Shown here: positions 1-64,000 of the stretch, one piece after another | Numbering within the stretch: the stretch's first letter is position 1 | Layout: each line of letters starts with the position of its first letter | Origin: Bacteroides sp. Marseille-P3684 | Lineage (GTDB): Bacteria > Bacteroidota > Bacteroidia > Bacteroidales > Bacteroidaceae | Assembly (NCBI RefSeq): GCF_900291465.1 | Contig: NZ_LT985808.1 | Coordinates: 2,351,762-2,415,761, forward strand | Reading direction: 5' to 3' | Length of the DNA stretch: 64,000 bases | Notes under the pieces: generated by a model | What the model was told of the DNA's origin: nothing | The model's database searches: none | What the model saw: only the letters and a program-made list of their open reading frames with translations | Translations under genes and position numbers: made by a program

Positions 1-230
1 GGTGTATAAGGAACTTGAACGGGTCATCAGAGAAGTCGGCATGAAGATGAGCGTTGACAAGGTTCTTGAAATCGCCAAGACAATAACGACGCTCAGAATA
101 AGGCTGCCCAACGGCTCGGTATATACTGAGACTCTATTCACAACACCACAGCAGGAGACCATCAAACCATTGTTGGAGGCATTAGATCAAGACAAAAATA
201 AAGCAGGGTGACGCATTGTCAAAGTCAGGA
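1..230 (+). mobile_element. 3' end of IS1634-like insertion sequence, copy 1 (cut by window edge)
   Basis: The last 230 bases of an insertion sequence that begins outside the window. By eye it matches the reverse complement of the element at 14966-16651, with two differences: base 2, and a synonymous C/T in the TTA/CTA leucine codon. It ends in tgtcaaagtcagga, the complement of the terminal repeat of the second copy, which fixes the element end at base 230. The two copies lie in opposite orientation. The left flank is not visible, so its target duplication cannot be checked. Confidence 0.9.
2..211 (+). CDS. IS1634-like transposase, C-terminal 69 residues (partial)
   Basis: The C-terminal part of a DDE transposase; the rest lies upstream of the window. 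The visible residues match the last 69 of the 516-residue transposase at 14985-16535, except that the first codon is GTG here and ATG there. It is therefore an internal codon, not a start. The frame ends at TGA 19 bases before the terminal inverted repeat. No catalytic residue of the DDE fold is in this part, so activity of the copy cannot be judged from this window. Confidence 0.9.
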   Translation: MYKELERVIREVGMKMSVDKVLEIAKTITTLRIRLPNGSVYTETLFTTPQQETIKPLLEALDQDKNKAG

Positions 231-254
231 AGCAATTCCTTGTTTTTTCTTAGT

Positions 255-300
255 TGACGTGGATAATACGAGTCTGTTTGTGACCCTGTTATCCGCGTCA
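255..300. repeat. Imperfect 12-bp inverted repeat after the insertion sequence
   Basis: Arms 255-266 (tgacgtggataa) and 289-300 (ttatccgcgtca) pair at 11 of 12 positions with one G-T wobble, around a 22-nt loop. It lies between the end of IS copy 1 and the stop of the acetyltransferase gene. Neither strand has a T-run directly after the stem, so a standard intrinsic terminator is not supported. It could still lie in the 3' end of the acetyltransferase transcript. Confidence 0.5.
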
Positions 301-320
301 GTAGTTATTCAGATTATTTC

Positions 321-815
321 TCACTTCCCGATATATCGCTGATAGGCCAAGCGGGGAGTCCCGTTTGAAACGTAGATAATACCGCAATAGGTAAATCCAT
401 ATTTAGCCACGAGATGTTGTAATATAAGATTATCACGATGAGTATCTACGCGTAAATTATTGCTACGCTCCATGCACCAGCGGAAACAAGCATCCGCTAC
501 TCCCCTCTCTTCTCCGGATGTCGCCAATCGATGAATTGTGGCATACGGCAAATCATTTAGCCAAGCTCCTTGTTCAATATGTGCATAGTTCGGGTCTTCT
601 CCTTCGATATAGCAGAACACACCGACTACTTGTCCGTTTCTCCCCACACAGACATAGCAATGTTTTTGCTCAATCTCTTCCCTAATCAACTGCTCGGAAG
701 GATAGCCGTCAATCCATTGATGGGGATTATTTGTAGCAATCATTAGCTGACGGGCATGAGCAAAAATATCCATCAAGCGAGTCAGATCGCTCAATTCGGC
801 CTTACGTATTTCCAT
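321..815 (-). CDS. GNAT-family N-acetyltransferase
   Basis: A 164-residue protein with the layout of a single GNAT domain: an N-terminal segment starting MEIRKAELSDLTRLM, a central beta strand (YVCVGRNGQVVGVFCY), then GEERGVADACFRWCMER in the place of the acetyl-CoA pyrophosphate-binding loop and helix, and a C-terminal KYGFTYCGIIYV strand typical of the fold. GNAT enzymes transfer an acetyl group from acetyl-CoA to an amine; the substrate cannot be told from the sequence. It is transcribed towards the IS end and lies downstream of the strong aspS terminator, so it is probably expressed separately. The ATG at 815 is the first methionine of a frame that begins directly with the fold. Confidence 0.85.
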   Translation of the reverse strand: MEIRKAELSDLTRLMDIFAHARQLMIATNNPHQWIDGYPSEQLIREEIEQKHCYVCVGRNGQVVGVFCYIEGEDPNYAHIEQGAWLNDLPYATIHRLATSGEERGVADACFRWCMERSNNLRVDTHRDNLILQHLVAKYGFTYCGIIYVSNGTPRLAYQRYIGK

Positions 816-875
816 AAATTTACGATACGAATCAATTATTCCAATCGACTATTATTAAGTTGATGGTGATTGAAT

Positions 876-931
876 AAAAAAGACCCTATTTATGAACCGT
901 TCTAACTGAAATGTCCATAAATAAGGTCTTT
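876..931 (-). terminator. Intrinsic terminator of aspS
   Basis: Arms 879-894 (aaagaccctatttatg) and 916-931 (cataaataaggtcttt) form a 16-bp stem with one mismatch or wobble. On the minus strand it is followed by six T (complement of 876-881). It lies 27 bases after the aspS stop. Confidence 0.9.
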
Positions 932-957
932 ATAACAGAATAGTTATTTTATTCCAA

Positions 958-2718
958 TCACTTTTCCTTCAAGTCAACAATCAAATGTAGTTCGTCCAAT
1001 TGCTTTTGTTCCAAAGCTGCAGGAGCATCCAACATAACGTCACGACCGGAGTTGTTTTTGGGGAATGCAATGCAATCGCGGATGGAATCCAAACCTGCAA
1101 ACAACGATACCCAGCGGTCAAGCCCGTAAGCCAATCCTCCATGAGGAGGAGCTCCATATTTGAACGCATTCATCAGGAAGCCAAACTGCTCTTGCGCGCG
1201 TTCGGGAGTGAATCCCAATATTTCGAACATCTTTGCCTGAAGCTGTGAGTCATGGATACGAATAGAACCACCTCCGACTTCAACACCGTTAACTACCATA
1301 TCATAAGCATCGGCACGAACAGCAGCCGGGTCGGTATCCAATAGAGGAATATCCTCTTCCTTCGGATGGGTAAAGGGATGGTGCATAGCCATCAGACGTC
1401 CCTCTTCATCACTCCACTCAAACATCGGGAAATCTACGACCCATAGGCATGCGAACTTATTTTTATCACGCAATCCCAATTGATTTCCCATTTCCAAGCG
1501 TAGCTCTGAAAGTTGTTTACGAGTTTTCATAGCATCATCACCACTCAGAATCAGGATCAAGTCACCCGGTTGCGCATTGAAGGCTGCTTTCATCTGTTGC
1601 AACACTTCTTGTGAATAGAATTTATCAACACTTGATTTTACATTTCCGTCAGCTTCAACACGAGCATATACCAACCCCTTGGCGCCAATCTGAGGGCGTT
1701 TTACAAAATCCGTCAGTTGGTCAAGCTGTTTACGGGTGTAATGAGAGGCACCTTGGGCACAGATTCCTCCAATATAAGCTGCATTGTCGAACACAGAGAA
1801 TCCATATCCTTTAAGAATGTCCATAAGTTCAACAAAACGCATTCCGAAGCGCAAGTCTGGTTTATCGCTACCATAATATTTCATGGCATCTGCCCAAGGC
1901 ATGCGCAAGAAAGGTTCTGTCAATTCCACTCCACGGAGTTCCTTGAACAAATGTTTGGCCATCCCCTCAAAGGTCTCAATGATATCTTCCTGCTCTACAA
2001 AGCTCATCTCACAGTCGATTTGAGTGAACTCCGGCTGGCGGTCAGCACGCAAATCTTCATCACGGAAACACTTCACAATCTGAAAATAACGGTCCATTCC
2101 AGAAACCATCAGGAGTTGCTTCAATGTTTGTGGTGATTGTGGAAGAGCATAAAATTGCCCCGGGTTCATACGGGAAGGAACGACGAAGTCACGGGCTCCT
2201 TCAGGAGTTGAACCTACCAGCATGGGGGTCTCTATCTCCAAAAAGCCTTTGCTGTCGAGATAACGACGTACTTCCATGGTCATACGGTGGCGCAGTTCCA
2301 GATTCTTGCGTACGGCATTACGTCGCAAATCAAGATAGCGATACTTCATGCGCAAGTCATCACCTCCATCCGTATTGTCTTCAATGGTAAACGGAGGAGT
2401 CAATGCTGTATTCAATACGGTGAGAGTATTGACAATAATTTCAATATCACCTGTTGGAATATGGGTATTCTTATTGGAACGCTCATTGACGGTACCTTTC
2501 ACCTGAATGACGAATTCACGCCCCAGACGATTAGCCTGTCCGCAAAGTGCTGCGTTATTTTCTTCATTAAAAACCAACTGTGTAATGCCATAACGGTCAC
2601 GCAAATCAATAAAAGTCATACCTCCCATCTTGCGTGAACGCTGCACCCAGCCGGCAAGAGTTACTTCTTTACCTGCATCGGAGAGTCTCAGTTCTCCACA
2701 TGTATGTGTTCTGAACAT
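958..2718 (-). CDS. aspS: Aspartate--tRNA ligase
   Basis: Cytoplasmic class IIb aminoacyl-tRNA synthetase that charges tRNA-Asp with aspartate using ATP. The N-terminal OB-fold anticodon-binding domain ([20 protein letters not shown], then [20 protein letters not shown]) is followed by class II motif 1 ([20 protein letters not shown]), motif 2 ([20 protein letters not shown]) and motif 3 ([20 protein letters not shown]). A GAD-type insertion, expected for the long bacterial form, fits the total of 586 residues. The frame extends upstream to a TTG at 2745, but the ATG at 2718 matches the usual N-terminus and is preferred. A TAnnTTTG element precedes it and a strong terminator follows, so it is probably monocistronic. 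Confidence 0.97.
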
Positions 2719-2753
2719 TGCGATTAAGTTTTTATGTATTTTCAATTTGCGGA

Positions 2754-2761
2754 CAAAATTA
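2754..2761 (-). promoter_or_regulatory. Bacteroidota -7 element for aspS
   Basis: TAATTTTG on the minus strand matches TAnnTTTG, 35 bases upstream of the aspS ATG. A clear -33 TTTG about 20 nt further upstream was not seen. Confidence 0.5.
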
Positions 2762-2867
2762 GTGAAAATAATAAGGATGAAGCATCATCCGTTGGGAGAA
2801 TATACGGCTAACCTACAAAAAAGCCTTAAAATAACTTCTACTCAGATACTTTTTCAAGCACAAAATA

Positions 2868-2901
2868 AGCCTTGCATGTATAAAACGTAACATGCAAGGC
2901 T
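2868..2901 (-). terminator. Intrinsic terminator of pfkA
   Basis: Perfect 11-bp arms, 2868-2878 (agccttgcatg) and 2891-2901 (catgcaaggct), around a 12-nt loop. The minus strand continues TATTTTGTG. It lies about 30 bases after the pfkA stop. Confidence 0.8.
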
Positions 2902-2931
2902 CATCAAGATTAATTATCCGATTCTATTTAG

Positions 2932-3912
2932 TTAGATAGATAGTTCATTCAAGACATTAATCAGTTCCCGATCAATGGGCTTATTCCGTTTAATAGCCTT
3001 ATTGAAAGGAACATAAACAATCTCATTGTTACTGATTCCGATCATCACATTACGCTGTTCCTCTTTCAGAGCTTCAATGACTGCTACTCCCAGACGGCTT
3101 GCCAAGATACGGTCAAAGGCGCTAGGGGTACCTCCGCGTTGCAAGTGTCCGAGGATTGTCACACGTACATCATATTGCGGATACTCCTTGCGTACACGTT
3201 CTGCATAGTGCATGGCACCACCGCTTTTGGGACTTTCCGACACGATTACGATACTGCTACTCTTGCTTTTACGTACACCACGACCAATAAATTCCTCCAA
3301 CTGGTCAATATCGGTTTCGTCTTCCGGGATTATGGCAGCTTCAGCTCCTGAAGCAATGGCACTGTTTTGTGCCAGGAAACCGGCGTCACGTCCCATTACT
3401 TCTACAAAGAAAATACGATCGTGTGACGTTGCTGTGTCACGTATCTTGTCAACACATTCGATAATAGTATTCAAGGCTGTGTCATAACCAATTGTGGAGT
3501 CGGTTCCATACAAGTCATTGTCAATTGTACCAGGCAATCCGATACAAATCATATTATGCTCATTGGCCAACAGTTGGGCTCCCGATAAGGAACCATTTCC
3601 ACCAATCACAACCAGTGCATCGATTCCATGTGCCTGAAGATTCTCATAAGCTTTCTGACGTCCTTCAGGAGTCATGAATTCTTTCGAACGCGCTGTTTTA
3701 AGAATGGTTCCGCCACGTTGTATAATATTGCTGACACTCTCTGAGGTCAAGTCTTTTATGTCATTGTTAATCAATCCCTCATAGCCCCGATAGATTCCTT
3801 TTACTTTCCATCCGTTGTAAATGGCTGAACGAGTCACCGCACGGATTGCTGCATTCATTCCTGGAGCATCACCCCCGGAGGTTAAGATACCAATACATTT
3901 AATTGTTCCCAT
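2932..3912 (-). CDS. pfkA: ATP-dependent 6-phosphofructokinase
   Basis: Phosphorylates fructose 6-phosphate to fructose 1,6-bisphosphate, the committing step of glycolysis, in the cytoplasm. The 326-residue protein has the short bacterial PfkA length and its motifs: [18 protein letters not shown] at the N-terminus, [20 protein letters not shown] with the catalytic aspartate region, and [12 protein letters not shown]. The nucleotide loop reads [10 protein letters not shown], whereas most ATP-dependent enzymes have GGDGS with an Mg-binding Asp; the family level is certain but the phosphoryl donor preference deserves a check. The ATG at 3912 is preferred to the in-frame start at 3954 because the conserved fold begins there and a promoter element overlaps the longer version. 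Confidence 0.93.
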
Positions 3913-3951
3913 GATGTTCTTTTTACCTATGAATAATTTGTTTAGATGCTG

Positions 3952-3984
3952 CAAAAGTAGAAAAAATAGTTGTACGCATGCAAG
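3952..3984 (-). promoter_or_regulatory. Bacteroidota promoter for pfkA
   Basis: TACTTTTG (complement of 3952-3959) matches the -7 element TAnnTTTG. A TTG (complement of 3981-3983) lies 21 nt further upstream as a weak -33 element. Transcription would start about 35 nt before the ATG at 3912, which supports that start. Confidence 0.6.
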
Positions 3985-4057
3985 AATCTTTTCTAATTTA
4001 GAAGCTGTCTATACCTTATTTAATATATGTGTAATAGGTTGCAACAGTCTTTTAAGC

Positions 4058-5140
4058 TCAGAATTTAATCTCTTCCAATATCTGAAGGATACGTTCTGCC
4101 GTACGTCCATCCCAGCGTTCCGGAAGGGAGCCTGTTTTCCACTCTCCTCTTCTCAGAACCCGGAGGGCTTCTGCCAGTTCTTTCATATCCAGACCTACGG
4201 CAACGTTGGTCCCCTGATTTACTGTTTCAGGATGTTCCACATAATCATGTAAGGTAATACAAGGTATTCCGAGAAACGTTGCTTCTTCCGCCACATTGCC
4301 TGAATCTGTGATAATTCCGGCTGCATGTGCTTCCAAATAGCCAAATTGCAAATAAGGCTGGGGAGGCAACAAATGGAGGCGAGACAAATCAAGATGCAAA
4401 GAACGTATCTTATCTGCTACATACGTATGAAGTGGAGCCATGATTGGCAAATCCGTCTCCCGCAAAAGAGTTTCCAACAAATTCTCCAATGTTTCCGGCT
4501 CATCGACCACTGCGCGTCGGTTCAGAGTGAACAACAGGTAGGCTCCGTCAGTGATATCAGCCGGCATATCGGGACGCACGAATCTCTGTCGATTGTAACG
4601 CAATGTATCAATCAGGAGATTACCTACGAAATAGACATGGGCCTGTTCTGTTCCCGTTTGATTCAGGTTGCGATTGGAATTCATCCCCGCAGTAAAGAAA
4701 TAGTCAGATAATCCATCTGTAATCATCCGGTTAACCTCCTTGGGCATATTCATATCAAAGGAACGGATTCCTGCAACCAAATGCGCCACTTTGATGCCTT
4801 TCTTTTTTGCTACGATGGAACATGCCATGGTTGGGGTCATATCATCGACAACCATCACCAAGTCTGTAGGGTGAGCATCCAGGTCATGTGCAAAAGAAAC
4901 CAAGATTCCCGCCAAACGTTCAAAGAAGTCCGTTGCTTCCACATTGAGATATACATCGGGAGCATCCATTCCCAAATCCTCAAACAATGTAGAGTCCAAA
5001 CTTGCATCCTGTCGTGAACCGGTGTAGACCAAACGATATTGAATATCTTTGCCCTGAGCCTGTTCAGCTTTGATTGCACGTGCTAAAGGGGCTATTTTCA
5101 TGAAATTGGGACGTGCGCCGGCAATAATCGTAATCTTCAT
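4058..5140 (-). CDS. UDP-N-acetylglucosamine 2-epimerase-like protein (WecB family, altered active site)
   Basis: A 360-residue protein of the non-hydrolysing UDP-GlcNAc 2-epimerase family, which interconverts UDP-GlcNAc and UDP-ManNAc for surface polysaccharide synthesis. The N-terminal GARPNFMK keeps the Arg10 and Lys15 known from E. coli WecB; VVDDMT aligns with the HGDTxT segment (Asp99/100); ITDSGNVAEEATFLGIP with the UDP-binding TDSGGxQEE loop; and HPETVNQGTNVAVG with the C-terminal signature. The usual HVEAG catalytic loop reads HLVAG, with Val122 (codon GTT) where WecB has an essential Glu. It may therefore have a different activity or substrate, or be inactive. No polysaccharide genes adjoin it. 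Confidence 0.75.
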   Translation of the reverse strand: MKITIIAGARPNFMKIAPLARAIKAEQAQGKDIQYRLVYTGSRQDASLDSTLFEDLGMDAPDVYLNVEATDFFERLAGILVSFAHDLDAHPTDLVMVVDDMTPTMACSIVAKKKGIKVAHLVAGIRSFDMNMPKEVNRMITDGLSDYFFTAGMNSNRNLNQTGTEQAHVYFVGNLLIDTLRYNRQRFVRPDMPADITDGAYLLFTLNRRAVVDEPETLENLLETLLRETDLPIMAPLHTYVADKIRSLHLDLSRLHLLPPQPYLQFGYLEAHAAGIITDSGNVAEEATFLGIPCITLHDYVEHPETVNQGTNVAVGLDMKELAEALRVLRRGEWKTGSLPERWDGRTAERILQILEEIKF

Positions 5141-5213
5141 ACTTAAAAAATGAATATTTAGAGATTTACAGTACTGCTGAATCCTTATAAATTATAGGAG
5201 AGCTAATAGCCCA

Positions 5214-5244
5214 CAAATGTAGAGTATTTTAAGTAATCAAGCAA
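5214..5244 (-). promoter_or_regulatory. Bacteroidota promoter for the WecB-like gene
   Basis: TACATTTG (complement of 5214-5221) matches TAnnTTTG, and a TTG (complement of 5242-5244) lies exactly 20 nt upstream. It predicts a leader of about 70 nt. Confidence 0.6.
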
Positions 5245-5344
5245 CATTCACAATGCACTAAATATCATTTAATAAGCAGGCAGACCTCCTTGTCTGTTGC
5301 CAATCTGGTATTGTCCAGCTTATCATACGGCAGATAAAAAAGTG

Positions 5345-5352
5345 TATATTTG
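5345..5352 (+). promoter_or_regulatory. Bacteroidota -7 element for cobD-cbiB
   Basis: tatatttg matches TAnnTTTG, 30 bases upstream of the ATG at 5383. It leaves no room for a cobalamin riboswitch between promoter and gene. No good -33 element was seen. Confidence 0.55.
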
Positions 5353-5382
5353 CACCGTATAACTAAAAAGATTGTAACAAAA

Positions 5383-6396
5383 ATGATTAACGGACACGGC
5401 GATGACATCCATCACTATACTCATCCGATAACAAGTAATTTCAGTTCCAATGTATACTGCGGAATTGATCATCAAGAGTTATTCCAACGACTTGGCTCTA
5501 AAATTTCATGCCTTTGTAATTATCCTGAACCTGCACCTGTCACGTTAGAAACGGCTTTTGCTGATTTTTTTCAGGTAACCGGGGAGAGCGTATGTGTCAC
5601 CAATGGTGCAACAGAAGCCATTTATCTCATCGCCCAAGCCTTTCGCGGGCGCAAAAGCGCCGTATGGGCACCAACTTTCAGTGAATATGCAGATGCATGT
5701 CGTTTGCATCATCACAAGATTTCCTATTTCTACACCTACGATAGCCTTCCGACAGATGCTGAAGTCGTATGGTTGTGCAATCCAAATAATCCGACAGGAG
5801 AAGTGCGTACCCTGTCCAAATTGAAAGACTGGATATCCTGCAATCCTCACAAACTTTTCGTTATAGACCAGTCTTATGAGGCTTTTACCTTGCATCCGCT
5901 GTATAGCGTTTGTGAAGCAGCAGCTCTACCCAATGTTCTTTTAATTCATTCCCTGACAAAGCATTTTGCTATCCCTGGTCTTCGCATTGGGTATTTGACA
6001 GGACACCCGGAGATATTGCGCGATATACGTGTGCAACGGATGCCATGGTCAGTGAATGCTCTGGCTATTGAAGCGGGGTTTTATGCATTGGAACAACATT
6101 TGTCTCTTCCATTTGACTTGGTTAGCTATCTCAACGAAAAAGAAAAATTTGTAAATGCCTGGAAACAGACCCGAATGGTAGATGTATGGGACAGTGATAC
6201 CCACTTCTTTTTACTTCGTTTGCGTCAAGGTAAGGCTGCTGCGCTCAAAGATTTTCTGGTTCGTGAGTATGGAATATTAATCCGAGATGCATCTAATTTC
6301 CGTGGACTTGACGAAAGTTTTTTCCGTCTCGCCACCCAAACACCCCGTGAAAACAAGATGCTTATCCAGGCATTTATGCACTGGTTGCAACAATAA
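5383..6396 (+). CDS. cobD: L-threonine-O-3-phosphate decarboxylase-like aminotransferase (CobD/CobC type)
   Basis: A fold-type I PLP enzyme of 337 residues. It has FSSNVY near the N-terminus, YPEP as in CobD/HisC enzymes, VTNGATEAIYLIAQAF for cofactor binding, LCNPNNPTGE, and SLTKHFAIPGLRIGYL, whose lysine should form the internal aldimine. In the CobD subfamily the enzyme decarboxylates threonine phosphate to (R)-1-amino-2-propanol phosphate, the linker between the corrin ring and the nucleotide loop of cobalamin. The assignment rests on these motifs and on cbiB beginning 10 bases downstream, the next step of the same branch. Plain histidinol-phosphate aminotransferase is less likely. An upstream in-frame TTG lies within the promoter element, so the ATG at 5383 is used. 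Confidence 0.85.
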   Translation: MINGHGDDIHHYTHPITSNFSSNVYCGIDHQELFQRLGSKISCLCNYPEPAPVTLETAFADFFQVTGESVCVTNGATEAIYLIAQAFRGRKSAVWAPTFSEYADACRLHHHKISYFYTYDSLPTDAEVVWLCNPNNPTGEVRTLSKLKDWISCNPHKLFVIDQSYEAFTLHPLYSVCEAAALPNVLLIHSLTKHFAIPGLRIGYLTGHPEILRDIRVQRMPWSVNALAIEAGFYALEQHLSLPFDLVSYLNEKEKFVNAWKQTRMVDVWDSDTHFFLLRLRQGKAAALKDFLVREYGILIRDASNFRGLDESFFRLATQTPRENKMLIQAFMHWLQQ

Positions 6397-6406
6397 TATT
6401 CATTTT

Positions 6407-7345
6407 ATGTATATCCTTACATCTATATTATCCCTGATTACAGGTTGGAGCCTTGATAAGATTTTTGGAGATCCACCTGCGTTGCCCCATCCGATTGTTG
6501 GCTTTGGCAAACTGATTGCCAAAGGAGAGCGTTGGCTGAATCGTGGAAAATTCCGCCTCCTTAAAGGATCTGTCATGGCTATAACCTTGGTCTTTGGCAT
6601 TTATATTTGTACTTATACGGTTTTACAGGCAACTCAGGAAGCTGGTTGGCCATGGTTTTCTTACCTGCTGTCCTCTGTCTTGATATTCTATTGCTTGGCA
6701 GGTACTACACTCATTCGTGAAGTCCGTGCCGTATTCCGTGCCGTAGAAAGGTCGACAGAGGCAGGGAGAAAGCAAGTGTCCCGCATCGTTGGTCGTGACA
6801 CCCATACGCTATCTTCTCAAGAAATACGAACGGCAGCCCTGGAAACATTGGCCGAAAATTTGAGTGATGGTGTTGTAGCTCCCCTATTCTGGTATCTGCT
6901 GTTAGGAGTTCCCGGAATGATGGCATACAAGATGGTGAATACACTTGATTCCATGATTGGATACAGGACGGAACGCTATAATCTGTTTGGGCGTATTGCC
7001 GCACGTATGGATGATATGGCAAATTACCTGCCGGCACGTCTGACTGCCTTGCTGATGGTCATTGCCTCCGGTCATCTGCAGCTTTTTCATTTTGTAAGGC
7101 AATATGGGAACCAGCATGCCAGTCCCAATTCCGGTTATCCGGAAGCAGCGTTAGCCGGCATCCTGCAGTGCCGTTTTGGAGGCCCGCACGATTATTTTGG
7201 CAATACGGTCTGGAAACCATACATTGGTACCCAAGAGCGGCTTTTGACGACCGTAGACCTGGAACGTTCCCTACAAATCAATATTCGTGTAGAATGCATG
7301 ATGGTATTACTTGTAGTAGCCATACAACTGGTAATGTATCTCTAG
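6407..7345 (+). CDS. cbiB: Adenosylcobinamide-phosphate synthase (CbiB)
   Basis: A 312-residue integral membrane protein of the CbiB/CobD family, which joins aminopropanol phosphate to adenosylcobyric acid. It begins with LSLITGWSLDKIFGDPPALP and HPIVGFGKLI, the family N-terminus, and has hydrophobic segments around residues 1-15, 60-105 and 150-170, plus DGVVAPLFWYLLLGVPG and the conserved YKMVNTLDSMIGYR. It begins 10 bases after the cobD-like gene and is probably co-transcribed. The frame runs back into that gene, but the family N-terminus fixes the ATG at 6407. The remaining loop-assembly genes lie at 31.6-34.4 kb. Confidence 0.93.
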   Translation: MYILTSILSLITGWSLDKIFGDPPALPHPIVGFGKLIAKGERWLNRGKFRLLKGSVMAITLVFGIYICTYTVLQATQEAGWPWFSYLLSSVLIFYCLAGTTLIREVRAVFRAVERSTEAGRKQVSRIVGRDTHTLSSQEIRTAALETLAENLSDGVVAPLFWYLLLGVPGMMAYKMVNTLDSMIGYRTERYNLFGRIAARMDDMANYLPARLTALLMVIASGHLQLFHFVRQYGNQHASPNSGYPEAALAGILQCRFGGPHDYFGNTVWKPYIGTQERLLTTVDLERSLQINIRVECMMVLLVVAIQLVMYL

Positions 7346-7431
7346 AATATGGGAGTGGTTTCGGTACTCAAAAATGACATTACTCAGTAGCAAGAATAAA
7401 GATAACACATGGAATGAGCAGAAATAATACG
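7346..7431. other. Convergent gap after cbiB
   Basis: Short AT-rich gap between the convergent cbiB and thioredoxin-like genes. No clear terminator for cbiB was found; the only evident structure is the minus-strand terminator at 7432-7463. Confidence 0.5.
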
Positions 7432-7463
7432 AAAAACGCCGTACCCCAATTGGATACGACGCC
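7432..7463 (-). terminator. Intrinsic terminator of the thioredoxin-like gene
   Basis: On the minus strand GGCGTCGTATCC pairs with GGGGTACGGCG around a short AATT loop. The 12-bp stem includes several G-U pairs and is followed by TTTTT. It lies about 70 bases after the stop at 7531. Confidence 0.7.
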
Positions 7464-7530
7464 TTGTTGCATACCTCTTTATTTCCTTTGGATAAGGCTT
7501 TCATTGTAACCTTATCAAATCAGTTCCCAA

Positions 7531-8025
7531 CTACTTATTATGAAGATAGTTCGGGAGTTGTTCTACACGAACGTTCATGGCTATAATCACACCATGCTCA
7601 TCCAGTAGATAGTTTTTGAAGCCTTTGTCCAAATGATAGAGACTAAACAAATTCGAAGCTTCACCGTCAGGTTCCACGAAATAACGGGCATTTCCTAAAC
7701 GGTCCTGTTTGAGGGTCTCGTCAAATATTGACTGATAACGGTCAAATGAGACTGAGACCATCTTTACATTCCGTGGCAAGTCATTGAGCGCATGGTCCAG
7801 CAACATATTGTTCACACGTGCCGATGCATCATAACTTGCCCAAAAGCTCAAAAGCACATAGTTACCTTTCAGTGCTTTAAGACAGGCTTTCATATGATGC
7901 TCTTCAATTGAAAAATCGGGAGCTTTGTTTCCAACACTCAGTCCGGTTGTTGGTTTGTCTTTATCAATGAAAGCCGTTAAGGAAAAAAGTAATACTGCAA
8001 CAAAAATCCATCTTACATGTCTCAT
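7531..8025 (-). CDS. Exported thioredoxin-fold (TlpA/AhpC-like) protein lacking the CxxC motif
   Basis: A 164-residue protein with an N-terminal signal peptide or anchor (MRHVRWIFVAVLLFSLTAFI) followed by a redoxin fold: VGNKAPDFSIEEHH, then LKGNYVLLSFWASYDASARV, then VKMVSVSFDR and a C-terminal YLLDEHGVIIAMNVR strand pair. In TlpA/ResA proteins the FWASWC segment carries the redox pair CxxC. Here it reads FWASYDASARV, so both cysteines are absent and disulfide chemistry is not expected. The only other cysteine is near residue 48 (KACLKAL). It may be a binding or chaperone version of the fold. It is probably a single gene, with its own terminator. Confidence 0.8.
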   Translation of the reverse strand: MRHVRWIFVAVLLFSLTAFIDKDKPTTGLSVGNKAPDFSIEEHHMKACLKALKGNYVLLSFWASYDASARVNNMLLDHALNDLPRNVKMVSVSFDRYQSIFDETLKQDRLGNARYFVEPDGEASNLFSLYHLDKGFKNYLLDEHGVIIAMNVRVEQLPNYLHNK

Positions 8026-8272
8026 GCAATATGATTTTAGTTCATACTTATCCGGACCTGCCCTAAAAGATGACAGTGATTTCCATCCGGACTATTACCT
8101 CTTTATCCTCTATCACAATAACAAGAGATAGAAGATATCATAACGATGAAATCCGGGCACAAAGTTCCCACATATTTCGCTAACAGACAAGCATTTTAAA
8201 GAAAATCATGTTTTATAACATATATTGCGCCTTTTTCAAGGAGCATTTTCATTCACTTCCGTCCGAAATAAC
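8026..8272. other. Divergent intergenic region upstream of serB
   Basis: About 250 bases between the divergent thioredoxin-like and serB genes. It is AT-rich and has no convincing ORF. Weak direct repeats of atccgga occur near 8050 and 8090. Nothing was recognised as an RNA element. Confidence 0.4.
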
Positions 8273-8280
8273 TACTTTTG
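8273..8280 (+). promoter_or_regulatory. Bacteroidota -7 element for serB
   Basis: tacttttg matches TAnnTTTG, 32 bases before the serB ATG. No exact -33 TTTG was seen at the right distance. Confidence 0.5.
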
Positions 8281-8312
8281 TTCATTCTAAACCATAACCA
8301 CTGAAGAAAGAT

Positions 8313-9554
8313 ATGAATGACATCAATACAGAACTTATCCTAATTCGTATTACCGGATTGGATAGACCTGGTTTAACTGCCTCTATGACTGAGATATTAG
8401 CTCGATATGATGTAACAATTCTAGATATTGGACAAGCAGATATACACAGTACCTTGTCGTTAGGTATTCTCTTTAAGACACGTGAAGATCAATCGGGCAA
8501 TATCATGAAGGAGTTACTCTTTGAGGCCTCAAATTTAGGTGTTAACATTCGTTTCTATCCGATTTCAACCGAAGAATACGAGAATTGGGTAAGCCTGCAA
8601 GGGAAGAACCGCTATATATTGACATTATTGGGCCGTAAACTTACTGCCCGGCAAATCGGAGCTGTCACTCGCATTTTGGCAAATCAAGGACTGAATATTG
8701 ATGCCATCAAGCGTTTGACCGGCCGTATACCACTCGATGAGAAGGCAGCCAGCACGAGAGCTTGTATCGAATTCTCAGTTCGTGGAACTCCGAATAACAG
8801 AGCACAGATGCAAGAAGATCTCATGAAACTGTCGCGCGACCTGGAAATGGACTTTTCTTTTCAGTTGGATGACATGTACCGACGTATGCGCCGCCTGATT
8901 TGCTTTGATATGGATTCAACGCTTATCAAGACAGAAGTTATCGATGAACTGGCAGATCGTGCAGGAGTCGGAAAGGAGGTTCGGGAAATAACCGAACGAG
9001 CCATGCGGGGTGAAATTGATTTTAACGAGAGCTTCCGTGAACGTGTTGCACTGTTGAAGGGGCTTGATGAATCCGTCATGCAGGACATTGCCGAGCATCT
9101 GCCTATTACGGAAGGAGTGGAACGTCTGATGTATGTTCTTAAACGCTATGGATATAAGATTGCAATTCTTTCCGGAGGATTTACCTATTTTGGCAATTAC
9201 CTGAAAAACAAGTTTGGCATTGATTATGTCTATGCAAACGAGCTGGAAATTGTGGATGGCAAACTGACAGGACGGTATGTAGGAGAAATTGTGGATGGGC
9301 GTCGTAAGGCTGAACTGTTACGTCTGATAGCACAAGTGGAAAATGTAGATATACGACAGACGATTGCTGTAGGCGACGGTGCCAATGACCTTCCGATGAT
9401 TTCGCTAGCCGGTTTGGGTATCGCCTTCCATGCCAAGCCCAAGGTGGTTGCTACTGCCCAACAGTCAATCAATACCATAGGCTTGGACGGTGTCCTATAT
9501 TTCCTTGGGTTTAAGGACTCCTACTTGGATGAACGTGGAAAAAGACTTTCTTGA
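8313..9554 (+). CDS. serB: Phosphoserine phosphatase with N-terminal ACT domains
   Basis: Hydrolyses O-phosphoserine to serine, the last step of serine biosynthesis, in the cytoplasm. The N-terminal 170 residues form tandem ACT-like regulatory domains (LILIRITGLDRPGLTASMTE and YILTLLGRKLTARQIGAVTR). The HAD phosphatase domain follows, with the nucleophile motif FDMDSTLIKTE, the SGGFTYFGNYL region of motif II and the GDGANDLPMISLAGLGIAFH motif. The 413-residue length fits the long SerB form. It starts behind a TAnnTTTG promoter, and the helicase gene begins 49 bases downstream on the same strand. Confidence 0.95.
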   Translation: MNDINTELILIRITGLDRPGLTASMTEILARYDVTILDIGQADIHSTLSLGILFKTREDQSGNIMKELLFEASNLGVNIRFYPISTEEYENWVSLQGKNRYILTLLGRKLTARQIGAVTRILANQGLNIDAIKRLTGRIPLDEKAASTRACIEFSVRGTPNNRAQMQEDLMKLSRDLEMDFSFQLDDMYRRMRRLICFDMDSTLIKTEVIDELADRAGVGKEVREITERAMRGEIDFNESFRERVALLKGLDESVMQDIAEHLPITEGVERLMYVLKRYGYKIAILSGGFTYFGNYLKNKFGIDYVYANELEIVDGKLTGRYVGEIVDGRRKAELLRLIAQVENVDIRQTIAVGDGANDLPMISLAGLGIAFHAKPKVVATAQQSINTIGLDGVLYFLGFKDSYLDERGKRLS

Positions 9555-9603
9555 TCACATTATAATAAACACATTCTAAAAACTTTTAATCAGAAAATAA
9601 TCT

Positions 9604-10923
9604 ATGAACTTTTCCGACCTAGACCTAGAGGATTGCATTCTGGATGCGCTGGATTCGATGAATTTCCGCGAATGCACCCCGGTTCAAGAACATACAATTC
9701 CCATTCTATTGGAAGGGAAAGATCTGATAGGTGTTGCTCAGACAGGTACTGGAAAAACGGCAGCCTATCTCCTGCCCGTGCTGAATCAGTTAAGTCGGGG
9801 TACTTATAAAGAGGATGCCATCAATTGTGTGATTATGGCTCCAACCCGTGAATTGGCCCAGCAAATTGATCAGCAGATTGAAGGGTTTTCCTACTTTATG
9901 CCGGTTTCCAGTGTTGCCATTTACGGAGGAAATGATGGAATACGCTATGAGCAGGAAAAAAGAGGGTTAGCCTTGGGAGCCGATATTATCATCGCAACTC
10001 CTGGACGCCTTATCAGTCACTTGAACTTGGGAAATGTCGATCTCTCTGAGGTTTCTTTCTTCATTCTCGATGAAGCCGACCGCATGCTTGATATGGGATT
10101 TTATGATGACATCATGCAGATTGTCAATCGCTTGCCTAAGGAACGACAAACGATTATGTTCTCTGCAACCATGCCTAACAAGATTCAGCAGCTGGCACAG
10201 ACCATACTCCATGATTCCGTAGAGGTGAAACTTGCTGTGTCAAAACCTGCCGAAAAGATTATACAGACCGCATACATTTGCTATGAACGGCAGAAATTAG
10301 GTATCATCCAATCATTGTTTGCCACAACCAAGCCGGAACGGGTTATTATCTTTGCTTCATCCAAACTTAAGGTGAAAGATGTCACCCGGGCACTACAACG
10401 CATGAAACTGAATGTCGGAGAGATGCACTCTGATTTGGATCAGAAACAGCGTGATCATATCATGCATGAATTCAAGAACGGGCGTATTGACATATTGGTT
10501 GCCACTGACATTGTAGCGCGAGGTATTGATATTGATGATATCCGTTTGGTGATTAACTATGATGTACCTCATGACTGCGAGGATTATGTACATAGAATCG
10601 GACGTACGGCTCGTGCCAATCATGACGGATGCGCCATCACATTTGTGAGTGAAAAGGAGCAAACGAACTTCAAAGCGATCGAAGACTTCCTGGAGAAAGA
10701 TATTTACAAGCTACCTCTTCCATCCGAATTAGGTGAGGCGCCGGAATACAAGCCCATAACTGGACATGGTGGCAGAAAAGGCGCACATGGACGTAGACGG
10801 AATGATAAAGCACCCAAGAAGGGTTGTGTAGAAGAAAAACCTGCAGGGAAAAAGAACGGCAATTCCCGTCGAGGGCATTCCTCTCGCAAGCGTAAGCAAC
10901 AATCTTCACAAAAGCAGTCATAA
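9604..10923 (+). CDS. DEAD-box ATP-dependent RNA helicase (RhlE-like)
   Basis: A 439-residue DEAD-box RNA helicase that remodels RNA with ATP, typically in ribosome assembly or RNA decay. Ordered motifs: Q motif (FRECTPVQEHTIPILLEGKD), Walker A AQTGTGKT, APTRELAQQ, TPGRL, the DEAD box in ILDEADRMLDMGFYDD, SAT, VATDIVARGIDI and HRIGRTAR. After about residue 370 a basic Lys/Arg/Ser-rich tail (GRRRNDKAPKKG, SRRGHSSRKRKQQ) is the likely RNA-binding extension common in RhlE-like proteins. It lies 49 bases after serB and ends at a bidirectional terminator. Confidence 0.93.
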   Translation: MNFSDLDLEDCILDALDSMNFRECTPVQEHTIPILLEGKDLIGVAQTGTGKTAAYLLPVLNQLSRGTYKEDAINCVIMAPTRELAQQIDQQIEGFSYFMPVSSVAIYGGNDGIRYEQEKRGLALGADIIIATPGRLISHLNLGNVDLSEVSFFILDEADRMLDMGFYDDIMQIVNRLPKERQTIMFSATMPNKIQQLAQTILHDSVEVKLAVSKPAEKIIQTAYICYERQKLGIIQSLFATTKPERVIIFASSKLKVKDVTRALQRMKLNVGEMHSDLDQKQRDHIMHEFKNGRIDILVATDIVARGIDIDDIRLVINYDVPHDCEDYVHRIGRTARANHDGCAITFVSEKEQTNFKAIEDFLEKDIYKLPLPSELGEAPEYKPITGHGGRKGAHGRRRNDKAPKKGCVEEKPAGKKNGNSRRGHSSRKRKQQSSQKQS

Positions 10924-10929
10924 AAATAG

Positions 10930-10975
10930 GCCCCTTGAAAACAGGAGGAAACAATATCTCCAGCTCTCAAGGGGC
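10930..10975. terminator. Bidirectional terminator between helicase and DUF4738 genes
   Basis: Perfect 9-bp GC-rich arms, 10930-10938 (gccccttga) and 10967-10975 (tcaaggggc), with tttatttta on the plus side and a T-rich stretch on the minus side (complement of taaaaatagg). The flanking genes converge here. Confidence 0.85.
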
Positions 10976-10997
10976 TTTATTTTATTCATGGAGCAGT

Positions 10998-11810
10998 TTA
11001 CATCTCATTGTGAAGTGACATCTCCCCTTCTGGAGATATCTGAATATAAACCTGGTAGCAACTGGTCTCGTCAGGAATACATAGAGAAGCTTCATACCAA
11101 AATCCTCGGCTATCCACTCCAATAAAGTCCATATCGCCCAATACTGCATTCTGCAAAAATTTGGCGTCAACTAATGCCTCAAAGTCTTTTTTGGTAAAAT
11201 CTTTGGCATAAAGTGACTTTTTCCCTTCATACACACAGATGTGAATGACATTGTCATAAAAGGCTTGTTCTATTTTTATTCCATTCTCATTATAAGATGT
11301 TTTGACGACACGCATGGTCGAAGGATTAATATATACATAACCTCGATAGCGATGGCGATCAAACATTACCACGGAATCCTTTTGAACCACACTGTCGTAA
11401 AGAGCGATAGGCTCACGGAGAACATTTAAAAATTCCAACGAATCCAATTCATACTCGGAACGATGGAGCTTGATGAGTTCACCTGTAATGGAATGATACC
11501 AGAATTTGTTGCTATCCAGCTGCATAATCCTATAAGAAACCGTATCGGTCCCACATATCATCAGTTGTCCATTGAGCACTTTAAAATAAAGCGGTTGTGA
11601 CTCTCTTCCTGGATAATAGAGCGAATCACCCTCAGCACGAAACTGGACAACATCTCCACTATCGTCAGCCCAAATACCTTGCAGTGATTTTTTTGCGACA
11701 GTGTCTTCAACCACAATGGCTGTCTCAGCCGGTTCCATCAGGCGATGACAGGCGCATAGACTTCCAAGAGCCGCTCCAAGAACACATCCGACTTGTATCA
11801 ACTTATTCAT
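10998..11810 (-). CDS. DUF4738-type lipoprotein
   Basis: A 270-residue protein with an N-terminal signal (MNKLIQVGCVLGAALGSLCAC) that fits a lipoprotein, although the lipobox (LCAC or GSLC) is not ideal. The mature part starts with KSLQGIWADDSGDVVQFRAEGDSLYY, then a lipocalin-like run of strands (PLYFKVLNGQLMICGTDTV), and ends GMKLLY-like strands with YQVYIQISPEGEMSL. It resembles the DUF4738 family of Bacteroidales; its function is unknown. A slightly longer start at 11822 is possible. It now lies directly behind the promoter and 5' part of a broken rfbC gene, whose remnant overlaps its start, so it is probably transcribed from the rfbC promoter. Confidence 0.7.
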   Translation of the reverse strand: MNKLIQVGCVLGAALGSLCACHRLMEPAETAIVVEDTVAKKSLQGIWADDSGDVVQFRAEGDSLYYPGRESQPLYFKVLNGQLMICGTDTVSYRIMQLDSNKFWYHSITGELIKLHRSEYELDSLEFLNVLREPIALYDSVVQKDSVVMFDRHRYRGYVYINPSTMRVVKTSYNENGIKIEQAFYDNVIHICVYEGKKSLYAKDFTKKDFEALVDAKFLQNAVLGDMDFIGVDSRGFWYEASLCIPDETSCYQVYIQISPEGEMSLHNEM

Positions 11811-12006
11811 ATCCTTCAGCATTGCGTAGCCAAACGGCTTTCAGATCCTTTTTTGACGATTCATGTTCTTGTATAAAATCTATTGCTCCTATATGTTGTC
11901 CAAAATCGGTACGTTTGAAAGCTTCAACAAAATAGCCTCTTGAGTCTGTGAACACACGCGGCTCAATCAGGTATACTCCTTCTATATTTGTAGGAATGTA
12001 ATTCAT
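11803..12006 (-). pseudogene. rfbC: dTDP-4-dehydrorhamnose 3,5-epimerase, 5' remnant
   Basis: Only 67 codons remain of a gene that normally encodes about 180 residues. The fragment reads like the RmlC N-terminus: GVYLIEPRVFTDSRGYFVEA, then FGQHIGAIDFIQEHESSK, where intact enzymes continue to the conserved GLRGLHF catalytic part. After ESSK the frame runs through unrelated residues to a stop that overlaps the start of the DUF4738 gene. The rest of the epimerase is absent from this region, so a deletion joined the 5' end of rfbC to the next gene. A TAnnTTTG promoter still precedes it. Confidence 0.75.
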
Positions 12007-12026
12007 TGCTTTTGTTTTTTATCACA

Positions 12027-12034
12027 CAAAAGTA
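12027..12034 (-). promoter_or_regulatory. Bacteroidota -7 element of the rfbC remnant / DUF4738 unit
   Basis: TACTTTTG (complement of caaaagta) matches TAnnTTTG, 20 bases before the remnant's ATG. It is now the nearest promoter-like element for the downstream lipoprotein gene. Confidence 0.5.
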
Positions 12035-12113
12035 CATAAAACTCGTCAGGTAATAACACTCTTATTAAAGAAAATTAATCTCCGGTGCATACCCCGTTTT
12101 TCAAAGGAAAAGG

Positions 12114-12121
12114 CTACATTT
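12114..12121 (+). promoter_or_regulatory. -7 element almost abutting the HU-CCDC81/SPOR start
   Basis: tacatttg matches TAnnTTTG and ends only 5 bases before the ATG at 12127. If used, transcription would begin at or next to the start codon, giving a leaderless or nearly leaderless mRNA. Confidence 0.55.
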
Positions 12122-12126
12122 GCAGT

Positions 12127-13245
12127 ATGAAAGTATTGTTATTACATATTGAGAGGCTGTTGGCAGACAACGAATGTGTTATCATACCGGATTTAGGTGG
12201 CTTTATTACCTATTATACACCGGCACAGCACATTGACAGCGAAAACCGTTTCCTTCCCCCCTATCGTACCATCGGTTTCAATCCTTTGTTACGCATGAAT
12301 GATGGACTGCTTATCCAATCTTACATGCAAACCTACGAAGTCAGTTATCCGGTTGCACACCAGATGGTGGAAAGTGCCGTGAATGAACTGTGCGAGGTCC
12401 TGTATAAAGAAGGTGAAGTACAGATTGGACGACTGGGAAGATTGTCTGTCAATATTGACAATACAATCCACTTTAAGCCGGCGGAAGAGCATGTTGAATC
12501 CATGAGTCTCTATGGATGGGGTGCTTTTGAAATGAGTGAGTTAAAAGACTTACGCAGTAAAAAGGTGGAAATGGAACCGATGCTTCCGCAGCATATTGAC
12601 AGCAACAGAAAGAGCAATACACTAGTTATCAATATTAACCGCACGTGGCTAAATAATGCGGTAGCGATTGCAGCAGCCGTCATTCTTTTCTTCTTTCTTT
12701 CCACTCCGGTAGATAATACTTATGTGGAAGCAGAAAGTTATGCTTCGCTGGGTAATCGCGAATGGTTTGACCAGTTGCGTTCTCGTTCACTTACCACTAC
12801 CCTATTGGCTGCGCCACAAACTCCTGTTCCGCAAAAAGAGAAGAAAACGAAAACAACGCACCCGACAATTCATGAAGAGAAAATCGAATTGGTAAGCAAA
12901 TCGGTTGAAAAGACGAAGCCTAGTGCAACAAAAACAGTTGCCGAGAAGAAACCTGTTACGTCTGAAAAAAAGCAAAATGCGATTGCAGCCAAAAGCGAGA
13001 AAGTGCACGCAAGAAAACTTTACCACATCATTGTGGCAAGTGTAGGCAATCGGGCTGATGCGGAAAAGACCGTGAAAGACTTGGCGGCCAAAGGTTATCC
13101 GGGAGCAACGATCATAGAACGTGACGGTCGTGTACGCATTGCACTGATGTCAGGAACGGATAAGGAAACGTTGAATAACCGTATGCTCCAACTGAGAAAG
13201 AATGACATGTTTAAAGGTGCGTGGATGCTTACAACGCGAAACTAA
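12127..13245 (+). CDS. HU-CCDC81 and SPOR domain protein
   Basis: A 372-residue membrane protein with a Bacteroidota-specific architecture. The N-terminus (MKVLLLHIERLLADNECVII, PDLGGFITYYTPA) and the following part up to about residue 130 look like the paired HU-like CCDC81 domains. A transmembrane segment is near residues 177-196 (NAVAIAAAVILFFFLSTPV). A Lys/Thr/Glu-rich linker follows. The C-terminal 75 residues (KLYHIIVASVGNRADAEKTV to the end) form a SPOR peptidoglycan-binding domain. This suggests a link from a cytoplasmic DNA- or protein-binding module to the cell wall, for example in division; that role is inferred. The frame extends upstream, but the ATG at 12127 starts the conserved domain. 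The FHA gene follows after 14 bases. Confidence 0.85.
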   Translation: MKVLLLHIERLLADNECVIIPDLGGFITYYTPAQHIDSENRFLPPYRTIGFNPLLRMNDGLLIQSYMQTYEVSYPVAHQMVESAVNELCEVLYKEGEVQIGRLGRLSVNIDNTIHFKPAEEHVESMSLYGWGAFEMSELKDLRSKKVEMEPMLPQHIDSNRKSNTLVININRTWLNNAVAIAAAVILFFFLSTPVDNTYVEAESYASLGNREWFDQLRSRSLTTTLLAAPQTPVPQKEKKTKTTHPTIHEEKIELVSKSVEKTKPSATKTVAEKKPVTSEKKQNAIAAKSEKVHARKLYHIIVASVGNRADAEKTVKDLAAKGYPGATIIERDGRVRIALMSGTDKETLNNRMLQLRKNDMFKGAWMLTTRN

Positions 13246-13259
13246 CCTACAGAGTAAAG

Positions 13260-13790
13260 ATGAAAAGAGTACGTTGCCCGAAGTGTGATCACTACATTAT
13301 TTTCGATGAGACCAAGTATGAAGAGGGACAATCGCTTGTATTTATTTGTGATGAATGCAAGAAACAGTTCAGTATTCGTATTGGAGCATCTAAACTTAAT
13401 GCCATCCGGAAAGAAGAAAAGATTGATGAACAAGAAAATAAAGACAGCTTCGGAAGTATTGTAGTTGTCGAAAATGCATTTGCTTACAAACAAGTGCTAC
13501 CATTGAAGGAAGGTGACAATGTAATCGGTAGACGCAATAAAGGCATGAATATTGAGGTGCCTATTGAAACGAATGATCCTAATATGGACCGGAAGCATTG
13601 CACAATCAATGTCAAACGGAATAAACAGGGAAAACTTCTCTATACCTTGCGTGACAATGGAAGCCTGTGTGGAACATTCGTCATGAATGAGTTGGTCGGA
13701 GATCGTGAACAGGTGCGTATTGAGGACGGAGCTATTCTGACTTTGGGAGCCACCACTGTGATCTTACGTGCCGCTGAAGAAAGACAATAA
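13260..13790 (+). CDS. Zinc-ribbon and FHA domain protein
   Basis: A 176-residue protein. The N-terminus has a two-knuckle zinc ribbon (RVRCPKCDHYIIF and FICDECKKQFSIR, CxxC pairs about 25 residues apart), followed by a charged linker rich in Glu/Lys. The C-terminal 100 residues form an FHA domain with NVIGRRNKG, MDRKHCTINV and LRDNGSLCGTFVMNE, where the Arg, Ser/Lys-His and Asn positions that bind phosphothreonine are recognisable. FHA domains read phosphothreonine marks. It begins 14 bases after the HU-CCDC81/SPOR gene and is probably co-transcribed and functionally linked. An in-frame earlier start overlaps that gene and is not preferred. Confidence 0.85.
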   Translation: MKRVRCPKCDHYIIFDETKYEEGQSLVFICDECKKQFSIRIGASKLNAIRKEEKIDEQENKDSFGSIVVVENAFAYKQVLPLKEGDNVIGRRNKGMNIEVPIETNDPNMDRKHCTINVKRNKQGKLLYTLRDNGSLCGTFVMNELVGDREQVRIEDGAILTLGATTVILRAAEERQ

Positions 13791-13843
13791 TCTCGGTAAG
13801 CTTATATTTTCAATCGGATATAACCTATCTAATCAATACGAAC

Positions 13844-14650
13844 ATGGCATACAGACTTCTGGTTCTTGATCTTGACGGAACATTAACAAACAGCCGAAAA
13901 GAAATTACTCCTCATACCTTGGAAACATTAATTCATGCACAGGAAAGAGGAATTAAAATAGTTCTGGCCTCAGGACGTCCGACTTATGGAGTGGCACCGG
14001 TAGCTGATAAACTGCGTTTAACTGATTTCGGCGGATACATTCTATCGTATAATGGTGGAGAAATCATGGATTGGAAAAGCAAAGAAATGCTTTATGAAAA
14101 TGTACTCGAACCGGAAGTCCTTCCTTATTTATACGAATGCGCCCAAAAGAATAACTTTGCCATTGTGACTTATCATAATGAATTCGTCATTACTGAATAT
14201 CCTGATGACGAATACGTACAAAAGGAGGCCTTGTTGAATGTCATGCAGCTGAAAAAAGTGGACCATTTTCTTGATGCCATACAATTCCCTGTTGTAAAGT
14301 GCATGATTGTCGGTGATCCGGCACGTTTGGTTCGTTTAGAAAAAGAAATGTTTGATTATTTGAAAGACCGGATGGGAGTTTTCCGTTCTGAACCCTATTT
14401 TCTGGAACTTGTTCCTAAAGGAATCGACAAGGCTCAGTCGCTTGCGGTCTTGCTTAAAAGGCTGGATATTGTTCCTGAGGAAGTGATTGCTTGTGGGGAC
14501 GGCTTCAATGATTTGCCTCTTATCAAGTATGCCGGACTAGGAGTTGCCATGGCCAATGCACAACCGGTGGTACGTGAACATGCCGATTATGTGACCCGGT
14601 CCAATGATGAGGATGGTGTCGCTCATGTGGTGGAAGAGTTTATTCTATGA
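13844..14650 (+). CDS. Cof-type HAD-superfamily hydrolase
   Basis: A 268-residue HAD phosphatase of the Cof/YidA type (C2B cap). Motif I LVLDLDGTLTNSRKEITP carries the nucleophilic Asp, VLASGRPTYG is motif II, the cap domain lies in the middle (YLYECAQKNNFAIVTYHN), and motif IV is VIACGDGFNDLPLIKYAGLG. These enzymes dephosphorylate sugar phosphates, nucleotides or cofactors such as FMN and PLP; the substrate cannot be assigned here. It starts 53 bases after the FHA gene. Downstream lies a terminator-like hairpin now occupied by an insertion sequence. Confidence 0.9.
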   Translation: MAYRLLVLDLDGTLTNSRKEITPHTLETLIHAQERGIKIVLASGRPTYGVAPVADKLRLTDFGGYILSYNGGEIMDWKSKEMLYENVLEPEVLPYLYECAQKNNFAIVTYHNEFVITEYPDDEYVQKEALLNVMQLKKVDHFLDAIQFPVVKCMIVGDPARLVRLEKEMFDYLKDRMGVFRSEPYFLELVPKGIDKAQSLAVLLKRLDIVPEEVIACGDGFNDLPLIKYAGLGVAMANAQPVVREHADYVTRSNDEDGVAHVVEEFIL

Positions 14651-14920
14651 AGCAGGAGTCATAGATACAAAACTGTTTCCCCCGAAATGTCATTTTGTCA
14701 AATTGTCAAATGAGGTCCTCTGAGGTGACTCCATTTTCGCACTCAGCCCGGTTGAAAGGAATCTTCTTTGCCATTTCATGTAATTCACAGATAACAGGAT
14801 GCTACTATATTGATAAAACTTGGCAGCAGTTGCTACGGGTATTCCTTGCATAAAGTATATTAGTGTACGAAATGCATGCCTTATGTAGGGATATTTAGTA
14901 AATGTCCCTATAAAATACAA
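14651..14920. other. Non-coding stretch between HAD gene and insertion sequence
   Basis: About 270 bases. An open frame on the minus strand exists here but has no recognisable protein features and extends into the IS end, so it is not called. A small palindrome (agggatatttagtaaatgtccct) lies near 14887-14909. Confidence 0.4.
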
Positions 14921-14966
14921 TGGCATATGAAGATGACAAAATATAATCACTTCATATGCCATTTTT
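14921..14966 (+). terminator. Strong hairpin with T-tract at the IS insertion point
   Basis: Perfect 12-bp arms, 14921-14932 (tggcatatgaag) and 14950-14961 (cttcatatgcca), followed by five to six T. The IS1634-like element begins exactly at the end of the T-tract, and the right arm plus the T-tract form most of its target duplication. It is an intrinsic terminator by structure; which gene it served before the insertions is unclear, the HAD gene being 270 bases upstream. Confidence 0.75.
14937..14965. repeat. Left target-site duplication of IS1634-like element
   Basis: 29 bases (caaaatataatcac... ending ccatttt) identical to 16652-16680 on the other side of the element. Long duplications of variable length are a known trait of IS1634 and IS1549. 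Confidence 0.85.
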
Positions 14967-16651
14967 CCTGACTTTGACAATGCGTCACCCTGCTTTATTT
15001 TTGTCTTGATCTAATGCCTCCAACAATGGTTTGATGGTCTCCTGCTGTGGTGTTGTGAATAAAGTCTCAGTATATACCGAGCCGTTGGGCAGCCTTATTC
15101 TGAGCGTCGTTATTGTCTTGGCGATTTCAAGAACCTTGTCAACGCTCATCTTCATGCCGACTTCTCTGATGACCCGTTCAAGTTCCTTATACATCTTGTA
15201 GGCTACAAAGCAGATGCAAATATGGGCCTCGATACGTTTCTCCGTAAAATGGAACATTGGACGCATCTCGAGCGTCCCTTTGCCAATACGGAAAGCCCTC
15301 TCAACCATCCAAAGGCCATGGTATTGTGATATGACCTCTTTCCCGGACAGGGTCGTATTCGTTATATACCCCTTCAGTCCATCCCAAAGACTGTCTTCTG
15401 CTATCTTTTCCTCATTGATACTTACGGTTATGTCCTTGCTGATATCGAGAAATTTGTTGTAGCCTCGCTTATTGACGTTGTCCTTGGTCAGAGTACCTTT
15501 CGCATAGGCCTTGCGGAGTCTATCGACGCCTTTGTTGCGGTTCCATGCGTTTTTCTTTGCCCGTGCATCTGAATAGCTCACAACCAGCCTCTGGCAATCA
15601 TTCTTGCAACATTCAATAATGTTCCCGACCGTCCTGTCAATTCCATGAATCCAGTCTTTAATCTTTTGAGACTCGTTTCGGATTCTCGCCCCGATAATAT
15701 ACCGGTAGCCGGCGGATTCCAGCAGCTCCACATTCTTTGTGTTCATAAGGCCCGAGTCGGCCACAACGATGAAGTCTGTCAGCTTGAAGCGCTGGACAAA
15801 GTCATCGATTACGGGAATCATTGTGCGCCCCTCGTACTGGCTGCCGTTGAAGATAGAGTAGGACATCGGGTAGCCGTCCTCGCTCACCAGCAGTCCGAGG
15901 ACTATCTGCGATTCTGCCATCTTGCCGTCCTTTGAGAAGCCTGCCTGACGAAGAACATCGTCCGGCTGTGGTGCGGACTCGAAGTAAAGTGTGGTCACAT
16001 CGTAGAAAACGACCCCAATCCGTCCGCCGAGAATCCTCATCGTGTGCTCTACGCTTATCCGCTGGACCTTCTCGCGCTGCGTATTATACAGCTTGTCCAT
16101 ATAGCGGTAGATGTTATGTAACCGAACGTCTTCGTCGAAGTAGGACTTCAGATACGACGCTGTGGCAACCTTGCTCTGCGGATGACAGACCCTTGCGATG
16201 ACGAGATGACGCAAAATGCTGTCCCCGATTACTCCAAAGCCAATTCTGTCGTATATGTGGCCGAGGATAACTTGTGGCGTGTTCTGGAGCGTCCTCTCGA
16301 TGCGCGCAATGGTATTTCTCGCTTCTTGGAGCGCCTGAGCACTCTCGTCAAAGTCAAGTGTCATCTGACCGGAATATTCGTCTATCCATTGACGCGCTTT
16401 GACCTCAAGGCGAACAATCTCGTCGGGGGCAGACGATACTCCAATTGTCTTAAGCTCCTTGAACTTGCCACTGCTCTTGTCTGCGATAACCACGCTCACA
16501 GTGCCGCTACGGTTCTTTTTCTTGCGTACAAACATGCCATAAAGGTACTCATTTTAGGTTTGCGTCACCCGCGTCACCATGAAGATTTTCTGGAACGGCT
16601 GATTTTAAAAATGTTACAATTGTTGAAATATCAAGCTGTCAAAGTCAGGAC
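14966..16651 (-). mobile_element. IS1634-like insertion sequence, copy 2 (complete, 1686 bp)
   Basis: Bounded by 14-bp terminal inverted repeats (tcctgactttgaca at 14966-14979 and its complement ending at 16651) and flanked by 29-bp direct repeats. It holds one transposase gene on the minus strand. The octamer gcgtcacc occurs once inside the 3' end (14982-14989) and twice at the 5' end (16562-16569 and 16571-16578), possibly as transposase-binding sites. Terminal repeats, duplication and an open transposase frame suggest a recent, intact insertion. It is inverted relative to copy 1 at the window start. Confidence 0.92.
14985..16535 (-). CDS. IS1634-family DDE transposase
   Basis: A 516-residue transposase, the usual size for IS1634/IS1549 enzymes of the IS4 superfamily. 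It has VVFYDVTTLYFES and FIVVADSGLMNTKNVELLES, which fit the first two catalytic acidic residues (DDE), RYIIGARIRNES after the second, and GLWMVERAFRIGKGTLEMRP with the E of the YREK-like region near the C-terminus. The N-terminus (MFVRKKKNRSGTVSVVIADK) is also typical. The frame is complete between the terminal repeats, so the element may be mobile. ATG at 16535 is the first methionine of the family-like N-terminus. Confidence 0.93.
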   Translation of the reverse strand: MFVRKKKNRSGTVSVVIADKSSGKFKELKTIGVSSAPDEIVRLEVKARQWIDEYSGQMTLDFDESAQALQEARNTIARIERTLQNTPQVILGHIYDRIGFGVIGDSILRHLVIARVCHPQSKVATASYLKSYFDEDVRLHNIYRYMDKLYNTQREKVQRISVEHTMRILGGRIGVVFYDVTTLYFESAPQPDDVLRQAGFSKDGKMAESQIVLGLLVSEDGYPMSYSIFNGSQYEGRTMIPVIDDFVQRFKLTDFIVVADSGLMNTKNVELLESAGYRYIIGARIRNESQKIKDWIHGIDRTVGNIIECCKNDCQRLVVSYSDARAKKNAWNRNKGVDRLRKAYAKGTLTKDNVNKRGYNKFLDISKDITVSINEEKIAEDSLWDGLKGYITNTTLSGKEVISQYHGLWMVERAFRIGKGTLEMRPMFHFTEKRIEAHICICFVAYKMYKELERVIREVGMKMSVDKVLEIAKTITTLRIRLPNGSVYTETLFTTPQQETIKPLLEALDQDKNKAG

Positions 16652-16680
16652 AAAATATAATCACTTCATATGCCATTTTT
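16652..16680. repeat. Right target-site duplication of IS1634-like element
   Basis: Second copy of the 29-bp duplication at 14937-14965. It carries only the right arm of the terminator hairpin, not the left. Confidence 0.85.
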
Positions 16681-16780
16681 ATTGTCATTCTTCTGTATTT
16701 TCTCATATACTCTTATCAGCAGGACATGACGTTGCGGAAGAAGTCAGATGACCTCTTCTGATTCTGTCAGTAAAATCATG

Positions 16781-18139
16781 TCATGCCGCTTTAACAGCTC
16801 TGTTTCCGATCTTGTCCATCATCAGTACGGCATTTGCCGTATGTATTCCAAAGAAAATCCATAGGATTTCCGTCTTTCTGTTCCGTGCCTTTATCCTTGA
16901 GAGTGAGTAATGCTGCTTCTGTGTGCCGAAGCTGCCTTCAAGCCGGGTAGCTCTTTCTTTTGAGAGTTCACTTCTGAGAACCTTTCTCAAGGATTCATCC
17001 CTGGCCGCCCTTCCCTTGCGTACAAAGGAGGTGGATATTCCATATTTTGTACAGAACTTTCTGTTGGCATTATTGGCGTATATGGAATCGGCAGCCACGC
17101 ATCTTACTCTCACATTCATGAGCTTCTGCTGCATGCGGATGCAGTCCTTCAGGCGTATGCCTTCGTTGAAAGCCTTGAAGGAGAGGTGTTCGATGAACGA
17201 TATGCCGTCTATCTGTATGTTGTTGACCTTCGCACCGAACTCGACAGACTTTGTTTCCTTACCTCTTACAATGGGACGTACATAATGACGGTCAATGCTG
17301 ACAATATGGTCACTGACCTTCCTGCCTTCAAACAAATTCTTTTCCTGTACAAGAACCTTTCTGATGATGGAAAGACGCTTCCGGTAATCCCGGGTATATC
17401 GGAGTGAGGTCCCATGTTCTCTATGGATTTCATCCCTCTGTATGAGAAGCTTTTCAAGGAGTCTGATCATACGACGCCTGAGCATCCTTGTCCTTGAAGC
17501 CTTCCTCTTTCTTTTCTTGCAGTAGGACAGATAGGACTTCGCCACATCCGCATACTTGTTGCGCGGACGCCTTATACCCAGATCCCTGCAATGAAGGCAG
17601 ATATGCCTGTAGAGCCATTCCAGGCTTTCCCAAAGGAGTTTCATATCCGTAGGAAAACGCATATGGCTCTCATAGCATGTGGCATCGGTCATACACACAT
17701 GAAGGTTCTCAAGATAAGGTTTCCAGTGTGAGGACAGCACTTCCTGGAGGGAATCAATGTCAAGACGGGATGCTATTTCATTGCGGATGGCACTGACTAT
17801 CTTGTAGTTGGTTATGGGGAAAGACGGATTTATCATGATTCCGCAGAACATCTGGTAGTGTATGTTTCCGTTAAGATGTTCCACCAGCTGTCTGTCAGAG
17901 AAGCCGGTGTACGCCTTCAGGACCATGAGGGCAATCTTAGCCGAAGGACTGAAGATGTTCCTGCGTCCCAGTCGCTGTTCCGACAGGCCCATAGTCTTTG
18001 CCATACGGTCAAACGGGAACACGGAATGAAGCCTGCCAAGCTCACTCTCATGAAAACTCTTGCGATATTTTTCCAGAATATCAAATTCTGTAAAGCCCAA
18101 AGTAGGGTGAATTTCTGAAATATTTTGTATCTTAGCCAT
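16781..18139 (-). CDS. IS5/IS1182-like DDE transposase
   Basis: A 452-residue transposase with an N-terminal DUF772-type region (ALMVLKAYTGFSDRQLVEHL, NGNIHYQMFCGI) and a catalytic core: VCMTDATCYESHMRFPTDMK with the first Asp, VRCVAADSIYANNANRKFCT with the second, and RLEGSFGTQKQHYSLSRIKA with the catalytic Glu region. An Arg/Lys-rich stretch (KKRKRKASRTRMLRRRMIRL) is in the middle. The layout matches IS5-group elements of the IS1182 kind, but the subgroup is not certain. The frame is complete. Element ends were not determined: no matching terminal repeats were found by eye in the flanking 100 bases. It lies 130 bases from the IS1634-like element on the same strand. Confidence 0.85.
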   Translation of the reverse strand: MAKIQNISEIHPTLGFTEFDILEKYRKSFHESELGRLHSVFPFDRMAKTMGLSEQRLGRRNIFSPSAKIALMVLKAYTGFSDRQLVEHLNGNIHYQMFCGIMINPSFPITNYKIVSAIRNEIASRLDIDSLQEVLSSHWKPYLENLHVCMTDATCYESHMRFPTDMKLLWESLEWLYRHICLHCRDLGIRRPRNKYADVAKSYLSYCKKRKRKASRTRMLRRRMIRLLEKLLIQRDEIHREHGTSLRYTRDYRKRLSIIRKVLVQEKNLFEGRKVSDHIVSIDRHYVRPIVRGKETKSVEFGAKVNNIQIDGISFIEHLSFKAFNEGIRLKDCIRMQQKLMNVRVRCVAADSIYANNANRKFCTKYGISTSFVRKGRAARDESLRKVLRSELSKERATRLEGSFGTQKQHYSLSRIKARNRKTEILWIFFGIHTANAVLMMDKIGNRAVKAA

Positions 18140-18210
18140 ATCTTAGTTTGGGAATTTCCCCCGTTTTGGCTGCCAAACCTTAAATTCGGGGGAATGCCTA
18201 AAGATACAAA

Positions 18211-18255
18211 AAAGCCAACTAATTCGCAATACTTTATGTATGAATTAGTTGGCTA
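18211..18255. repeat. 13-bp perfect inverted repeat next to the second IS
   Basis: agccaactaattc and gaattagttggct enclose a 16-nt loop about 75 bases upstream of the transposase start. A second hairpin (ttcccccg ... cgggggaa) lies just before it. Both could be subterminal parts of the IS or leftover flanking DNA. Confidence 0.55.
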
Positions 18256-18259
18256 ATTT

Positions 18260-18731
18260 TATACTATTAACTGAATGTCCCTATGTATTCATTTCGTCAA
18301 ATACAAAACAAGCATTTCCTAAGACATCCCAAGGTGGAAAAATCAGAAAACCGACTTTTGAACCGTCAAGTTAATCCCTTCACAGCAGGAAAATGCGGAT
18401 TTATGGGATAAAACTCAAGATTTCGTCGCATCAATTTTCCAATTTCACCGCAACGTTTTCCAGGAATCTCGCCTCAAAATCTATCTTTTCCTACAATAAA
18501 ATATTAAGTTTCCCAAAATTAAATGATAGTGTGATGTATAAGAGTTAATTTATGTATACGCAAGATAAGACGAGGGCTAACTCCCTTCTTGAAATTTGTC
18601 TGGAGATACAGCAAATTGCTATCTATTGTCTTCATTTATACACAGAATGGTATCTTTTAGAAATACACATTGTATATAAATCGGAAGCCTATAGCCTTAT
18701 CCGCATATACATCTGAAATTCATTCTTCAAC
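18260..18731. other. Gene-free stretch upstream of IS and downstream of the pseudouridine synthase
   Basis: About 470 AT-rich bases with no convincing ORF, terminator or RNA motif. It may be debris of the accessory insertion zone. Confidence 0.4.
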
Positions 18732-19700
18732 CTATTGCCGTGTCGGTTCGGCGTTTTGCAATGCCGTGCCTGAAGATGATTTACCTGTCACCAGATTTTT
18801 GAAAGAGGAAGGATAAGGAGTCTCAAATTTCATCAGTTCGCCGGTAACAGGATGATAGAACCATAATTTAAAGGCATGAAGAGCCAGACGTCTCAAAGGG
18901 TCATCACCATTACCGTATTTAGTATCTCCTACAACCGGATGACCAAGGTCCTTCATGTGCACACGAATTTGGTTTTTACGGCCTGTTTCCAATTCCAGTT
19001 CCACCAATGAATAACCATTGGCACGACGGATTACCGTATAGTGAGTGATGGCCTTGTCTCCCCCATTGTTGGAGAGGCTGGAATAGGTGACATAAACCTT
19101 ATTATCTTTCAACCAGGAAGTGATGGTCCCATTATTTTTTTCAACTTCTCCGGATACCACAGCCACATAACGGCGATCGGTTACAATCTCCTGCCAATGA
19201 TCCTGCAAGTTACGTTTTGTTTGTTCGTCCTTTGCAAATACCATCAGTCCCGACGTATCCTTATCCAAGCGGTGAACAATGAATATCCGGTGCTGTCTGC
19301 CTGAACGTTGTACATAATCTGTCAGGATAGAATAAGCAGTACGCTCCTTCTCGCGATTAGTTGCAATGGAGAGAAGTCCTTCACGTTTTTCTACTACAAT
19401 GAGATACGCATCTTCATAAACAATACTCAACAGCGAACTGTGGAATTCTTTTTGTCCCTTTTTCTTACTGATTTGTACCTTCATCCCCGGCTTTAAGGCA
19501 AAATTATACTGCGTAGTGATCACCTGATCAACATATACCGCACGCCCGGTCAGCAATGCCTTTACCTTGTTCCGGCTAATACCTGACATGACTTTCAAAA
19601 GAAAAGTCATCAACTCCTCCGGTTCATACACATTAAACGTCGTATATTGTGAAGCCGCACGGGGGCGCTGTGGCATGCGGTCTTTGGTTGTTCTGCTCAT
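18732..19700 (-). CDS. RluA-family pseudouridine synthase
   Basis: Isomerises uridine to pseudouridine in rRNA (or tRNA). The 322-residue protein has an N-terminal S4 RNA-binding domain (LKVMSGISRNKVKALLTGRA, then PGMKVQISKKKG) and the RluA catalytic domain with HRLDKDTSGLMVFAKDE, whose Asp is the catalytic residue, plus ELETGRKNQIRVHMKDLGHP and GDTKYGNG. The exact target site (RluC, RluD or another type) cannot be told. It lies 37 bases downstream of the RlmD-like gene on the same strand, so the two rRNA-modifying enzymes are probably co-transcribed. The Arg-rich N-terminus (MSRTTKDRMPQRPRAAS) is an extension before the S4 domain. Confidence 0.92.
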   Translation of the reverse strand: MSRTTKDRMPQRPRAASQYTTFNVYEPEELMTFLLKVMSGISRNKVKALLTGRAVYVDQVITTQYNFALKPGMKVQISKKKGQKEFHSSLLSIVYEDAYLIVVEKREGLLSIATNREKERTAYSILTDYVQRSGRQHRIFIVHRLDKDTSGLMVFAKDEQTKRNLQDHWQEIVTDRRYVAVVSGEVEKNNGTITSWLKDNKVYVTYSSLSNNGGDKAITHYTVIRRANGYSLVELELETGRKNQIRVHMKDLGHPVVGDTKYGNGDDPLRRLALHAFKLWFYHPVTGELMKFETPYPSSFKNLVTGKSSSGTALQNAEPTRQ

Positions 19701-19737
19701 ACAATGCGATTTAGAGTACTATTAAAATCTCAGTTCA

Positions 19738-21171
19738 TTATTTTCTTTTCTCCAGCAACACCACATTCTCAACATGATGAGTGTGAGGAAACATGTCAAC
19801 AGGTTGAACTGCCTTTACCTGATAAGATACATCCAATAGTTGCAAATCCCGTGCTTGAGTGGCAGGGTTACAGCTGACGTATACAATTCGCTCTGGGGCA
19901 GCAAAAAGTATGGTATTGATGACATCGGAATGCATACCGGCACGTGGAGGGTCTGTAATGATGACATCAGGACGCCCATATTGCCTGATGAAGCTTTCCG
20001 TAAGGATATCTTTCATATCACCGGCAAAAAACAACGTATTATCGATACCGTTTACCTGCGAATTGACTTTAGCATCCTCTATGGCCTCAGGTACATATTC
20101 GATACCAATAACCTGACGTGCTCGTCTCGATACAAAATTCGCAATCGTTCCAGTTCCGGTATACAAGTCATAGACTAATTCTTTTCCAGTCAGACCGGCA
20201 AATTCACGTGCAACCTTATATAATTGATAAGCTTGTTCACTATTGGTCTGATAGAATGATTTAGGACCAATCTTAAAGCGAAGACCTTCCATTTCCTCAT
20301 AAATATAATCATTCCCCTTAAAGGTATGAACCTCTAGATCAGTAATAGTGTCATTGCACTTATTATTGATAACATAAAGTAGCGATGTAATTTGCGGAAA
20401 GGTTTCCCCTACATACTGCAGAAGGTTGGTCATCTGTGTGTGCTCAGTTTCGTTGGTGACACAACATTGCAGCAACACCATCAGCTCTCCCGTCGAAGAA
20501 GTACGTATCATGAGATTTCGCAGCAGCCCACGTGGCTCGTCACTCTTGGCGCGGAAATTAAAGAATGAATAATCATGTGCATACGCATAATCCCGAATAG
20601 CATTACGTACCTGATTGGAAATATCATCTTGCAACCAGCATTTTTCAATAGCGAGCACTTTATCGAAAGCGTTAGGGATATGGAAGCCAACAGCATTCAT
20701 CTGTTCATAGACCACATTCTGGTTCACTTCTTCTTCCGTCAGCCAACGCTTATTGGAAAACGTAAATTCCAGTTTATTGCGGTAGAATACAGTCTTCTCA
20801 GAGCCTAATATAGGGGAAATTGGAGGCAATTCAATCTTCCCAATCCGTGTCAGGTTATCCTCTACCTGCTGTTGCTTATACTTGATTTGTTCCTCATAAG
20901 GAAGACATTGCCATTTACATCCCCCGCATATACCGTAATGCTGACAAAAAGGAACTGCACGTTTGGGGGAATATTCATGAAAATGTACGGCAACAGCCTC
21001 TGCATAATGATGCTTTTTGCGTTTCACCTGCAAATCGACGACGTCTCCCGGTACCACATAAGGTACGAATACGACTAAATCATCTACACGCGCCAAGGCC
21101 TTTCCTTCTGCTGCGACATCGGTTATCAATACCTTTTCCAACAAGGGCAGCTGTTTTTTCTTTCGAGCCAT
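19738..21171 (-). CDS. rlmD: 23S rRNA (uracil-5-)-methyltransferase, RlmD/RumA type
   Basis: A 477-residue SAM-dependent methyltransferase of the TrmA/RumA family that makes 5-methyluridine in RNA. It has an N-terminal TRAM domain (EKVLITDVAAEGKALARVDD), an iron-sulfur cysteine set (CQHYGICGGCKWQC, CX5CX2C plus another Cys), the SAM-binding core (LVYDLYTGTGTIANFVSRRA, VIGIEYVPEAIEDA), the DPPRAGMH motif and the catalytic cysteine in IVYVSCNPATQARDL. Bacteroidota usually have more than one paralogue, so the specific uridine (E. coli U1939 or another) is not certain. It is the first gene of a two-gene unit with the pseudouridine synthase. Confidence 0.9.
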   Translation of the reverse strand: MARKKKQLPLLEKVLITDVAAEGKALARVDDLVVFVPYVVPGDVVDLQVKRKKHHYAEAVAVHFHEYSPKRAVPFCQHYGICGGCKWQCLPYEEQIKYKQQQVEDNLTRIGKIELPPISPILGSEKTVFYRNKLEFTFSNKRWLTEEEVNQNVVYEQMNAVGFHIPNAFDKVLAIEKCWLQDDISNQVRNAIRDYAYAHDYSFFNFRAKSDEPRGLLRNLMIRTSSTGELMVLLQCCVTNETEHTQMTNLLQYVGETFPQITSLLYVINNKCNDTITDLEVHTFKGNDYIYEEMEGLRFKIGPKSFYQTNSEQAYQLYKVAREFAGLTGKELVYDLYTGTGTIANFVSRRARQVIGIEYVPEAIEDAKVNSQVNGIDNTLFFAGDMKDILTESFIRQYGRPDVIITDPPRAGMHSDVINTILFAAPERIVYVSCNPATQARDLQLLDVSYQVKAVQPVDMFPHTHHVENVVLLEKRK

Positions 21172-21198
21172 TCTTAGTCAATCTAATGAAAATTTTCG

Positions 21199-21206
21199 CA
21201 AAGATA
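21199..21206 (-). promoter_or_regulatory. Bacteroidota -7 element for rlmD
   Basis: TATCTTTG (complement of caaagata) matches TAnnTTTG, 27 bases before the ATG at 21171. Confidence 0.55.
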
Positions 21207-21290
21207 GATATTTTCTCATGAGAATGATGAAAGTTATTATGAAACTCTTATTTTTTTGTAAGGGGCCCTATTTTTTTCGACAATATGCTT

Positions 21291-21319
21291 TTTGTATTCC
21301 AAAGAAAGAACTAGTTTTG
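21291..21319 (+). promoter_or_regulatory. Bacteroidota promoter for ppdK
   Basis: tttg at 21291-21294 and tagttttg at 21312-21319 match the -33 and TAnnTTTG elements with a 17-nt spacer, slightly short of the usual 19-21. The implied leader is about 40 nt. Confidence 0.55.
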
Positions 21320-21365
21320 CGCGCGAATAACTCAAATGTGATTTTTAACTAATAGACAAAATCTT

Positions 21366-24092
21366 ATGACCGAAAAACGAGTGTATATCTTCGGCAATGG
21401 AAAAGCTGAAGGTAGAGCAGACATGAGAAATCTACTAGGAGGTAAAGGTGCTAACCTTGCAGAAATGAACCTCATCGGTGTTCCTGTGCCTCCCGGGTTT
21501 ACAATTACGACTGACGTATGCAACGAATATTATGCCATAGGTAAGGAAAGAGTGGTAGAGTTGCTCAAAGATGATGTGACAAAAGCCGTCCAACATATTG
21601 AAAATCTGATGAACTCTAAGTTTGGTGATGTAGAGAACCCGTTGTTGGTATCTGTACGTTCCGGTGCACGTGCATCCATGCCGGGCATGATGGATACAAT
21701 CCTCAACTTAGGTCTGAACGATGAAGTTGTAGAAGGATTGGCTCGTAAAACCGGTAACACACGTTTTGCATGGGATTCCTATCGTCGTTTCGTACAGATG
21801 TACGGTGACGTGGTATTGGGTATGAAGCCTACCAATAAAGACGATATTGACCCCTTCGAGGCTATCATCGAAGAGGTGAAAGAAGCCAAAGGTGTGAAGT
21901 TGGATAATGAGTTGGATGTAGAAGACCTGAAGGAGTTGGTAAAACGATTCAAGGCTGCCGTAAAAGCACAAACCGGACAAGACTTCCCGACCGATTCACA
22001 CGAACAGTTGTGGGGCGCAATTTGCGCAGTTTTTGATTCCTGGATGAACGAACGTGCTATTCTGTATAGAAAGATGGAAGGTATTCCCGCTGAATGGGGT
22101 ACTGCTGTCAACGTACAGGCTATGGTGTTCGGAAATATGGGTGACACTTCCGCTACTGGTGTTTGCTTCTCCCGTGATGCAGCTACCGGTGAAGACTTGT
22201 TCAACGGTGAATACCTGATCAATGCTCAGGGCGAAGATGTCGTTGCTGGTATCCGTACTCCGCAACAGATCACCTTGGAGGGTTCTCGTCGCTGGGCCGC
22301 TTTGGCTGGTATTGACGAGGAAACTCGTGCTGCCAAATATCCTTCGATGGAAGAGGCCATGCCTGAAATTTACAAGGAACTTGATGCCATCCAGACAAAA
22401 TTGGAGAACCACTACCGCGATATGCAGGATATGGAATTCACGGTACAAGAAGGCAAACTTTGGTTCCTCCAAACCCGTAACGGTAAACGTACTGGTGCTG
22501 CCATGGTCAAGATTGCCATGGATTTGTTGCGTCAAGGCATGATCGATGAAAAGACAGCTATCATGCGCGTCGAACCGAACAAGCTTGACGAACTTCTCCA
22601 CCCCATCTTTGCGAAGGAAGCTTTGGCCAAGGCTAAAGTTATCGCCAAGGGTCTGCCCGCTTCTCCGGGTGCTGCCTGTGGACGTATCGTCTTCTTTGCT
22701 GATGATGCAGCAAAATGGGCTAAAGATGGTCACAAAGTCATCATGGTTCGTATCGAGACTTCACCTGAAGACCTCGCCGGTATGCAGGTGGCTGAAGGCA
22801 TCCTGACTGCTCGTGGCGGTATGACCTCACACGCTGCCGTGGTTGCACGTGGTATGGGTAAATGCTGCGTTTCTGGTGCAGGCATGCTGAACATTAACTA
22901 TAAGGAAAGAACCATTGAGGTTGACGGATTAACATTGAAAGAAGGTGATTTCATTTCACTCAATGGAACTACCGGACAAGTTTATGAAGGTCAGGTGACG
23001 ACAAAGGCTGCTGAAGTATCCGGAGACTTTGCCGACTTGATGGACCTCTGCAATAAATACAGCCGTCTGCAGGTTCGTACCAATGCCGATACTCCCCACG
23101 ACGCACAAGTTGCACGTAACTTTGGTGCTGTAGGTATCGGCCTTTGCCGTACAGAACACATGTTCTTCGAAGGTGAAAAGATTAAGGCTATGCGTGAGAT
23201 GATTCTCGCTGAAACCTCTCAAGAACGTCAAAAAGCTCTTCAAAAGATCCTTCCCTATCAGAAGGAAGACTTCAAGGGTATTTTCCGCGCAATGGATGGT
23301 TATCCTGTAACAGTCCGTCTGCTCGATCCTCCTTTGCACGAGTTCGTTCCTCACGATGACAAGGGCCAGCAGGAAATGGCAGATGCCATGCACGTAAGCT
23401 TGGACTACATCAGAAAACGTGTGGAATCTTTGAAGGAGCAAAACCCGATGTTGGGTCACCGCGGTTGCCGTTTGGGTAATACATACCCTGAAATCACTCA
23501 AATGCAGACTCGCGCCATTTTGAGCGCAGCTCTTGAGTTGAAGGCTGAAGGCATCAACTGCCGTCCGGAAATCATGGTACCGCTGACCGGTATCCGCTAC
23601 GAGTTCGAAGCACAGGAAAAGATTATCCGTGAAGAGGCTGACAAGTTGTTCAGCGAAATGAATACTTCCATCGAATATAAGGTGGGAACCATGATTGAGA
23701 TTCCGCGTGCAGCCCTTACTGCTGATCGTATTGCATTGCATGCTGAATTCTTCTCCTTCGGTACAAACGACTTGACCCAGATGACCTTCGGATATTCGCG
23801 TGATGATATCGCTTCCTTCTTGCCCATCTATTTGGAGAAGAAGATCTTGAAGTTCGACCCCTTCCAGGTACTTGACCAGAATGGTGTAGGTCAGCTTATC
23901 AAGATGGCTACCGAGAAAGGACGTTCTGTACGCCCCGACCTGAAATGTGGTATCTGCGGTGAGCACGGAGGTGAACCTTCTTCTGTCAAGTTCTGTCACC
24001 GTGTCGGTTTGAACTACGTAAGCTGCTCTCCGTTCCGCGTGCCTATTGCACGTCTGGCTGCGGCTCAAGCAGCGGTAGAAGATACTCTCTAA
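21366..24092 (+). CDS. ppdK: Pyruvate, phosphate dikinase
   Basis: Interconverts pyruvate, ATP and phosphate with phosphoenolpyruvate, AMP and diphosphate, a reversible glycolytic step in anaerobes. The 908-residue protein has the full three-domain length. The N-terminal ATP-grasp begins FGNGKAEGRADMRNLLGGKG; the phosphohistidine domain carries GGMTSHAAVVARGMGK, with His489 as the swivelling catalytic residue; the C-terminal PEP/pyruvate TIM barrel has LGHRGCRLGNTYPE, FFSFGTNDLTQMTFGYSRDD and the catalytic Cys in LKCGICGEHGGEP. Codon use is strongly biased, as in highly expressed genes. It is single, with its own promoter and terminator. Confidence 0.98.
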   Translation: MTEKRVYIFGNGKAEGRADMRNLLGGKGANLAEMNLIGVPVPPGFTITTDVCNEYYAIGKERVVELLKDDVTKAVQHIENLMNSKFGDVENPLLVSVRSGARASMPGMMDTILNLGLNDEVVEGLARKTGNTRFAWDSYRRFVQMYGDVVLGMKPTNKDDIDPFEAIIEEVKEAKGVKLDNELDVEDLKELVKRFKAAVKAQTGQDFPTDSHEQLWGAICAVFDSWMNERAILYRKMEGIPAEWGTAVNVQAMVFGNMGDTSATGVCFSRDAATGEDLFNGEYLINAQGEDVVAGIRTPQQITLEGSRRWAALAGIDEETRAAKYPSMEEAMPEIYKELDAIQTKLENHYRDMQDMEFTVQEGKLWFLQTRNGKRTGAAMVKIAMDLLRQGMIDEKTAIMRVEPNKLDELLHPIFAKEALAKAKVIAKGLPASPGAACGRIVFFADDAAKWAKDGHKVIMVRIETSPEDLAGMQVAEGILTARGGMTSHAAVVARGMGKCCVSGAGMLNINYKERTIEVDGLTLKEGDFISLNGTTGQVYEGQVTTKAAEVSGDFADLMDLCNKYSRLQVRTNADTPHDAQVARNFGAVGIGLCRTEHMFFEGEKIKAMREMILAETSQERQKALQKILPYQKEDFKGIFRAMDGYPVTVRLLDPPLHEFVPHDDKGQQEMADAMHVSLDYIRKRVESLKEQNPMLGHRGCRLGNTYPEITQMQTRAILSAALELKAEGINCRPEIMVPLTGIRYEFEAQEKIIREEADKLFSEMNTSIEYKVGTMIEIPRAALTADRIALHAEFFSFGTNDLTQMTFGYSRDDIASFLPIYLEKKILKFDPFQVLDQNGVGQLIKMATEKGRSVRPDLKCGICGEHGGEPSSVKFCHRVGLNYVSCSPFRVPIARLAAAQAAVEDTL

Positions 24093-24110
24093 GAGTCTAT
24101 TAGACATTAG

Positions 24111-24162
24111 CTTAGGCTGTAAATCTCTCATTATAAAGAGGCTTACAGCCTAAGTCGTTTTT
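24111..24162 (+). terminator. Intrinsic terminator of ppdK
   Basis: Perfect 12-bp arms, 24111-24122 (cttaggctgtaa) and 24143-24154 (ttacagcctaag), followed by tcgttttt. It lies 18 bases after the ppdK stop and just before the convergent HIRAN gene. Confidence 0.9.
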
Positions 24163-24177
24163 AGGCGGCTGTACATT

Positions 24178-25329
24178 CTACATAATAATCATGTGCGTAA
24201 AAAACAACTCTTTCAATTTGCCAATACAATTTTCAGGCAGTTTTCCTTCTGGTTGGTAAGAACCGATTTCACAACTGTTCAAAAAGTCCAACTCCTGCAG
24301 ATTAACTATAACCGGGCCTTTTACCAACGTCAATACATACGGTGCGCAGTCATCTACCATGTCCATTTCCTCTTCCGGGTCCTCCAAAAAAGGTATGGCA
24401 TCCTCGCCTATGGCAATCGTGTGCATCAGATAGAGTTCAGCATCCGCCTCGCGTTTGTGGATGAATACGACCTTGTCACCTTTTCGGGGCAAATCTCTTT
24501 CCCAAGGAGGAAATCCACCCCAGCGGAAGCGTGCGACACCATCTTGATAAAGAAATCGCATAAGGTCTTTGGAGAAATTGCTGTTCACCTTTTGTATAAA
24601 CCAGCTTTCCATACTGTCCTCCTTACTCTTAATATAGATGGTCATGCGCAAGCGTTCATCGTATGCACCACTATTCTTGACAGTGGTAAGTTCTGCAGTG
24701 AAAGCATCACCCCATCCCATATCCATCATGTTGGCAATCATTTCATTTTCCTTGCGTGGTACATAGCCGATGATGCAATCAAAGTCTTCCACATCACCGC
24801 CTATATCCTCAGCCAATGCCACGGCCACAGCATTACAGTCGTGCTTATTGGCACGTTCGCGGAGTAAGACAAGTTTCGCACCTTCGTACAACTCGTCCCA
24901 AAAGTCTTCGGGATGGTGGAAGCTCCAGCCGGCAACGGCACATTCCTTGAAAAATGCCCTTCTCTTTTTGGGTTCAGGAAAATTGAACATTCCTGCAGGA
25001 GGCGGTACAGGCATACCTTCTGTAAATTCTATTTTGTCATCATATTCGGATGGAGCGACATCGCCTAGGTCAATGAGGTTGTTGTCCGTATCACCGCCTG
25101 GATTGAGGTTTCTCACCATTTCCTCCATCTGCCGGTCAAGTTCAATATTCTCAATGCCTTTCTCCTTTAATTGCTTTTGCAGGTTTTGCAGCTCAGCGTC
25201 ACATTGGGGGCATGTGCCTGCACAATTTCCTTCGTGATGACACTCTACAGGTTGGTATGTCAGTCCATACTGTTCGGTTATCCGCCTGCGGATTTCTCTG
25301 AGCAAGTTGCATTTATCTTTTCCGTTCAT
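24178..25329 (-). CDS. HIRAN-domain protein with N-terminal Cys/His cluster
   Basis: A 383-residue protein. The N-terminal 55 residues contain a Cys/His-rich motif (KCNLLREIRRRITEQYGL, then VECHHEGNCAGTCPQCDAEL) that could bind metal, followed by a short predicted helix. Residues of about 125-215 match a HIRAN domain: FFKECAVAGWSFHHPEDF, LYEGAKLVLLRERANKHDCN, AVAVALAED and CIIGYVPRKENEMI. HIRAN domains, known from HLTF/Rad5, bind 3' DNA ends or damaged DNA; in bacteria they occur alone or fused. The C-terminal 170 residues are unrecognised. The start overlaps the stop of the preceding small ORF by four bases (ATGA), indicating translational coupling in a three-gene unit with the macro-like/NADAR protein. 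Confidence 0.8.
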   Translation of the reverse strand: MNGKDKCNLLREIRRRITEQYGLTYQPVECHHEGNCAGTCPQCDAELQNLQKQLKEKGIENIELDRQMEEMVRNLNPGGDTDNNLIDLGDVAPSEYDDKIEFTEGMPVPPPAGMFNFPEPKKRRAFFKECAVAGWSFHHPEDFWDELYEGAKLVLLRERANKHDCNAVAVALAEDIGGDVEDFDCIIGYVPRKENEMIANMMDMGWGDAFTAELTTVKNSGAYDERLRMTIYIKSKEDSMESWFIQKVNSNFSKDLMRFLYQDGVARFRWGGFPPWERDLPRKGDKVVFIHKREADAELYLMHTIAIGEDAIPFLEDPEEEMDMVDDCAPYVLTLVKGPVIVNLQELDFLNSCEIGSYQPEGKLPENCIGKLKELFFTHMIIM

Positions 25330-25487
25330 GTTACAGTCCTTTTGTTTGAGGGTAGTTCAGACCGAAGCGGACGGCCCATGAAACAGCCCAATGTGATGAT
25401 TCCATGTCTGTCCGTTCCCATCCGTAAGCGGTCTATGGTGAAGATGGGAGTCATATAATACGTTTGATGTTTATTCAATGATTCCAT
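25326..25487 (-). CDS. 53-residue ORF resembling a radical-SAM N-terminus without its cysteines
   Basis: An ATG at 25487 opens 53 codons ending in a TGA that overlaps the HIRAN start. The product contains YYMTPIFTIDRLRMGTD and HGIITLGCFMGRPLRSELPS. This resembles the start of radical-SAM activating proteins (IDRLRMGTDG, then a TLV..GCPLRCxYCxN cluster motif), but the three cluster cysteines align with Arg, Ser and Pro. No SAM-radical chemistry is possible in this form. It may be a relic of a lost enzyme retained as a translational coupler, or a small functional peptide. It lies 12 bases after the macro-like/NADAR stop. The reading of homology is by eye. Confidence 0.55.
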   Translation of the reverse strand: MESLNKHQTYYMTPIFTIDRLRMGTDRHGIITLGCFMGRPLRSELPSNKRTVT

Positions 25488-25499
25488 ATGGATGTTTCT

Positions 25500-27038
25500 T
25501 CATTTTATTTTACTGAGTTTTTCCCTCACATCCATCAATGCGAACCCAAGCAGGTTTTCTCCTTTCCATAGACGGGGATTCCGGCAGTCCGGGTCATCTT
25601 CTTTCATGCCAATTCCCCAGACTGTATCGTAGGGACTGGCCTCCACCAATATCTTGTCTCTTGTGTTGAGCAGAAATACTTTCAGCTCTTCATTGTCCAT
25701 GAATTTATGCAGATTGCCGGTAATGACAACCTCCATACGGTACTTTTGCCATTTGAATTCGTCAAAATTCCGCACTTCTCTACCTAATGCTTTTATTTCT
25801 TTAGGGTCAGTAGAAGCCAAAATTCTATTTCTAGTATCTTCATCACCCATGATTCGCGCCTTCTCTGCCATCATGAACTGTTCCGCACAGTTGTAATGGA
25901 TGCCATTTACGGTAAACTTACAAGGAAACCATTGGCTGAGACAGGCTTTGGTTGTTTCACCCGGCTTGCCGTGATGTCCCCAAAAGAACAGGAAATCCGG
26001 ATTGGAAATCTCATAGAGACCTTCTTTCCTTAATCCTCCATTCACATTCGTATAGTCCAAAGCGCGGTACCATTCCCTGAAAATATCCGAATTCGCGAAA
26101 TCACCTCCCCAATAAAGCCAGCGGTTAAGCAACAAGGCTTTCATGGACATAGGCACACCATCATCAGGACATAAATCGGCAAGTCCGCATTGTTTGTAAT
26201 AATCCAAATCCTCTTCTATATGGGGATACTCTTGCGGAAATAGATTGAACTTCACCCAACATCGTTCATACGCAAATAACATGGCCTTCCTATGTGGATG
26301 AAAAGGACACAACCTTTCTCCTTTATAATAATGGCACTGTTCCAGCAGCATCAGCTTCTGCGATGGGAACTCTGCCGACATATACATACTGAACACCCAT
26401 TCTTTATTGACCGGTTGGTGCATGAGATCATCAGTCAGCACCACTCCTCTTTCAAAGTCTTTGTGCAAGCCGTACTTTTCAAAATGCTCGTGCCAGTCAT
26501 AATAGTCATAGCTATCCCACAAAAGTTCAAAATAGTGCTGATGTTCCCAAATACCGTGAGAAAGCGTACCTGCGGAATAGGGATTCCTTGCTTGCATCCG
26601 TTTTGCCAGCACATCTATGGCCGCCTTGCTTAGCGGACGGATTTGCATGATGACCTCCTCAAACGATTCCGGCAACACAATGTTCTCTTCCACTATCGCT
26701 TCTTTGAATAAGGGAGCGATGTCCTCTGTCTTGAATCCGGCAATTCCACAACCGATGGGAGTCACCAGAAAGGTCAGCTCCTTATGTTCCTTGGCAAAAG
26801 CAATGAACTCCTCTACATAGGGACGGATGGTTTCCACGCCACCTTGCATGGTCGGTATGGCGTAGGATTGCCCTTGTAACCCAACGCCCTTGCCCCAGAT
26901 GGCACCGAACTTTTCGTATGCCATGCGGGCAGCTCCTCCGCCGTGCATTCCCTGCAGGTTGCTGCCAAACACGAATATTTCGCCTGGTTGAAGGCTTGTG
27001 ATTCTTTCGGGTGTGTAGATAGGTCTAATGTATTCCAT
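25500..27038 (-). CDS. Macro-like and NADAR domain fusion protein
   Basis: A 512-residue protein joining two ADP-ribose-related folds. Residues about 10-130: EIFVFGSNLQGMHGGGAARM, GLQGQSYAIPTM and TFLVTPIGCGIAGFKTEDIA, the layout of a macro-like (A1S_2505-type) domain with the Gly-rich ligand loop. The middle part (about 150-345), rich in Trp, Tyr and His, is unrecognised. Residues 348-512 form a NADAR/YbiA domain with YNCAEQFMMAEKARIM, FKWQKYRMEVVITGNLHKF, VEASPYDTVWGIGM and ENLLGFALMDVREKL. Macro domains bind or hydrolyse ADP-ribose; some NADAR proteins remove ADP-ribose from guanine. A joint role in ADP-ribose metabolism or anti-toxin defence is inferred. The ATG at 27038 is preferred because the fold begins there and the longer frame runs towards the uxaB terminator. 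Confidence 0.8.
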   Translation of the reverse strand: MEYIRPIYTPERITSLQPGEIFVFGSNLQGMHGGGAARMAYEKFGAIWGKGVGLQGQSYAIPTMQGGVETIRPYVEEFIAFAKEHKELTFLVTPIGCGIAGFKTEDIAPLFKEAIVEENIVLPESFEEVIMQIRPLSKAAIDVLAKRMQARNPYSAGTLSHGIWEHQHYFELLWDSYDYYDWHEHFEKYGLHKDFERGVVLTDDLMHQPVNKEWVFSMYMSAEFPSQKLMLLEQCHYYKGERLCPFHPHRKAMLFAYERCWVKFNLFPQEYPHIEEDLDYYKQCGLADLCPDDGVPMSMKALLLNRWLYWGGDFANSDIFREWYRALDYTNVNGGLRKEGLYEISNPDFLFFWGHHGKPGETTKACLSQWFPCKFTVNGIHYNCAEQFMMAEKARIMGDEDTRNRILASTDPKEIKALGREVRNFDEFKWQKYRMEVVITGNLHKFMDNEELKVFLLNTRDKILVEASPYDTVWGIGMKEDDPDCRNPRLWKGENLLGFALMDVREKLSKIK

Positions 27039-27115
27039 ATTGGCATCTTCAAAATAATGAGAGTTACCCCATGTTCGTATACCTGTTCTCCCTTTTATCA
27101 GAAAGTATAAAGAAA

Positions 27116-27162
27116 AAGCTCCTGTACGCATGCGCCAAACGACACATTTGCAACAGGAGCTT
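27116..27162 (-). terminator. Intrinsic terminator of uxaB
   Basis: Perfect 10-bp arms, 27116-27125 (aagctcctgt) and 27153-27162 (acaggagctt); the minus strand continues TTTCTTTATAC. It separates the hexuronate genes from the macro-like/NADAR unit. Confidence 0.85.
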
Positions 27163-27188
27163 ATCCGTTAATTTCTAATCCTAATCTA

Positions 27189-28628
27189 TTAGAGGATAGA
27201 CTTTACAGTCTCCAGCATACCCTTTTCCTGGATAGAATTCAAGAAAGCAACCACCATATCGGTCAAGCCGGGAATTTGATTCAAGTCTTCATTCCAGATA
27301 GAAGTTGCGCCAAGTACACCTTCGGCTACCTTACGAGTATCACCGGTTGCCCACAGGTCTTTCAACAATTGCATAATTTCCGGTGCGTCATTCGGAACAA
27401 TTTCAGCACCATCAGCACGTTTGCCACCTTTATAATAGGTAATGATAGCAGCCAAGCCCAATACCAGTCCCTTAGGCAACTCACCCTTACGTTGCAGATA
27501 AGTCTTCAGACCGGGGAGGTCACGAGTTTCAAATTTCGGGAATGAGTTCAGCATGATGGAAGTCACCTGGTGATCAACAAACGGGTTGTTGAAGCGCTCC
27601 AATACGTCTTTAGCAAACTTCTGAAGTTCCTCTTTCGGAAGGTTCAAAGTCTCCATCAATTCATGGAACATAACCTTATCAATGTACTTGCCTACCACCT
27701 CATGCTGACAAGCATCACGTACAATATTGATGCCAGAGAGATAAGCTACCGGAGAAAGAACAGTGTGCGGGCCATTGAGCAAGCAAACCTTTCTTTCATG
27801 ATACGGAGCTTCAGACGGAACGAAGAGTACGTTCAAGCCAGCCTTGTCGGCGGGGAATTCTTTAGCAATCTCCTGAGGAGCCTCAATCACCCACAAGTGG
27901 AAGATTTCAGCTTGAACCACCATATTGTCATCATATTGCAACTTTTCTTTGATGGCATCAATGTCTTTACGCGGGAATCCCGGAACAATACGGTCAACGA
28001 GAGTAGCATATACACCGCAAGCCTCTTCAAACCAAGTCTTGAACTCTTCACCCAGGTTCCACAAATCAATGTACTGATAGATGCACTCTTTCAGTTTGTG
28101 TCCGTTCAAGAAAATCAGCTCGCAGGGGAAGATAATCAAACCTTTGCTCTTGTCGCCGTTGAAAGTCTTGAAACGGTGATAGAGCAACTGGGTCAATTTG
28201 CCCGGATAGGAAGAAGCGGGAGCATCATCCAGCTTGCAAGCCGGATCAAAAGCAATACCTGCCTCCGTCGTATTGGAAATCACAAAGCGCATTTCCGGCT
28301 GCTCAGCCAATTTCATGAACTCATCGTTCTGAGTATAAGGATTGAGCGCACGGCTGATGACATCAATCATCGTCAGGCTGTTTACAGTTTCACCCTTGTC
28401 AAGACCTTGCAAGTTAACATGGTAGAGGCAGTCCTGCTTATTCAGCATATCAACCATACCTTTTTCAATCGGTTGAACGACAACAACACTGCTGTTGAAG
28501 TCGGTCTTCTGGTCCATGTTGTAAATGATCCAATCGACAAATGCACGAAGGAAGTTTCCTTCACCAAACTGAATAATCCGTTCGGGGCGTTGTACCTTAA
28601 CGGCTGTTTCTTTGTTTAACGGTTTCAT
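27189..28628 (-). CDS. uxaB: Tagaturonate reductase (altronate oxidoreductase)
   Basis: NAD-dependent reduction of D-tagaturonate to D-altronate in galacturonate breakdown. The 479-residue polyol/mannitol-type dehydrogenase has RIIQFGEGNFLRAFVDWIIY as the dinucleotide-binding start, VVVVQPIEKGMVD, VISNTTEAGIAF, LIIFPCELIFLNGHKLKECI, and the conserved KVCLLNGPHTVLSPVAYLSG with the catalytic lysine and Asn/His region. The C-terminal all-helical domain completes the usual length. It lies 30 bases downstream of a LacI-type regulator and is divergent from uxaC, the galacturonate/glucuronate isomerase that makes its substrate. The neighbouring gene supports UxaB over mannonate oxidoreductase (UxuB). 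Confidence 0.92.
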   Translation of the reverse strand: MKPLNKETAVKVQRPERIIQFGEGNFLRAFVDWIIYNMDQKTDFNSSVVVVQPIEKGMVDMLNKQDCLYHVNLQGLDKGETVNSLTMIDVISRALNPYTQNDEFMKLAEQPEMRFVISNTTEAGIAFDPACKLDDAPASSYPGKLTQLLYHRFKTFNGDKSKGLIIFPCELIFLNGHKLKECIYQYIDLWNLGEEFKTWFEEACGVYATLVDRIVPGFPRKDIDAIKEKLQYDDNMVVQAEIFHLWVIEAPQEIAKEFPADKAGLNVLFVPSEAPYHERKVCLLNGPHTVLSPVAYLSGINIVRDACQHEVVGKYIDKVMFHELMETLNLPKEELQKFAKDVLERFNNPFVDHQVTSIMLNSFPKFETRDLPGLKTYLQRKGELPKGLVLGLAAIITYYKGGKRADGAEIVPNDAPEIMQLLKDLWATGDTRKVAEGVLGATSIWNEDLNQIPGLTDMVVAFLNSIQEKGMLETVKSIL

Positions 28629-28658
28629 AATATGTGATTTATATTAAATAAATGTGAT

Positions 28659-29720
28659 TTACAAATTATAGGATTCAACATAGTAGTCAATGTTCTCCTT
28701 CATGAGAATATCGACAGGCATGTACCGGAGAGGTTCGACTTCACGTTTGAATACCACTTTGTCAGTCAGCATTTTGATACAGCTGTATCCTTGCATGGCC
28801 GGTCGTTGTCCGATCAGATAATCAATCACCCCATCCTTGAGTAATGCGATATTCTGCGGCAAAAGGTCATAGCCTATGAGATTCAAGGAACGCCCTCTGC
28901 TTTTCAGATATTCGCCGACCCGATAGACCCGTGAGTTAAATACAACTCCCCCACTGACACCGGGGTGATGTTCGAAAAAGGCATCCAATGTCCGGTAATT
29001 TTCCAAACCATCTCTTTTCAAGGTGATATCATGCAAGCAGATATTCAGATGACGCTCGTTCATATAGGCATTGAATCCTTCCAAACGACGCTGCATCTGT
29101 ATTTCCTGTGCGTCCGGGTCCTTTTCGGTACGCAGAAGGACGACTTCCTGACCGTCAAACCCGGTATCACAGAATATACGGGCGGCAATATACCCACTTC
29201 GGAAAGAATCCTGTCCGATATAGGTCAATGCACCGGCGCCTTCGACATTGACATCAATAAAAGCAAAGACAGTGCCTTGTTCACTGAGCTGGCGTGTAAA
29301 ATCCAACGTCTCCAGATTGTAATTGGGAGCAATGAGCACCGCATCGAATTTGCGACTGAGCAGTTTCCTGCTCTCTGCCACATAAGATGCCTTGTCAGAA
29401 TGGTCGTAATAGATGAAATCAACACTGATATTGAAGGGAGCAACCTCGTCAAGTGCCTTCCTTACGCCACATGCCACTGTATACCAATAGTCGTTGGGCT
29501 CATATTTAGGAATGAAACAACCGAAATGATATTTCTTTTTGCGGGCAAGCCCGATGGCATACATGTTCGGTTGGTAGTCAATTTCTTTCAAAATGGCCTC
29601 GACCTTTCTTTTACTACTTTCGGAAACCTCGCCCCGCTGATGGAGCACCCGATCGACAGTTCCTGCCGAAACGCCTGCCATCTGCGCAATATCCTTAATC
29701 GTATATTGTTTTTCATCCAT
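28659..29720 (-). CDS. LacI-family regulator of the hexuronate genes
   Basis: A 353-residue repressor-type protein. The N-terminal helix-turn-helix reads YTIKDIAQMAGVSAGTVDRV with the hinge helix KEIDYQPNMYAIGLARKKK. The periplasmic-binding-like effector domain follows (HFGCFIPKYEPNDYWYTVAC, FDAVLIAPNYN, ALTYIGQDSFRSGYIAARIF, GVVFNSRVYRVGEYLKSRGR, LIGYDLLPQNIALLKDG). It probably senses a hexuronate or a pathway intermediate and controls its own operon (regulator-uxaB) and divergent uxaC; this is inferred from position. The frame extends to a TTG at 29738, but the ATG at 29720 is preferred. Confidence 0.88.
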   Translation of the reverse strand: MDEKQYTIKDIAQMAGVSAGTVDRVLHQRGEVSESSKRKVEAILKEIDYQPNMYAIGLARKKKYHFGCFIPKYEPNDYWYTVACGVRKALDEVAPFNISVDFIYYDHSDKASYVAESRKLLSRKFDAVLIAPNYNLETLDFTRQLSEQGTVFAFIDVNVEGAGALTYIGQDSFRSGYIAARIFCDTGFDGQEVVLLRTEKDPDAQEIQMQRRLEGFNAYMNERHLNICLHDITLKRDGLENYRTLDAFFEHHPGVSGGVVFNSRVYRVGEYLKSRGRSLNLIGYDLLPQNIALLKDGVIDYLIGQRPAMQGYSCIKMLTDKVVFKREVEPLRYMPVDILMKENIDYYVESYNL

Positions 29721-29784
29721 AGTAACTTCTTCATTCAAAGGTTTATGTCTTTCCCGAAGGCAATAAAATCATTAAATTTTGCTA

Positions 29785-29815
29785 CAAATATACGAACTTA
29801 TTTTGCTATCACAAA
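29785..29815 (-). promoter_or_regulatory. Bacteroidota promoter for the LacI regulator-uxaB operon
   Basis: TATATTTG (complement of 29785-29792) and TTTG (complement of 29812-29815) with a 19-nt spacer match the TTTG-N19-21-TAnnTTTG consensus exactly. This is the best promoter match in the window; the leader is about 60 nt. Confidence 0.75.
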
Positions 29816-29951
29816 TAAAATATCTATTTTCGTGTTCGATAACGGTTAATAAAGTTAAATACATGTTTTAAAGCATAAGCTGGACGTTTCCTCATTGTGT
29901 TTGTTTAAATAAATGCAAGTGATTGTTAGGGAAAACGAACGAAAGGAACCG

Positions 29952-29963
29952 GAGGATATCCTC
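29952..29963. promoter_or_regulatory. Perfect 12-bp palindrome, candidate operator
   Basis: gaggatatcctc is fully self-complementary and lies in the 300-bp divergent region, 79 bases before uxaC. It could be an operator for the adjacent LacI-type regulator, although LacI sites usually have a central CG. A near-palindrome gttcgataac at about 29831 is another candidate. Confidence 0.35.
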
Positions 29964-30041
29964 TCTCCTCTCCCACTCTGCCGGCTGATGATGAAACATA
30001 GCAAGAGACTCTAATATATACAACGATTAATTCTAAGTATT

Positions 30042-31448
30042 ATGAAAAAATTTATGGATGAGAACTTCTTGTTGCAGACTGAAACAGCACAGAAGTTGTA
30101 CCACGAGCATGCAGCCAAAATGCCTATCATTGACTATCACTGTCACTTGATTCCGAAAATGGTTGCCGACGATTATCAGTTTAAGTCAATCACTGAAATC
30201 TGGTTGGGCGGTGACCACTACAAATGGCGTGCAATGCGTTCTAATGGTGTCGATGAACGCTACTGCACCGGTAAGGACACCACCGACTGGGAAAAGTTTG
30301 AGAAGTGGGCAGAAACAGTTCCTTATACCCTCCGCAACCCGCTTTATCACTGGACTCATCTGGAGTTGAAGACGGCTTTCGGTATCGACAAGATTCTGAA
30401 TCCGAAGACTGCCCGTGAAATCTTCGATGAATGTAACGAGAAACTTCAAAAGCCTGAGATGTCAGCACGCAACTTGATGCGTCGCTACCATGTGGAGACC
30501 GTATGTACAACGGATGATCCTGTAGATTCTTTGGAATATCACATTCAGACCCGTGAAAGCGGTTTTGAAATCAAGATGCTTCCGACATGGCGTCCGGACA
30601 AGGCTATGGCAGTTGAGGTTCCGGCTGAGTTCCGTGCATACATGGAGAAATTGTCAGAGGTTAGCGGCGTAAAGATTTCCAAGTTTGCAGATGTAATTGA
30701 GGCTCTTCGTAAACGTCATGACTTCTTTGCAGAGCAGGGATGTCGTCTTTCTGACCATGGTATCGAAGAGTTCTATGCAGAGGACTATACGCAAGCTGAA
30801 ATTGATGCTATATTTAATAAGGTATATGGTGGCGCAGAACTGACACACGAGGAAATCCTCAAGTACAAGTCTGCTATGCTGATTGAATTTGCCATCATGG
30901 ATTATGAGAAGGGATGGACGCAACAGTTCCACTACGGAGCTATCCGCAACAACAATACGAAGATGTTCAAACTTCTTGGTCCTGATACTGGCTTCGACTC
31001 TATCGGTGAATTTACTACAGCCAAGTCTATGGCCAAGTTCCTCGACAAGCTGAATACACAAGGCAAGCTCACCAAGACCATCCTGTATAACCTCAATCCT
31101 TGTGCCAATGAAGTCATCGCAACCATGTTGGGTAACTTCCAGGATGGTTCGGTTCCGGGCAAGATCCAGTTTGGTTCAGGCTGGTGGTTCCTCGATCAGA
31201 AGGATGGCATGGAAAAGCAGATGAATGCACTCTCACTGCTTGGATTGCTGAGCCGTTTCGTGGGTATGTTGACAGACTCACGTTCCTTCCTCTCCTATCC
31301 GCGTCATGAATACTTCCGTCGTACATTGTGTAACCTCCTGGGCAACGATGTTGAAAACGGAGAAATCCCCGTTGAAGAAATGGAGCGTGTCAACCAGATG
31401 GTAGAAGACATCTGCTACAACAACGCAAAGAAGTTCTTTAACTTCTAA
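30042..31448 (+). CDS. uxaC: Uronate isomerase
   Basis: Isomerises D-glucuronate to D-fructuronate and D-galacturonate to D-tagaturonate, the entry to hexuronate catabolism. The 468-residue amidohydrolase-superfamily protein starts MKKFMDENFLLQTETAQKLY and carries the metal-binding IIDYHCHLIPKMVADD (HxH), the family strand ETVCTTDDPVDSLEYH, QFHYGAIRNNNTKMFKLLG and GMLTDSRSFLSYPRHEYFRR with the conserved Asp-Ser-Arg motif. The length is normal. It is divergent from the regulator-uxaB operon and ends at a long hairpin terminator just before cobU. Codon use resembles highly expressed genes. Confidence 0.97.
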   Translation: MKKFMDENFLLQTETAQKLYHEHAAKMPIIDYHCHLIPKMVADDYQFKSITEIWLGGDHYKWRAMRSNGVDERYCTGKDTTDWEKFEKWAETVPYTLRNPLYHWTHLELKTAFGIDKILNPKTAREIFDECNEKLQKPEMSARNLMRRYHVETVCTTDDPVDSLEYHIQTRESGFEIKMLPTWRPDKAMAVEVPAEFRAYMEKLSEVSGVKISKFADVIEALRKRHDFFAEQGCRLSDHGIEEFYAEDYTQAEIDAIFNKVYGGAELTHEEILKYKSAMLIEFAIMDYEKGWTQQFHYGAIRNNNTKMFKLLGPDTGFDSIGEFTTAKSMAKFLDKLNTQGKLTKTILYNLNPCANEVIATMLGNFQDGSVPGKIQFGSGWWFLDQKDGMEKQMNALSLLGLLSRFVGMLTDSRSFLSYPRHEYFRRTLCNLLGNDVENGEIPVEEMERVNQMVEDICYNNAKKFFNF

Positions 31449-31467
31449 CCGTTGTCTATATAAGCAC

Positions 31468-31548
31468 AGGCGAGTCAACAAGTCGGGAGCCTGCATAATG
31501 GGACACTCATTATGATTTAGCCCGGACTTGTTCACTCGCCTTCATTTT
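31468..31548 (+). terminator. Long branched hairpin between uxaC and cobU
   Basis: Arms near 31468-31487 and 31521-31541 (aggcgagt.aacaagtc.gg with its complement) form a stem of about 20 bp with small mismatches, followed by tcatttta. Inside is a second 7-bp hairpin (cataatg/cattatg, 31494-31514). It ends only about 20 bases before the cobU ATG. Confidence 0.75.
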
Positions 31549-31561
31549 ATCCCCTCCTGCT

Positions 31562-32071
31562 ATGAAACGTATCATATTCATCACCGGTGGACAACGGTCC
31601 GGTAAAACCTCTTATGCCGAACAGTTGGCTCTCTCATTGGCAGAACATCCCGTCTATCTGGCTACTGCGCATGTCTGGGACGAAGAGTTCCGTCAACGGA
31701 TCGTACGGCACCAGCAAAACCGCGGACCACGCTGGGTCAATGTGGAAGAGGAAAGGGTTCTGAGCCGGCATGACTTCAACGGTCGTGTGGTGGTCGTGGA
31801 CTGCCTGACACTTTGGTGCACAAATTTCTTCTTCGATTCAAACTCGGAAGTTGAACCTGCGCTGCAAGCCCTGAAGGCGGAATTCGACCGATTGATCACA
31901 CAGGATGCCACATTCCTTTTTGTATCCAATGAGATAGGATTAGGCGGGGTATCTGAGAATCAGCTCCAACGCCGTTTCACGGATTTACTGGGGTGGATAA
32001 ATCAGTATGTTGCCCGAAGCGCAGATGAGGTATATCTCATGGTGAGCGGAATACCCGTGAGAATTAAATAA
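31562..32071 (+). CDS. cobU: Adenosylcobinamide kinase / adenosylcobinamide-phosphate guanylyltransferase
   Basis: A bifunctional cytoplasmic enzyme of 169 residues that phosphorylates adenosylcobinamide and activates it with GTP to adenosyl-GDP-cobinamide. The P-loop is ITGGQRSGKTSYAEQLAL; YLATAHVWDEEFRQRIVRHQ contains the guanylylation region (the RxxxH segment); VVVDCLTLWCTNFFF holds the Walker B-like Asp; and FVSNEIGLGGVSENQLQRRF is the family C-terminal motif. The length is normal. It is the first gene of cobU-cobT-cobS-cobC, with no cobalamin riboswitch in front; a strong hairpin ends about 20 bases upstream. Confidence 0.95.
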   Translation: MKRIIFITGGQRSGKTSYAEQLALSLAEHPVYLATAHVWDEEFRQRIVRHQQNRGPRWVNVEEERVLSRHDFNGRVVVVDCLTLWCTNFFFDSNSEVEPALQALKAEFDRLITQDATFLFVSNEIGLGGVSENQLQRRFTDLLGWINQYVARSADEVYLMVSGIPVRIK

Positions 32072-32114
32072 CTGTAACCATACATGCTAGAAGCCAAACT
32101 GAACATCAATATAC

Positions 32115-33155
32115 ATGAAAACATTTCATATAGAACAACCCGACCAACAAATGCGTCCTCTGCTGGAGGCAAAAATCAATGACCTGACCAAACCGAAAGG
32201 GGCTTTGGGCAGACTGGAAGAACTGGCATTGCAAGTCGGATTGATCCAACAAACCCTCCGCCCGACTCTTCACCATCCGTGCAATATCCTTTTCGGGGGG
32301 GACCACGGCATTGCCGATGAGGGCGTCAGCGTGTCGCCCAAGGAAGTTACCTGGCAACAGATGATTCATTTCGCCGGAAGAAGACGGGCAGGAATTAACT
32401 TCTTTTGCCGTCAGCATGGTTTTACATTGAAGGTTGTGGATGCCGGAGTGGATTATGACTTTGAACCCCATTCGGGCATCATTGACAAGAAAGTCAGAAA
32501 AGGTACACGCAACTTCCTTCATGAAGCTGCCATGACCTCCAATGAGCTGAACCTCTGTTTCGAACGGGGAGCTGAAATCGTTACCCGCTGTTACAAGGAA
32601 GGCTGCAACATCGTCAGTTTCGGTGAGATGGGTATTGGCAATACGTCTGCATCCTCACTCTGGATGCATGCCTTCACGCACATCCCGCTCGACCGTTGTA
32701 TAGGCGCCGGGAGCGGGCTGGACGATAAAGGGGTTCGACGCAAGTACCACATCCTGAAAGCAGCTTGGGGAAATTATGACGGCGATGGCTCGCCCCTCGA
32801 CATCATCCGTTACTTCGGCGGTTACGAAATGGCAATGGCTGTCGGAGGAATGCTCCGGGCTGCCGAACTGCACATGATTATACTGGTTGACGGCTTCATC
32901 ATGACCAACTGCCTGCTGGCAGCATCACGGCTCTATCCGGAAGTGACGGACTATGCCATTTTCGGACATCGAGGGGATGAGAACGGGCATGCACTGGTTC
33001 TTGAATACTTGCAGGCACGCCCCTTACTGGACCTGGGTATGCGCTTAGGGGAAGGGACCGGTGCCGTATGCGCCTACCCCCTGATAGATTCTGCGGTACG
33101 TATGCTGAATGAGATGGATACGTTTGGCCGTGCATCCATCACCAAATATTTCTAA
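32115..33155 (+). CDS. cobT: Nicotinate-nucleotide--dimethylbenzimidazole phosphoribosyltransferase
   Basis: Makes alpha-ribazole 5'-phosphate from nicotinate mononucleotide and the lower-ligand base for the cobalamin nucleotide loop. The 346-residue protein has the family landmarks: [20 protein letters not shown] near the N-terminus, [72 protein letters not shown] and the catalytic-Glu motif [18 protein letters not shown]. It is the second gene of the operon, 43 bases after cobU and 1 base before the cobS start. Confidence 0.97.
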
Positions 33156-33156
33156 G

Positions 33157-33915
33157 ATGAACCGATTGCTTGCTGCTCTGATGTTTTTCACGCGTCTGCC
33201 GTTGTGGCGCATCCGCCGGGTTCCTGCCGACAGCTTCAAACACCTGGTGGAGTACTGGCCGTTCGCCGGCTGGCTGACCGGTGGTGTCATGGCGGGTACT
33301 TACCTGCTGATGTCCGAGGTGTTTCCCCCTTTCGCGGCTGTCCTTTTAGCATTGGCCGCACGTCTGTTGCTGACAGGTGCCCTCCATGAAGACGGACTTG
33401 CGGACTTCTTCGACGGGTTTGGAGGCGGCGGTAGCGACCGGCAGCGTATCCTTTCCATCATGAAAGATTCCCATATCGGAAGTTATGGAGTCATTGCGCT
33501 GATTGTCTATTTCCTGCTGCTGACATCGCTCGTCTCATCCTTGCCTGCCGACCTTGCATGGCGGGCACTGCTGGGCTTTGACGTGTGGAACAAGTTTGTA
33601 GCATCCAATCTGATCAATCTCCTGAGTTATGCACGGAAGGAAACGGAGAGCAAGGCTCGCGTCATTTACGAACGCATGAGCCTGCCCATGTTCCTGCTGG
33701 CATTTGCCGGAGGGGTGTGTTGGCTCCTTTTCCCGGACAGCATCGCTGTGCTATGGGGAGGTGCGTTCCTGTCCCTGGTCACATTCATCGGGCTGGTCCT
33801 TCTGATGAAGCACCGCCTGCAGGGATACACCGGCGACTGTTGCGGAGCCACCTTCCTGCTGTGTGAACTGACGTCCTACGCAGGGCTGTATCTAACCAAT
33901 TATTTCTGGCATTGA
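33157..33915 (+). CDS. cobS: Adenosylcobinamide-GDP ribazoletransferase (cobalamin synthase)
   Basis: A membrane enzyme of 252 residues that joins adenosyl-GDP-cobinamide to alpha-ribazole (phosphate), completing the nucleotide loop. It starts ALMFFTRLPLWRIRRVPADS as in the family and carries the conserved metal-binding LHEDGLADFFDGFGGGGSDR and SIMKDSHIGSYGVIALIV. Several hydrophobic segments follow (YFLLLTSLVSSLPADLAW, LSLVTFIGLVLLMK), and the C-terminal GYTGDCCGATFLLCELTSYA is typical. The start at 33157 is one base after the cobT stop; the longer overlapping frame is not used. The cobC gene begins 4 bases after its stop. Confidence 0.95.
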   Translation: MNRLLAALMFFTRLPLWRIRRVPADSFKHLVEYWPFAGWLTGGVMAGTYLLMSEVFPPFAAVLLALAARLLLTGALHEDGLADFFDGFGGGGSDRQRILSIMKDSHIGSYGVIALIVYFLLLTSLVSSLPADLAWRALLGFDVWNKFVASNLINLLSYARKETESKARVIYERMSLPMFLLAFAGGVCWLLFPDSIAVLWGGAFLSLVTFIGLVLLMKHRLQGYTGDCCGATFLLCELTSYAGLYLTNYFWH

Positions 33916-33919
33916 TACT

Positions 33920-34447
33920 ATGAACATCACTTTTATTCGTCACACTTCGGTCAATGTCCCGCGAGGCACGTGTTACGGCCAGACGGACGTTCCTTTGAAC
34001 GCTTCATTCCCGGAAGAGGCAGCAGCCGTGTCGGCAGGTCTGGACGGACGCTCCTTTGACAAGGTGTACACCAGTCCGTTGAGCCGTTGCGTACGGTTGG
34101 CGGAATGGTGTGGTTTCCCCGACGCGGAGCGCGATGTGCGCTTGCTGGAACTGAACTTCGGTGAATGGGAAATGAAACGTTTCGATGACATCTCCGACCC
34201 ACGCCTGCAACTGTGGTATGACGATTTTCTCCATGTCCGTGCCACCGGAGGCGAGTCATTCGAGGACCAGCGTACCCGCATCTTTGCCTTTCTGGATGAA
34301 GTGCGTATCCTCCCTTACAACCAGGTGGCAGTCTTTGCGCATGGAGGCGTACTGCTATGCGCCGGTCTGTATGCGGGATTGGTCCGGGAGGAAGAAGCCT
34401 TCCATTCGCTGACACCTTATGGAGGAATGATTGAGATTGAGGTCTGA
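33920..34447 (+). CDS. cobC: Alpha-ribazole phosphatase-like histidine phosphatase
   Basis: A histidine-phosphatase superfamily protein of 175 residues. It starts MNITFIRHTSVNVPRGTCYG, with the phosphoacceptor His in the RHT motif and the GxCYGQTDVPL sequence characteristic of CobC-like members. Then come VYTSPLSRCVRLAEW, LLELNFGEWEMKRFDDI and the second catalytic His in AVFAHGGVLLCAGLY. CobC removes the 5' phosphate of alpha-ribazole phosphate or of adenosylcobalamin phosphate. Its position 4 bases after cobS supports this role over a phosphoglycerate mutase. Confidence 0.92.
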   Translation: MNITFIRHTSVNVPRGTCYGQTDVPLNASFPEEAAAVSAGLDGRSFDKVYTSPLSRCVRLAEWCGFPDAERDVRLLELNFGEWEMKRFDDISDPRLQLWYDDFLHVRATGGESFEDQRTRIFAFLDEVRILPYNQVAVFAHGGVLLCAGLYAGLVREEEAFHSLTPYGGMIEIEV

Positions 34448-34469
34448 CAGCTCTCCTTCCGCCCTCGTG

Positions 34470-34498
34470 TCCCGGCATCACACGACAATCAACCGGGA
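34470..34498 (+). terminator. Weak hairpin after cobC
   Basis: A 6-bp GC-rich stem (tcccgg/ccggga, 34470-34475 and 34493-34498) followed by tacttttcg, between the convergent cobC and ABC-ATPase genes. Confidence 0.4.
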
Positions 34499-34507
34499 TA
34501 CTTTTCG

Positions 34508-35956
34508 TCAGTTCCGTTTCAGCTCCAGCCGATGGTCAATCACGGCGGGCAATTCCTCTTCATAATGTGTCACCATGACCAGGGTCTTGTTGGCCCGCCG
34601 GCAGAAGGTCTCGATGACGTCTTTCACCAGCCGTCGGTTGGACAGGTCCAGACCGTGCATGGGCTCGTCGAGAATGAGCAGTTCAGGGTCCTTGACAAAG
34701 GCACGGGCCAGAAGCACCAACCGCTGCTCGCCGCTGGAAAGCTGGAGGAAGTTGCGGTCCTTCAATGCGGCAATACCGAAAATATCCATCCAGCGAACAC
34801 ACTGTTCCACATCTTCTGCATGCATCTGGCGGTACAACCCGATAGAGTCGTGCAACCCGGATGCAACGATGGAGACAGCTGGAAGATTCTTCAGGTAAGC
34901 ACGGTGCATCTCCGGGGAGACATAGCCGATGTGGCGCTTGATTTCCCAAATGCTCTCTCCCGAACCACGACGGCGTCCGAACAGGGAAATGTCGCAAGCA
35001 TAGGACTGGGGATTATCGGCACAGACCAGGCTGAGCAGCGTAGACTTGCCGGAACCATTTCTTCCCGACAGCGCCCAGCGTTCGCCATTCATCACCTGCC
35101 AGTCCAGTTCACGGAGGATGGTGCGTTCTCCATAACGGATGCTCACGTGGTGCAGGTCAATCACACAATCGGCTGCAAACTGCCTGTCACTAGCCGGAAG
35201 GGTGAGGATGCTCTGCACCTTCTCCTCCGGAAAAACGTGGGGTCGTATGTGTAACGGGGTATGCAGATAGTCCGCACGGGTGAGCTTCGGACCACAGATA
35301 CGGTCATTCACCTCCACGACATGAGTGATGAATGCCGGAATTTCATCGGGACGCGACAATACCAGAATGAGCTGCATGCCCAGGCGTCCGCTCACAAGCT
35401 CCAGCAACGAACTGACAAACTCGCGTGCAGCGGCATCCAGCCCGATAAAGGGGTTATCCAGAATCAGCAGACGTGGTCCGGACAGGAGGGCCTTTGCCAG
35501 TTGGAACTTCCGCAGCTCACCACTGGAAAGGAGCACCATCGGCTTGTCCAGCAACGTATGCAGCTCCAGGACCTCAAACAGCCTCTCACGCATCCCGGCA
35601 GGGTCGCCTTCCGGAAGGCTGTCACGCACAAGCGGGGAATCTTCCGTGTCCTGTGAATGCCAACGCTGCTGGTAATAATAGGTGCCGTCCGCCTCACCGT
35701 AAGAATCGCGGAAAGTGATGGAGCGGATATTCTCGGAAGCCAGCCGCGAAGCTCCCTCTCCGAAGTCATAAGCCGGTTCGTTCATGAGCAGCGGGTATTT
35801 CCCCGTCAGCGTGTCGACCAACAGACTCTTTCCGCCGCCGTTGGGACCGACAATGGCTAACTGTTCACCGGCTTCCATGCACAGATTTATCGGAGCGGCA
35901 AGCCGGTAGGCAGGATTACGTGCCACTCCGTTCACGATTTCAATAACTTTTCTCAT
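34508..35956 (-). CDS. Double ABC ATPase (ModF-like)
   Basis: A soluble 482-residue protein with two nucleotide-binding domains and no membrane segment. Domain 1: Walker A IVGPNGGGKSLLVDTLTG, signature LLSSGELRKFQLAKALL, Walker B RLLILDNPFIGLD. The residue after the Walker B Asp is Asn instead of the catalytic Glu, so this site is expected to hydrolyse ATP poorly. Domain 2: Walker A LSGRNGSGKSTLLSLVCA, signature FLQLSSGEQRLVLLARAF, Walker B LLILDEPMHGLDLSNR and H-loop MVTHYEEE, all canonical. The layout resembles ModF of molybdate loci, whose role is unclear. No transporter subunit is nearby, so a non-transport function is likely. It is convergent with cobC. Confidence 0.8.
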   Translation of the reverse strand: MRKVIEIVNGVARNPAYRLAAPINLCMEAGEQLAIVGPNGGGKSLLVDTLTGKYPLLMNEPAYDFGEGASRLASENIRSITFRDSYGEADGTYYYQQRWHSQDTEDSPLVRDSLPEGDPAGMRERLFEVLELHTLLDKPMVLLSSGELRKFQLAKALLSGPRLLILDNPFIGLDAAAREFVSSLLELVSGRLGMQLILVLSRPDEIPAFITHVVEVNDRICGPKLTRADYLHTPLHIRPHVFPEEKVQSILTLPASDRQFAADCVIDLHHVSIRYGERTILRELDWQVMNGERWALSGRNGSGKSTLLSLVCADNPQSYACDISLFGRRRGSGESIWEIKRHIGYVSPEMHRAYLKNLPAVSIVASGLHDSIGLYRQMHAEDVEQCVRWMDIFGIAALKDRNFLQLSSGEQRLVLLARAFVKDPELLILDEPMHGLDLSNRRLVKDVIETFCRRANKTLVMVTHYEEELPAVIDHRLELKRN

Positions 35957-36008
35957 ATCTCGTCAAGTGTAAATGTTGTGACCGGAATCCCTCTTTCCGT
36001 CGTCCGTG

Positions 36009-36578
36009 TCAACGCACGACCTTGTCGGGGTTCTTCGCTATAAAATCTTTCCAACCGTGATAGGGCTTTGTCGTGTCGGGACGTCCCATCTGCAGATAGT
36101 GGCAGTAGGCTGCCGCCAGTCCGTCGGTGGCATCCATGAAGGGCAACATCGACTCCTGGGGAATGTGCAGGATGCGTTTGAGCATGTCGGCGACCTGTTC
36201 CTTGCTCGCCTGTCCGTTGCCGGTCAGCGCCATCTTGATTTTCAACGGGGCATATTCGGTGATAGGGATGTCATGATGGAGTGCCGCAGCCATGGCAACT
36301 CCCTGTGCACGTCCCAGCTTCAGCATGGACTGTACGTTCTTGCCAAAGAAAGGGGCCTCAATGGCGAGCTCGTCGGGCATATAAGCCTCGATGATGCCCG
36401 TGACGCGCTCGAAGATGCGGTGCAACTTCAGGTAGTGGTTTCCGTACTTCCGCAAGTCAATGACACCAAGGGTCACCAGCTCCGGCTTCACTCCCACTAC
36501 ACGCAGTACTCCGTATCCCATGATGGTCGTTCCGGGGTCGATGCCCAGGATGACCTTCTCCTTGACCGGTTGTATCAT
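36009..36578 (-). CDS. ruvC: Crossover junction endodeoxyribonuclease RuvC
   Basis: Resolves Holliday junctions in homologous recombination. The 189-residue protein has the RNase H-like core with acidic residues in [18 protein letters not shown] (first Asp), [20 protein letters not shown] (Glu) and [19 protein letters not shown] (C-terminal Asp pair). [20 protein letters not shown] and [20 protein letters not shown] are also family-typical. The real start is the ATG at 36578, which overlaps the stop of the upstream DUF4286 gene (ATGA), so the two are translationally coupled. The frame open further upstream is inside that gene. No ruvA or ruvB is nearby. Confidence 0.95.
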
Positions 36579-36880
36579 TCGATGACCTCCATCAGGGTCG
36601 TAAAGCCCAGCACGTTGTCCTTGAATATCCTGGTAATCTCTCCGTCCAGCTTCTCGCCCTGCTTCACATACCACCGGTGCAGCGCCGTGCTGTCGTCGAC
36701 CTCCCATTGCAGGGAGAAACATTCAGAATCGGGATCCTTGTGGCTGAGGACACGCACCAGCCGCGGATTGCGCAGGCTGCCCTCCTCGACCACCTGAGGT
36801 ATGTAGGCCTCGTGAAGCCAGATGACAAAATTGCGGGCTTCATCCATCGAGGTGTGATAGGTAGTGTTATAAATCAACAT
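36575..36880 (-). CDS. DUF4286 family protein
   Basis: A 101-residue protein beginning [20 protein letters not shown], followed by [34 protein letters not shown] and [20 protein letters not shown], matching the small DUF4286 family of Bacteroidota. It looks like a compact ferredoxin-like alpha/beta fold. No enzyme motif is seen. Its stop overlaps the ruvC start by four bases, and DUF4286 next to ruvC is a common pairing in this group as far as I recall. Function is unknown. Confidence 0.85.
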
Positions 36881-36983
36881 GTAGTTCTGCTTTCTTTGAG
36901 GTTTAGAAGGCTACTCTTCGTGAAATAGCCGTACAAAGGTAGGATAAAAAAATGAGATGACCTGCAAGTACGCGATAAGTCCG

Positions 36984-37090
36984 GTAAAAGTACGGCTTAG
37001 ACAGACCAAAGTATAATACTTAGACCCCCTAAGTATTATACTTAGGCTGCCAAAGTATTATACTTAGGTCTGTCTAAGCCGTACTTTTAC
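36984..37090. repeat. 107-bp nested inverted repeat
   Basis: Outer arms 36984-37007 and 37067-37090 are perfect 24-bp inverted repeats (gtaaaagtacggcttagaca then gacc, and the complement). Inside are three copies of a palindrome-like unit aagtatWatactta at 37009-37022, 37031-37044 and 37053-37066; the first two form a further inverted pair around a short acccc spacer. It lies between the DUF4286 start and the permease terminator. It has no T-tract, so it is not a standard terminator. It could be a small non-autonomous repeat element or a protein-binding or replication-associated site. Confidence 0.85.
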
Positions 37091-37196
37091 GTCGCTTCTC
37101 CCAGGCATGTACCGGAACTATCCCCGGCTTCCCTCGTCTCGGGTCCGGGGAGCACGGACAACGGGGCGTCCGTCATCCCGGGAAAGGAACAAAAGA
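37091..37196. other. GC-rich non-coding gap
   Basis: About 105 bases between the inverted repeat and the permease terminator, rich in ccggg-type short palindromes. No gene is supported. Confidence 0.4.
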
Positions 37197-37263
37197 AAGG
37201 CGCGAAACCACCGGATTTCATCGCCTTCATCAGACGATGGCAATCTCTGTGGTTTCGCGCCTT
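37191..37263 (-). terminator. Intrinsic terminator of the xpt-permease operon
   Basis: Perfect 15-bp arms, 37197-37211 (aaggcgcgaaaccac) and 37249-37263 (complement). The minus strand continues TCTTTTG. It lies 66 bases after the permease stop. Confidence 0.85.
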
Positions 37264-37328
37264 CCTGCTCCGGAATCCGGATGAGCATCTCCGGACCTCC
37301 GGACGGACGACTGTCTGTCCTCTAATAT

Positions 37329-38663
37329 TTATTCTTTGATACGAATCAGCGCATTGGCAAGGATGGCTGTCAGACCGCCGGTCGTAATGCCGGACGAAAA
37401 GATGTTCCGCAAGGCATCGGGCAACTGGTTCAGGATTTCAGGAACCAGCTCGACACTCAGTCCCAGGGAGAAACTTAATGCCATCACCAGCGTCGCTTTG
37501 CGGTTAATCTCCTGAGAGGCGATGATGCGTATACCGGCAGCGGCTACGGTGCCAAACATCAGCAGGGTGGCTCCACCCAGGACGGGGTCAGGCATCAGCG
37601 AGAACACCAGACCGACAGCCGGGAACAAGCCCAATACTATCAGGAAACCGGCAATGTAATAACCGACGTAACGGCTTGCTACGCCCGTCAGCTGAATCAT
37701 ACCGTTGTTCTGTGCGAAGATGGAATTGGGGAACGAATTGAACACTCCTGCCAGCATGGAGTTGAATCCGTCGGCAAGGATACCTCCGGAAGCACGCTTG
37801 ACAAAGGTCTCTCCTTCCACAGGCTGACCGGATATCATGGAGTTTGCCGTGATGTCGCCGTAAGCCTCGATGGCAGTAATCATGTAAATCAGTCCCAACG
37901 CGATGAAGCTGGACCAGTCGAATGCCAGACCGTAACGGAAGGGCACGGGAACGTTGAACCCGCCATAGCTCTGGATGGAGCTGAAATCGACCATCCCCAT
38001 GAACCAGGCGACAACATAGCCAATCACCAGTCCGATAACGATGGAACTCATGCGCAGATAACGGTTGTTGCTGCGGTTGAAGAAGATGATAAGCACCAGC
38101 ACCATTACAGCCAGTCCGACGTAGCGGAACGCACCGAATGAGCCGTCGGCTTTCGCAGCCTCTCCTCCTCCGCAAGCCGTGATGCCGACCTTGATGAGGC
38201 TCATACCGATAAGGGTCACCACGATGCCGGACACCAGCGGAGTGATGATGCGGCGTGTGTACTTCAGTACCCGGCTAATCAACATTTCCACAACAGATGC
38301 CGACATACACGTTCCAAAGATCAAGGGCAATCCTCCTAAAGTACCTGCAGAAATGATGGGGCCGATGAATGAGAAGCTAGTCCCCTGGATGCACAGCAGT
38401 CCGGTTCCGATGGGACCGACACGGCGACACTGGATGAACGTGGAGATACCGGAGGCGAAAAGTGCCATAGACACCAGGAAACCGGTCGTTTCCAAGTCCA
38501 GCTTCAACGCACCGGCAATAATCAGCGGCGGCGTGATGATTGCCACAAAGATTGCCAGCAGGTGTTGAATAGCCGCAAAGAAGGCATCCTTGAACGGGGG
38601 ACGGTCTTCCAGCCCGTAAATAAGTCCCGACGGACTTACTTGTTCACTTGTTTGTTCTTTCAT
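37329..38663 (-). CDS. NCS2-family xanthine/uracil permease
   Basis: A 444-residue inner-membrane nucleobase:cation symporter of the NCS2 family with about 12-14 hydrophobic segments. It begins LIYGLEDRPPFKDAFFAAIQ, then HLLAIFVAIITPPLIIAGAL. The family motifs are in GTGLLCIQGTSFSFIGPIIS and ITAIEAYGDITANSMISGQP, then GGILADGFNSMLAGVFNSFP and FAQNNGMIQLTGVASRYVG. The Q-x-x-G-like and NNG signatures, together with the preceding xpt gene, point to xanthine (PbuX/XanP type) rather than uracil. Its ATG overlaps the xpt stop (TAATG), so the two are translationally coupled. Confidence 0.93.
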   Translation of the reverse strand: MKEQTSEQVSPSGLIYGLEDRPPFKDAFFAAIQHLLAIFVAIITPPLIIAGALKLDLETTGFLVSMALFASGISTFIQCRRVGPIGTGLLCIQGTSFSFIGPIISAGTLGGLPLIFGTCMSASVVEMLISRVLKYTRRIITPLVSGIVVTLIGMSLIKVGITACGGGEAAKADGSFGAFRYVGLAVMVLVLIIFFNRSNNRYLRMSSIVIGLVIGYVVAWFMGMVDFSSIQSYGGFNVPVPFRYGLAFDWSSFIALGLIYMITAIEAYGDITANSMISGQPVEGETFVKRASGGILADGFNSMLAGVFNSFPNSIFAQNNGMIQLTGVASRYVGYYIAGFLIVLGLFPAVGLVFSLMPDPVLGGATLLMFGTVAAAGIRIIASQEINRKATLVMALSFSLGLSVELVPEILNQLPDALRNIFSSGITTGGLTAILANALIRIKE

Positions 38664-39232
38664 TAATCACGTATTTTGATTTGACAATTGTCCAGACTGT
38701 CAATGATGGCCAACGATTCGACTTTGATGCCCATCTCCCTCAACATGTCACCGCCGTGCTGGAAGGATTTCTCAATGATGAACCCCATGCCTACCACTTC
38801 GGCTCCTGCCTGCTGCACCAGGTCCAGGATGCCTTTGGCAGCATTGCCGTTTGCCAGAAAATCGTCAATGAAGAGCACGCGGTCTCCCTTGCAGAGGAAG
38901 TCCTTGCTGACACAGACGTCGTAGGAACGGTTTTTCGTGAATGAGTAGACGGAAGTGACCAGCATGTTGTCCATGGTGCTAGGTTTCTTCTTCTTGGCAA
39001 ACACCACCGGCAGCTCCAGCAGGTACCCGACCATGATGGCGGGGGCAATGCCGCTGGCTTCGACGGTAATCACCTTGTCAATGCGGTCGCTGGCAAAGCG
39101 ACGTACAAATTCCACACCAATTGACTTCATCAGGATGGGGTCCATCTGATGGTTGATAAAGTTATCGACCTTCAAGATGCCGCCTTCCAAACATTTTCCA
39201 TCGCGGAGAATCCGCTCCTTCAGGGCTTTCAT
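38663..39232 (-). CDS. xpt: Xanthine phosphoribosyltransferase
   Basis: Converts xanthine and PRPP to XMP for purine salvage. The 189-residue protein starts [20 protein letters not shown] as in the Gram-positive Xpt type and has [40 protein letters not shown] and the PRPP-binding motif [20 protein letters not shown]. The length matches the family. It is the first gene of a two-gene unit with a xanthine permease, so import and salvage are coupled. A folded 5' leader of about 110 nt with its own TAnnTTTG element precedes it. Confidence 0.95.
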
Positions 39233-39273
39233 AATACTTTTTATTTGAACAGTTTTCTAATAAGTCAATTCAG

Positions 39274-39333
39274 ATTCCGCAGGCTCCAGGGGATAGCACC
39301 TTCGCTCCTTCCTCCAATCACCGGATGCGGAAT
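39274..39333 (-). ncRNA. Structured 5' leader of the xpt-permease operon (candidate regulatory RNA)
   Basis: Between a TAnnTTTG element at 39352-39359 and the xpt ATG lies a leader whose segments 39326-39333 and 39274-39281 form a perfect 8-bp closing stem (ATTCCGCA/TGCGGAAT) around 44 nt that can fold further (a small GGAGC...GCT-CC hairpin). It lacks the conserved loops of the known purine riboswitch. Control by a purine or PRPP is inferred only from the genes it precedes. Confidence 0.4.
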
Positions 39334-39351
39334 GTAATCGTAAAAGATGTG

Positions 39352-39359
39352 CAAAAATA
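39352..39359 (-). promoter_or_regulatory. Bacteroidota -7 element for xpt
   Basis: TATTTTTG (complement of caaaaata) matches TAnnTTTG, 119 bases upstream of the xpt ATG. No clear -33 element was seen. Confidence 0.5.
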
Positions 39360-39423
39360 CAAGAAATATTTATTGCCTCCTTTATTCACACCCTTTTTTC
39401 CATGACCGGCAAGGAAGGCGGAT

Positions 39424-42400
39424 TCAGCGGACGGCAACTTCAATCCGACTTTTTCCATTGTCTTCCTTGACCACACGGATTTGGGTTGTAATGCGTTCCG
39501 TCATTTCAGGGACATGTGAGATGACACCAATTTTCCGTCCTTGGGTCTGCAGACTTTCCAGTGCCTCCATCGCCACGCGCAGGGTATCGAGGTCCAGTGA
39601 ACCGAATCCTTCGTCAATGAACAGCGACTCTACGTTCATCCGGTTTGATGAGAGGGACGCCAGCCCCAATGCCAACGCCAATGAAACCAGGAAGGATTCG
39701 CCCCCGGAAAGTGAATGCACTGTCCGGACCTCTCCCAGCATGTCCTGGTCAACGACCTGAAGTGCCAGGGTGTCGGGAATACGTTGCAGCAGATAGCGTT
39801 TGGACAGTTCCTCCAGGTGCTTATTGGCGTATGCGACCAGGATGTCCAGCGTATAGCCTTGCGCTATCTCCTTGAACTTGCTTCCTGTCTGTGAACCGAA
39901 GAGGTCGTTGAGCTTCGCCCAATTGATGTACACCTCTTCCTGTTGTTCCAGTTCCTTCCGATAGTGCGCCAGCTGCTTTTCGTTTTTCTTGTGAGTCTCC
40001 AGTGTCAAGTGCAACTCCAGCTTCCGCTTGTTGCGAACTTCCAACTGACTCTCCAGCTCTCTGATTAGTTCTGTCTGCTGCTCTGCGGTGACTCCGTCTT
40101 CCGGTCTGTTCTTGTCTGACAGGTGCTTGTCCACACTCTGCCGCCGTTCTTCACAGACAGCCATGCGGGACGTACGCAGCTCTTTGAGTTTTTCCAAGGC
40201 TTCCTTTTCTTGCCGGTACCAGTCCGCATCCCTGGCAAACAAACGGTCCAGGGCATTCCGTCCGTCCAGTGCGGGATGAAGATGCAACCACTCCTCGATT
40301 TGCTTCACAGCACCTGCCTGAAGTTCAGCGGTCCGTGCCTGCTCTTTCACCAACTGTTCGTGATTTCCCTTGCAATGCTGCAACCGGGAGAGACACTGTT
40401 GCACTTCGGTAGCCAGCTTTTGGACGGCAGCCTCCAGGTCCTTCAGATGCTGTTCCTGCTTCTGCTGAAGCTGCTTGACGGATTGTCCGCCGAACAAGGT
40501 CGCCCTATCCGCCTTCACTTGGGCGTAAGTCTGCTCCAGCCGGGCATGTGCCGCCACTTTCCGGTTCAGTTCCTCACGTCGGGCACCCCTCTCGGACGAC
40601 AGTGCCTCCAGGCGGCTTTTCACCTTCGCCAGCCCTTCCTGTATGACATGTCTGCGTTGCGTCCGTTCATTCCACTGGCTGACAAACTTCCGGATGTAGT
40701 GCTCCAGCTTCCCTTCTTCCAGCCATTGTTTCCAGTCGGGCAGCAAAGCGACCTGTGATGCCAGGTGTGTAGCTCCCTCTTCAGCTTGCCGGGTATACGT
40801 CTCTATCAGGGCGGTCAACCTGGACAGCTCGTTCGTATGCCTGGCAATGGCTTCCTGCAACAAGGTCAGCGAACGGTTGTTCTGTTCTTTCGCCCGGTTC
40901 AGTTCTTCCTCTTGCAACGAAGGGACCTCTCCTGTCCCCGTCAGCGGATGATGCAGACTACCACATACCGGGCACGGCTCACCTTCCACCAACCGGGCAC
41001 GCAGGGTTGCTATTTCTGCCGGAAGAAGCGCATCGAGCCGTTGTGCCTCCTGTTGCAGGACAGTCAGCCGTTCCTGCTCTTCCGCCAACAGCTGGCGGTT
41101 CTCCGTCAGCAACCGTTCGTTGGAAGCCTTCATCTCACGGGCGGCACGAATGTTTCGAATCAAATCGCCGATCAGGTCTACCTTCGGTATCAGGGTCTCA
41201 TACGATTTATATTTATCCAGCCACTCGGCAGCCAGCTTGTCCTGCTGTTCGGCTTCCGCCTGCTGTCGGGCAAGGTCAGCCAGCTCCTTTTCACGTTTTT
41301 CTACTTCGACAGATGCCTGTTGCCTCTGGCTTGCGGCATCCAGTACCTGCTTCCTGATTTCCTCCAGTCGGGCATCCAGCCGGTGTGCTTCGTCAAAGCG
41401 AGGACGCAGTGCCTGCAACTCCTCTTTATAGGCAGCCAGTTCTGCATCCGACTTTTCTTTGGAAGCCTGCAGTTCCGTCAACTGACGGGACAAAGTGGCT
41501 TCCTCCCGACGGAGCGACTCCAGCTGACCGGCAAGCTGTACGGCCAGTTCCCGGCAACGTTGCTCCTGCGCATAAGATTCACGGATGCTCTGTGCCTGCT
41601 CCCACTCCTCCTGAACCCGGAAACGCGGAGCAGCCTTTTCATACGCTTCATCTGCCGCCGCCCGTTGTTCCATCGCCTCACGCAGCAGGGTAAGCATCCG
41701 CTCCTGCTCGTTCAGCCATTGCAACCGCGCCTTTTGCCGGTCCCTCTCGGTCTGCTCCCGGCGGATGACGTCATCCAACGTGCGGTCCTCCTCCATCAGC
41801 TTTTCCAGCTCTTCCCCGGACAACAGGACCACATCCTGCATCTTTGCCTTCAGCTGTTCATAGCCTGTCTTCGCCTGCCGCCAGTGTTCATAGATGGATG
41901 CCGATATGCGTGAATAGATTTCCGTTCCGGTCAGCTTCTCCAGGATTTCAGCTTTCTCGGACTGACGCGCTTTCAGGAACGTGGCAAAATCGCCTTGTGC
42001 CAGCAACACCGAACGACTGAACTGTTCGAACGACAGTCCTATCAGTCCGGCAATCTTCGCCAGCAATTCGGTCTTGGTACCGCCTACCTCCACACCGCCT
42101 GCAGTCAGGTCAGTCAGACGCATCTCGACCTTCTGCAACGAGCCATAGACTTGTCCACGCGAACGACGTACCATCCAGCGTGAACGGTAATCGTGTCCAT
42201 CTAATGCCCGGAAGTCCACCTCGGCATATCCCTCAGCCGTTCCCCTCCGCAGGATGGTGCGGCTATCGTTCTGCGAGAGTTGCCGGTCAGCCACGTCAGG
42301 CACCAGCACATTGTTTTCCCGTGCCTTGCTCATGCGCGGTGTGGCGTCAAAGAGTGCCAGGCACAGTGCGTCGAGTAAGGTGGATTTCCCGGCACCCGTA

Positions 42401-42513
42401 CTACCGGTAATGGCAAAAATGCCGGCCGACTTCAAGGGTTCTTCGGTAAAAGAGATTTCAAATTCGCCTTCCAGCGACGCCAGATTCTTTCCTCGGATAG
42501 CCAATATCTTCAT
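39424..42513 (-). CDS. sbcC: Nuclease SbcCD subunit C (SMC-like ATPase)
   Basis: The Rad50-like ATPase partner of SbcD, which together cut hairpins and clear blocked DNA ends. The 1029-residue protein has Walker A GIFAITGSTGAGKSTLLDAL near the N-terminus, long Gln/Glu/Leu-rich coiled-coil arms, a zinc-hook CxxC near residue 513 (GEPCPVCGSLHHPLTG), and at the C-terminus the ABC signature VHSLSGGESFLVSLALALGL and Walker B SLFIDEGFGSLDLDTLR. The long insertion is typical of SbcC. It is the last gene of the unit that starts at rsmE, 35 bases after sbcD. Local GC is high (about 60% in one hand-counted line). Confidence 0.96.
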   Translation of the reverse strand: MKILAIRGKNLASLEGEFEISFTEEPLKSAGIFAITGSTGAGKSTLLDALCLALFDATPRMSKARENNVLVPDVADRQLSQNDSRTILRRGTAEGYAEVDFRALDGHDYRSRWMVRRSRGQVYGSLQKVEMRLTDLTAGGVEVGGTKTELLAKIAGLIGLSFEQFSRSVLLAQGDFATFLKARQSEKAEILEKLTGTEIYSRISASIYEHWRQAKTGYEQLKAKMQDVVLLSGEELEKLMEEDRTLDDVIRREQTERDRQKARLQWLNEQERMLTLLREAMEQRAAADEAYEKAAPRFRVQEEWEQAQSIRESYAQEQRCRELAVQLAGQLESLRREEATLSRQLTELQASKEKSDAELAAYKEELQALRPRFDEAHRLDARLEEIRKQVLDAASQRQQASVEVEKREKELADLARQQAEAEQQDKLAAEWLDKYKSYETLIPKVDLIGDLIRNIRAAREMKASNERLLTENRQLLAEEQERLTVLQQEAQRLDALLPAEIATLRARLVEGEPCPVCGSLHHPLTGTGEVPSLQEEELNRAKEQNNRSLTLLQEAIARHTNELSRLTALIETYTRQAEEGATHLASQVALLPDWKQWLEEGKLEHYIRKFVSQWNERTQRRHVIQEGLAKVKSRLEALSSERGARREELNRKVAAHARLEQTYAQVKADRATLFGGQSVKQLQQKQEQHLKDLEAAVQKLATEVQQCLSRLQHCKGNHEQLVKEQARTAELQAGAVKQIEEWLHLHPALDGRNALDRLFARDADWYRQEKEALEKLKELRTSRMAVCEERRQSVDKHLSDKNRPEDGVTAEQQTELIRELESQLEVRNKRKLELHLTLETHKKNEKQLAHYRKELEQQEEVYINWAKLNDLFGSQTGSKFKEIAQGYTLDILVAYANKHLEELSKRYLLQRIPDTLALQVVDQDMLGEVRTVHSLSGGESFLVSLALALGLASLSSNRMNVESLFIDEGFGSLDLDTLRVAMEALESLQTQGRKIGVISHVPEMTERITTQIRVVKEDNGKSRIEVAVR

Positions 42514-42548
42514 GTCCTACTCCTTTCCTTATATTATATATAGGGTCA

Positions 42549-43760
42549 TCACACATTTTCCCGCGCCACTTCGTTGAACAGTTGCTGCAAGGCGTCCGGC
42601 ATCTCACTTCCTCCGTATTTCTGCTTGTAAAAATCGAGTGCGATATCGATGGGGCGCAGTTGCTGCACCTCTTCATAGGTTGTCAAGCGGCGGGAACTTT
42701 CAGCTTTCGGGGGAGCTACTGCCACAATACGTGCCAACCTGACCTGCTTCCCTTTCAACGCCTCCTGTATCTTGTATTTTAAGGTCGGGTCCGGCTGTGT
42801 CACCTTCACCTTGATTTCCAGATAGGGAGAGCTATCGTCCGGTTCGCCTTCAGGCAGACCGGCAATTGCTTCCAGCACACCTTCTATCTCAGCCTCTTCT
42901 GTCGGCAGGCTCCACAAGGACACAGGCGGTTCATAGAGGCGGCGTTCGACAACCGCCGGCTTCCTTTCCTCCTCATCCAGTGTCACCAGCATCACGCCCT
43001 GCCGGTAATGCTTCTCGGCAAACGACATCGGCAACGGTGCACCGGCATAACGCACCAGTTCCCGTCCGGACACCCGTTGTGCCCGATGCAGGTGACCCAG
43101 TGCCACATATTCCACCTTCCCGTCAAACACTTGTGGAGAGACCGCTTCCAACCCACCTACGACCGTACGCTCCGAACGGTCATCCACCGAAAGTTCCGAA
43201 CCGGTAGCTTGCAGATGCCCCATGGCAACCAAGGGCTTTCCCAGTGGCAACGCCTGTTCAATCAGCTCCGTATAGAATGACTGCACTCCTTCAGCATAAC
43301 TGTCAGCCTGCGGATAGTCCCCCTGGCGCAGGTAAGGGACAGCCAGGCAATAGGCCGCAATGTCTCCCTCCTTTCGCAAGGGGACAATCAAATGGTCCGT
43401 GTCAATGCTCCCGTCGCTACGACGACGGACGACACCCCGCACAACAATGTTCATGCTTTCCAGTAAGGGCGAAGGGGCTTCCAGCCGGGCTGCGGAATCA
43501 TGATTCCCGGCAATGATGACCAACTGCAACTGCGGATTCTCCCGGGTAATGTCATGAAGGAAGCGGTAATAAAGCTTTTGCGATTCTGCGGATGGATTCG
43601 GACTGTCAAAGACATCGCCCGACACCAGCAGCACGTCTGCCTGACAGATTCCGACTTCCCTCCGCAACCAGTTCAGGAAATCAAGGTGTTCCAACCTCCG
43701 GTCATAACCGAAAAAAGTCTGTCCCAGGTGCCAGTCCGCTGTATGGATGATTTTCAGCAT
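42549..43760 (-). CDS. sbcD: Nuclease SbcCD subunit D
   Basis: The Mre11-like metallophosphoesterase subunit of SbcCD, with 3'-5' exonuclease and hairpin endonuclease activity. The 403-residue protein has the phosphoesterase motifs IIHTADWHLGQTF (DxH), VLLVSGDVFDSPNPS (GDxxD), LVIIAGNHDSAARLEAPSPL (GNHD) and YVALGHLHRAQRV (GHxH). A C-terminal capping domain follows (DDSSPYLEIKVKVTQPDPTL). The ATG at 43760 is used; two codons upstream is a TTG. It lies upstream of sbcC and 40 bases downstream of the YjbQ gene. Confidence 0.96.
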   Translation of the reverse strand: MLKIIHTADWHLGQTFFGYDRRLEHLDFLNWLRREVGICQADVLLVSGDVFDSPNPSAESQKLYYRFLHDITRENPQLQLVIIAGNHDSAARLEAPSPLLESMNIVVRGVVRRRSDGSIDTDHLIVPLRKEGDIAAYCLAVPYLRQGDYPQADSYAEGVQSFYTELIEQALPLGKPLVAMGHLQATGSELSVDDRSERTVVGGLEAVSPQVFDGKVEYVALGHLHRAQRVSGRELVRYAGAPLPMSFAEKHYRQGVMLVTLDEEERKPAVVERRLYEPPVSLWSLPTEEAEIEGVLEAIAGLPEGEPDDSSPYLEIKVKVTQPDPTLKYKIQEALKGKQVRLARIVAVAPPKAESSRRLTTYEEVQQLRPIDIALDFYKQKYGGSEMPDALQQLFNEVARENV

Positions 43761-43800
43761 AAGCAAATAGAGGTTTCAGGTTTGTCATACTCCCAGCGTG

Positions 43801-44214
43801 TCATTCTCCCAAGATGGTAGCCACCACCCTGCGGCTTCCGCCGTGATTCCGGAACTCGCACAGGTAGATGCCTTGCCAGGTCCCCAGGTTCAACCTGCCG
43901 TTCGTGATGGGAAGAGTCAGTTCGACACCGACCAATACCGATTTGGCATGAGCCGGCATGTCATCATCTCCTTCCAGCACATGCTCATAGTAGGATTCTC
44001 GCTCCTTCACCAACCGGTTGAAGATTGACTCCAAATCAGTCCGGACATCGGGGTCGGCATTTTCACAGACTGACAGGCCACAACTGGTATGCTTGATAAA
44101 TAAATGCAAAAGCCCCATACGGGGCAGTTCCGGTAACTGGCGAAGCACCTCGTCAGTCACTAAATGAAATCCCCGCGGACGGGGACGTAACGCAAATTCG
44201 ACTTGTTGAAGCAT
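43801..44214 (-). CDS. YjbQ/UPF0047 family protein
   Basis: A 137-residue protein with the complete UPF0047 pattern: GLLHLFIKHTSCGLSVCENA, DPDVRTDLESIFNRL, DMPAHAKSVLVGVELTLPI and NLGTWQGIYLCEFRNHGGSR. The conserved His, Cys, Asp and Glu residues form the trimeric active-site pocket of this family. E. coli YjbQ shows weak thiamine-phosphate synthase activity; the true role is uncertain. It lies between the CPBP protease and sbcD genes in a long minus-strand unit. Confidence 0.92.
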   Translation of the reverse strand: MLQQVEFALRPRPRGFHLVTDEVLRQLPELPRMGLLHLFIKHTSCGLSVCENADPDVRTDLESIFNRLVKERESYYEHVLEGDDDMPAHAKSVLVGVELTLPITNGRLNLGTWQGIYLCEFRNHGGSRRVVATILGE

Positions 44215-44238
44215 CTTAAAAAAGGATTTGAATGCCGT

Positions 44239-44841
44239 TCAAATGGGAAATAAAACAAAGACAATGACATTGAGCAACGCATGGGACAACATAACCGGAG
44301 AAAGCCAGCGGGAGTCCAAACGGCAAAGTCCTCCCCACAACATACTCAGCAACAATGAACCCACAATCAGCATCCAGTTGAACGACCACACGTACATCGA
44401 TGCAAAGAGCAGTGTGGTCAGCACGTAACCGGTGTTGGCTCCCCAACGTTCAGAAAAGACCTGTTGGATATACCCTCGCCAGAATATTTCTTCCGACGCC
44501 CCCATCAGGAACAAAATGAGGATGGACAGCAGATAGTAGACAGGATCATCATAAAACAGATGGATACGCTCCAAATCAATCTCCAGGACCGGAATCCAGT
44601 CAACCAGGAACTGACTGCCCACATGGCATCCGATGCCCAACACTCCTGCCAGCACCGTCCCGATCAGGATATTCTTCTTATCGACATCCAGGTCAAGGGT
44701 CCATTCCGGATGGAAATGTCCCGCCAAGATAGAGATTAGCACCGACGAGATGGAGAGTATCCACCAGAAGTTGACCAACGGACGTGTCCAGGGTGAGAAC
44801 AGAATAAACCAACAAACGGCTATTACTGCAATGGAGAACAT
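44239..44841 (-). CDS. CPBP-family intramembrane metalloprotease
   Basis: A 200-residue membrane protein with six or so hydrophobic segments (MFSIAVIAVCWFILFSPW, ILSISSVLISILAGHF, NILIGTVLAGVLGIGCHVG, YYLLSILILFLMGAS, YVLTTLLFASMYVW, LIVGSLLLSMLWGGL). Motif 1 of the CAAX/bacteriocin-processing (Abi) family is clear in GASEEIFWRGYIQQVF (EExxxR), with the second and third His/Asn motifs in ASMYVWSFNW and LSHALLNVIV. The ATG at 44841 has GGAGG five bases upstream; a longer TTG start at 44886 would overlap the permease gene. Its placement next to an ABC exporter-like pair and a lipoprotein may suggest processing or export of a substrate. Confidence 0.85.
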   Translation of the reverse strand: MFSIAVIAVCWFILFSPWTRPLVNFWWILSISSVLISILAGHFHPEWTLDLDVDKKNILIGTVLAGVLGIGCHVGSQFLVDWIPVLEIDLERIHLFYDDPVYYLLSILILFLMGASEEIFWRGYIQQVFSERWGANTGYVLTTLLFASMYVWSFNWMLIVGSLLLSMLWGGLCRLDSRWLSPVMLSHALLNVIVFVLFPI

Positions 44842-44870
44842 CGTGCCCTCCGAGATGTGAATCTGTTTTG

Positions 44871-46070
44871 CTATTTTCCGTTCCAAATTTGTCTCAGTTT
44901 ATAATGAATAATACCTATATTTATAATGGATACGAAAAGGAAGAGAAATCCTGCCACCGCAAGGACCGTCTGTACGCTGCTTCCCTCCAACGAGGGGAAT
45001 AATGTTTGCAGGTTATTCAGATACATCCTGCGCAACCCGTAGAGCAACACACAAGCAATGCCTGTAACTCCCAAATTAAGTCCGACAGCCAGTACCTGAT
45101 AAGGCAGGGCTACCTGCACGGGCGAATAACCAATCAGCAGCAGAGTCTGCATCTTCTTCGTATTCTTTTGCAAAAGTAGAAAAATACTCAATATCAAAAT
45201 ATAAAATGACAAGAAGGTTATCACAATTCCGATAAAAAGTACGATTCCGACCAGTATCTGCAGGAACCAGACAGTCTTTCCGGCATCCAAGGTGTTGCCT
45301 TCCACCTCATAGCCACGAGCTTGTATGTACTTGACAATCTCCTCGTCAGCCGGGTTGTTCACTTCTACAATCAGCCGTGAAGGCTCGGCTTTCTTTCCCG
45401 GTGCATAGTAGTGATTGGCCCAATTCATGAACGCTTCAGGCACCAGGATGGTATTCAGCCGATTGGAGAAGCCTACAATCCGTCCGTCATAGACCTCCAC
45501 ATGTCCCCCGCCGGACAAACGTATCTCCAACCGAATCATGGAAAGTACTCCTTCGGACAGTTTCGGCAGATTACGGCTCTGAGCAAAGCCGAAGTTATAC
45601 AGATTCAGGTAGTTGCGAGGAAGAATAATTGGAATGGTCCTGCTCCCCTCTTCATACGTCCATGCTTGGGCATTGACATCGATGTAATCATCCGGAACCG
45701 ATTCGAAGAACATCTCCGTCCCGACCTGCATGCCCGTCCCCAGCATACCGATAGATGCCGACACATCATAGAGCGAGGAGGTGAAAGTTCCGACCTGCCG
45801 GGTAAAAGGCTGGTCACGGAATCCCTGTATCTCACGGGCAGAAAAGGTCCCCTTGCCTCCCAAAAGCGAGCCCAGTGTGCTCACCGGTTTAGACACAATC
45901 AGGAACTCACGCTTGAAAAAAGCATCTTTGCCCTGGAACAAAGGCAAGATGTCGGCATAAAATTGCAATCCGAACAAGATGATAAGCATCCCCAACAGAT
46001 TTGCCACAAAGAAGCCCACCAGCTGGGTAACGCTTACATGTTCGCGTAAAAGTTTCCACAACAGATTCAT
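44871..46070 (-). CDS. ABC transporter permease, FtsX/MacB-like
   Basis: A 399-residue membrane protein: one hydrophobic segment near the N-terminus (LVGFFVANLLGMLIILFGLQ), a large periplasmic domain of about 220 residues, and three segments at the C-terminus (ILVGIVLFIGIVITFLSFYI, VLAVGLNLGVTGIACVLLYG, TVLAVAGFLFLFVSIINIGI). This 1+3 topology is that of FtsX/LolC/MacB-type permeases, which act on the periplasmic side or the outer leaflet rather than as classic importers. The start overlaps the ATPase stop by four bases, so the pair forms one transporter. The substrate is unknown; lipoprotein or lipid handling is plausible. Confidence 0.87.
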   Translation of the reverse strand: MNLLWKLLREHVSVTQLVGFFVANLLGMLIILFGLQFYADILPLFQGKDAFFKREFLIVSKPVSTLGSLLGGKGTFSAREIQGFRDQPFTRQVGTFTSSLYDVSASIGMLGTGMQVGTEMFFESVPDDYIDVNAQAWTYEEGSRTIPIILPRNYLNLYNFGFAQSRNLPKLSEGVLSMIRLEIRLSGGGHVEVYDGRIVGFSNRLNTILVPEAFMNWANHYYAPGKKAEPSRLIVEVNNPADEEIVKYIQARGYEVEGNTLDAGKTVWFLQILVGIVLFIGIVITFLSFYILILSIFLLLQKNTKKMQTLLLIGYSPVQVALPYQVLAVGLNLGVTGIACVLLYGLRRMYLNNLQTLFPSLEGSSVQTVLAVAGFLFLFVSIINIGIIHYKLRQIWNGK

Positions 46071-46711
46071 AAATGAAGTATCTTCGAATAGTTCAACGGC
46101 AACTGTTTTCCAATGGAAGTAACGATGATTCCGGCGTTCCGAGCCTCTGCCTCCTCCTTCAACAGGACAGCCATCGCTTCTGCATTGGCATCATCAAGAT
46201 GACTTACCGGCTCATCGAGGAATATGAAGTCAAAGGGCTGGCAGATAGCCCGGACAAATGCCACCCGCTGTTGCTGGCCGAAAGATATCTTACCCACCGG
46301 AGTCCGAAGTTTATCGGAGAGTCCCAGTCGCTCCAGGCATTCTTCCACTTGTCGGTGCGTCTTGTAAGCGGTCAGCTTGTTTTTCAGTTCTATATTTTCC
46401 CAGACCGTCAGTCCCGGGAACAGACGCAGCTCCTGAAACAACATGCTGAGACTCCGTTTCCGCAACTGTACCCAATCGCCTGTCTTCAAACGGCGAATAT
46501 CCTTTCCGTCAAAACAAATCGTTCCTTCATAATCCTCCCGATATCCATATACATAACTGCACAACGAAGTTTTTCCCGTACCGGAAGCAGCTTCTATCAG
46601 GACATGTTCCCCACGCCGGAAAGACAACTCCCGATGCCATACATCGGAAACAGGCTGTACCTGTCCGCTGAATGCCATCGGGAGTGTATGATCCAATTTA
46701 ATGAGTTCCAT
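46067..46711 (-). CDS. ABC transporter ATP-binding protein
   Basis: A 214-residue single-domain ATPase, partner of the downstream permease. It has Walker A LIEAASGTGKTSLCSYVYGY, a Q-loop in SMLFQELRLFPGLTVWENIE, signature ISFGQQQRVAFVRAICQ, Walker B FIFLDEPVSHLDDANAEA and a C-terminal GIIVTSIGKQLPL where the H-loop His is expected but appears as Ser/Ile, so the switch residue may be missing. It is of the LolD/MacB type by length and partner. The ATG at 46711 overlaps the end of the DUF4836 gene by 14 bases; the longer frame is inside that gene. Confidence 0.88.
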   Translation of the reverse strand: MELIKLDHTLPMAFSGQVQPVSDVWHRELSFRRGEHVLIEAASGTGKTSLCSYVYGYREDYEGTICFDGKDIRRLKTGDWVQLRKRSLSMLFQELRLFPGLTVWENIELKNKLTAYKTHRQVEECLERLGLSDKLRTPVGKISFGQQQRVAFVRAICQPFDFIFLDEPVSHLDDANAEAMAVLLKEEAEARNAGIIVTSIGKQLPLNYSKILHL

Positions 46712-48221
46712 AAAGCGATACCACTTTAGCCAAGATTTGCTGCAAGAGATTTGCATCCTTGTCCACAGCCGTCAGCTCCATCCGGCATTCGTTGGCATCT
46801 TTTGCATACAGGGTCACTGCATCAAAGAGTTCAATAATCGGCATGGATACCCGGAGACGGGGGTCGCTTTTCAGCATGCTCGACTGCTTCTCCACTGACC
46901 GGTGAATATCCATCCGCATGTAGAACAGGCAACCTTCCGCATCAGCTGCCCAGTCGGCTGCCTTACCGTCCGGCTGCAACACATTGGCATCACTTGTGCA
47001 ATAGAAATGATTCTCCTTGTCGACTCCCAGCCACAGCTTCATCTTCTGCTGTTCCAGGCTGTATTGACGAGGTGAATCCTTCTGCATGTTCAGCCCCAGC
47101 ATATTCAGGGTCTGTTGCATCACGTCCATATCCTCCAGAATGGAGTCATTGTCAAGCTCCGCCTGCACGGTAAACAACGGGAAAATGCCAGCTGACGAGT
47201 CCGGTATGATATCCGCACTTACTGCCACATCTCCATCCATAGAAGATATCAGCTTCTGGATATTGAATCCAAAGACGGCACCTTCCAAAAGCTGTTTGAC
47301 CGGAGCGTTTTCTTTCAGTTGTTGATACAGTTTCGGTCCGTCAATGCCGACACCGGCCCAAATCCATGGCGAAGCATTCCCGGTTGGGAAGAATTTTCCA
47401 TCCAGCGGTTTGAGTATCTTTGCCTGTTCTTCATAGTGCTTGGCTGCAGCTTCATTGGCTATCAGCACTTCAGAGTGGAGCACTACTTTTCCTTCTTCAA
47501 AATCCAGATTAACCAAGTAGTGGATATCATCCAGCTGCACATCACGCGGAAGTCCCATTTGAGGAACCATTTTTTTAATCTCCTCAGGTACAATCTCCAT
47601 GCTCATCCAACCGGAGATATCTCCCTGTTCCTCGTCCATCTTCTCACAGTCCTCCGTTGCCTGGAAACTGTCTTCCGGACGCTGATTGATCCATCCCATG
47701 GAACGCAAACGCAACGCATCCGATGTGGCGGAGCCTGATGACGCCATCGTGATCATGGCTAATTCATCATTCATTATAACAACTCCGTCGCCCTGTACAT
47801 CATAGTCAAATCCATCTTCAGACTTCCATGCTACTTCCGTCTCCCCTCTCCATATACGGGAAAAAAACTCTTTGAAATCACTTTTGTCCGCCAACTTGGC
47901 AACTACGGCTATTTCGTCTTTCGCGGTCCTGAAGGTATAAACGGGTTGGTCGAAATCAATCCCCATACCGGCAGGGTCATCCAGCAACTCACCGGCAAAC
48001 GCACGGTCCTCTTCCGGAACATTCTCTTCAATCAGCTTTTTGACGGATTGTGCCATCTTCGGGTCAGTCAACCCTCCTTTCTTGACCAATGCTTTAAAAT
48101 CAGTTGCAACAACCATCTTTACATCCGAAGGAATCGCAGTACGGATGTCTCTCTCTTTGCTACATGCTGCCAACAATAGTAAAAGGAATAAGCAGGCAGC
48201 TCCTGTGAACTTGTTTTTCAT
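46698..48221 (-). CDS. DUF4836-type lipoprotein
   Basis: A 507-residue exported lipoprotein with signal peptide MKNKFTGAACLFLLLLLAAC and a clear lipobox (LLAAC). The mature protein begins SKERDIRTAIPSDVKMVVAT, followed by VVAKLADKSDFKEFFSRIWR and repeated beta-rich modules (VVLHSEVLIANEAAAKHYEE, GDVAVSADIIPDSSAGIFPL). It fits the DUF4836 family of Bacteroidales, of unknown function. It is the second gene after rsmE (6 bases) and overlaps the ABC ATPase gene, so it could be a substrate or partner of that transporter. Confidence 0.8.
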   Translation of the reverse strand: MKNKFTGAACLFLLLLLAACSKERDIRTAIPSDVKMVVATDFKALVKKGGLTDPKMAQSVKKLIEENVPEEDRAFAGELLDDPAGMGIDFDQPVYTFRTAKDEIAVVAKLADKSDFKEFFSRIWRGETEVAWKSEDGFDYDVQGDGVVIMNDELAMITMASSGSATSDALRLRSMGWINQRPEDSFQATEDCEKMDEEQGDISGWMSMEIVPEEIKKMVPQMGLPRDVQLDDIHYLVNLDFEEGKVVLHSEVLIANEAAAKHYEEQAKILKPLDGKFFPTGNASPWIWAGVGIDGPKLYQQLKENAPVKQLLEGAVFGFNIQKLISSMDGDVAVSADIIPDSSAGIFPLFTVQAELDNDSILEDMDVMQQTLNMLGLNMQKDSPRQYSLEQQKMKLWLGVDKENHFYCTSDANVLQPDGKAADWAADAEGCLFYMRMDIHRSVEKQSSMLKSDPRLRVSMPIIELFDAVTLYAKDANECRMELTAVDKDANLLQQILAKVVSLYGTH

Positions 48222-48227
48222 AGGCTA

Positions 48228-48929
48228 TTAGTTTTGGTGATACAAATTCATCAAATGAACGGCAACCAATGCGGCTGTCTCTGTACGCAAACGCGATTTG
48301 CCCAGACTGATTGGACGGAAACCTTGCGAAACAGCCAGCTCCACCTCTTCCGGACTGAAATCTCCTTCAGGACCGACAAGTACCAATGTATCTCTATCAG
48401 AGGTCAACACATCTTTCAACAAAGGCTTCTCTCCTTCATAACAGTGAGCAATAAATTTATCTCCGGGAAAATCTTGTCGAATGAACTTCTCAAACGGAAT
48501 CATCTCGTTCACCTGCGGCTTACGTGCTTTCAATGACTGTTTGACGGCTGATACGACTATCTTTTCAATGCGCTCGGTCTTAATTACCTTCCTTTCAGAA
48601 AAGCGGCAATTTAGAAAAGACAACTCGTCCATACCAATCTCCGTCGCTTTTTCAGCGAACCACTCCGTCCGGTCCATATTCTTAGTAGGTGCCATAGCCA
48701 GGTGCAAATGCCCCCGCCACAGAGGAGGCTGCGTTTCCTGTTCAAGGATGGTAAAAAGGCAACGTTTACCGGTAGCTGCAGTAATCTGTGCCTTATAAAA
48801 GCATCCCCTCCCGTCAGTCAGTGTGATCTCATCTCCCTGCGACAAACGCAACACCCGAAGACAATGAGCAGCTTCTTCTTCAGGAAGCTCTTGCCTAACG
48901 CTTATTTCCGGTACATAAAATACATGCAT
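48228..48929 (-). CDS. rsmE: 16S rRNA (uracil1498-N3)-methyltransferase
   Basis: Methylates U1498 of 16S rRNA using SAM. The 233-residue protein has the N-terminal PUA-like part (EEAAHCLRVLRLSQGDEITL, TDGRGCFYKAQITA) and the SPOUT knotted domain with MAPTKNMDRTEWFAEKATEI, SERKVIKTERIEKIVVSAVK and the knot motifs VLVGPEGDFSPEEVELAVSQ and SLGKSRLRTETAALVAVHL. The length is normal. It appears to head an eight-gene minus-strand unit; its 5' leader carries a hairpin and a short upstream ORF. Confidence 0.95.
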   Translation of the reverse strand: MHVFYVPEISVRQELPEEEAAHCLRVLRLSQGDEITLTDGRGCFYKAQITAATGKRCLFTILEQETQPPLWRGHLHLAMAPTKNMDRTEWFAEKATEIGMDELSFLNCRFSERKVIKTERIEKIVVSAVKQSLKARKPQVNEMIPFEKFIRQDFPGDKFIAHCYEGEKPLLKDVLTSDRDTLVLVGPEGDFSPEEVELAVSQGFRPISLGKSRLRTETAALVAVHLMNLYHQN

Positions 48930-49077
48930 AGAATATCATTTTTGCAGACAAAAGTAATGAAACATTTTGGGAAGTCAATAGCCGGAAGGGAGTAAACAAA
49001 CACGTTGGGAAGGGTATATAAAAAAAGAAGGGAATCTCACGATCCCCAATCTTCCTTAACCTTAAATCTAATACCAT
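48895..49077 (-). CDS. Short upstream ORF in the rsmE leader (candidate leader peptide)
   Basis: An ATG at 49077 opens a frame starting MVLDLRLRKIGDREIPFFFY that runs through a terminator-like hairpin and T-run and ends inside rsmE. From memory, a very similar short sequence occurs before other Bacteroides genes; I cannot verify this here. Translation of the first codons would place a ribosome over the hairpin, as in attenuation. The downstream part of the frame is not protein-like. Coding status is uncertain. Confidence 0.35.
   Translation of the reverse strand: MVLDLRLRKIGDREIPFFFYIPFPTCLFTPFRLLTSQNVSLLLSAKMIFYACILCTGNKR
49021..49047 (-). terminator. Tetraloop terminator-like hairpin in the rsmE leader
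   Basis: On the minus strand GGGGATC and GATTCCC pair (7 bp, one G-U) around a GTGA tetraloop, followed by TTC and a run of seven T. It lies 92 bases upstream of the rsmE start and about 45 bases downstream of the promoter, so it could end a short RNA or act as an attenuator. Confidence 0.65.
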
Positions 49078-49090
49078 GAAAAACACAGTG

Positions 49091-49118
49091 CAAAGATAGG
49101 CACATTTATGTTATGCAA
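49091..49118 (-). promoter_or_regulatory. Bacteroidota promoter of the rsmE leader
   Basis: TATCTTTG (complement of 49091-49098) matches TAnnTTTG, with a TTG (complement of 49116-49118) 17 nt upstream. Transcription would begin just before the short ORF. Confidence 0.6.
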
Positions 49119-49312
49119 CACATAATCGGGTAAAAAAGTGCGTTATATTAACGCTTTTTATGCTGTAGAACATATTTTCAGGGATGAAGGCTTTAAGAAT
49201 GTGTTGTATTAACACTTGTTTAATCCAAAGAATACCTGAGAAGGCATTTTCAGCATCATTATGCTGTTCCGTGTTCGTTACCGACAAACATTGATGGCAT
49301 AATTCTAAAGAA
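49119..49312. other. Gene-free stretch with small hairpins
   Basis: About 190 AT-rich bases. Two short hairpins are visible: gcgtta/taacgc near 49143-49157 and cagcat/atgctg near 49250-49266. No gene is supported. Confidence 0.4.
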
Positions 49313-49351
49313 AGCCCGACCTATTTGTCGTTTTGACAAACAAGTCGGGCT
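49313..49351 (-). terminator. Intrinsic terminator of the RlmI-like gene
   Basis: Arms 49313-49320 (agcccgac) and 49344-49351 (gtcgggct), extended inward by ttgtc/gacaa pairing. The minus strand continues TTTCTTTAG. Confidence 0.8.
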
Positions 49352-49374
49352 AAATCCTATCTTCTTTTTCCTTT

Positions 49375-50571
49375 TTACTCTACATAGAGCACCAGACCTT
49401 TCAGATATTCCCCTTCGGGATGATAGATGTTGACGGGATGATCGGCTGGCTGTGTCAGCTGATGCAAAATACGGACACTGCGACCGGACATGGCTGCTGC
49501 CGTAAAAACGGCTGTACGGAAGTTCTCTTTGGTCACGACCTGTGAACAGGAGAAAGTGAAAAGGATACCACCCGGACGTATTTTCTCAAATGCCTTGGCA
49601 TTCAGCTTGCGGTATCCTTGCAGTGCATTTCGCAAAGCATCCTTATGCTTGGCGAAAGCAGGAGGGTCCAATATAATCAGGTCATATTGATGTCCCATAC
49701 GGTCAAGGTACTTGAAAGCATCTTCTGCAAACGCTTCATGGCGCGGATCTCCGGGGAAGTTCAGCTGCACATTCTCGTTTGTCAAATCAATGGCTTTGGC
49801 AGAGCTGTCCACCGAATGTACCAGACGGGCTCCTCCACGCATCGCATAGAACGAGAAACCTCCGGTATAGCAAAACATATTGAGTACATCGCGCCCTTTG
49901 GCATATTTTTCCAGCAAGGCACGATTCTCGCGTTGGTCGACAAAAAAGCCGGTCTTCTGCCCTTTTAACCAATCCACATGGAACCTGAGTCCATATTCCA
50001 TGGCCACATTGTCCGTACTTCCACCCTTGATAAAACCATTCTCTGCATCCAGTTCTGCTTTAAAAGGTAAAGTCGTCTCTGACTTATAATAGATGTTCTG
50101 CACGACATCACCCATCACTTCGGCCAATGCTTCGGCTATCTGCATGCGACAGACATGCATTCCGACAGAATGAGCCTGCATGACTGCCGTATGGGCATAA
50201 ATATCGATTACCAATCCGGGCAGGTTGTCACCTTCTCCATGTACCAATCGGTAGGTGTTGTTGTGTGGATTCTCCGCCACACCGATACTGCGACGCAAAT
50301 CGTAGGCTATCTGTAACTTGCGTTTCCAAAACGCAGAGTCAATCACTTCGTCCCGAAAGGTCAGTACACGGACGGCAATACTGCCTACCTGAAAATGACC
50401 AATAGCAATGAACTCCTTCTGTGAAGTGTAAACACTGACGATTTCTCCTTCATCGGGTTCTCCTTCAATATGATGGATGGCCCCCGAAAAAATCCATGGA
50501 TGGAAACGCTTTAAAGACTCCTCTTTCCCTGCTTTCAGAAATACTTTCTTATAACTCATAGATTTATTCAT
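49375..50571 (-). CDS. Class I SAM-dependent rRNA methyltransferase (RlmI-like)
   Basis: A 398-residue protein of the RlmI family, which methylates cytosine-5 in 23S rRNA. The N-terminal PUA-type domain reads FLKAGKEESLKRFHPWIFSG, then DEGEIVSVYTSQKEFIAIGH. The central part has LVHGEGDNLPGLVIDIYAHT. The SAM-binding core contains VLNMFCYTGGFSFYAMRGGA, VHSVDSSAKAIDLTNENVQL and the DPPAF catalytic motif in LIILDPPAFAKHKDALRNAL; the FTFSCSQVVTKENFRTAV segment holds the catalytic Cys. The start overlaps the exonuclease stop by 8 bases. Confidence 0.9.
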   Translation of the reverse strand: MNKSMSYKKVFLKAGKEESLKRFHPWIFSGAIHHIEGEPDEGEIVSVYTSQKEFIAIGHFQVGSIAVRVLTFRDEVIDSAFWKRKLQIAYDLRRSIGVAENPHNNTYRLVHGEGDNLPGLVIDIYAHTAVMQAHSVGMHVCRMQIAEALAEVMGDVVQNIYYKSETTLPFKAELDAENGFIKGGSTDNVAMEYGLRFHVDWLKGQKTGFFVDQRENRALLEKYAKGRDVLNMFCYTGGFSFYAMRGGARLVHSVDSSAKAIDLTNENVQLNFPGDPRHEAFAEDAFKYLDRMGHQYDLIILDPPAFAKHKDALRNALQGYRKLNAKAFEKIRPGGILFTFSCSQVVTKENFRTAVFTAAAMSGRSVRILHQLTQPADHPVNIYHPEGEYLKGLVLYVE

Positions 50572-51208
50572 GTGGTACTACTTCGATGTTTTCAATGGTG
50601 GTGCACTCCAGATGGTAGTCACCGGAGCCTTGCAACTCTTCCAACAGATTGTAGATCTTCAGACATGCCCAAGCATCAATGGCAGCATAGACCTTCTGAC
50701 CATCAGACAATACATCCGCTTCCCAATTGGAAAGACGCTGGGACTTCGATATTTTCTGTCCGAACAGGTTCGCATATATCTTCTGAAGGCTCTGATCCTT
50801 GATACCGAATTGGTGAACATAGTCCTGCAACTCGATAAAGTTACCTGGAACAAAGTCACTTCTCCGTCGCAAGGCTCCAAAATCATCCTTCAGCGACAGT
50901 CCGATTTTCTCCACCGTCTCATCTTCCAGAAAGCGCTTCAACGATTCTGGAAAACCTATATAGTTCAAGCGGAACAAGAAGCAGGTATCGGCAGTAGATA
51001 TCTGGACCAATGCAACCTTATGCACTTGTCCGCTTACAAAAGACGGACGTGTCTCCGTATCTACTCCCACCCGTGGATAAGTCATTAAATAGTCTATTGC
51101 TTTGTTTGCCTCTGCTTCAGTCTGTATGCAGACGATACGTCCTTCAAACATCACTTTGGGCAAAGCGGCCAATTCGGCCTTTGGAAATACATCTCTTATT
51201 GTCTTCAT
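50564..51208 (-). CDS. RNase D-like 3'-5' exonuclease
   Basis: A 214-residue DEDD-type exonuclease. Exo I is YPRVGVDTETRPSF (DxE), Exo II lies in IGLSLKDDFGALRRRSDF (D), and Exo III is QKVYAAIDAWACLKIYNLLE (YxxxD), so the DEDDy set is complete. There is no HRDC domain, so it is shorter than RNase D; in Bacteroidota such proteins are common small exonucleases. It abuts DUF5063 directly (TGA then ATG) and overlaps the RlmI-like gene, so the three form an operon. DNA or RNA preference cannot be told. Confidence 0.88.
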   Translation of the reverse strand: MKTIRDVFPKAELAALPKVMFEGRIVCIQTEAEANKAIDYLMTYPRVGVDTETRPSFVSGQVHKVALVQISTADTCFLFRLNYIGFPESLKRFLEDETVEKIGLSLKDDFGALRRRSDFVPGNFIELQDYVHQFGIKDQSLQKIYANLFGQKISKSQRLSNWEADVLSDGQKVYAAIDAWACLKIYNLLEELQGSGDYHLECTTIENIEVVPHE

Positions 51209-51769
51209 TCAGTCGTTGTAATCTTCATGTAACTCTTCTGCGTCATCCTCATCGGCAGGTGCGTATTTCACTTCATGCAAGGCACGCATGGTGTTGACCA
51301 ATGTTTGTCCCCAATATAGTGCAAAATTCTCCTCACAGATAGCCAGCGCATCGTTCATGGTCTCGTCAAACCCCAAGCGGTAAACGCTGACAAAGTTCTT
51401 CACATCCTGATAGATGTCAGCCAAGTCTTCCGAAATGGTCTTGCGGATGGGGGTATCGCTGTAACGCATATCATCCAGAAAGACATCCAGATAATCGTCG
51501 CGTTCGCCCATCACTCCCGCCACACTAAGACGCACCACTTCATAATCTGATTCGTTCACAAACGTCTCCGGTTCCGTCATTCCTATGGATTCACAGGGAG
51601 GGAGCATGGAAGCTTTCAGATAGAGCAACGGCAGAATCTTCAGTGCCGTGTCTACAAACTGACGGCGAGGTCTGGTATTTGCACGCTCCAGAAAGCCACA
51701 GAACTCAGCAGCTACCGTGACAAACTCAACCGTATCACGATGAAATATGACAGAATTGTTAGTGTCCAT
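51209..51769 (-). CDS. DUF5063 domain protein
   Basis: A 186-residue, acidic, mostly helical protein: FHRDTVEFVTVAAEFCGFLE, then RRQFVDTALKILPLLYLKAS, DYEVVRLSVAGVMGERDDYL, SEDLADIYQDVKNFVSVYRL and ENFALYWGQTLVNTMRALHE, ending in an Asp/Glu-rich tail (PADEDDAEELHEDYND). It matches the DUF5063 family as I recall it; no catalytic motif is visible and the function is unknown. It is the first gene of an operon with an RNase D-like exonuclease and an rRNA methyltransferase, which hints at a role in RNA metabolism. Confidence 0.8.
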   Translation of the reverse strand: MDTNNSVIFHRDTVEFVTVAAEFCGFLERANTRPRRQFVDTALKILPLLYLKASMLPPCESIGMTEPETFVNESDYEVVRLSVAGVMGERDDYLDVFLDDMRYSDTPIRKTISEDLADIYQDVKNFVSVYRLGFDETMNDALAICEENFALYWGQTLVNTMRALHEVKYAPADEDDAEELHEDYND

Positions 51770-51788
51770 AATTTCTTATTTTGAGTTG

Positions 51789-51818
51789 CAAAGGTACTAA
51801 AAACACAGCACCCTACAA
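51789..51818 (-). promoter_or_regulatory. Bacteroidota promoter for the DUF5063-exonuclease-RlmI operon
   Basis: TACCTTTG (complement of 51789-51796) and TTG (complement of 51816-51818) with a 19-nt spacer, 20 bases before the ATG at 51769. Confidence 0.65.
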
Positions 51819-51858
51819 GCTGTTTCCGCAAAAGAGAAGACCGGACAAAGCTTTCTGT

Positions 51859-53199
51859 TCAGCTCCCGACAGGCTTGAGACGGTTCAGACACAGGATGCC
51901 GACTGCATCTGCCAGGAACCAGCCGATAGGAATAGCCCACCAGATACCCACAACACCGACAGACGGAACGGCAGCCAGCAAATAGGCCAGCACGACACGG
52001 GTACCCAACGAAATGACTGTCAGCACGACCGACATCCCAGGCCGTTTGATTGCTCTGTAATAACCGTAAAGCAGGAACAGGCATCCGATACCTACATAAA
52101 ACACTCCTTCTATACGCAGATAGCCGGCACCTGTACGGATCAGTTCTGTTTCTCCGGCATCCACAAAGCACATCATCAGCTGCTCTGCAAACATGAACAC
52201 TGCAACGGACACGACTGCACAAAACAGAAAGGTCGTCCAGGCTCCACTGCGGATACCGCGACGGATACGGTCAAACCGTTTGGCTCCAAAATTCTGGGCA
52301 ATGAACGTAGAAAAGGCATTCCCAAAATCCTGAGCCGGCATATATGCCAAAGTGTCTATTTTCACAGCGACCGTAAATGCTGCCATTACCACCGTTCCAA
52401 AGCTATTGACCAATCCTTGCACCATCAGGATGCCCAGGTTCATGACCGACTGCTGGACACAGGTCAGCAGGGAGAAAGAAGCAATCTCGCCGGCTATGTC
52501 GCGACTAAAATGCATGTCGCTACGCCGGATGCGCAATTCGGGCACTCGTCCATAAGTATATATCATGAGTGAAAATGCAGATACTGCCTGCGCAATGACG
52601 GTTGCCCAAGCTGCTCCGGCGACTCCCCAGTCCAATGGAAGGATGAACAATAAATCCAACCCAATGTTCAGCACCACTGAAATCGCCAGAAACAAAAGAG
52701 GTGTCAGAGAGTCTCCGACTGCACGCAACAGCGAGGCATAATAATTATAAAGGAAGGTAAAGCCTATTCCCCAACAGACCGCCCACAGGTATTCACGCAT
52801 CAGGGTATAGATGTCTGCCGGTACATGCATCAGCCCCATCAGGGGATCAAGCCACAGGAATACGGCAATATTGAGCACGAGAGTCAGCAGCCCAATGAGT
52901 ACAAAGGCGACAAAGCGGCTGCGATGAAGCCTGGTGAAATCCTGCGCACCATAATAAATGGAAAATGCCGCCCCACTGCCCATGCAAAGTCCCAGCTGTA
53001 TCGAGTTGAGAAAGACCATCAGGGTATAGGATGCTCCCACCGCAGCCAAAGCGCCGACTCCCAGAAAGTGTCCGACAATAAGTGTATCTGCCAGGTTGTA
53101 GACTTGCTGAAAAAGATTGCCCAGAATCATGGGAACAGCAAAACGGAGCATGGTAGGCGTGACACTTCCGGTAGTAAGATCGATATGCGTTAGCTTCAT
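51859..53199 (-). CDS. MATE-family efflux transporter
   Basis: A 446-residue inner-membrane drug/sodium antiporter with about 12 hydrophobic segments in two repeated halves. It starts LTTGSVTPTMLRFAVPMILG, with NLFQQVYNLADTLIVGHFLG and VGASYTLMVFLNSIQLGLCM, typical of DinF/NorM-like members. The second half has SLLTCVQQSVMNLGILMVQG and LAYMPAQDFGNAFSTFIAQN. The ATG at 53199 begins the family N-terminus; a longer frame has no hydrophobic lead and covers the promoter. It is probably monocistronic. Confidence 0.92.
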   Translation of the reverse strand: MKLTHIDLTTGSVTPTMLRFAVPMILGNLFQQVYNLADTLIVGHFLGVGALAAVGASYTLMVFLNSIQLGLCMGSGAAFSIYYGAQDFTRLHRSRFVAFVLIGLLTLVLNIAVFLWLDPLMGLMHVPADIYTLMREYLWAVCWGIGFTFLYNYYASLLRAVGDSLTPLLFLAISVVLNIGLDLLFILPLDWGVAGAAWATVIAQAVSAFSLMIYTYGRVPELRIRRSDMHFSRDIAGEIASFSLLTCVQQSVMNLGILMVQGLVNSFGTVVMAAFTVAVKIDTLAYMPAQDFGNAFSTFIAQNFGAKRFDRIRRGIRSGAWTTFLFCAVVSVAVFMFAEQLMMCFVDAGETELIRTGAGYLRIEGVFYVGIGCLFLLYGYYRAIKRPGMSVVLTVISLGTRVVLAYLLAAVPSVGVVGIWWAIPIGWFLADAVGILCLNRLKPVGS

Positions 53200-53222
53200 A
53201 TATTCAGAATCGGTTTCGGATG

Positions 53223-53230
53223 CAAAATTA
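53223..53230 (-). promoter_or_regulatory. Bacteroidota -7 element for the MATE gene
   Basis: TAATTTTG (complement of caaaatta), 23 bases before the ATG at 53199; supports the shorter start. Confidence 0.5.
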
Positions 53231-53268
53231 AAAAACAGTTTCGAATTTCTGCCATGCCCGATCCAAGA

Positions 53269-53326
53269 GAGCAGAAGCGGGTCGCCGGAAGGAAACATTC
53301 TCCTCCAGCAGACCCGCTTCTGGCTC
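53269..53326 (-). terminator. Terminator of the ior operon
   Basis: Arms 53269-53283 (gagcagaagcgggtc) and 53311-53326 (complement with one extra G) form a 15-bp stem, 18 bases after the CoA-transferase stop. The T-run after it is weak. Confidence 0.65.
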
Positions 53327-53344
53327 ATTTGACAGACTGCGTGA

Positions 53345-54652
53345 TTATTTCAGGCGTAGGAAACTATAGCCGAATCGCTCACAGGCAGCCCGTTCCAATT
53401 CTTCGCGTGCCGAGGGCTCGGCAATATCAATCAGGGCCCGTGCCCGCTGTGCCAGGTCTTTTCCCTTAAGGAACGCCACGCCGTATTCAGTCACGATGTA
53501 TTGAGCCTGTGCCCGTGTCGTCACGACCCCGGCTCCCGGCGTCAGAACCGGCTGAATCTTCGAACGTCCCTTATTCGAGGCAGCCGTCATGGCGATGAAG
53601 GTCTTGCCACCCTCTGAAAGCCATCCTCCGTACATGAAGTCATGCTGACCGCCCACACCGGAGAACATACGTGTACCGATGGAATCCGCACAAATCTGTC
53701 CCGTCAGGTCAACCTCAATCGCAGAATTGATAGCCATGACTTTGGGATTCTGGCGAATGATGAACGGATCGTTGGTCCATGCCACATCCTTGATGACAAT
53801 GTCCGGATTGTAATCCATATAATCATACAGACGTTGTGAGCCCAAAGCCAGACACGCTACACTCTTGCCGGGCATGATGACTTTCTTGGAGTTATTGATG
53901 ACACCGCTTTTCAACAAGGGGACTACCCCATCAGTCATTGCCTCCGTATGCAATCCCAAGTCCTTATGGTCATGCAACGCGTCGAGTACTGCATTCGGGA
54001 TACCTCCTACCCCAATTTGCAGCGTCGCACCATCGGGGATAAGTTCAGCAATGTAACGTCCGATTTTTTGCTCTTTCTCATTCGGTTGCGCAATGGGGAG
54101 TGTCACCAACGGGTCATCGACTTCCACGCACGCATCCAACTTGGAGATATGTATCACCGGATCTCCATAAGAAAACGGCATTTGCTTGTTCACTTGCGCA
54201 ATCAGTATCTTGGAGCACTCCACAGCCGACACGGCCAGGTCTGCTGATATGCCAAAGCTGCAGTAACCTTCATCATTGGGTGGGGATACATTGAGCAAAG
54301 ACACATCCAACGGAATGATTCCTTCGCGGAAGAAACCCGGAATCTGTCCCAGGAAGCCCGGTATCGCCTGCGCCTCACCGCGGGCAACGGCATTTCGCAG
54401 ACAGTTTGCAATGAACAGGCTACGAGGAATAAACGCATCTCTCAGCTCATGCACGGCATACGGGGCATCCCGTCGTCCGACGGCAAAAGCCGAGTACATT
54501 TCCACGCCTTCCAGCTCGTGCCCACGTGCCGTCAGTGCATCCAAGAGGACCTCCGGGATGGAAGTACTGCCCTGAATATAGACTCTGTCATGCGACTTGA
54601 TCAGTTTCACCGCTTCTTCGGCGGTCATATAATTCGCTTTTATCGCTGCCAT
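53345..54652 (-). CDS. Acetyl-CoA hydrolase/transferase family protein (CoA-transferase)
   Basis: A 435-residue CoA-transferase of the 4-hydroxybutyrate/acetyl-CoA type. YMTAEEAVKLIKSHDRVYIQ and GSTSIPEVLLDALTARG open the first domain; LQIGVGGIPNAVLDALHDHK and LGLHTEAMTDGVVPLLKSGV contain the catalytic glutamate that forms the CoA thioester; FSGVGGQHDFMYGGWLSEGG and TPGAGVVTTRAQAQYIVTEY complete the second domain. It is the last gene of a four-gene unit with an aminotransferase and indolepyruvate oxidoreductase, so it likely passes CoA from an arylacetyl-CoA to acetate, saving the thioester energy. Confidence 0.9.
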   Translation of the reverse strand: MAAIKANYMTAEEAVKLIKSHDRVYIQGSTSIPEVLLDALTARGHELEGVEMYSAFAVGRRDAPYAVHELRDAFIPRSLFIANCLRNAVARGEAQAIPGFLGQIPGFFREGIIPLDVSLLNVSPPNDEGYCSFGISADLAVSAVECSKILIAQVNKQMPFSYGDPVIHISKLDACVEVDDPLVTLPIAQPNEKEQKIGRYIAELIPDGATLQIGVGGIPNAVLDALHDHKDLGLHTEAMTDGVVPLLKSGVINNSKKVIMPGKSVACLALGSQRLYDYMDYNPDIVIKDVAWTNDPFIIRQNPKVMAINSAIEVDLTGQICADSIGTRMFSGVGGQHDFMYGGWLSEGGKTFIAMTAASNKGRSKIQPVLTPGAGVVTTRAQAQYIVTEYGVAFLKGKDLAQRARALIDIAEPSAREELERAACERFGYSFLRLK

Positions 54653-54661
54653 AAGAGTTTG

Positions 54662-55969
54662 CTATTTTTCCATTCGGTTAAAGATTTCCAATCGTTCGTC
54701 CAGCAATGCGTAGTGTGCTTCCTTCACCATCGATGTGCAGACCCGTATGCCTTGTTGCTCACTTCCCGTCGTCCGCAGAGAAATAGCCGACACGCCGTAA
54801 TACAACAGTCGGTCCAGCAACTCATCGCCGGTATATCCTTTGCGCCCGATTGTGAAGAAGAAGCCATCGCTGACCGGTTCATCCAGATCCTTGTCATACA
54901 CGATGTGGAAGCCATGGCGCAAGAATATTTCTTTCAGGCGGGCAGCCCGACGGGCATATTCACGCGTCTCTTCCACAAAGTCCAGCGTTCCGTCACACGC
55001 AGCCTTATACATGGCTGCCAATGCATACTGCACCGAATGTGTCACACCTGAAGACAAGGTATAGACTACCACAAAGACAAAGAAACGCCCCAGTGTGTCA
55101 ATGCCGAACTCTTCTTTCAACTTCGGATAAACCCGGTTATACAGTTCGTCAGAAATCGCCACCGTAGCAATCCGTTCTCCGGCATAACTGAATATCTTGG
55201 AAGCCGAAAGCATCAGCATGTAGTTTTTGGTGTACCGCGCCACAGTTGCCTGATAAGGCGGCTCAAAGGGGTGTCCCAGCTCTTTCCGGAAGTCCATGCC
55301 CAGGTAAGCGAGGTCTTCAATGACAATGGCATCATACTTTGTCGCCAGTTCACCGACATAGCGCAATTCTTCTTCCGTCAGGCAAACCCAGGAAGGATTG
55401 TTCGGGTTGGAATAGACAATGCCTGCAATGTGACCTTTTGCCAGAATGCTCTCCAGCTTATCACGCAAGCGCTCTCCCCGACAGTCGTATACATCAAATG
55501 CTTCCCGTTTATACCCCAGCACTTTTGCCTGCAAAGGTTGTACGGAGAAACCGGGATTGATAAACAATATCGTGTCTTTTTCCGGCGACAGGTGCGTACA
55601 TACAATGAAAGAAGCAAACGTACCCATCATGGAACCCACCGTCGGGATACATCCTTCCGGTTTGACATCAATATCCAGAAAGGCTTTCACAAAACGCGAA
55701 GCCTGCTCTTTCAGTGGAGTGATACCTGAGATATTCGGATAAGACGAAGCTACTCCGTTATCCAAAGCTTCCTTCTGTGCTTCTATGCCGAAGCGGCTTG
55801 CCGGCAAACCGGGAGACCCCATTTCGAGATGAATGAACTTCTCACCGGTACGTCGCTCCAACTCTTCGGACAGAGCGACTGTCTGGCGGATTGTGGCATC
55901 CCCCACTTTGGATATGCGCATACGCTGCAGCACATCCTCCACCACGTCACGTTGAAACGGTATTCCCAT
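54662..55969 (-). CDS. PLP-dependent class I/II aminotransferase (probably aromatic)
   Basis: A 435-residue fold-type I aminotransferase. Landmarks: IHLEMGSPGLPASRFGIEAQ, SSYPNISGITPLKEQASRF, VGSMMGTFASFIVCTHLSPE, IVYSNPNNPSWVCLTEEELR, IVIEDLAYLGMD and LSASKIFSYAGERIATVAIS, where the lysine should bind PLP. The C-terminal GIRVCTSMVKEAHYALLDER holds the carboxylate-binding Arg region. Position in the iorA-iorB unit, 8 bases after iorB, suggests it deaminates tryptophan, phenylalanine or tyrosine to the matching arylpyruvate. Direct substrate evidence is lacking. Confidence 0.88.
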   Translation of the reverse strand: MGIPFQRDVVEDVLQRMRISKVGDATIRQTVALSEELERRTGEKFIHLEMGSPGLPASRFGIEAQKEALDNGVASSYPNISGITPLKEQASRFVKAFLDIDVKPEGCIPTVGSMMGTFASFIVCTHLSPEKDTILFINPGFSVQPLQAKVLGYKREAFDVYDCRGERLRDKLESILAKGHIAGIVYSNPNNPSWVCLTEEELRYVGELATKYDAIVIEDLAYLGMDFRKELGHPFEPPYQATVARYTKNYMLMLSASKIFSYAGERIATVAISDELYNRVYPKLKEEFGIDTLGRFFVFVVVYTLSSGVTHSVQYALAAMYKAACDGTLDFVEETREYARRAARLKEIFLRHGFHIVYDKDLDEPVSDGFFFTIGRKGYTGDELLDRLLYYGVSAISLRTTGSEQQGIRVCTSMVKEAHYALLDERLEIFNRMEK

Positions 55970-55977
55970 AGCTGCTC

Positions 55978-56571
55978 CTATTTAGTTTGACCGATTGATG
56001 CATGAGCATGCTCCAACCCCGCACGGAAAGCTTTGAGATTCATCTCTACGATGTCTTCTCCCTTCCGTCCGAAGATACGACGTATACCTTCTTCTATCTT
56101 GTCCACATCAATGCCGATGAACGGTGAAGCGGCACCCAGCAGGACAATATTGGCAGCCCGCGGAGATGCTACCTGTTTGGCAATGGCATCCACGTCAATG
56201 GCAACGGCATGTTTCAATCCCTGAATGGCGTCCATCAGCTTCCTTTCTTCCGGGTAGTTGGAAATATTGATGAAAGGAACCGTATTGGTAATCAACCAAC
56301 CGTCTTTGCGCAAATAAGGCAGATAACGAAGAGCTTCCATCGGTTCCAGAGAGATGATAATATCAGCTTTTCCCAGTGGAATCAAGTCAGAAGCAATGGG
56401 TTCGGAACTGATGCGGAGATTGGATTGCACATCACCTCCACGCTGGCTCATACCGTGTACTTCGGCCTGCTTGATATAAAGTCCTTCATTGATGGCTGCC
56501 GAACCTATGATAGTAGCGATGGAGAGGATACCTTGTCCTCCCACACCGGAAAGTATGATATCTGTACGCAT
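55978..56571 (-). CDS. iorB: Indolepyruvate:ferredoxin oxidoreductase, beta subunit
   Basis: A 197-residue gamma/POR-type subunit. It starts MRTDIILSGVGGQGILSIAT and has GLYIKQAEVHGMSQRGGDVQ and LRISSEPIASDLIPLGKADI, the family landmarks, then VDAIAKQVASPRAANIVLLG. Together with IorA it converts arylpyruvates and CoA to arylacetyl-CoA, CO2 and reduced ferredoxin. It lies 11 bases downstream of iorA. The length agrees with archaeal and anaerobe IorB. Confidence 0.93.
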   Translation of the reverse strand: MRTDIILSGVGGQGILSIATIIGSAAINEGLYIKQAEVHGMSQRGGDVQSNLRISSEPIASDLIPLGKADIIISLEPMEALRYLPYLRKDGWLITNTVPFINISNYPEERKLMDAIQGLKHAVAIDVDAIAKQVASPRAANIVLLGAASPFIGIDVDKIEEGIRRIFGRKGEDIVEMNLKAFRAGLEHAHASIGQTK

Positions 56572-56582
56572 GATGTTGGGGA

Positions 56583-58181
56583 TTATTGCTTTTTTTGTTT
56601 ACTATGGCGGCGAGCCGTCTGAATACACTCTCTACGCGGGATGATGACGCTCACTCCACGATACTCTATTTCTTCCCGGATGATATTCTTCATCTCCTCC
56701 ATGTTTTTCGGAAGGGGTACAACCACCCGGATATGTTCCGGAGCCACACCGATACCTTGACAAATCTGTTCCAGACGTCCCGTTCCGGCAGAATCCTGTC
56801 CGCCGGTCATACCTGTCGTCAGGTTATCAGAAATGACAATCGTGATGTTGGAGTTCTCATTGACCGCATCCAGCAAACCGGTCATGCCCGAATGGGTGAA
56901 GGTTGAGTCGCCGATGACAGCCACTGAAGGGAACTGCCCGGCATCTGCTGCACCTTTCGCCATCGTAATGGAAGCTCCCATGTCAACGACTGAATGAATG
57001 GCACGATAAGGAGGCAGGAAACCAAGCGTATAGCAGCCGATATCACTGAATACACGGCTGTTCTCATATTCACGCAACACCTCATTCAAGGCGGCGTACA
57101 TATCGCGGTGGCCACAACCTTTGCACAGGGCAGGCGGACGGGGGACTACCAGTTCACTGGGCGGATAGACTTCCTCGTCCTTCAGCCCCAGCGCAGCAAT
57201 GATATTATCCGGTGTCAGTTCACCCGTACGAGATACTTCTCCGGTTAACCGTCCTTTGATGGTCTTACCGTTGTCAAGCACACCACGAATCATCTCTTCT
57301 ACCACAGGCTGGCCATCTTCCAGTACCAGCAATGTATCGCAGGAGGCAGCCATGCGACGTACCAATGCTACGGGAAGCGGATATTGGGATACCTTCAGAA
57401 CAGGGAAAGGACAACCGTCCTTAAAATGTTCCATCAGGTAATTATAAGCGATGCCACAGGCAATCACACCCAACGAATGGTCCGAACCATCGGTATATCT
57501 GTTATAAATGGAATTCTCCGCGTCGGCGAGGAAGTCAGCCTGTTGCACAATCAATGTTTCGTTACGTTTGCGCGCCACAATGGGCATCAGCACCCAGTCA
57601 CCCGGGTTGGAAGGAAAACTCATCGGATTCGGTTCACGCACTTCCCCCGTCGTCACCACGGCACGGGAATGAGCCATGCGGGTCACCAGACGCATCAGCA
57701 CGGGCACTTTATGACGTTCGGAGTAATCAAAGGCATACCCCATCATGTCATAAGCCTCCTGTTGTGAGGAAGGTTCGAAGACCGGAATCATGGCAAACTT
57801 TCCATAAAAGCGTGAATCCTGCTCGTTCTGGGAGGAGTGCATGGAGGGGTCATCAGCTGCAACGACAATCAGTCCGCCATTGGTCCCTGTCATGGCAGAG
57901 TTTACAAACGCATCTGCGGCCACATTCATGCCTACATGCTTCATGCAGACCATGGCACGTTTTCCCATATAGGACATACCCAACGCAGCTTCCATCGCAG
58001 TTTTCTCGTTCGTGGACCACTGACGGTGGATATTCCTCTCGGCAGCCAACGGATGTCCTTGAATAAACTCTGTGATTTCAGTAGAAGGAGTACCCGGATA
58101 GGCATAGACTCCGGAAAGCCCGGCATGGATTGCACCCAACGCCACGGCTTCATCTCCTAGAAGAAGGTGTTTATCATTCAT
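56583..58181 (-). CDS. iorA: Indolepyruvate:ferredoxin oxidoreductase, alpha subunit (without C-terminal ferredoxin domain)
   Basis: A 532-residue thiamine-diphosphate enzyme. The N-terminal pyrimidine-binding part reads LLLGDEAVALGAIHAGLSGV, YAYPGTPSTEITEFIQGHPL and NEKTAMEAALGMSYMGKRAM; the C-terminal TPP domain has RPPALCKGCGHRDMYAALNE, FSDIGCYTLGFLPPYRAIHS and VAVIGDSTFTHSGMTGLLDA. Well-studied IorA proteins end with two CxxCxxCxxxC ferredoxin clusters; this one stops at RRECIQTARRHSKQKKQ with none. Electrons must therefore leave by another route, or this is a lineage-specific short form. Starts at 58199 and upstream are possible; 58181 leaves about 18 nt after the promoter. Confidence 0.9.
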   Translation of the reverse strand: MNDKHLLLGDEAVALGAIHAGLSGVYAYPGTPSTEITEFIQGHPLAAERNIHRQWSTNEKTAMEAALGMSYMGKRAMVCMKHVGMNVAADAFVNSAMTGTNGGLIVVAADDPSMHSSQNEQDSRFYGKFAMIPVFEPSSQQEAYDMMGYAFDYSERHKVPVLMRLVTRMAHSRAVVTTGEVREPNPMSFPSNPGDWVLMPIVARKRNETLIVQQADFLADAENSIYNRYTDGSDHSLGVIACGIAYNYLMEHFKDGCPFPVLKVSQYPLPVALVRRMAASCDTLLVLEDGQPVVEEMIRGVLDNGKTIKGRLTGEVSRTGELTPDNIIAALGLKDEEVYPPSELVVPRPPALCKGCGHRDMYAALNEVLREYENSRVFSDIGCYTLGFLPPYRAIHSVVDMGASITMAKGAADAGQFPSVAVIGDSTFTHSGMTGLLDAVNENSNITIVISDNLTTGMTGGQDSAGTGRLEQICQGIGVAPEHIRVVVPLPKNMEEMKNIIREEIEYRGVSVIIPRRECIQTARRHSKQKKQ

Positions 58182-58206
58182 AATCTTGTGTTTTTTCATG
58201 ATGCCA

Positions 58207-58237
58207 CAAATGTAGCTTTTCTTTTCGGAGATTCCAA
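58207..58237 (-). promoter_or_regulatory. Bacteroidota promoter of the ior operon
   Basis: TACATTTG (complement of 58207-58214) and TTG (complement of 58235-58237) with a 20-nt spacer. It defines iorA as the first gene and supports the start at 58181. Confidence 0.65.
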
Positions 58238-58379
58238 CAAGACGGAGAAAAGCATTAGACATATTTCTATTAAAAATACATAATACTATATCTTTTCGTC
58301 CGCCTTATGTATCTTATGCCGCCGCATAAGACTAAAATTTTATCAAAAAGTCATCCTGTCCAGCTATTGACAGCCGATC

Positions 58380-58637
58380 CTACTCCTCTTTCTTCAGGCG
58401 GTTGACCTGCTTCTGTTCTGCCAGTTCCTGCTCCCGCTTCGCAGCCAGCTGCTCTTTCTTCCGCAGCACATATCCCAACAATAATATAATAAGGTAAGAG
58501 GCAACCACCGTACACCACTTTTCCAGTTGGCTGATCTCCGTATTTTGGGGAAGGAAATAAATCGCCATGGCAGTCGTGTACACAAACAAAATAAGAGGCA
58601 AAACCCGGGATTTCTTATACTTTCTTTTCATTCGCAT
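58380..58637 (-). CDS. Small membrane protein with charged C-terminal tail
   Basis: An 85-residue protein with a basic N-terminus (MRMKRKYKKSR), two hydrophobic segments (VLPLILFVYTTAMAIYFLP and VVASYLIILLLGYVLR) and a highly charged helical tail (KKEQLAAKREQELAEQKQVN, then RLKKEE) that may form a coiled coil. It is not recognised as a named family. ATGs at 58637 and 58631 are both possible. It lies alone between the ior promoter region and the divergent glycosidase gene. Confidence 0.7.
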   Translation of the reverse strand: MRMKRKYKKSRVLPLILFVYTTAMAIYFLPQNTEISQLEKWCTVVASYLIILLLGYVLRKKEQLAAKREQELAEQKQVNRLKKEE

Positions 58638-58683
58638 AGATTTTTATAGTAAAAATGACGGGGCAAAAGTAGCAAATAAAACG

Positions 58684-58691
58684 TACCTTTG
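58684..58691 (+). promoter_or_regulatory. Bacteroidota -7 element for the GHL10 gene
   Basis: tacctttg matches TAnnTTTG, 23 bases before the ATG at 58715. No clear -33 element. Confidence 0.55.
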
Positions 58692-58714
58692 CGCCAATTT
58701 AGTTTGAAGATATT

Positions 58715-60454
58715 ATGTCACATTGTATGAAACGTCTTTGCCTATACGCCCTCTCCTCGCTTTTCCCTGCGTTATTGCCGCTACATCCTGTCAAGGCCCA
58801 GTCGGAGGTATTCTCGCTGACAGAAGCGTCATGCCGCCCTAAATACGAGACGCGTGCAGTATGGATCACGACGCTTGCGGGACTGGACTGGCCACGCATC
58901 AAAGCGACTTCCCCAGCCAGCATGCGACGTCAGCAAGAAGAGTTGTGTCGCCAACTCGACTCCTTGAAGGCTGCCAATTTCAATACCATTCTATTCCAGG
59001 TCCGTTCACGCGACAATGCGCTCTACCCTTCCCGGCAGGAGGTTTTTACGGATGTCCTGACCGGGACGCCGGGACAGTCTCCGGGATACGATCCCTTGGA
59101 GTTTGCCATTCGTGAATGCCATAAGCGTGGAATGGAACTGCATGCCTGGGTCGTAGCAATCCCTTTGGGAAGTGACCGACAGGCAAAAGAATTGGGCGAA
59201 CGCTCTTTTGTCAAGAAGCATCCGGAAATGTGCATCCGTTTCCGGAAGAACTGGTATCTGGACCCGGGACATCCGCAGACCAAAGAGCATCTGTCCGGGA
59301 TTGTGCGGGAGATTGTTACCAACTACGAGGTTGACGGTATCAACCTGGACTATATCCGCTATCCCGATCGTCCCAAAGGCTTTCCCGACCAGCGTTCCTT
59401 CCGGAAATACGGTAACGGGAAAAGCCTGAGTCAATGGCGCCGTGACAACATCACGGAGATTGTCCGCAGCATCTATCACACCGTGAAATCCATCAAGCCC
59501 TGGGTCAAAGTGGGCAGCTCCCCCATTGGGAAATATGAAGATGTGGCACGCTATTCCTCACGCGGCTGGAATGCTCGCAACGAAGTTTTTCAGGATGCGC
59601 AGCAATGGGTAAAGGAAGGCATCCAGGACGTGATGTTCCCCATGGTCTACTTTCGCGAAGATAATTTCTATCCTTTTGTCCTTGACTGGCAGGAAAACGG
59701 CAACGGACGTACCGTTGCACCGGGACTGGGCATTTATTTCCTTGACCCGAGCGAAGGCAACTGGCGGTTGCAGGACGTTTTGCAGCAAATCTATTTTACA
59801 CGCTGCGCACGTGTTCCCGGACAAGCGTATTTCAGGTCCCGTTTTTTGCTGGACAACACCCAAGGACTGTTTGACGAAATCAAGCGGAATATCTATACTC
59901 ATCCGGCCCTGACTCCTCCCATGAGCTGGCTGGACAGCATTCCGCCTGTCGCCCCGACGGGTCTTCGGACGGAGGTACAGGGAGACAGCCTGATACTCTC
60001 CTGGAATGCTTCTACCGACCCGCAGACCGACGGACGTCCGGAGGGTCCTGTACGCTATAATCTATATGGGAGCAAAGAGCGGGAAATAGATATCGAGGAT
60101 ACACGTAACCTGCTTCAGCCCTATATCTATGGCACACGCTATGCCCTGCCTCTCAGGCAGGTGCAAGGACTGCATTTCACAGTCACTGCAGTAGATGCCT
60201 ACGGAAATGAGAGTATCCTTCCTCCCACCCATCATCCGATAAAGGCCCACTTCCCCTCGAAATTGCCTCCCCTGGAGCTGCCGGCACTCCCCCAGGCCAC
60301 CCATCTGACGGTTACAGACCTGTATGGAAGAATCATATGGCAGGAGCCTTACACACGGGAACTATCCATCGGACGCTTCGCTCCGGGAGTCTACTATGTG
60401 CTGATTCAGGATAAAGCGCAGAAAACCCTGCAAAGACTACAGTTTACCCGATAA
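58715..60454 (+). CDS. GHL10-family glycosidase-like exported protein
   Basis: A 579-residue protein with an N-terminal signal peptide (CMKRLCLYALSSLFPALLPL, then HPVKAQS; translation may start at the second ATG, 58727). The catalytic-like barrel (residues about 40-400) begins ETRAVWITTLAGLDWPRIKA and has LKAANFNTILFQVRSRDNAL, MELHAWVVAI, NWYLDPGHPQTKEHL and VDGINLDYIRYPDRPKG, the GHL10 (PF02638-like) hallmark. A fibronectin III-like domain follows (PPVAPTGLRTEVQGDSLILS). The last 70 residues (LTVTDLYGRIIWQEP, FAPGVYYVLIQDK) resemble a type IX secretion sorting domain. GHL10 proteins are thought to act on cell-wall or surface glycans; the exact substrate is unknown. Its 3' end overlaps the convergent gene by 18 bases. 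Confidence 0.85.
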   Translation: MSHCMKRLCLYALSSLFPALLPLHPVKAQSEVFSLTEASCRPKYETRAVWITTLAGLDWPRIKATSPASMRRQQEELCRQLDSLKAANFNTILFQVRSRDNALYPSRQEVFTDVLTGTPGQSPGYDPLEFAIRECHKRGMELHAWVVAIPLGSDRQAKELGERSFVKKHPEMCIRFRKNWYLDPGHPQTKEHLSGIVREIVTNYEVDGINLDYIRYPDRPKGFPDQRSFRKYGNGKSLSQWRRDNITEIVRSIYHTVKSIKPWVKVGSSPIGKYEDVARYSSRGWNARNEVFQDAQQWVKEGIQDVMFPMVYFREDNFYPFVLDWQENGNGRTVAPGLGIYFLDPSEGNWRLQDVLQQIYFTRCARVPGQAYFRSRFLLDNTQGLFDEIKRNIYTHPALTPPMSWLDSIPPVAPTGLRTEVQGDSLILSWNASTDPQTDGRPEGPVRYNLYGSKEREIDIEDTRNLLQPYIYGTRYALPLRQVQGLHFTVTAVDAYGNESILPPTHHPIKAHFPSKLPPLELPALPQATHLTVTDLYGRIIWQEPYTRELSIGRFAPGVYYVLIQDKAQKTLQRLQFTR

Positions 60455-61648
60455 AGGAATTGCCCAAAGGGCGGCGCGGTAACAGGTGCCTTCCCCAATG
60501 GGAGTCAATGACAAATAACCGGACTCCATACGCCCATCCTTCACGACCGGAGGATGGGCTTTCTCTTGTCGGCGATGGTCTTCCTGCAAATCCGAAGGAG
60601 TCTTGAAACAGTCTACTCGGAATATTCCTTCACTTCGGGGAGAAAGCCAGCGGGTATACAACCGATGAGCCACCATCCCCATATTCATCCGCAGGTTTAT
60701 CTCCACACAAGGGTGAAGGCGATAAAATGGAGCCTGTTCAAAGGCACAAACCATCATATCTACTCCCAAATAGCCGACATAGGATTGTCCTAGCATCGCC
60801 GCCAGCCTGACACACAATTCCTGCTGTACCTCTACCAACAGCGCTGCGGGAACATGGCCGGACAGTGCTGCAACAATCCGTGCATCCGACTTCAGAAAGT
60901 TTTCTTTATAGGCCCCGTTGGCATCCGTGTTAAATAAGGAATAACCCTGAAAGGATACCTTGCCTGCCCCGTCGGCGTAGAACTCCATGGCAAAATCTGC
61001 CACCTTCTGATAGTAGGGTTCCACGACGACAGCTCCTTGCGCGGACAGTATCCGGTTGCACCAGTTTGCCACAGGCTCCTCCAACTTTCCGCTGTCCAGA
61101 CGACGCAGCCCTTTTCCACTCCCGGACCAGGGAGCCTTCAGTAACTTCCGCGGCGTCGGGCAACCCTCATAGGAAGGTTTCAGCTCTTCATTGATTTCCT
61201 CCAACGAACGACAAGCCCGGGAGACTCCACACCTCCCCGGCGCATCTGCCAATTCGGAAAGAAGTTCCACGGCCCGCAAGCGGGAAGCCAGGAACCGACG
61301 TTCCTCCAGAAACATGTCCCCAGGCAACAAGGCATCCGCTACTCCCTGTTCCTTCAACCGATGAACCAGCGCACGGTTCCACCCCCAAGGATGTATCTCC
61401 CGGCAACGGCCCCATCCGTCCGTCAGACATCCCCACTCTACACGCGGACATACCGGCAGGGTCTGTACCCATTCTTCAATCCTTCCGGTAGAAGGAAGGG
61501 CCACAAACGAATCGGCGTCCGGCACCACCCATGCCGGTAGCCAGAACAGGTCATTTGCCATTTTCAAGGCTGATGCCGGAGCCTGATAGTAGGCGCTGTT
61601 GTTGCCCAACGCCATATCATGGTCCGGATTGAACAGATAAAGATTCAT
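60437..61648 (-). CDS. ATP-grasp-like protein of unknown function
   Basis: A 403-residue cytoplasmic protein starting MNLYLFNPDHDMALGNNSAY. The arrangement RKLLKAPWSGSGKGLRRLDS (Gly-rich loop with Lys), AVVVEPYYQKVADFAMEFYA (acidic strand), SYVGYLGVDMMVCAFE and LHPCVEINLRMNMGMVAHRL (metal-binding Glu/Asn) follows that of ATP-grasp ligases, where the last motif carries ExN. No named family was recognised, and ATP-grasp is a fold-level inference. Such enzymes join a carboxylate to an amine, thiol or imidazole. It stands alone, with an 830-base gene-free region upstream and a convergent overlap with the GHL10 gene downstream. Confidence 0.65.
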   Translation of the reverse strand: MNLYLFNPDHDMALGNNSAYYQAPASALKMANDLFWLPAWVVPDADSFVALPSTGRIEEWVQTLPVCPRVEWGCLTDGWGRCREIHPWGWNRALVHRLKEQGVADALLPGDMFLEERRFLASRLRAVELLSELADAPGRCGVSRACRSLEEINEELKPSYEGCPTPRKLLKAPWSGSGKGLRRLDSGKLEEPVANWCNRILSAQGAVVVEPYYQKVADFAMEFYADGAGKVSFQGYSLFNTDANGAYKENFLKSDARIVAALSGHVPAALLVEVQQELCVRLAAMLGQSYVGYLGVDMMVCAFEQAPFYRLHPCVEINLRMNMGMVAHRLYTRWLSPRSEGIFRVDCFKTPSDLQEDHRRQEKAHPPVVKDGRMESGYLSLTPIGEGTCYRAALWAIPLSGKL

Positions 61649-61911
61649 CTTCTTACAGGTTTCATGATTGCAAAGGCAAATATACGCAAAGAATACAGAC
61701 TCTCCGGTTTCGACAAAATCAAAAAGAAATCATTCCAGCCCGTTTGCTTGACAGAATTGCCTAAATCGCCTCTTCCCGCTAACCGGCATTTGTCGATATC
61801 GACACCAACCAGCGTTCAACCGCTAAACAAACTTAACAGATATGCCTGTAAAGACGTATTATTTTAGAAAACTAAACATTTTATTCTCGAAAAACAGACA
61901 AAACGTGCCCG
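61649..61911. other. Gene-free region upstream of the ATP-grasp-like gene
   Basis: AT-rich and without a supportable gene. A TAnnTTTG-type element (TATATTTG, complement of 61677-61684) lies 29 bases before the ATG at 61648 and is its likely promoter. Short open frames on the plus strand look random. Confidence 0.45.
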
Positions 61912-62013
61912 GAACAATATTGTTTCGCGAGCCAAACAATATTGTTTACCGCGTCAAACACATTAGTTTCATGCCCCAAACACTATTGTTTCGTGCCCGA
62001 AAGTCAAATCTTT
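61912..62013. repeat. Tandem array of 22-bp units with palindromic AAACAATATTGTTT core
   Basis: Cores at 61912-61925 (g for the first a), 61934-61947 (perfect 14-bp palindrome), 61956-61969 (AAACACATTAGTTT) and 61978-61991 (AAACACTATTGTTT) are spaced exactly 22 bp apart; a degenerate fifth (AAA...TTT) lies at 62000-62013. Between cores are GC-rich 8-base linkers of variable sequence. The period of two helical turns puts all cores on the same DNA face, as in an operator array. No gene covers it. Confidence 0.8.
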
Positions 62014-62430
62014 GGAAAATAGAGATGAAGAATCGTGAGTTTCACTCTCTGGAAGGAGTGCGGAGTCAACAAATCGGAAGGTATCATAAAGCATCATGTC
62101 TCAGGCATAAAGTATCCCAAATAGAGATTTGCAGGGTAGTATTCCTCCAGGATGAAAGCATTAGAGCATAACCAATGGAAATGTGTATTTTGCGAATCGC
62201 CTGAGATGGCCTGTTTTGGGCACCGAATCGTCCTTTGCGCCGAGAATTGCCATTCTGGAGGCTTTCATTTGACATTCTGACACTTTATCCGGATACACCA
62301 GTTTGCCCTGATTCGGGAATCCGGGAAGTCCGCTCCATCCTCTGTTTCGGCAGGCTCTCTAACGTACGAAAGCCTATCGGAAGCATTCGCAGTTTCACAG
62401 ATTTTTTTTTGCAATCTCCACTTTGCAATT
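62014..62430. other. Gene-free stretch before the AAA ATPase
   Basis: About 420 bases without a supportable gene; short frames here lack protein features. A run of nine to ten T lies near 62401. Confidence 0.4.
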
Positions 62431-62444
62431 CTTGAAATATGTAT

Positions 62445-62452
62445 TACCTTTG
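62445..62452 (+). promoter_or_regulatory. Bacteroidota -7 element for the AAA ATPase gene
   Basis: tacctttg matches TAnnTTTG, 23 bases before the ATG at 62476. A ttg about 20 nt upstream (in ttgcaattcttg) could be the -33 element. Confidence 0.6.
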
Positions 62453-62475
62453 CAACAAACTAATTAAGCAAGGGA

Positions 62476-63660
62476 ATGGAAGCCTTTTACCAAACGCATG
62501 CCTACTTGGTGGAACATACAAATGCCCCGGTTCGTCGCACTCTCATGGATGAGATTAACTGGAACGATCGCCTCATTGGCATCAAAGGCACGCGCGGCGT
62601 AGGCAAGACAACCTTCCTCCTGCAATATGCCAAAGAATATTTCGGGAGTGACCGTTCATGTTTGTACGTCAACATGAACAATTTCTATTTTCAAGGTGCA
62701 AGTCTTGTTCAGTTTGCCGGAGATTTTTATCGAAATGGAGGCAAGGTGCTGTTGATCGACCAAGTATTCAAGCAGCCGGGATGGAGTGAAGAGTTGCGTC
62801 AGTGCTACGACCTCTATCCGGGATTGAAAATCGTCTTTACGGGTTCGTCCGTAATGAGACTCAAGAGCAAGGAAGAGAATCCGGCACTTGTTGATATTGT
62901 CAAATCTTATAACCTGCGAGGTTTTTCCTTCAGGGAGTTCCTCAACCTTCAGACAGGGAATCATTTTCCAGTATATACACTCGATGACATCCTCGCCAAT
63001 CACGAGCACATAGTAAAAGAGATATTGCCCAAGGTACGTCCACTCAACTATTTCCAAGATTATTTACATCATGGATTCTATCCATTCTTCTTGGAGAAGC
63101 GTAACTTCTCGGAGAATTTGTTAAAGACCATGAATATGATGATTGAGGTGGATATCCTTCTCATAAAACAAATTGAGTTAAAATATCTCTCCAAAATCAA
63201 GAAATTGCTATATTTGCTCGCTGTAGACGGTCCATCTGTTCCGAATGTCAGCCAACTGGCTGCGGACATACAGACTTCAAGGGCGACAGTCATGAACTAC
63301 ATCAAGTATCTGGCAGATGCACGACTCATCAACATGGTTTATCCGAAGGGAGAATCCTTCCCCAAGAAACCCAGCAAGATCATGATGCACAACACCAATC
63401 TGATGTATTCCATCTACCCGGTCAAAGTCGAGGAACAGGATGTACTGGAAACCTTTTTTCTTAATACTATGTATAAAGACCATAAGCTTTATAAAGGCGA
63501 CAAGGGTACCTCCTTTCTGGTAGATGGCGAGCAACCGTTCCGCATTTGCAACAAAGGATGTAAATTCAAGAATAACCCGAATGTGGTATATGCCATGCAT
63601 CACACGGAGGTGGGGCATGACAATCAGATTCCGCTTTGGCTCTTTGGGTTCGTATACTAG
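62476..63660 (+). CDS. AAA-family ATPase with DUF4143-like C-terminus
   Basis: A 394-residue P-loop ATPase of the archaeal-type/AAA_14 group common in Bacteroidales. Walker A GIKGTRGVGKTTFLLQYAKE, Walker B GGKVLLIDQVFKQPGWSEEL, sensor LKIVFTGSSVMRLKSKEENP, and an Arg-rich YNLRGFSFREFLNL stretch follow in order. The residue after the Walker B Asp is Gln where most AAA proteins have the catalytic Glu. The C-terminal half has a winged-helix-like segment (PNVSQLAADIQTSRATVMNY, IKYLADARLINMVYPKG) as in the DUF4143-containing group. The cellular role is unknown. It may be of accessory origin: GC is low (37% in one hand-counted line) and the flanking region is gene-poor. Confidence 0.85.
   Translation: MEAFYQTHAYLVEHTNAPVRRTLMDEINWNDRLIGIKGTRGVGKTTFLLQYAKEYFGSDRSCLYVNMNNFYFQGASLVQFAGDFYRNGGKVLLIDQVFKQPGWSEELRQCYDLYPGLKIVFTGSSVMRLKSKEENPALVDIVKSYNLRGFSFREFLNLQTGNHFPVYTLDDILANHEHIVKEILPKVRPLNYFQDYLHHGFYPFFLEKRNFSENLLKTMNMMIEVDILLIKQIELKYLSKIKKLLYLLAVDGPSVPNVSQLAADIQTSRATVMNYIKYLADARLINMVYPKGESFPKKPSKIMMHNTNLMYSIYPVKVEEQDVLETFFLNTMYKDHKLYKGDKGTSFLVDGEQPFRICNKGCKFKNNPNVVYAMHHTEVGHDNQIPLWLFGFVY

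Positions 63661-64000
<340 letters not shown>

Follow-up and report, generated by a model that had tools for sequence, protein, structure and literature searches.

The locus at positions 24178–27038 of the 64,000-nucleotide stretch of Bacteroides sp. Marseille-P3684 DNA analyzed here (hereafter "the window") appears, from its sequence, to be a copy, partly decayed, of an operon of the Bacteroidales in which a macro-middle-[NADAR or ADP-ribosylglycohydrolase] fusion gene is followed by a radical-SAM gene and a gene for a Cys-module-HIRAN protein. We consider, with moderate confidence, that the best explanation of this locus is an ADP-ribosylation-reversal module with conflict-system traits whose operon has partly decayed. 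The bacterium itself probably derives from the gut.

The Macro-NADAR Fusion Protein

The first gene (25500–27038, minus strand) encodes a protein of 512 amino acids (P0001), which we studied by profile and fold searches and by dN/dS. It joins an A1S_2505-like macro domain (residues ~20–131), a middle region (residues ~131–345, including a phrog_19606-like unit at residues 230–324) and a NADAR domain (residues ~346–512). The preliminary description of this DNA had placed macro and NADAR domains in one 512-residue protein, and profile and predicted fold both bear this out. Specifically, the NADAR part matches its family profile and, in the fold search, YbiA, and the macro fold is recovered at the fold level from the predicted model, the confidence of which is low in the middle region. 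The best family for the macro domain is a phage non-structural family, together with phrog_2072; phrog_1017 is matched by NADAR, and phrog_19606 by a portion of the middle. NADAR also scores 172.9 bits (cut-off 73.7) against TIGR02464, a profile named for riboflavin biosynthesis intermediates N-glycosidase. The gene is under purifying selection (dN/dS = 0.08–0.10 against two full-length relatives).

The catalytic Glu and Lys of the window NADAR appear to be retained. Residues E386, K393, and E466 are kept in an alignment to 8bau (rather than to E. coli C7), and E386 and K393 lie seven residues apart, as do E88 and K95 of E. coli C7, to which the portion of PMC11543638 available to us assigns NADAR catalytic roles. 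In the last NADAR strand of the model stands a Glu (VEASP, E466); in the available portion of PMC11125620, Glu at that strand is YbiA-type and Asp is that of DarT1-linked NADARs, and we infer that E466 maps onto the YbiA-type position. Elsewhere in the same genome (G000:C1:632819-633280) lies a second macro-like stretch that is 58% identical, the matched part of which contains a TGA.

A Radical-SAM Remnant and a Cys-Module-HIRAN Protein

Twelve bases separate the fusion gene from a 53-codon open reading frame (ORF; 25326–25487, minus strand), which in turn meets the HIRAN gene in an ATGA overlap, both as originally reported. The ORF had, however, been taken for a small gene, and DNA alignment and dN/dS instead identify it as the remnant of a pyruvate formate-lyase (PFL)-activase-like radical-SAM gene. 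Through this ORF the window DNA aligns to six homologous loci (L061, L070–L074), where the aligned ORF is 196–241 codons long, stop included (196 being the frameshifted L072), and its product is of the radical-SAM family (P0004 of L071: Pfam 7.8e-11). The best solved relatives of this family are the PFL activating enzymes 3c8f and 8fo0 (E about 1e-22), and intact relatives of the lost enzyme, of the PFL-activase type, have ~234 residues. The window remnant retains about the first 42 codons (it aligns over the initial ~45 codons of the radical-SAM gene); relative to L070, L071, and L073, 548 nt net are missing. Three motif cysteines are invariant across 18 relatives; in the remnant the first of them has become Arg, the CX3CX2C motif is destroyed and the SAM-binding core is deleted, so that it no longer qualifies as a radical-SAM enzyme. 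Its dN/dS is 0.43–1.25 (six comparisons over 42 codons, a length at which single values are noisy) vs. 0.00–0.42 for the same codons between four relatives (six pairs), and the remnant is apparently not under purifying selection. A P0004 search of the genome itself returned only the remnant and one 31% identical match elsewhere. Judged from sequence, then, the radical-SAM part of the module is lost in the window copy. The gene is also broken in L072 (4 extra bases) and in L076 (an in-frame stop that could be an assembly error, L076 being a metagenome assembly). Good spacing and the ATGA overlap would suit a real small gene, such as a regulator or antitoxin, but the alignment to the radical-SAM gene, the lack of a family match in four profile libraries and the relaxed constraint contradict this reading, and we give it next to no credence.

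The third gene (24178–25329, minus strand), examined by profile, fold, and dN/dS, encodes a 383-residue protein (P0003) comprising a Cys-module (residues 1–57; C7, C30, C36, C40, and C43), a HIRAN domain (residues 131–235) and an uncharacterised C-terminal region. HIRAN is recognized by its family profile (36.9 bits vs. 24.7) and by fold (Foldseek: 3k2y, 2e-5; HLTF, 1.5e-4) on a low-confidence model (mean pLDDT 57.6, poor outside HIRAN). The five cysteines of the ~57-residue N-terminal module are invariant in 16 aligned rows, and the HIRAN protein with a Cys cluster of the preliminary description is thus upheld by profile, fold, and conservation. Structure prediction, suggested there as a check, found the macro and NADAR folds in the one model and the HIRAN fold on the other, low-confidence one. 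The module's spacing contains CX3CX2C (C36, C40, and C43), which is also the spacing of the radical-SAM cluster motif, and no solved relative of the module emerged by sequence (best E 0.08). This gene, too, is under purifying selection (dN/dS = 0.13–0.18 in five comparisons).

Homologous Operons and the Hydrolase Slot

A scan with P0003 of a genome collection holding one genome per species matched nine loci, eight of them with HIRAN. The upstream gene is of the fusion type in six of these eight: the full macro-middle-NADAR gene stands in L071 and L072, in L070 and L073 it is cut by a contig end, and L074 has a NADAR with a decayed front; L061 resembles L074 in that its macro half is also decayed. 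In L075 (Prevotella sp. 885) the slot holds a frameshifted macro domain fused to an ADP-ribosylglycohydrolase instead of macro-NADAR, and no fusion-type gene was seen upstream in L076 or L077. An open macro-middle-ADP-ribosylglycohydrolase gene occurs in G091 (L126), with an NrtR-type Nudix regulator in the same region. By eye, an NrtR-like ORF also lies beside a macro protein in G167 (L129). The radical-SAM gene is present in 7/8 HIRAN loci, two of these copies being broken (L072 and L076), and L077 has neither enzyme nor Cys-module.

Full-length Cys-HIRAN-type matches in a sample of 251 genomes of the window's family were few (G000, G057, G128, G136, G080, and G246), which makes the operon rare even within its own family. 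Some of its parts are dispensable, since the macro half is decayed in L074 and L061 and frameshifted in L075, and the radical-SAM enzyme is apparently not always needed, being lost or broken in the window, L072, and L076. Between L071 and L072, dS is 0.02 for Cys-HIRAN and 0.32 for the radical-SAM gene, a mosaic from which it follows that part of the operon was exchanged separately. The idea of a complete operon stands as regards gene order in relatives but not as regards the window copy, where the middle gene is lost and the HIRAN protein's Cys cluster is tied to that lost enzyme.

Pairing of the Cys-Module with the Radical-SAM Enzyme

The 251 family genomes were searched with P0003 and for the radical-SAM type. 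P0003 matched in 56 (the match taking in the Cys-module region in 32 and being confined to HIRAN in 24), and the radical-SAM type was present in 29/32 genomes with a module-region match vs. 0/219 others (Fisher p 6e-35, for genomes of one family and hence not independent events, kinship uncorrected). A genome was counted as having the enzyme when its radical-SAM match reached E 2.5e-48 or lower; G065 was dropped (28% identity, E 5e-22). Enzyme and module lie within 1.5 kb of each other in 28 of the 29 genomes, on the same strand in 27, and on different contigs in G178; this proximity count leaves aside G080 (a weak match, residues 1–72), which is included among the 32. A module-region match without the enzyme occurs in three genomes: that of the window, and G246 and G080, both of which have lost the GTCP motif.

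Beyond the family, the module was found in 2/395 genomes of a phylum sample, both of the window's family; that sample also gave nine radical-SAM matches outside the family (6.7e-37 to 6.2e-31, vs. 4.3e-98 in G032), in genomes none of which carries the module. An order sample gave the module in 4/188 genomes, two of them from other families: in G665 one of the modules adjoins a radical-SAM enzyme, and in G773 module and enzyme form one polypeptide. Within the family, the module of G229 likewise fronts the radical-SAM polypeptide itself. The module further stands at the front of TonB_C- and carboxypeptidase-regulatory-type proteins (eight of nine scanned module ORFs that lack HIRAN and enzyme carry such domains, some below the Pfam cut-off) and, at L126 3677-5083, a serpin (Pfam 8e-77) next to a radical-SAM gene. 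In each of G192, G056, and G092, three or four module ORFs at the least form an array beside one enzyme. On the Segatella copri plasmid NZ_CP137558.1, a "radical SAM protein" adjoins two "energy transducer TonB" genes, and the record holds two module matches. In a tree of 18 radical-SAM enzymes, the three from HIRAN operons form their own clade (100/99).

This pairing is a strong association and places the Cys-module of the HIRAN protein with the radical-SAM enzyme. The arrays, with several targets per enzyme, favor a substrate role for the module, and the enzyme-module fusions without cargo favor an accessory one. We put forward, tentatively and as a possibility that we would sooner doubt than adopt, that the module is a portable handle on unrelated cargo (TonB-type envelope proteins, a serpin, and the HIRAN protein), charged or modified by a dedicated, minimal PFL-activase-like radical-SAM enzyme. 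No description of this enzyme-module pair was found in the literature searched, which covered few subscription journals and was judged mainly by title and abstract.

Genomic Context and Phage Links

In Marseilla massiliensis, genes for BrxC, PglX, DUF3990, DUF6078, a SIR2-like protein, a further ORF, PglZ, BrxL, and the fusion protein follow one another on one strand, BrxL ending 6 nt before the fusion gene; the radical-SAM gene there is itself frameshifted, and Cys-HIRAN is followed by a RecD2-type helicase and a Y-family-type (IMS-family) polymerase (profile-scanned in the L071 copy). DUF3990 is placed in the Pfam ART clan in the available portion of PMC7955679. L071 has the same BrxL neighbor, 100% identical over 308 residues, which suggests transfer, as the collection holds one genome per species. 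BrxL lies directly upstream in two (L071 and L072) of five macro-NADAR-type loci with readable upstream DNA, the others being the window, L074, and L061. In G828 (L073), a BrxL of 99% identity lies close to the end of another contig, and in G830 a BrxL is on another contig number.

The window copy, by contrast, stands outside any BREX island and among metabolic genes, which speaks against the conflict reading: the nine scanned neighbors include pyruvate phosphate dikinase, mannitol-dehydrogenase-type, LacI, RNA-modification, and sugar-acid genes, and no BREX gene (PglZ or BrxL). The genome has one DUF3990 copy, about 0.49 Mb from the operon. A search near DarT-like toxins had also been suggested. 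DarT (PF14487) was not found in the genome itself or in 6/7 relatives; the seventh does carry it, but in a stretch with no sequence in common with operon locus L075, and linkage to DarT was accordingly rejected. In the window (21366–24178) the operon lies directly against the 3′ end of the gene for pyruvate phosphate dikinase, as in L074 but in the opposite orientation, a difference that suggests inversion or re-insertion. A transposase-type gene occupies 16781–18139, about 6 kb from the operon.

Parts of the fusion protein match 1135 phage records, of which none covers 80% of it in one place, and tblastn with the middle region gave no phage record at 1e-5. A P0007 (radical-SAM) scan of viral contigs confirmed no relative among 15 pattern matches. 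The one viral contig found with the operon is the IMG/VR contig of L061 (also that of L125 and L155), on which the operon is preceded by the final codons of a gene with the ending AAQAAVEDTL (4680–5140; cf. L074 1–730). The window's pyruvate phosphate dikinase gene ends in the same residues, and because of this gene end L061 looks like host DNA beside a prophage; a phage-borne origin of the whole operon was rejected. A prophage attachment site may thus exist at this gene's 3′ end, adjoining the operon. A viral-contig protein at L143 1533-2903 has a macro-like front and what we take to be an HC-x5-R-like phosphatase motif. On a Prevotella sp. E2-28 plasmid (L192 5962-6336), a DNA match to query bases 46–368, at the macro end of the fusion gene, falls on a gene with Sir2-family and vWA genes nearby. 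The domain pairing itself is known, tandem NADAR and Macro domains occurring in several viruses according to the available part of PMC9503650.

Comparison with Known Systems

The nearest published frame is the ARG-centered systems, which optionally include Macro and NADAR (PMC9503650 section 3.8, as available to us). The operon shares with them, as far as the available text goes, an ADP-ribose hydrolase core without an ART coupled next door, conflict-like variability and, near the macro-ADP-ribosylglycohydrolase fusion of G091 (L126), an NrtR-type Nudix regulator. They differ in that the same section pairs HIRAN with ARPP, not with macro-NADAR as here, and the words "radical SAM" and "BREX" do not occur in the available text. 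The defining ADP-ribosylglycohydrolase is present in L075 and G091, but its place is taken by NADAR in the window, where the nine scanned neighbors include no NrtR-like gene. DarTG1 (DarT1-NADAR) resembles the locus in a NADAR hydrolase with retained Glu and Lys (PMC11543638, in part), but the window has no adjacent DarT, and its NADAR is fused to macro and has Glu (E466), not the Asp given for DarT1-linked NADARs in the part of PMC11125620 cited above. In PADLOC, P0001 matches PDC-M42C (NADAR part, 1.5e-44) and the Marseilla DUF3990 matches PDC-M42A weakly (1.6e-9) and PDC-M13B best (8e-50); we read PDC-M42 from the two profile matches as an ART-NADAR pair, and no DUF3990 stands among the nine scanned window neighbors. 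PFL activating enzyme (3c8f and 8fo0) is of the same radical-SAM type and of similar size to the enzyme in relatives, the window copy being a remnant; in the operon loci, however, the neighbor is a Cys-module protein, and no glycyl-radical enzyme was recognized beside it in the loci read, unsystematically. In literature searches of similar reach (few subscription journals, mainly title and abstract), no description was found joining NADAR, a macro domain, and radical SAM, nor of an operon with NADAR and HIRAN, NADAR and BREX, or radical SAM and TonB; for HIRAN and radical SAM, none appeared among the matches listed, again mainly by title and abstract.

Proposed Function and Alternatives

The best-supported activity is to reverse ADP-ribosylation or to process ADP-ribose derivatives, because of the predicted domain content and the NADAR/ADP-ribosylglycohydrolase swap, and the tags would probably be removed from DNA, RNA, or small molecules. 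The fusion protein would remove ADP-ribose, NADAR acting on guanine bases or N-glycosidic adducts and macro either by binding or on a different linkage. The HIRAN protein may bring this activity to DNA ends or damaged DNA; HIRAN and the RecD2/polymerase neighbors are what link the operon to nucleic acid. The radical-SAM enzyme would mature or power the Cys-module, most simply by post-translational modification or as an iron-sulfur partner. The whole operon may counter ADP-ribosylation by toxins, phages, or neighboring defense enzymes, a link to conflict drawn from the BREX, SIR2, and ART-clan neighbors in M. massiliensis, and the window copy would retain the hydrolase and HIRAN functions without the radical-SAM step. 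Of the earlier proposal that the unit may sense and reverse ADP-ribosylation of nucleic acid in defense or repair, reversal thus gains from both folds, the NADAR Glu and Lys, and the swap in Prevotella sp. 885, and defense draws on the relatives' context only (BREX, DUF3990, and SIR2-like).

Macro-NADAR might instead destroy small ADP-ribose signal molecules, as a phage-style counter-signaling protein captured from phage and not acting on nucleic acid. Macro, NADAR, and part of the middle do match phage families, and phage Macro/NADAR proteins are argued, in the available part of PMC9503650, to target mostly small ADP-ribose derivatives; the lack of any phage record that covers most of the protein or matches its middle, a DNA-binding-type operon partner, and the RecD2 and polymerase genes downstream in relatives make this rather unlikely. 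A metabolite-damage enzyme of the riboflavin-intermediate N-glycosidase type, unrelated to conflict, would fit the TIGR02464 score and the metabolic neighborhood, but NADAR is here fused to macro, an ADP-ribosylglycohydrolase fills the slot in a relative, and no riboflavin gene is among the nine scanned window neighbors; we consider it quite improbable.

The radical-SAM/Cys-module pair could also be a membrane or cell-envelope maturation system in its own right, hitch-hiking alongside the HIRAN operon. The TonB_C and carboxypeptidase-regulatory-type cargo is what one would expect of such a system, and P0001 matches (macro or NADAR part) occur in 128/251 family genomes, at least 99 of which have no PFL-activase-like radical-SAM enzyme. 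Yet Cys-module and HIRAN share one polypeptide in L070–L076, GTCP has gone from two of the three enzyme-less module genomes, and the HIRAN-operon enzymes are a clade of their own, all of which renders hitch-hiking improbable.

For an ADP-ribosylation-reversal module, the operon offers a testable setting with hydrolase swapping and a DNA-binding-type partner. The pairing predicts that many Bacteroidales module proteins are modified or assisted by one enzyme type and, if the Cys-module is indeed a portable handle, radical chemistry would be part of an ADP-ribosylation-repair or defense complex.
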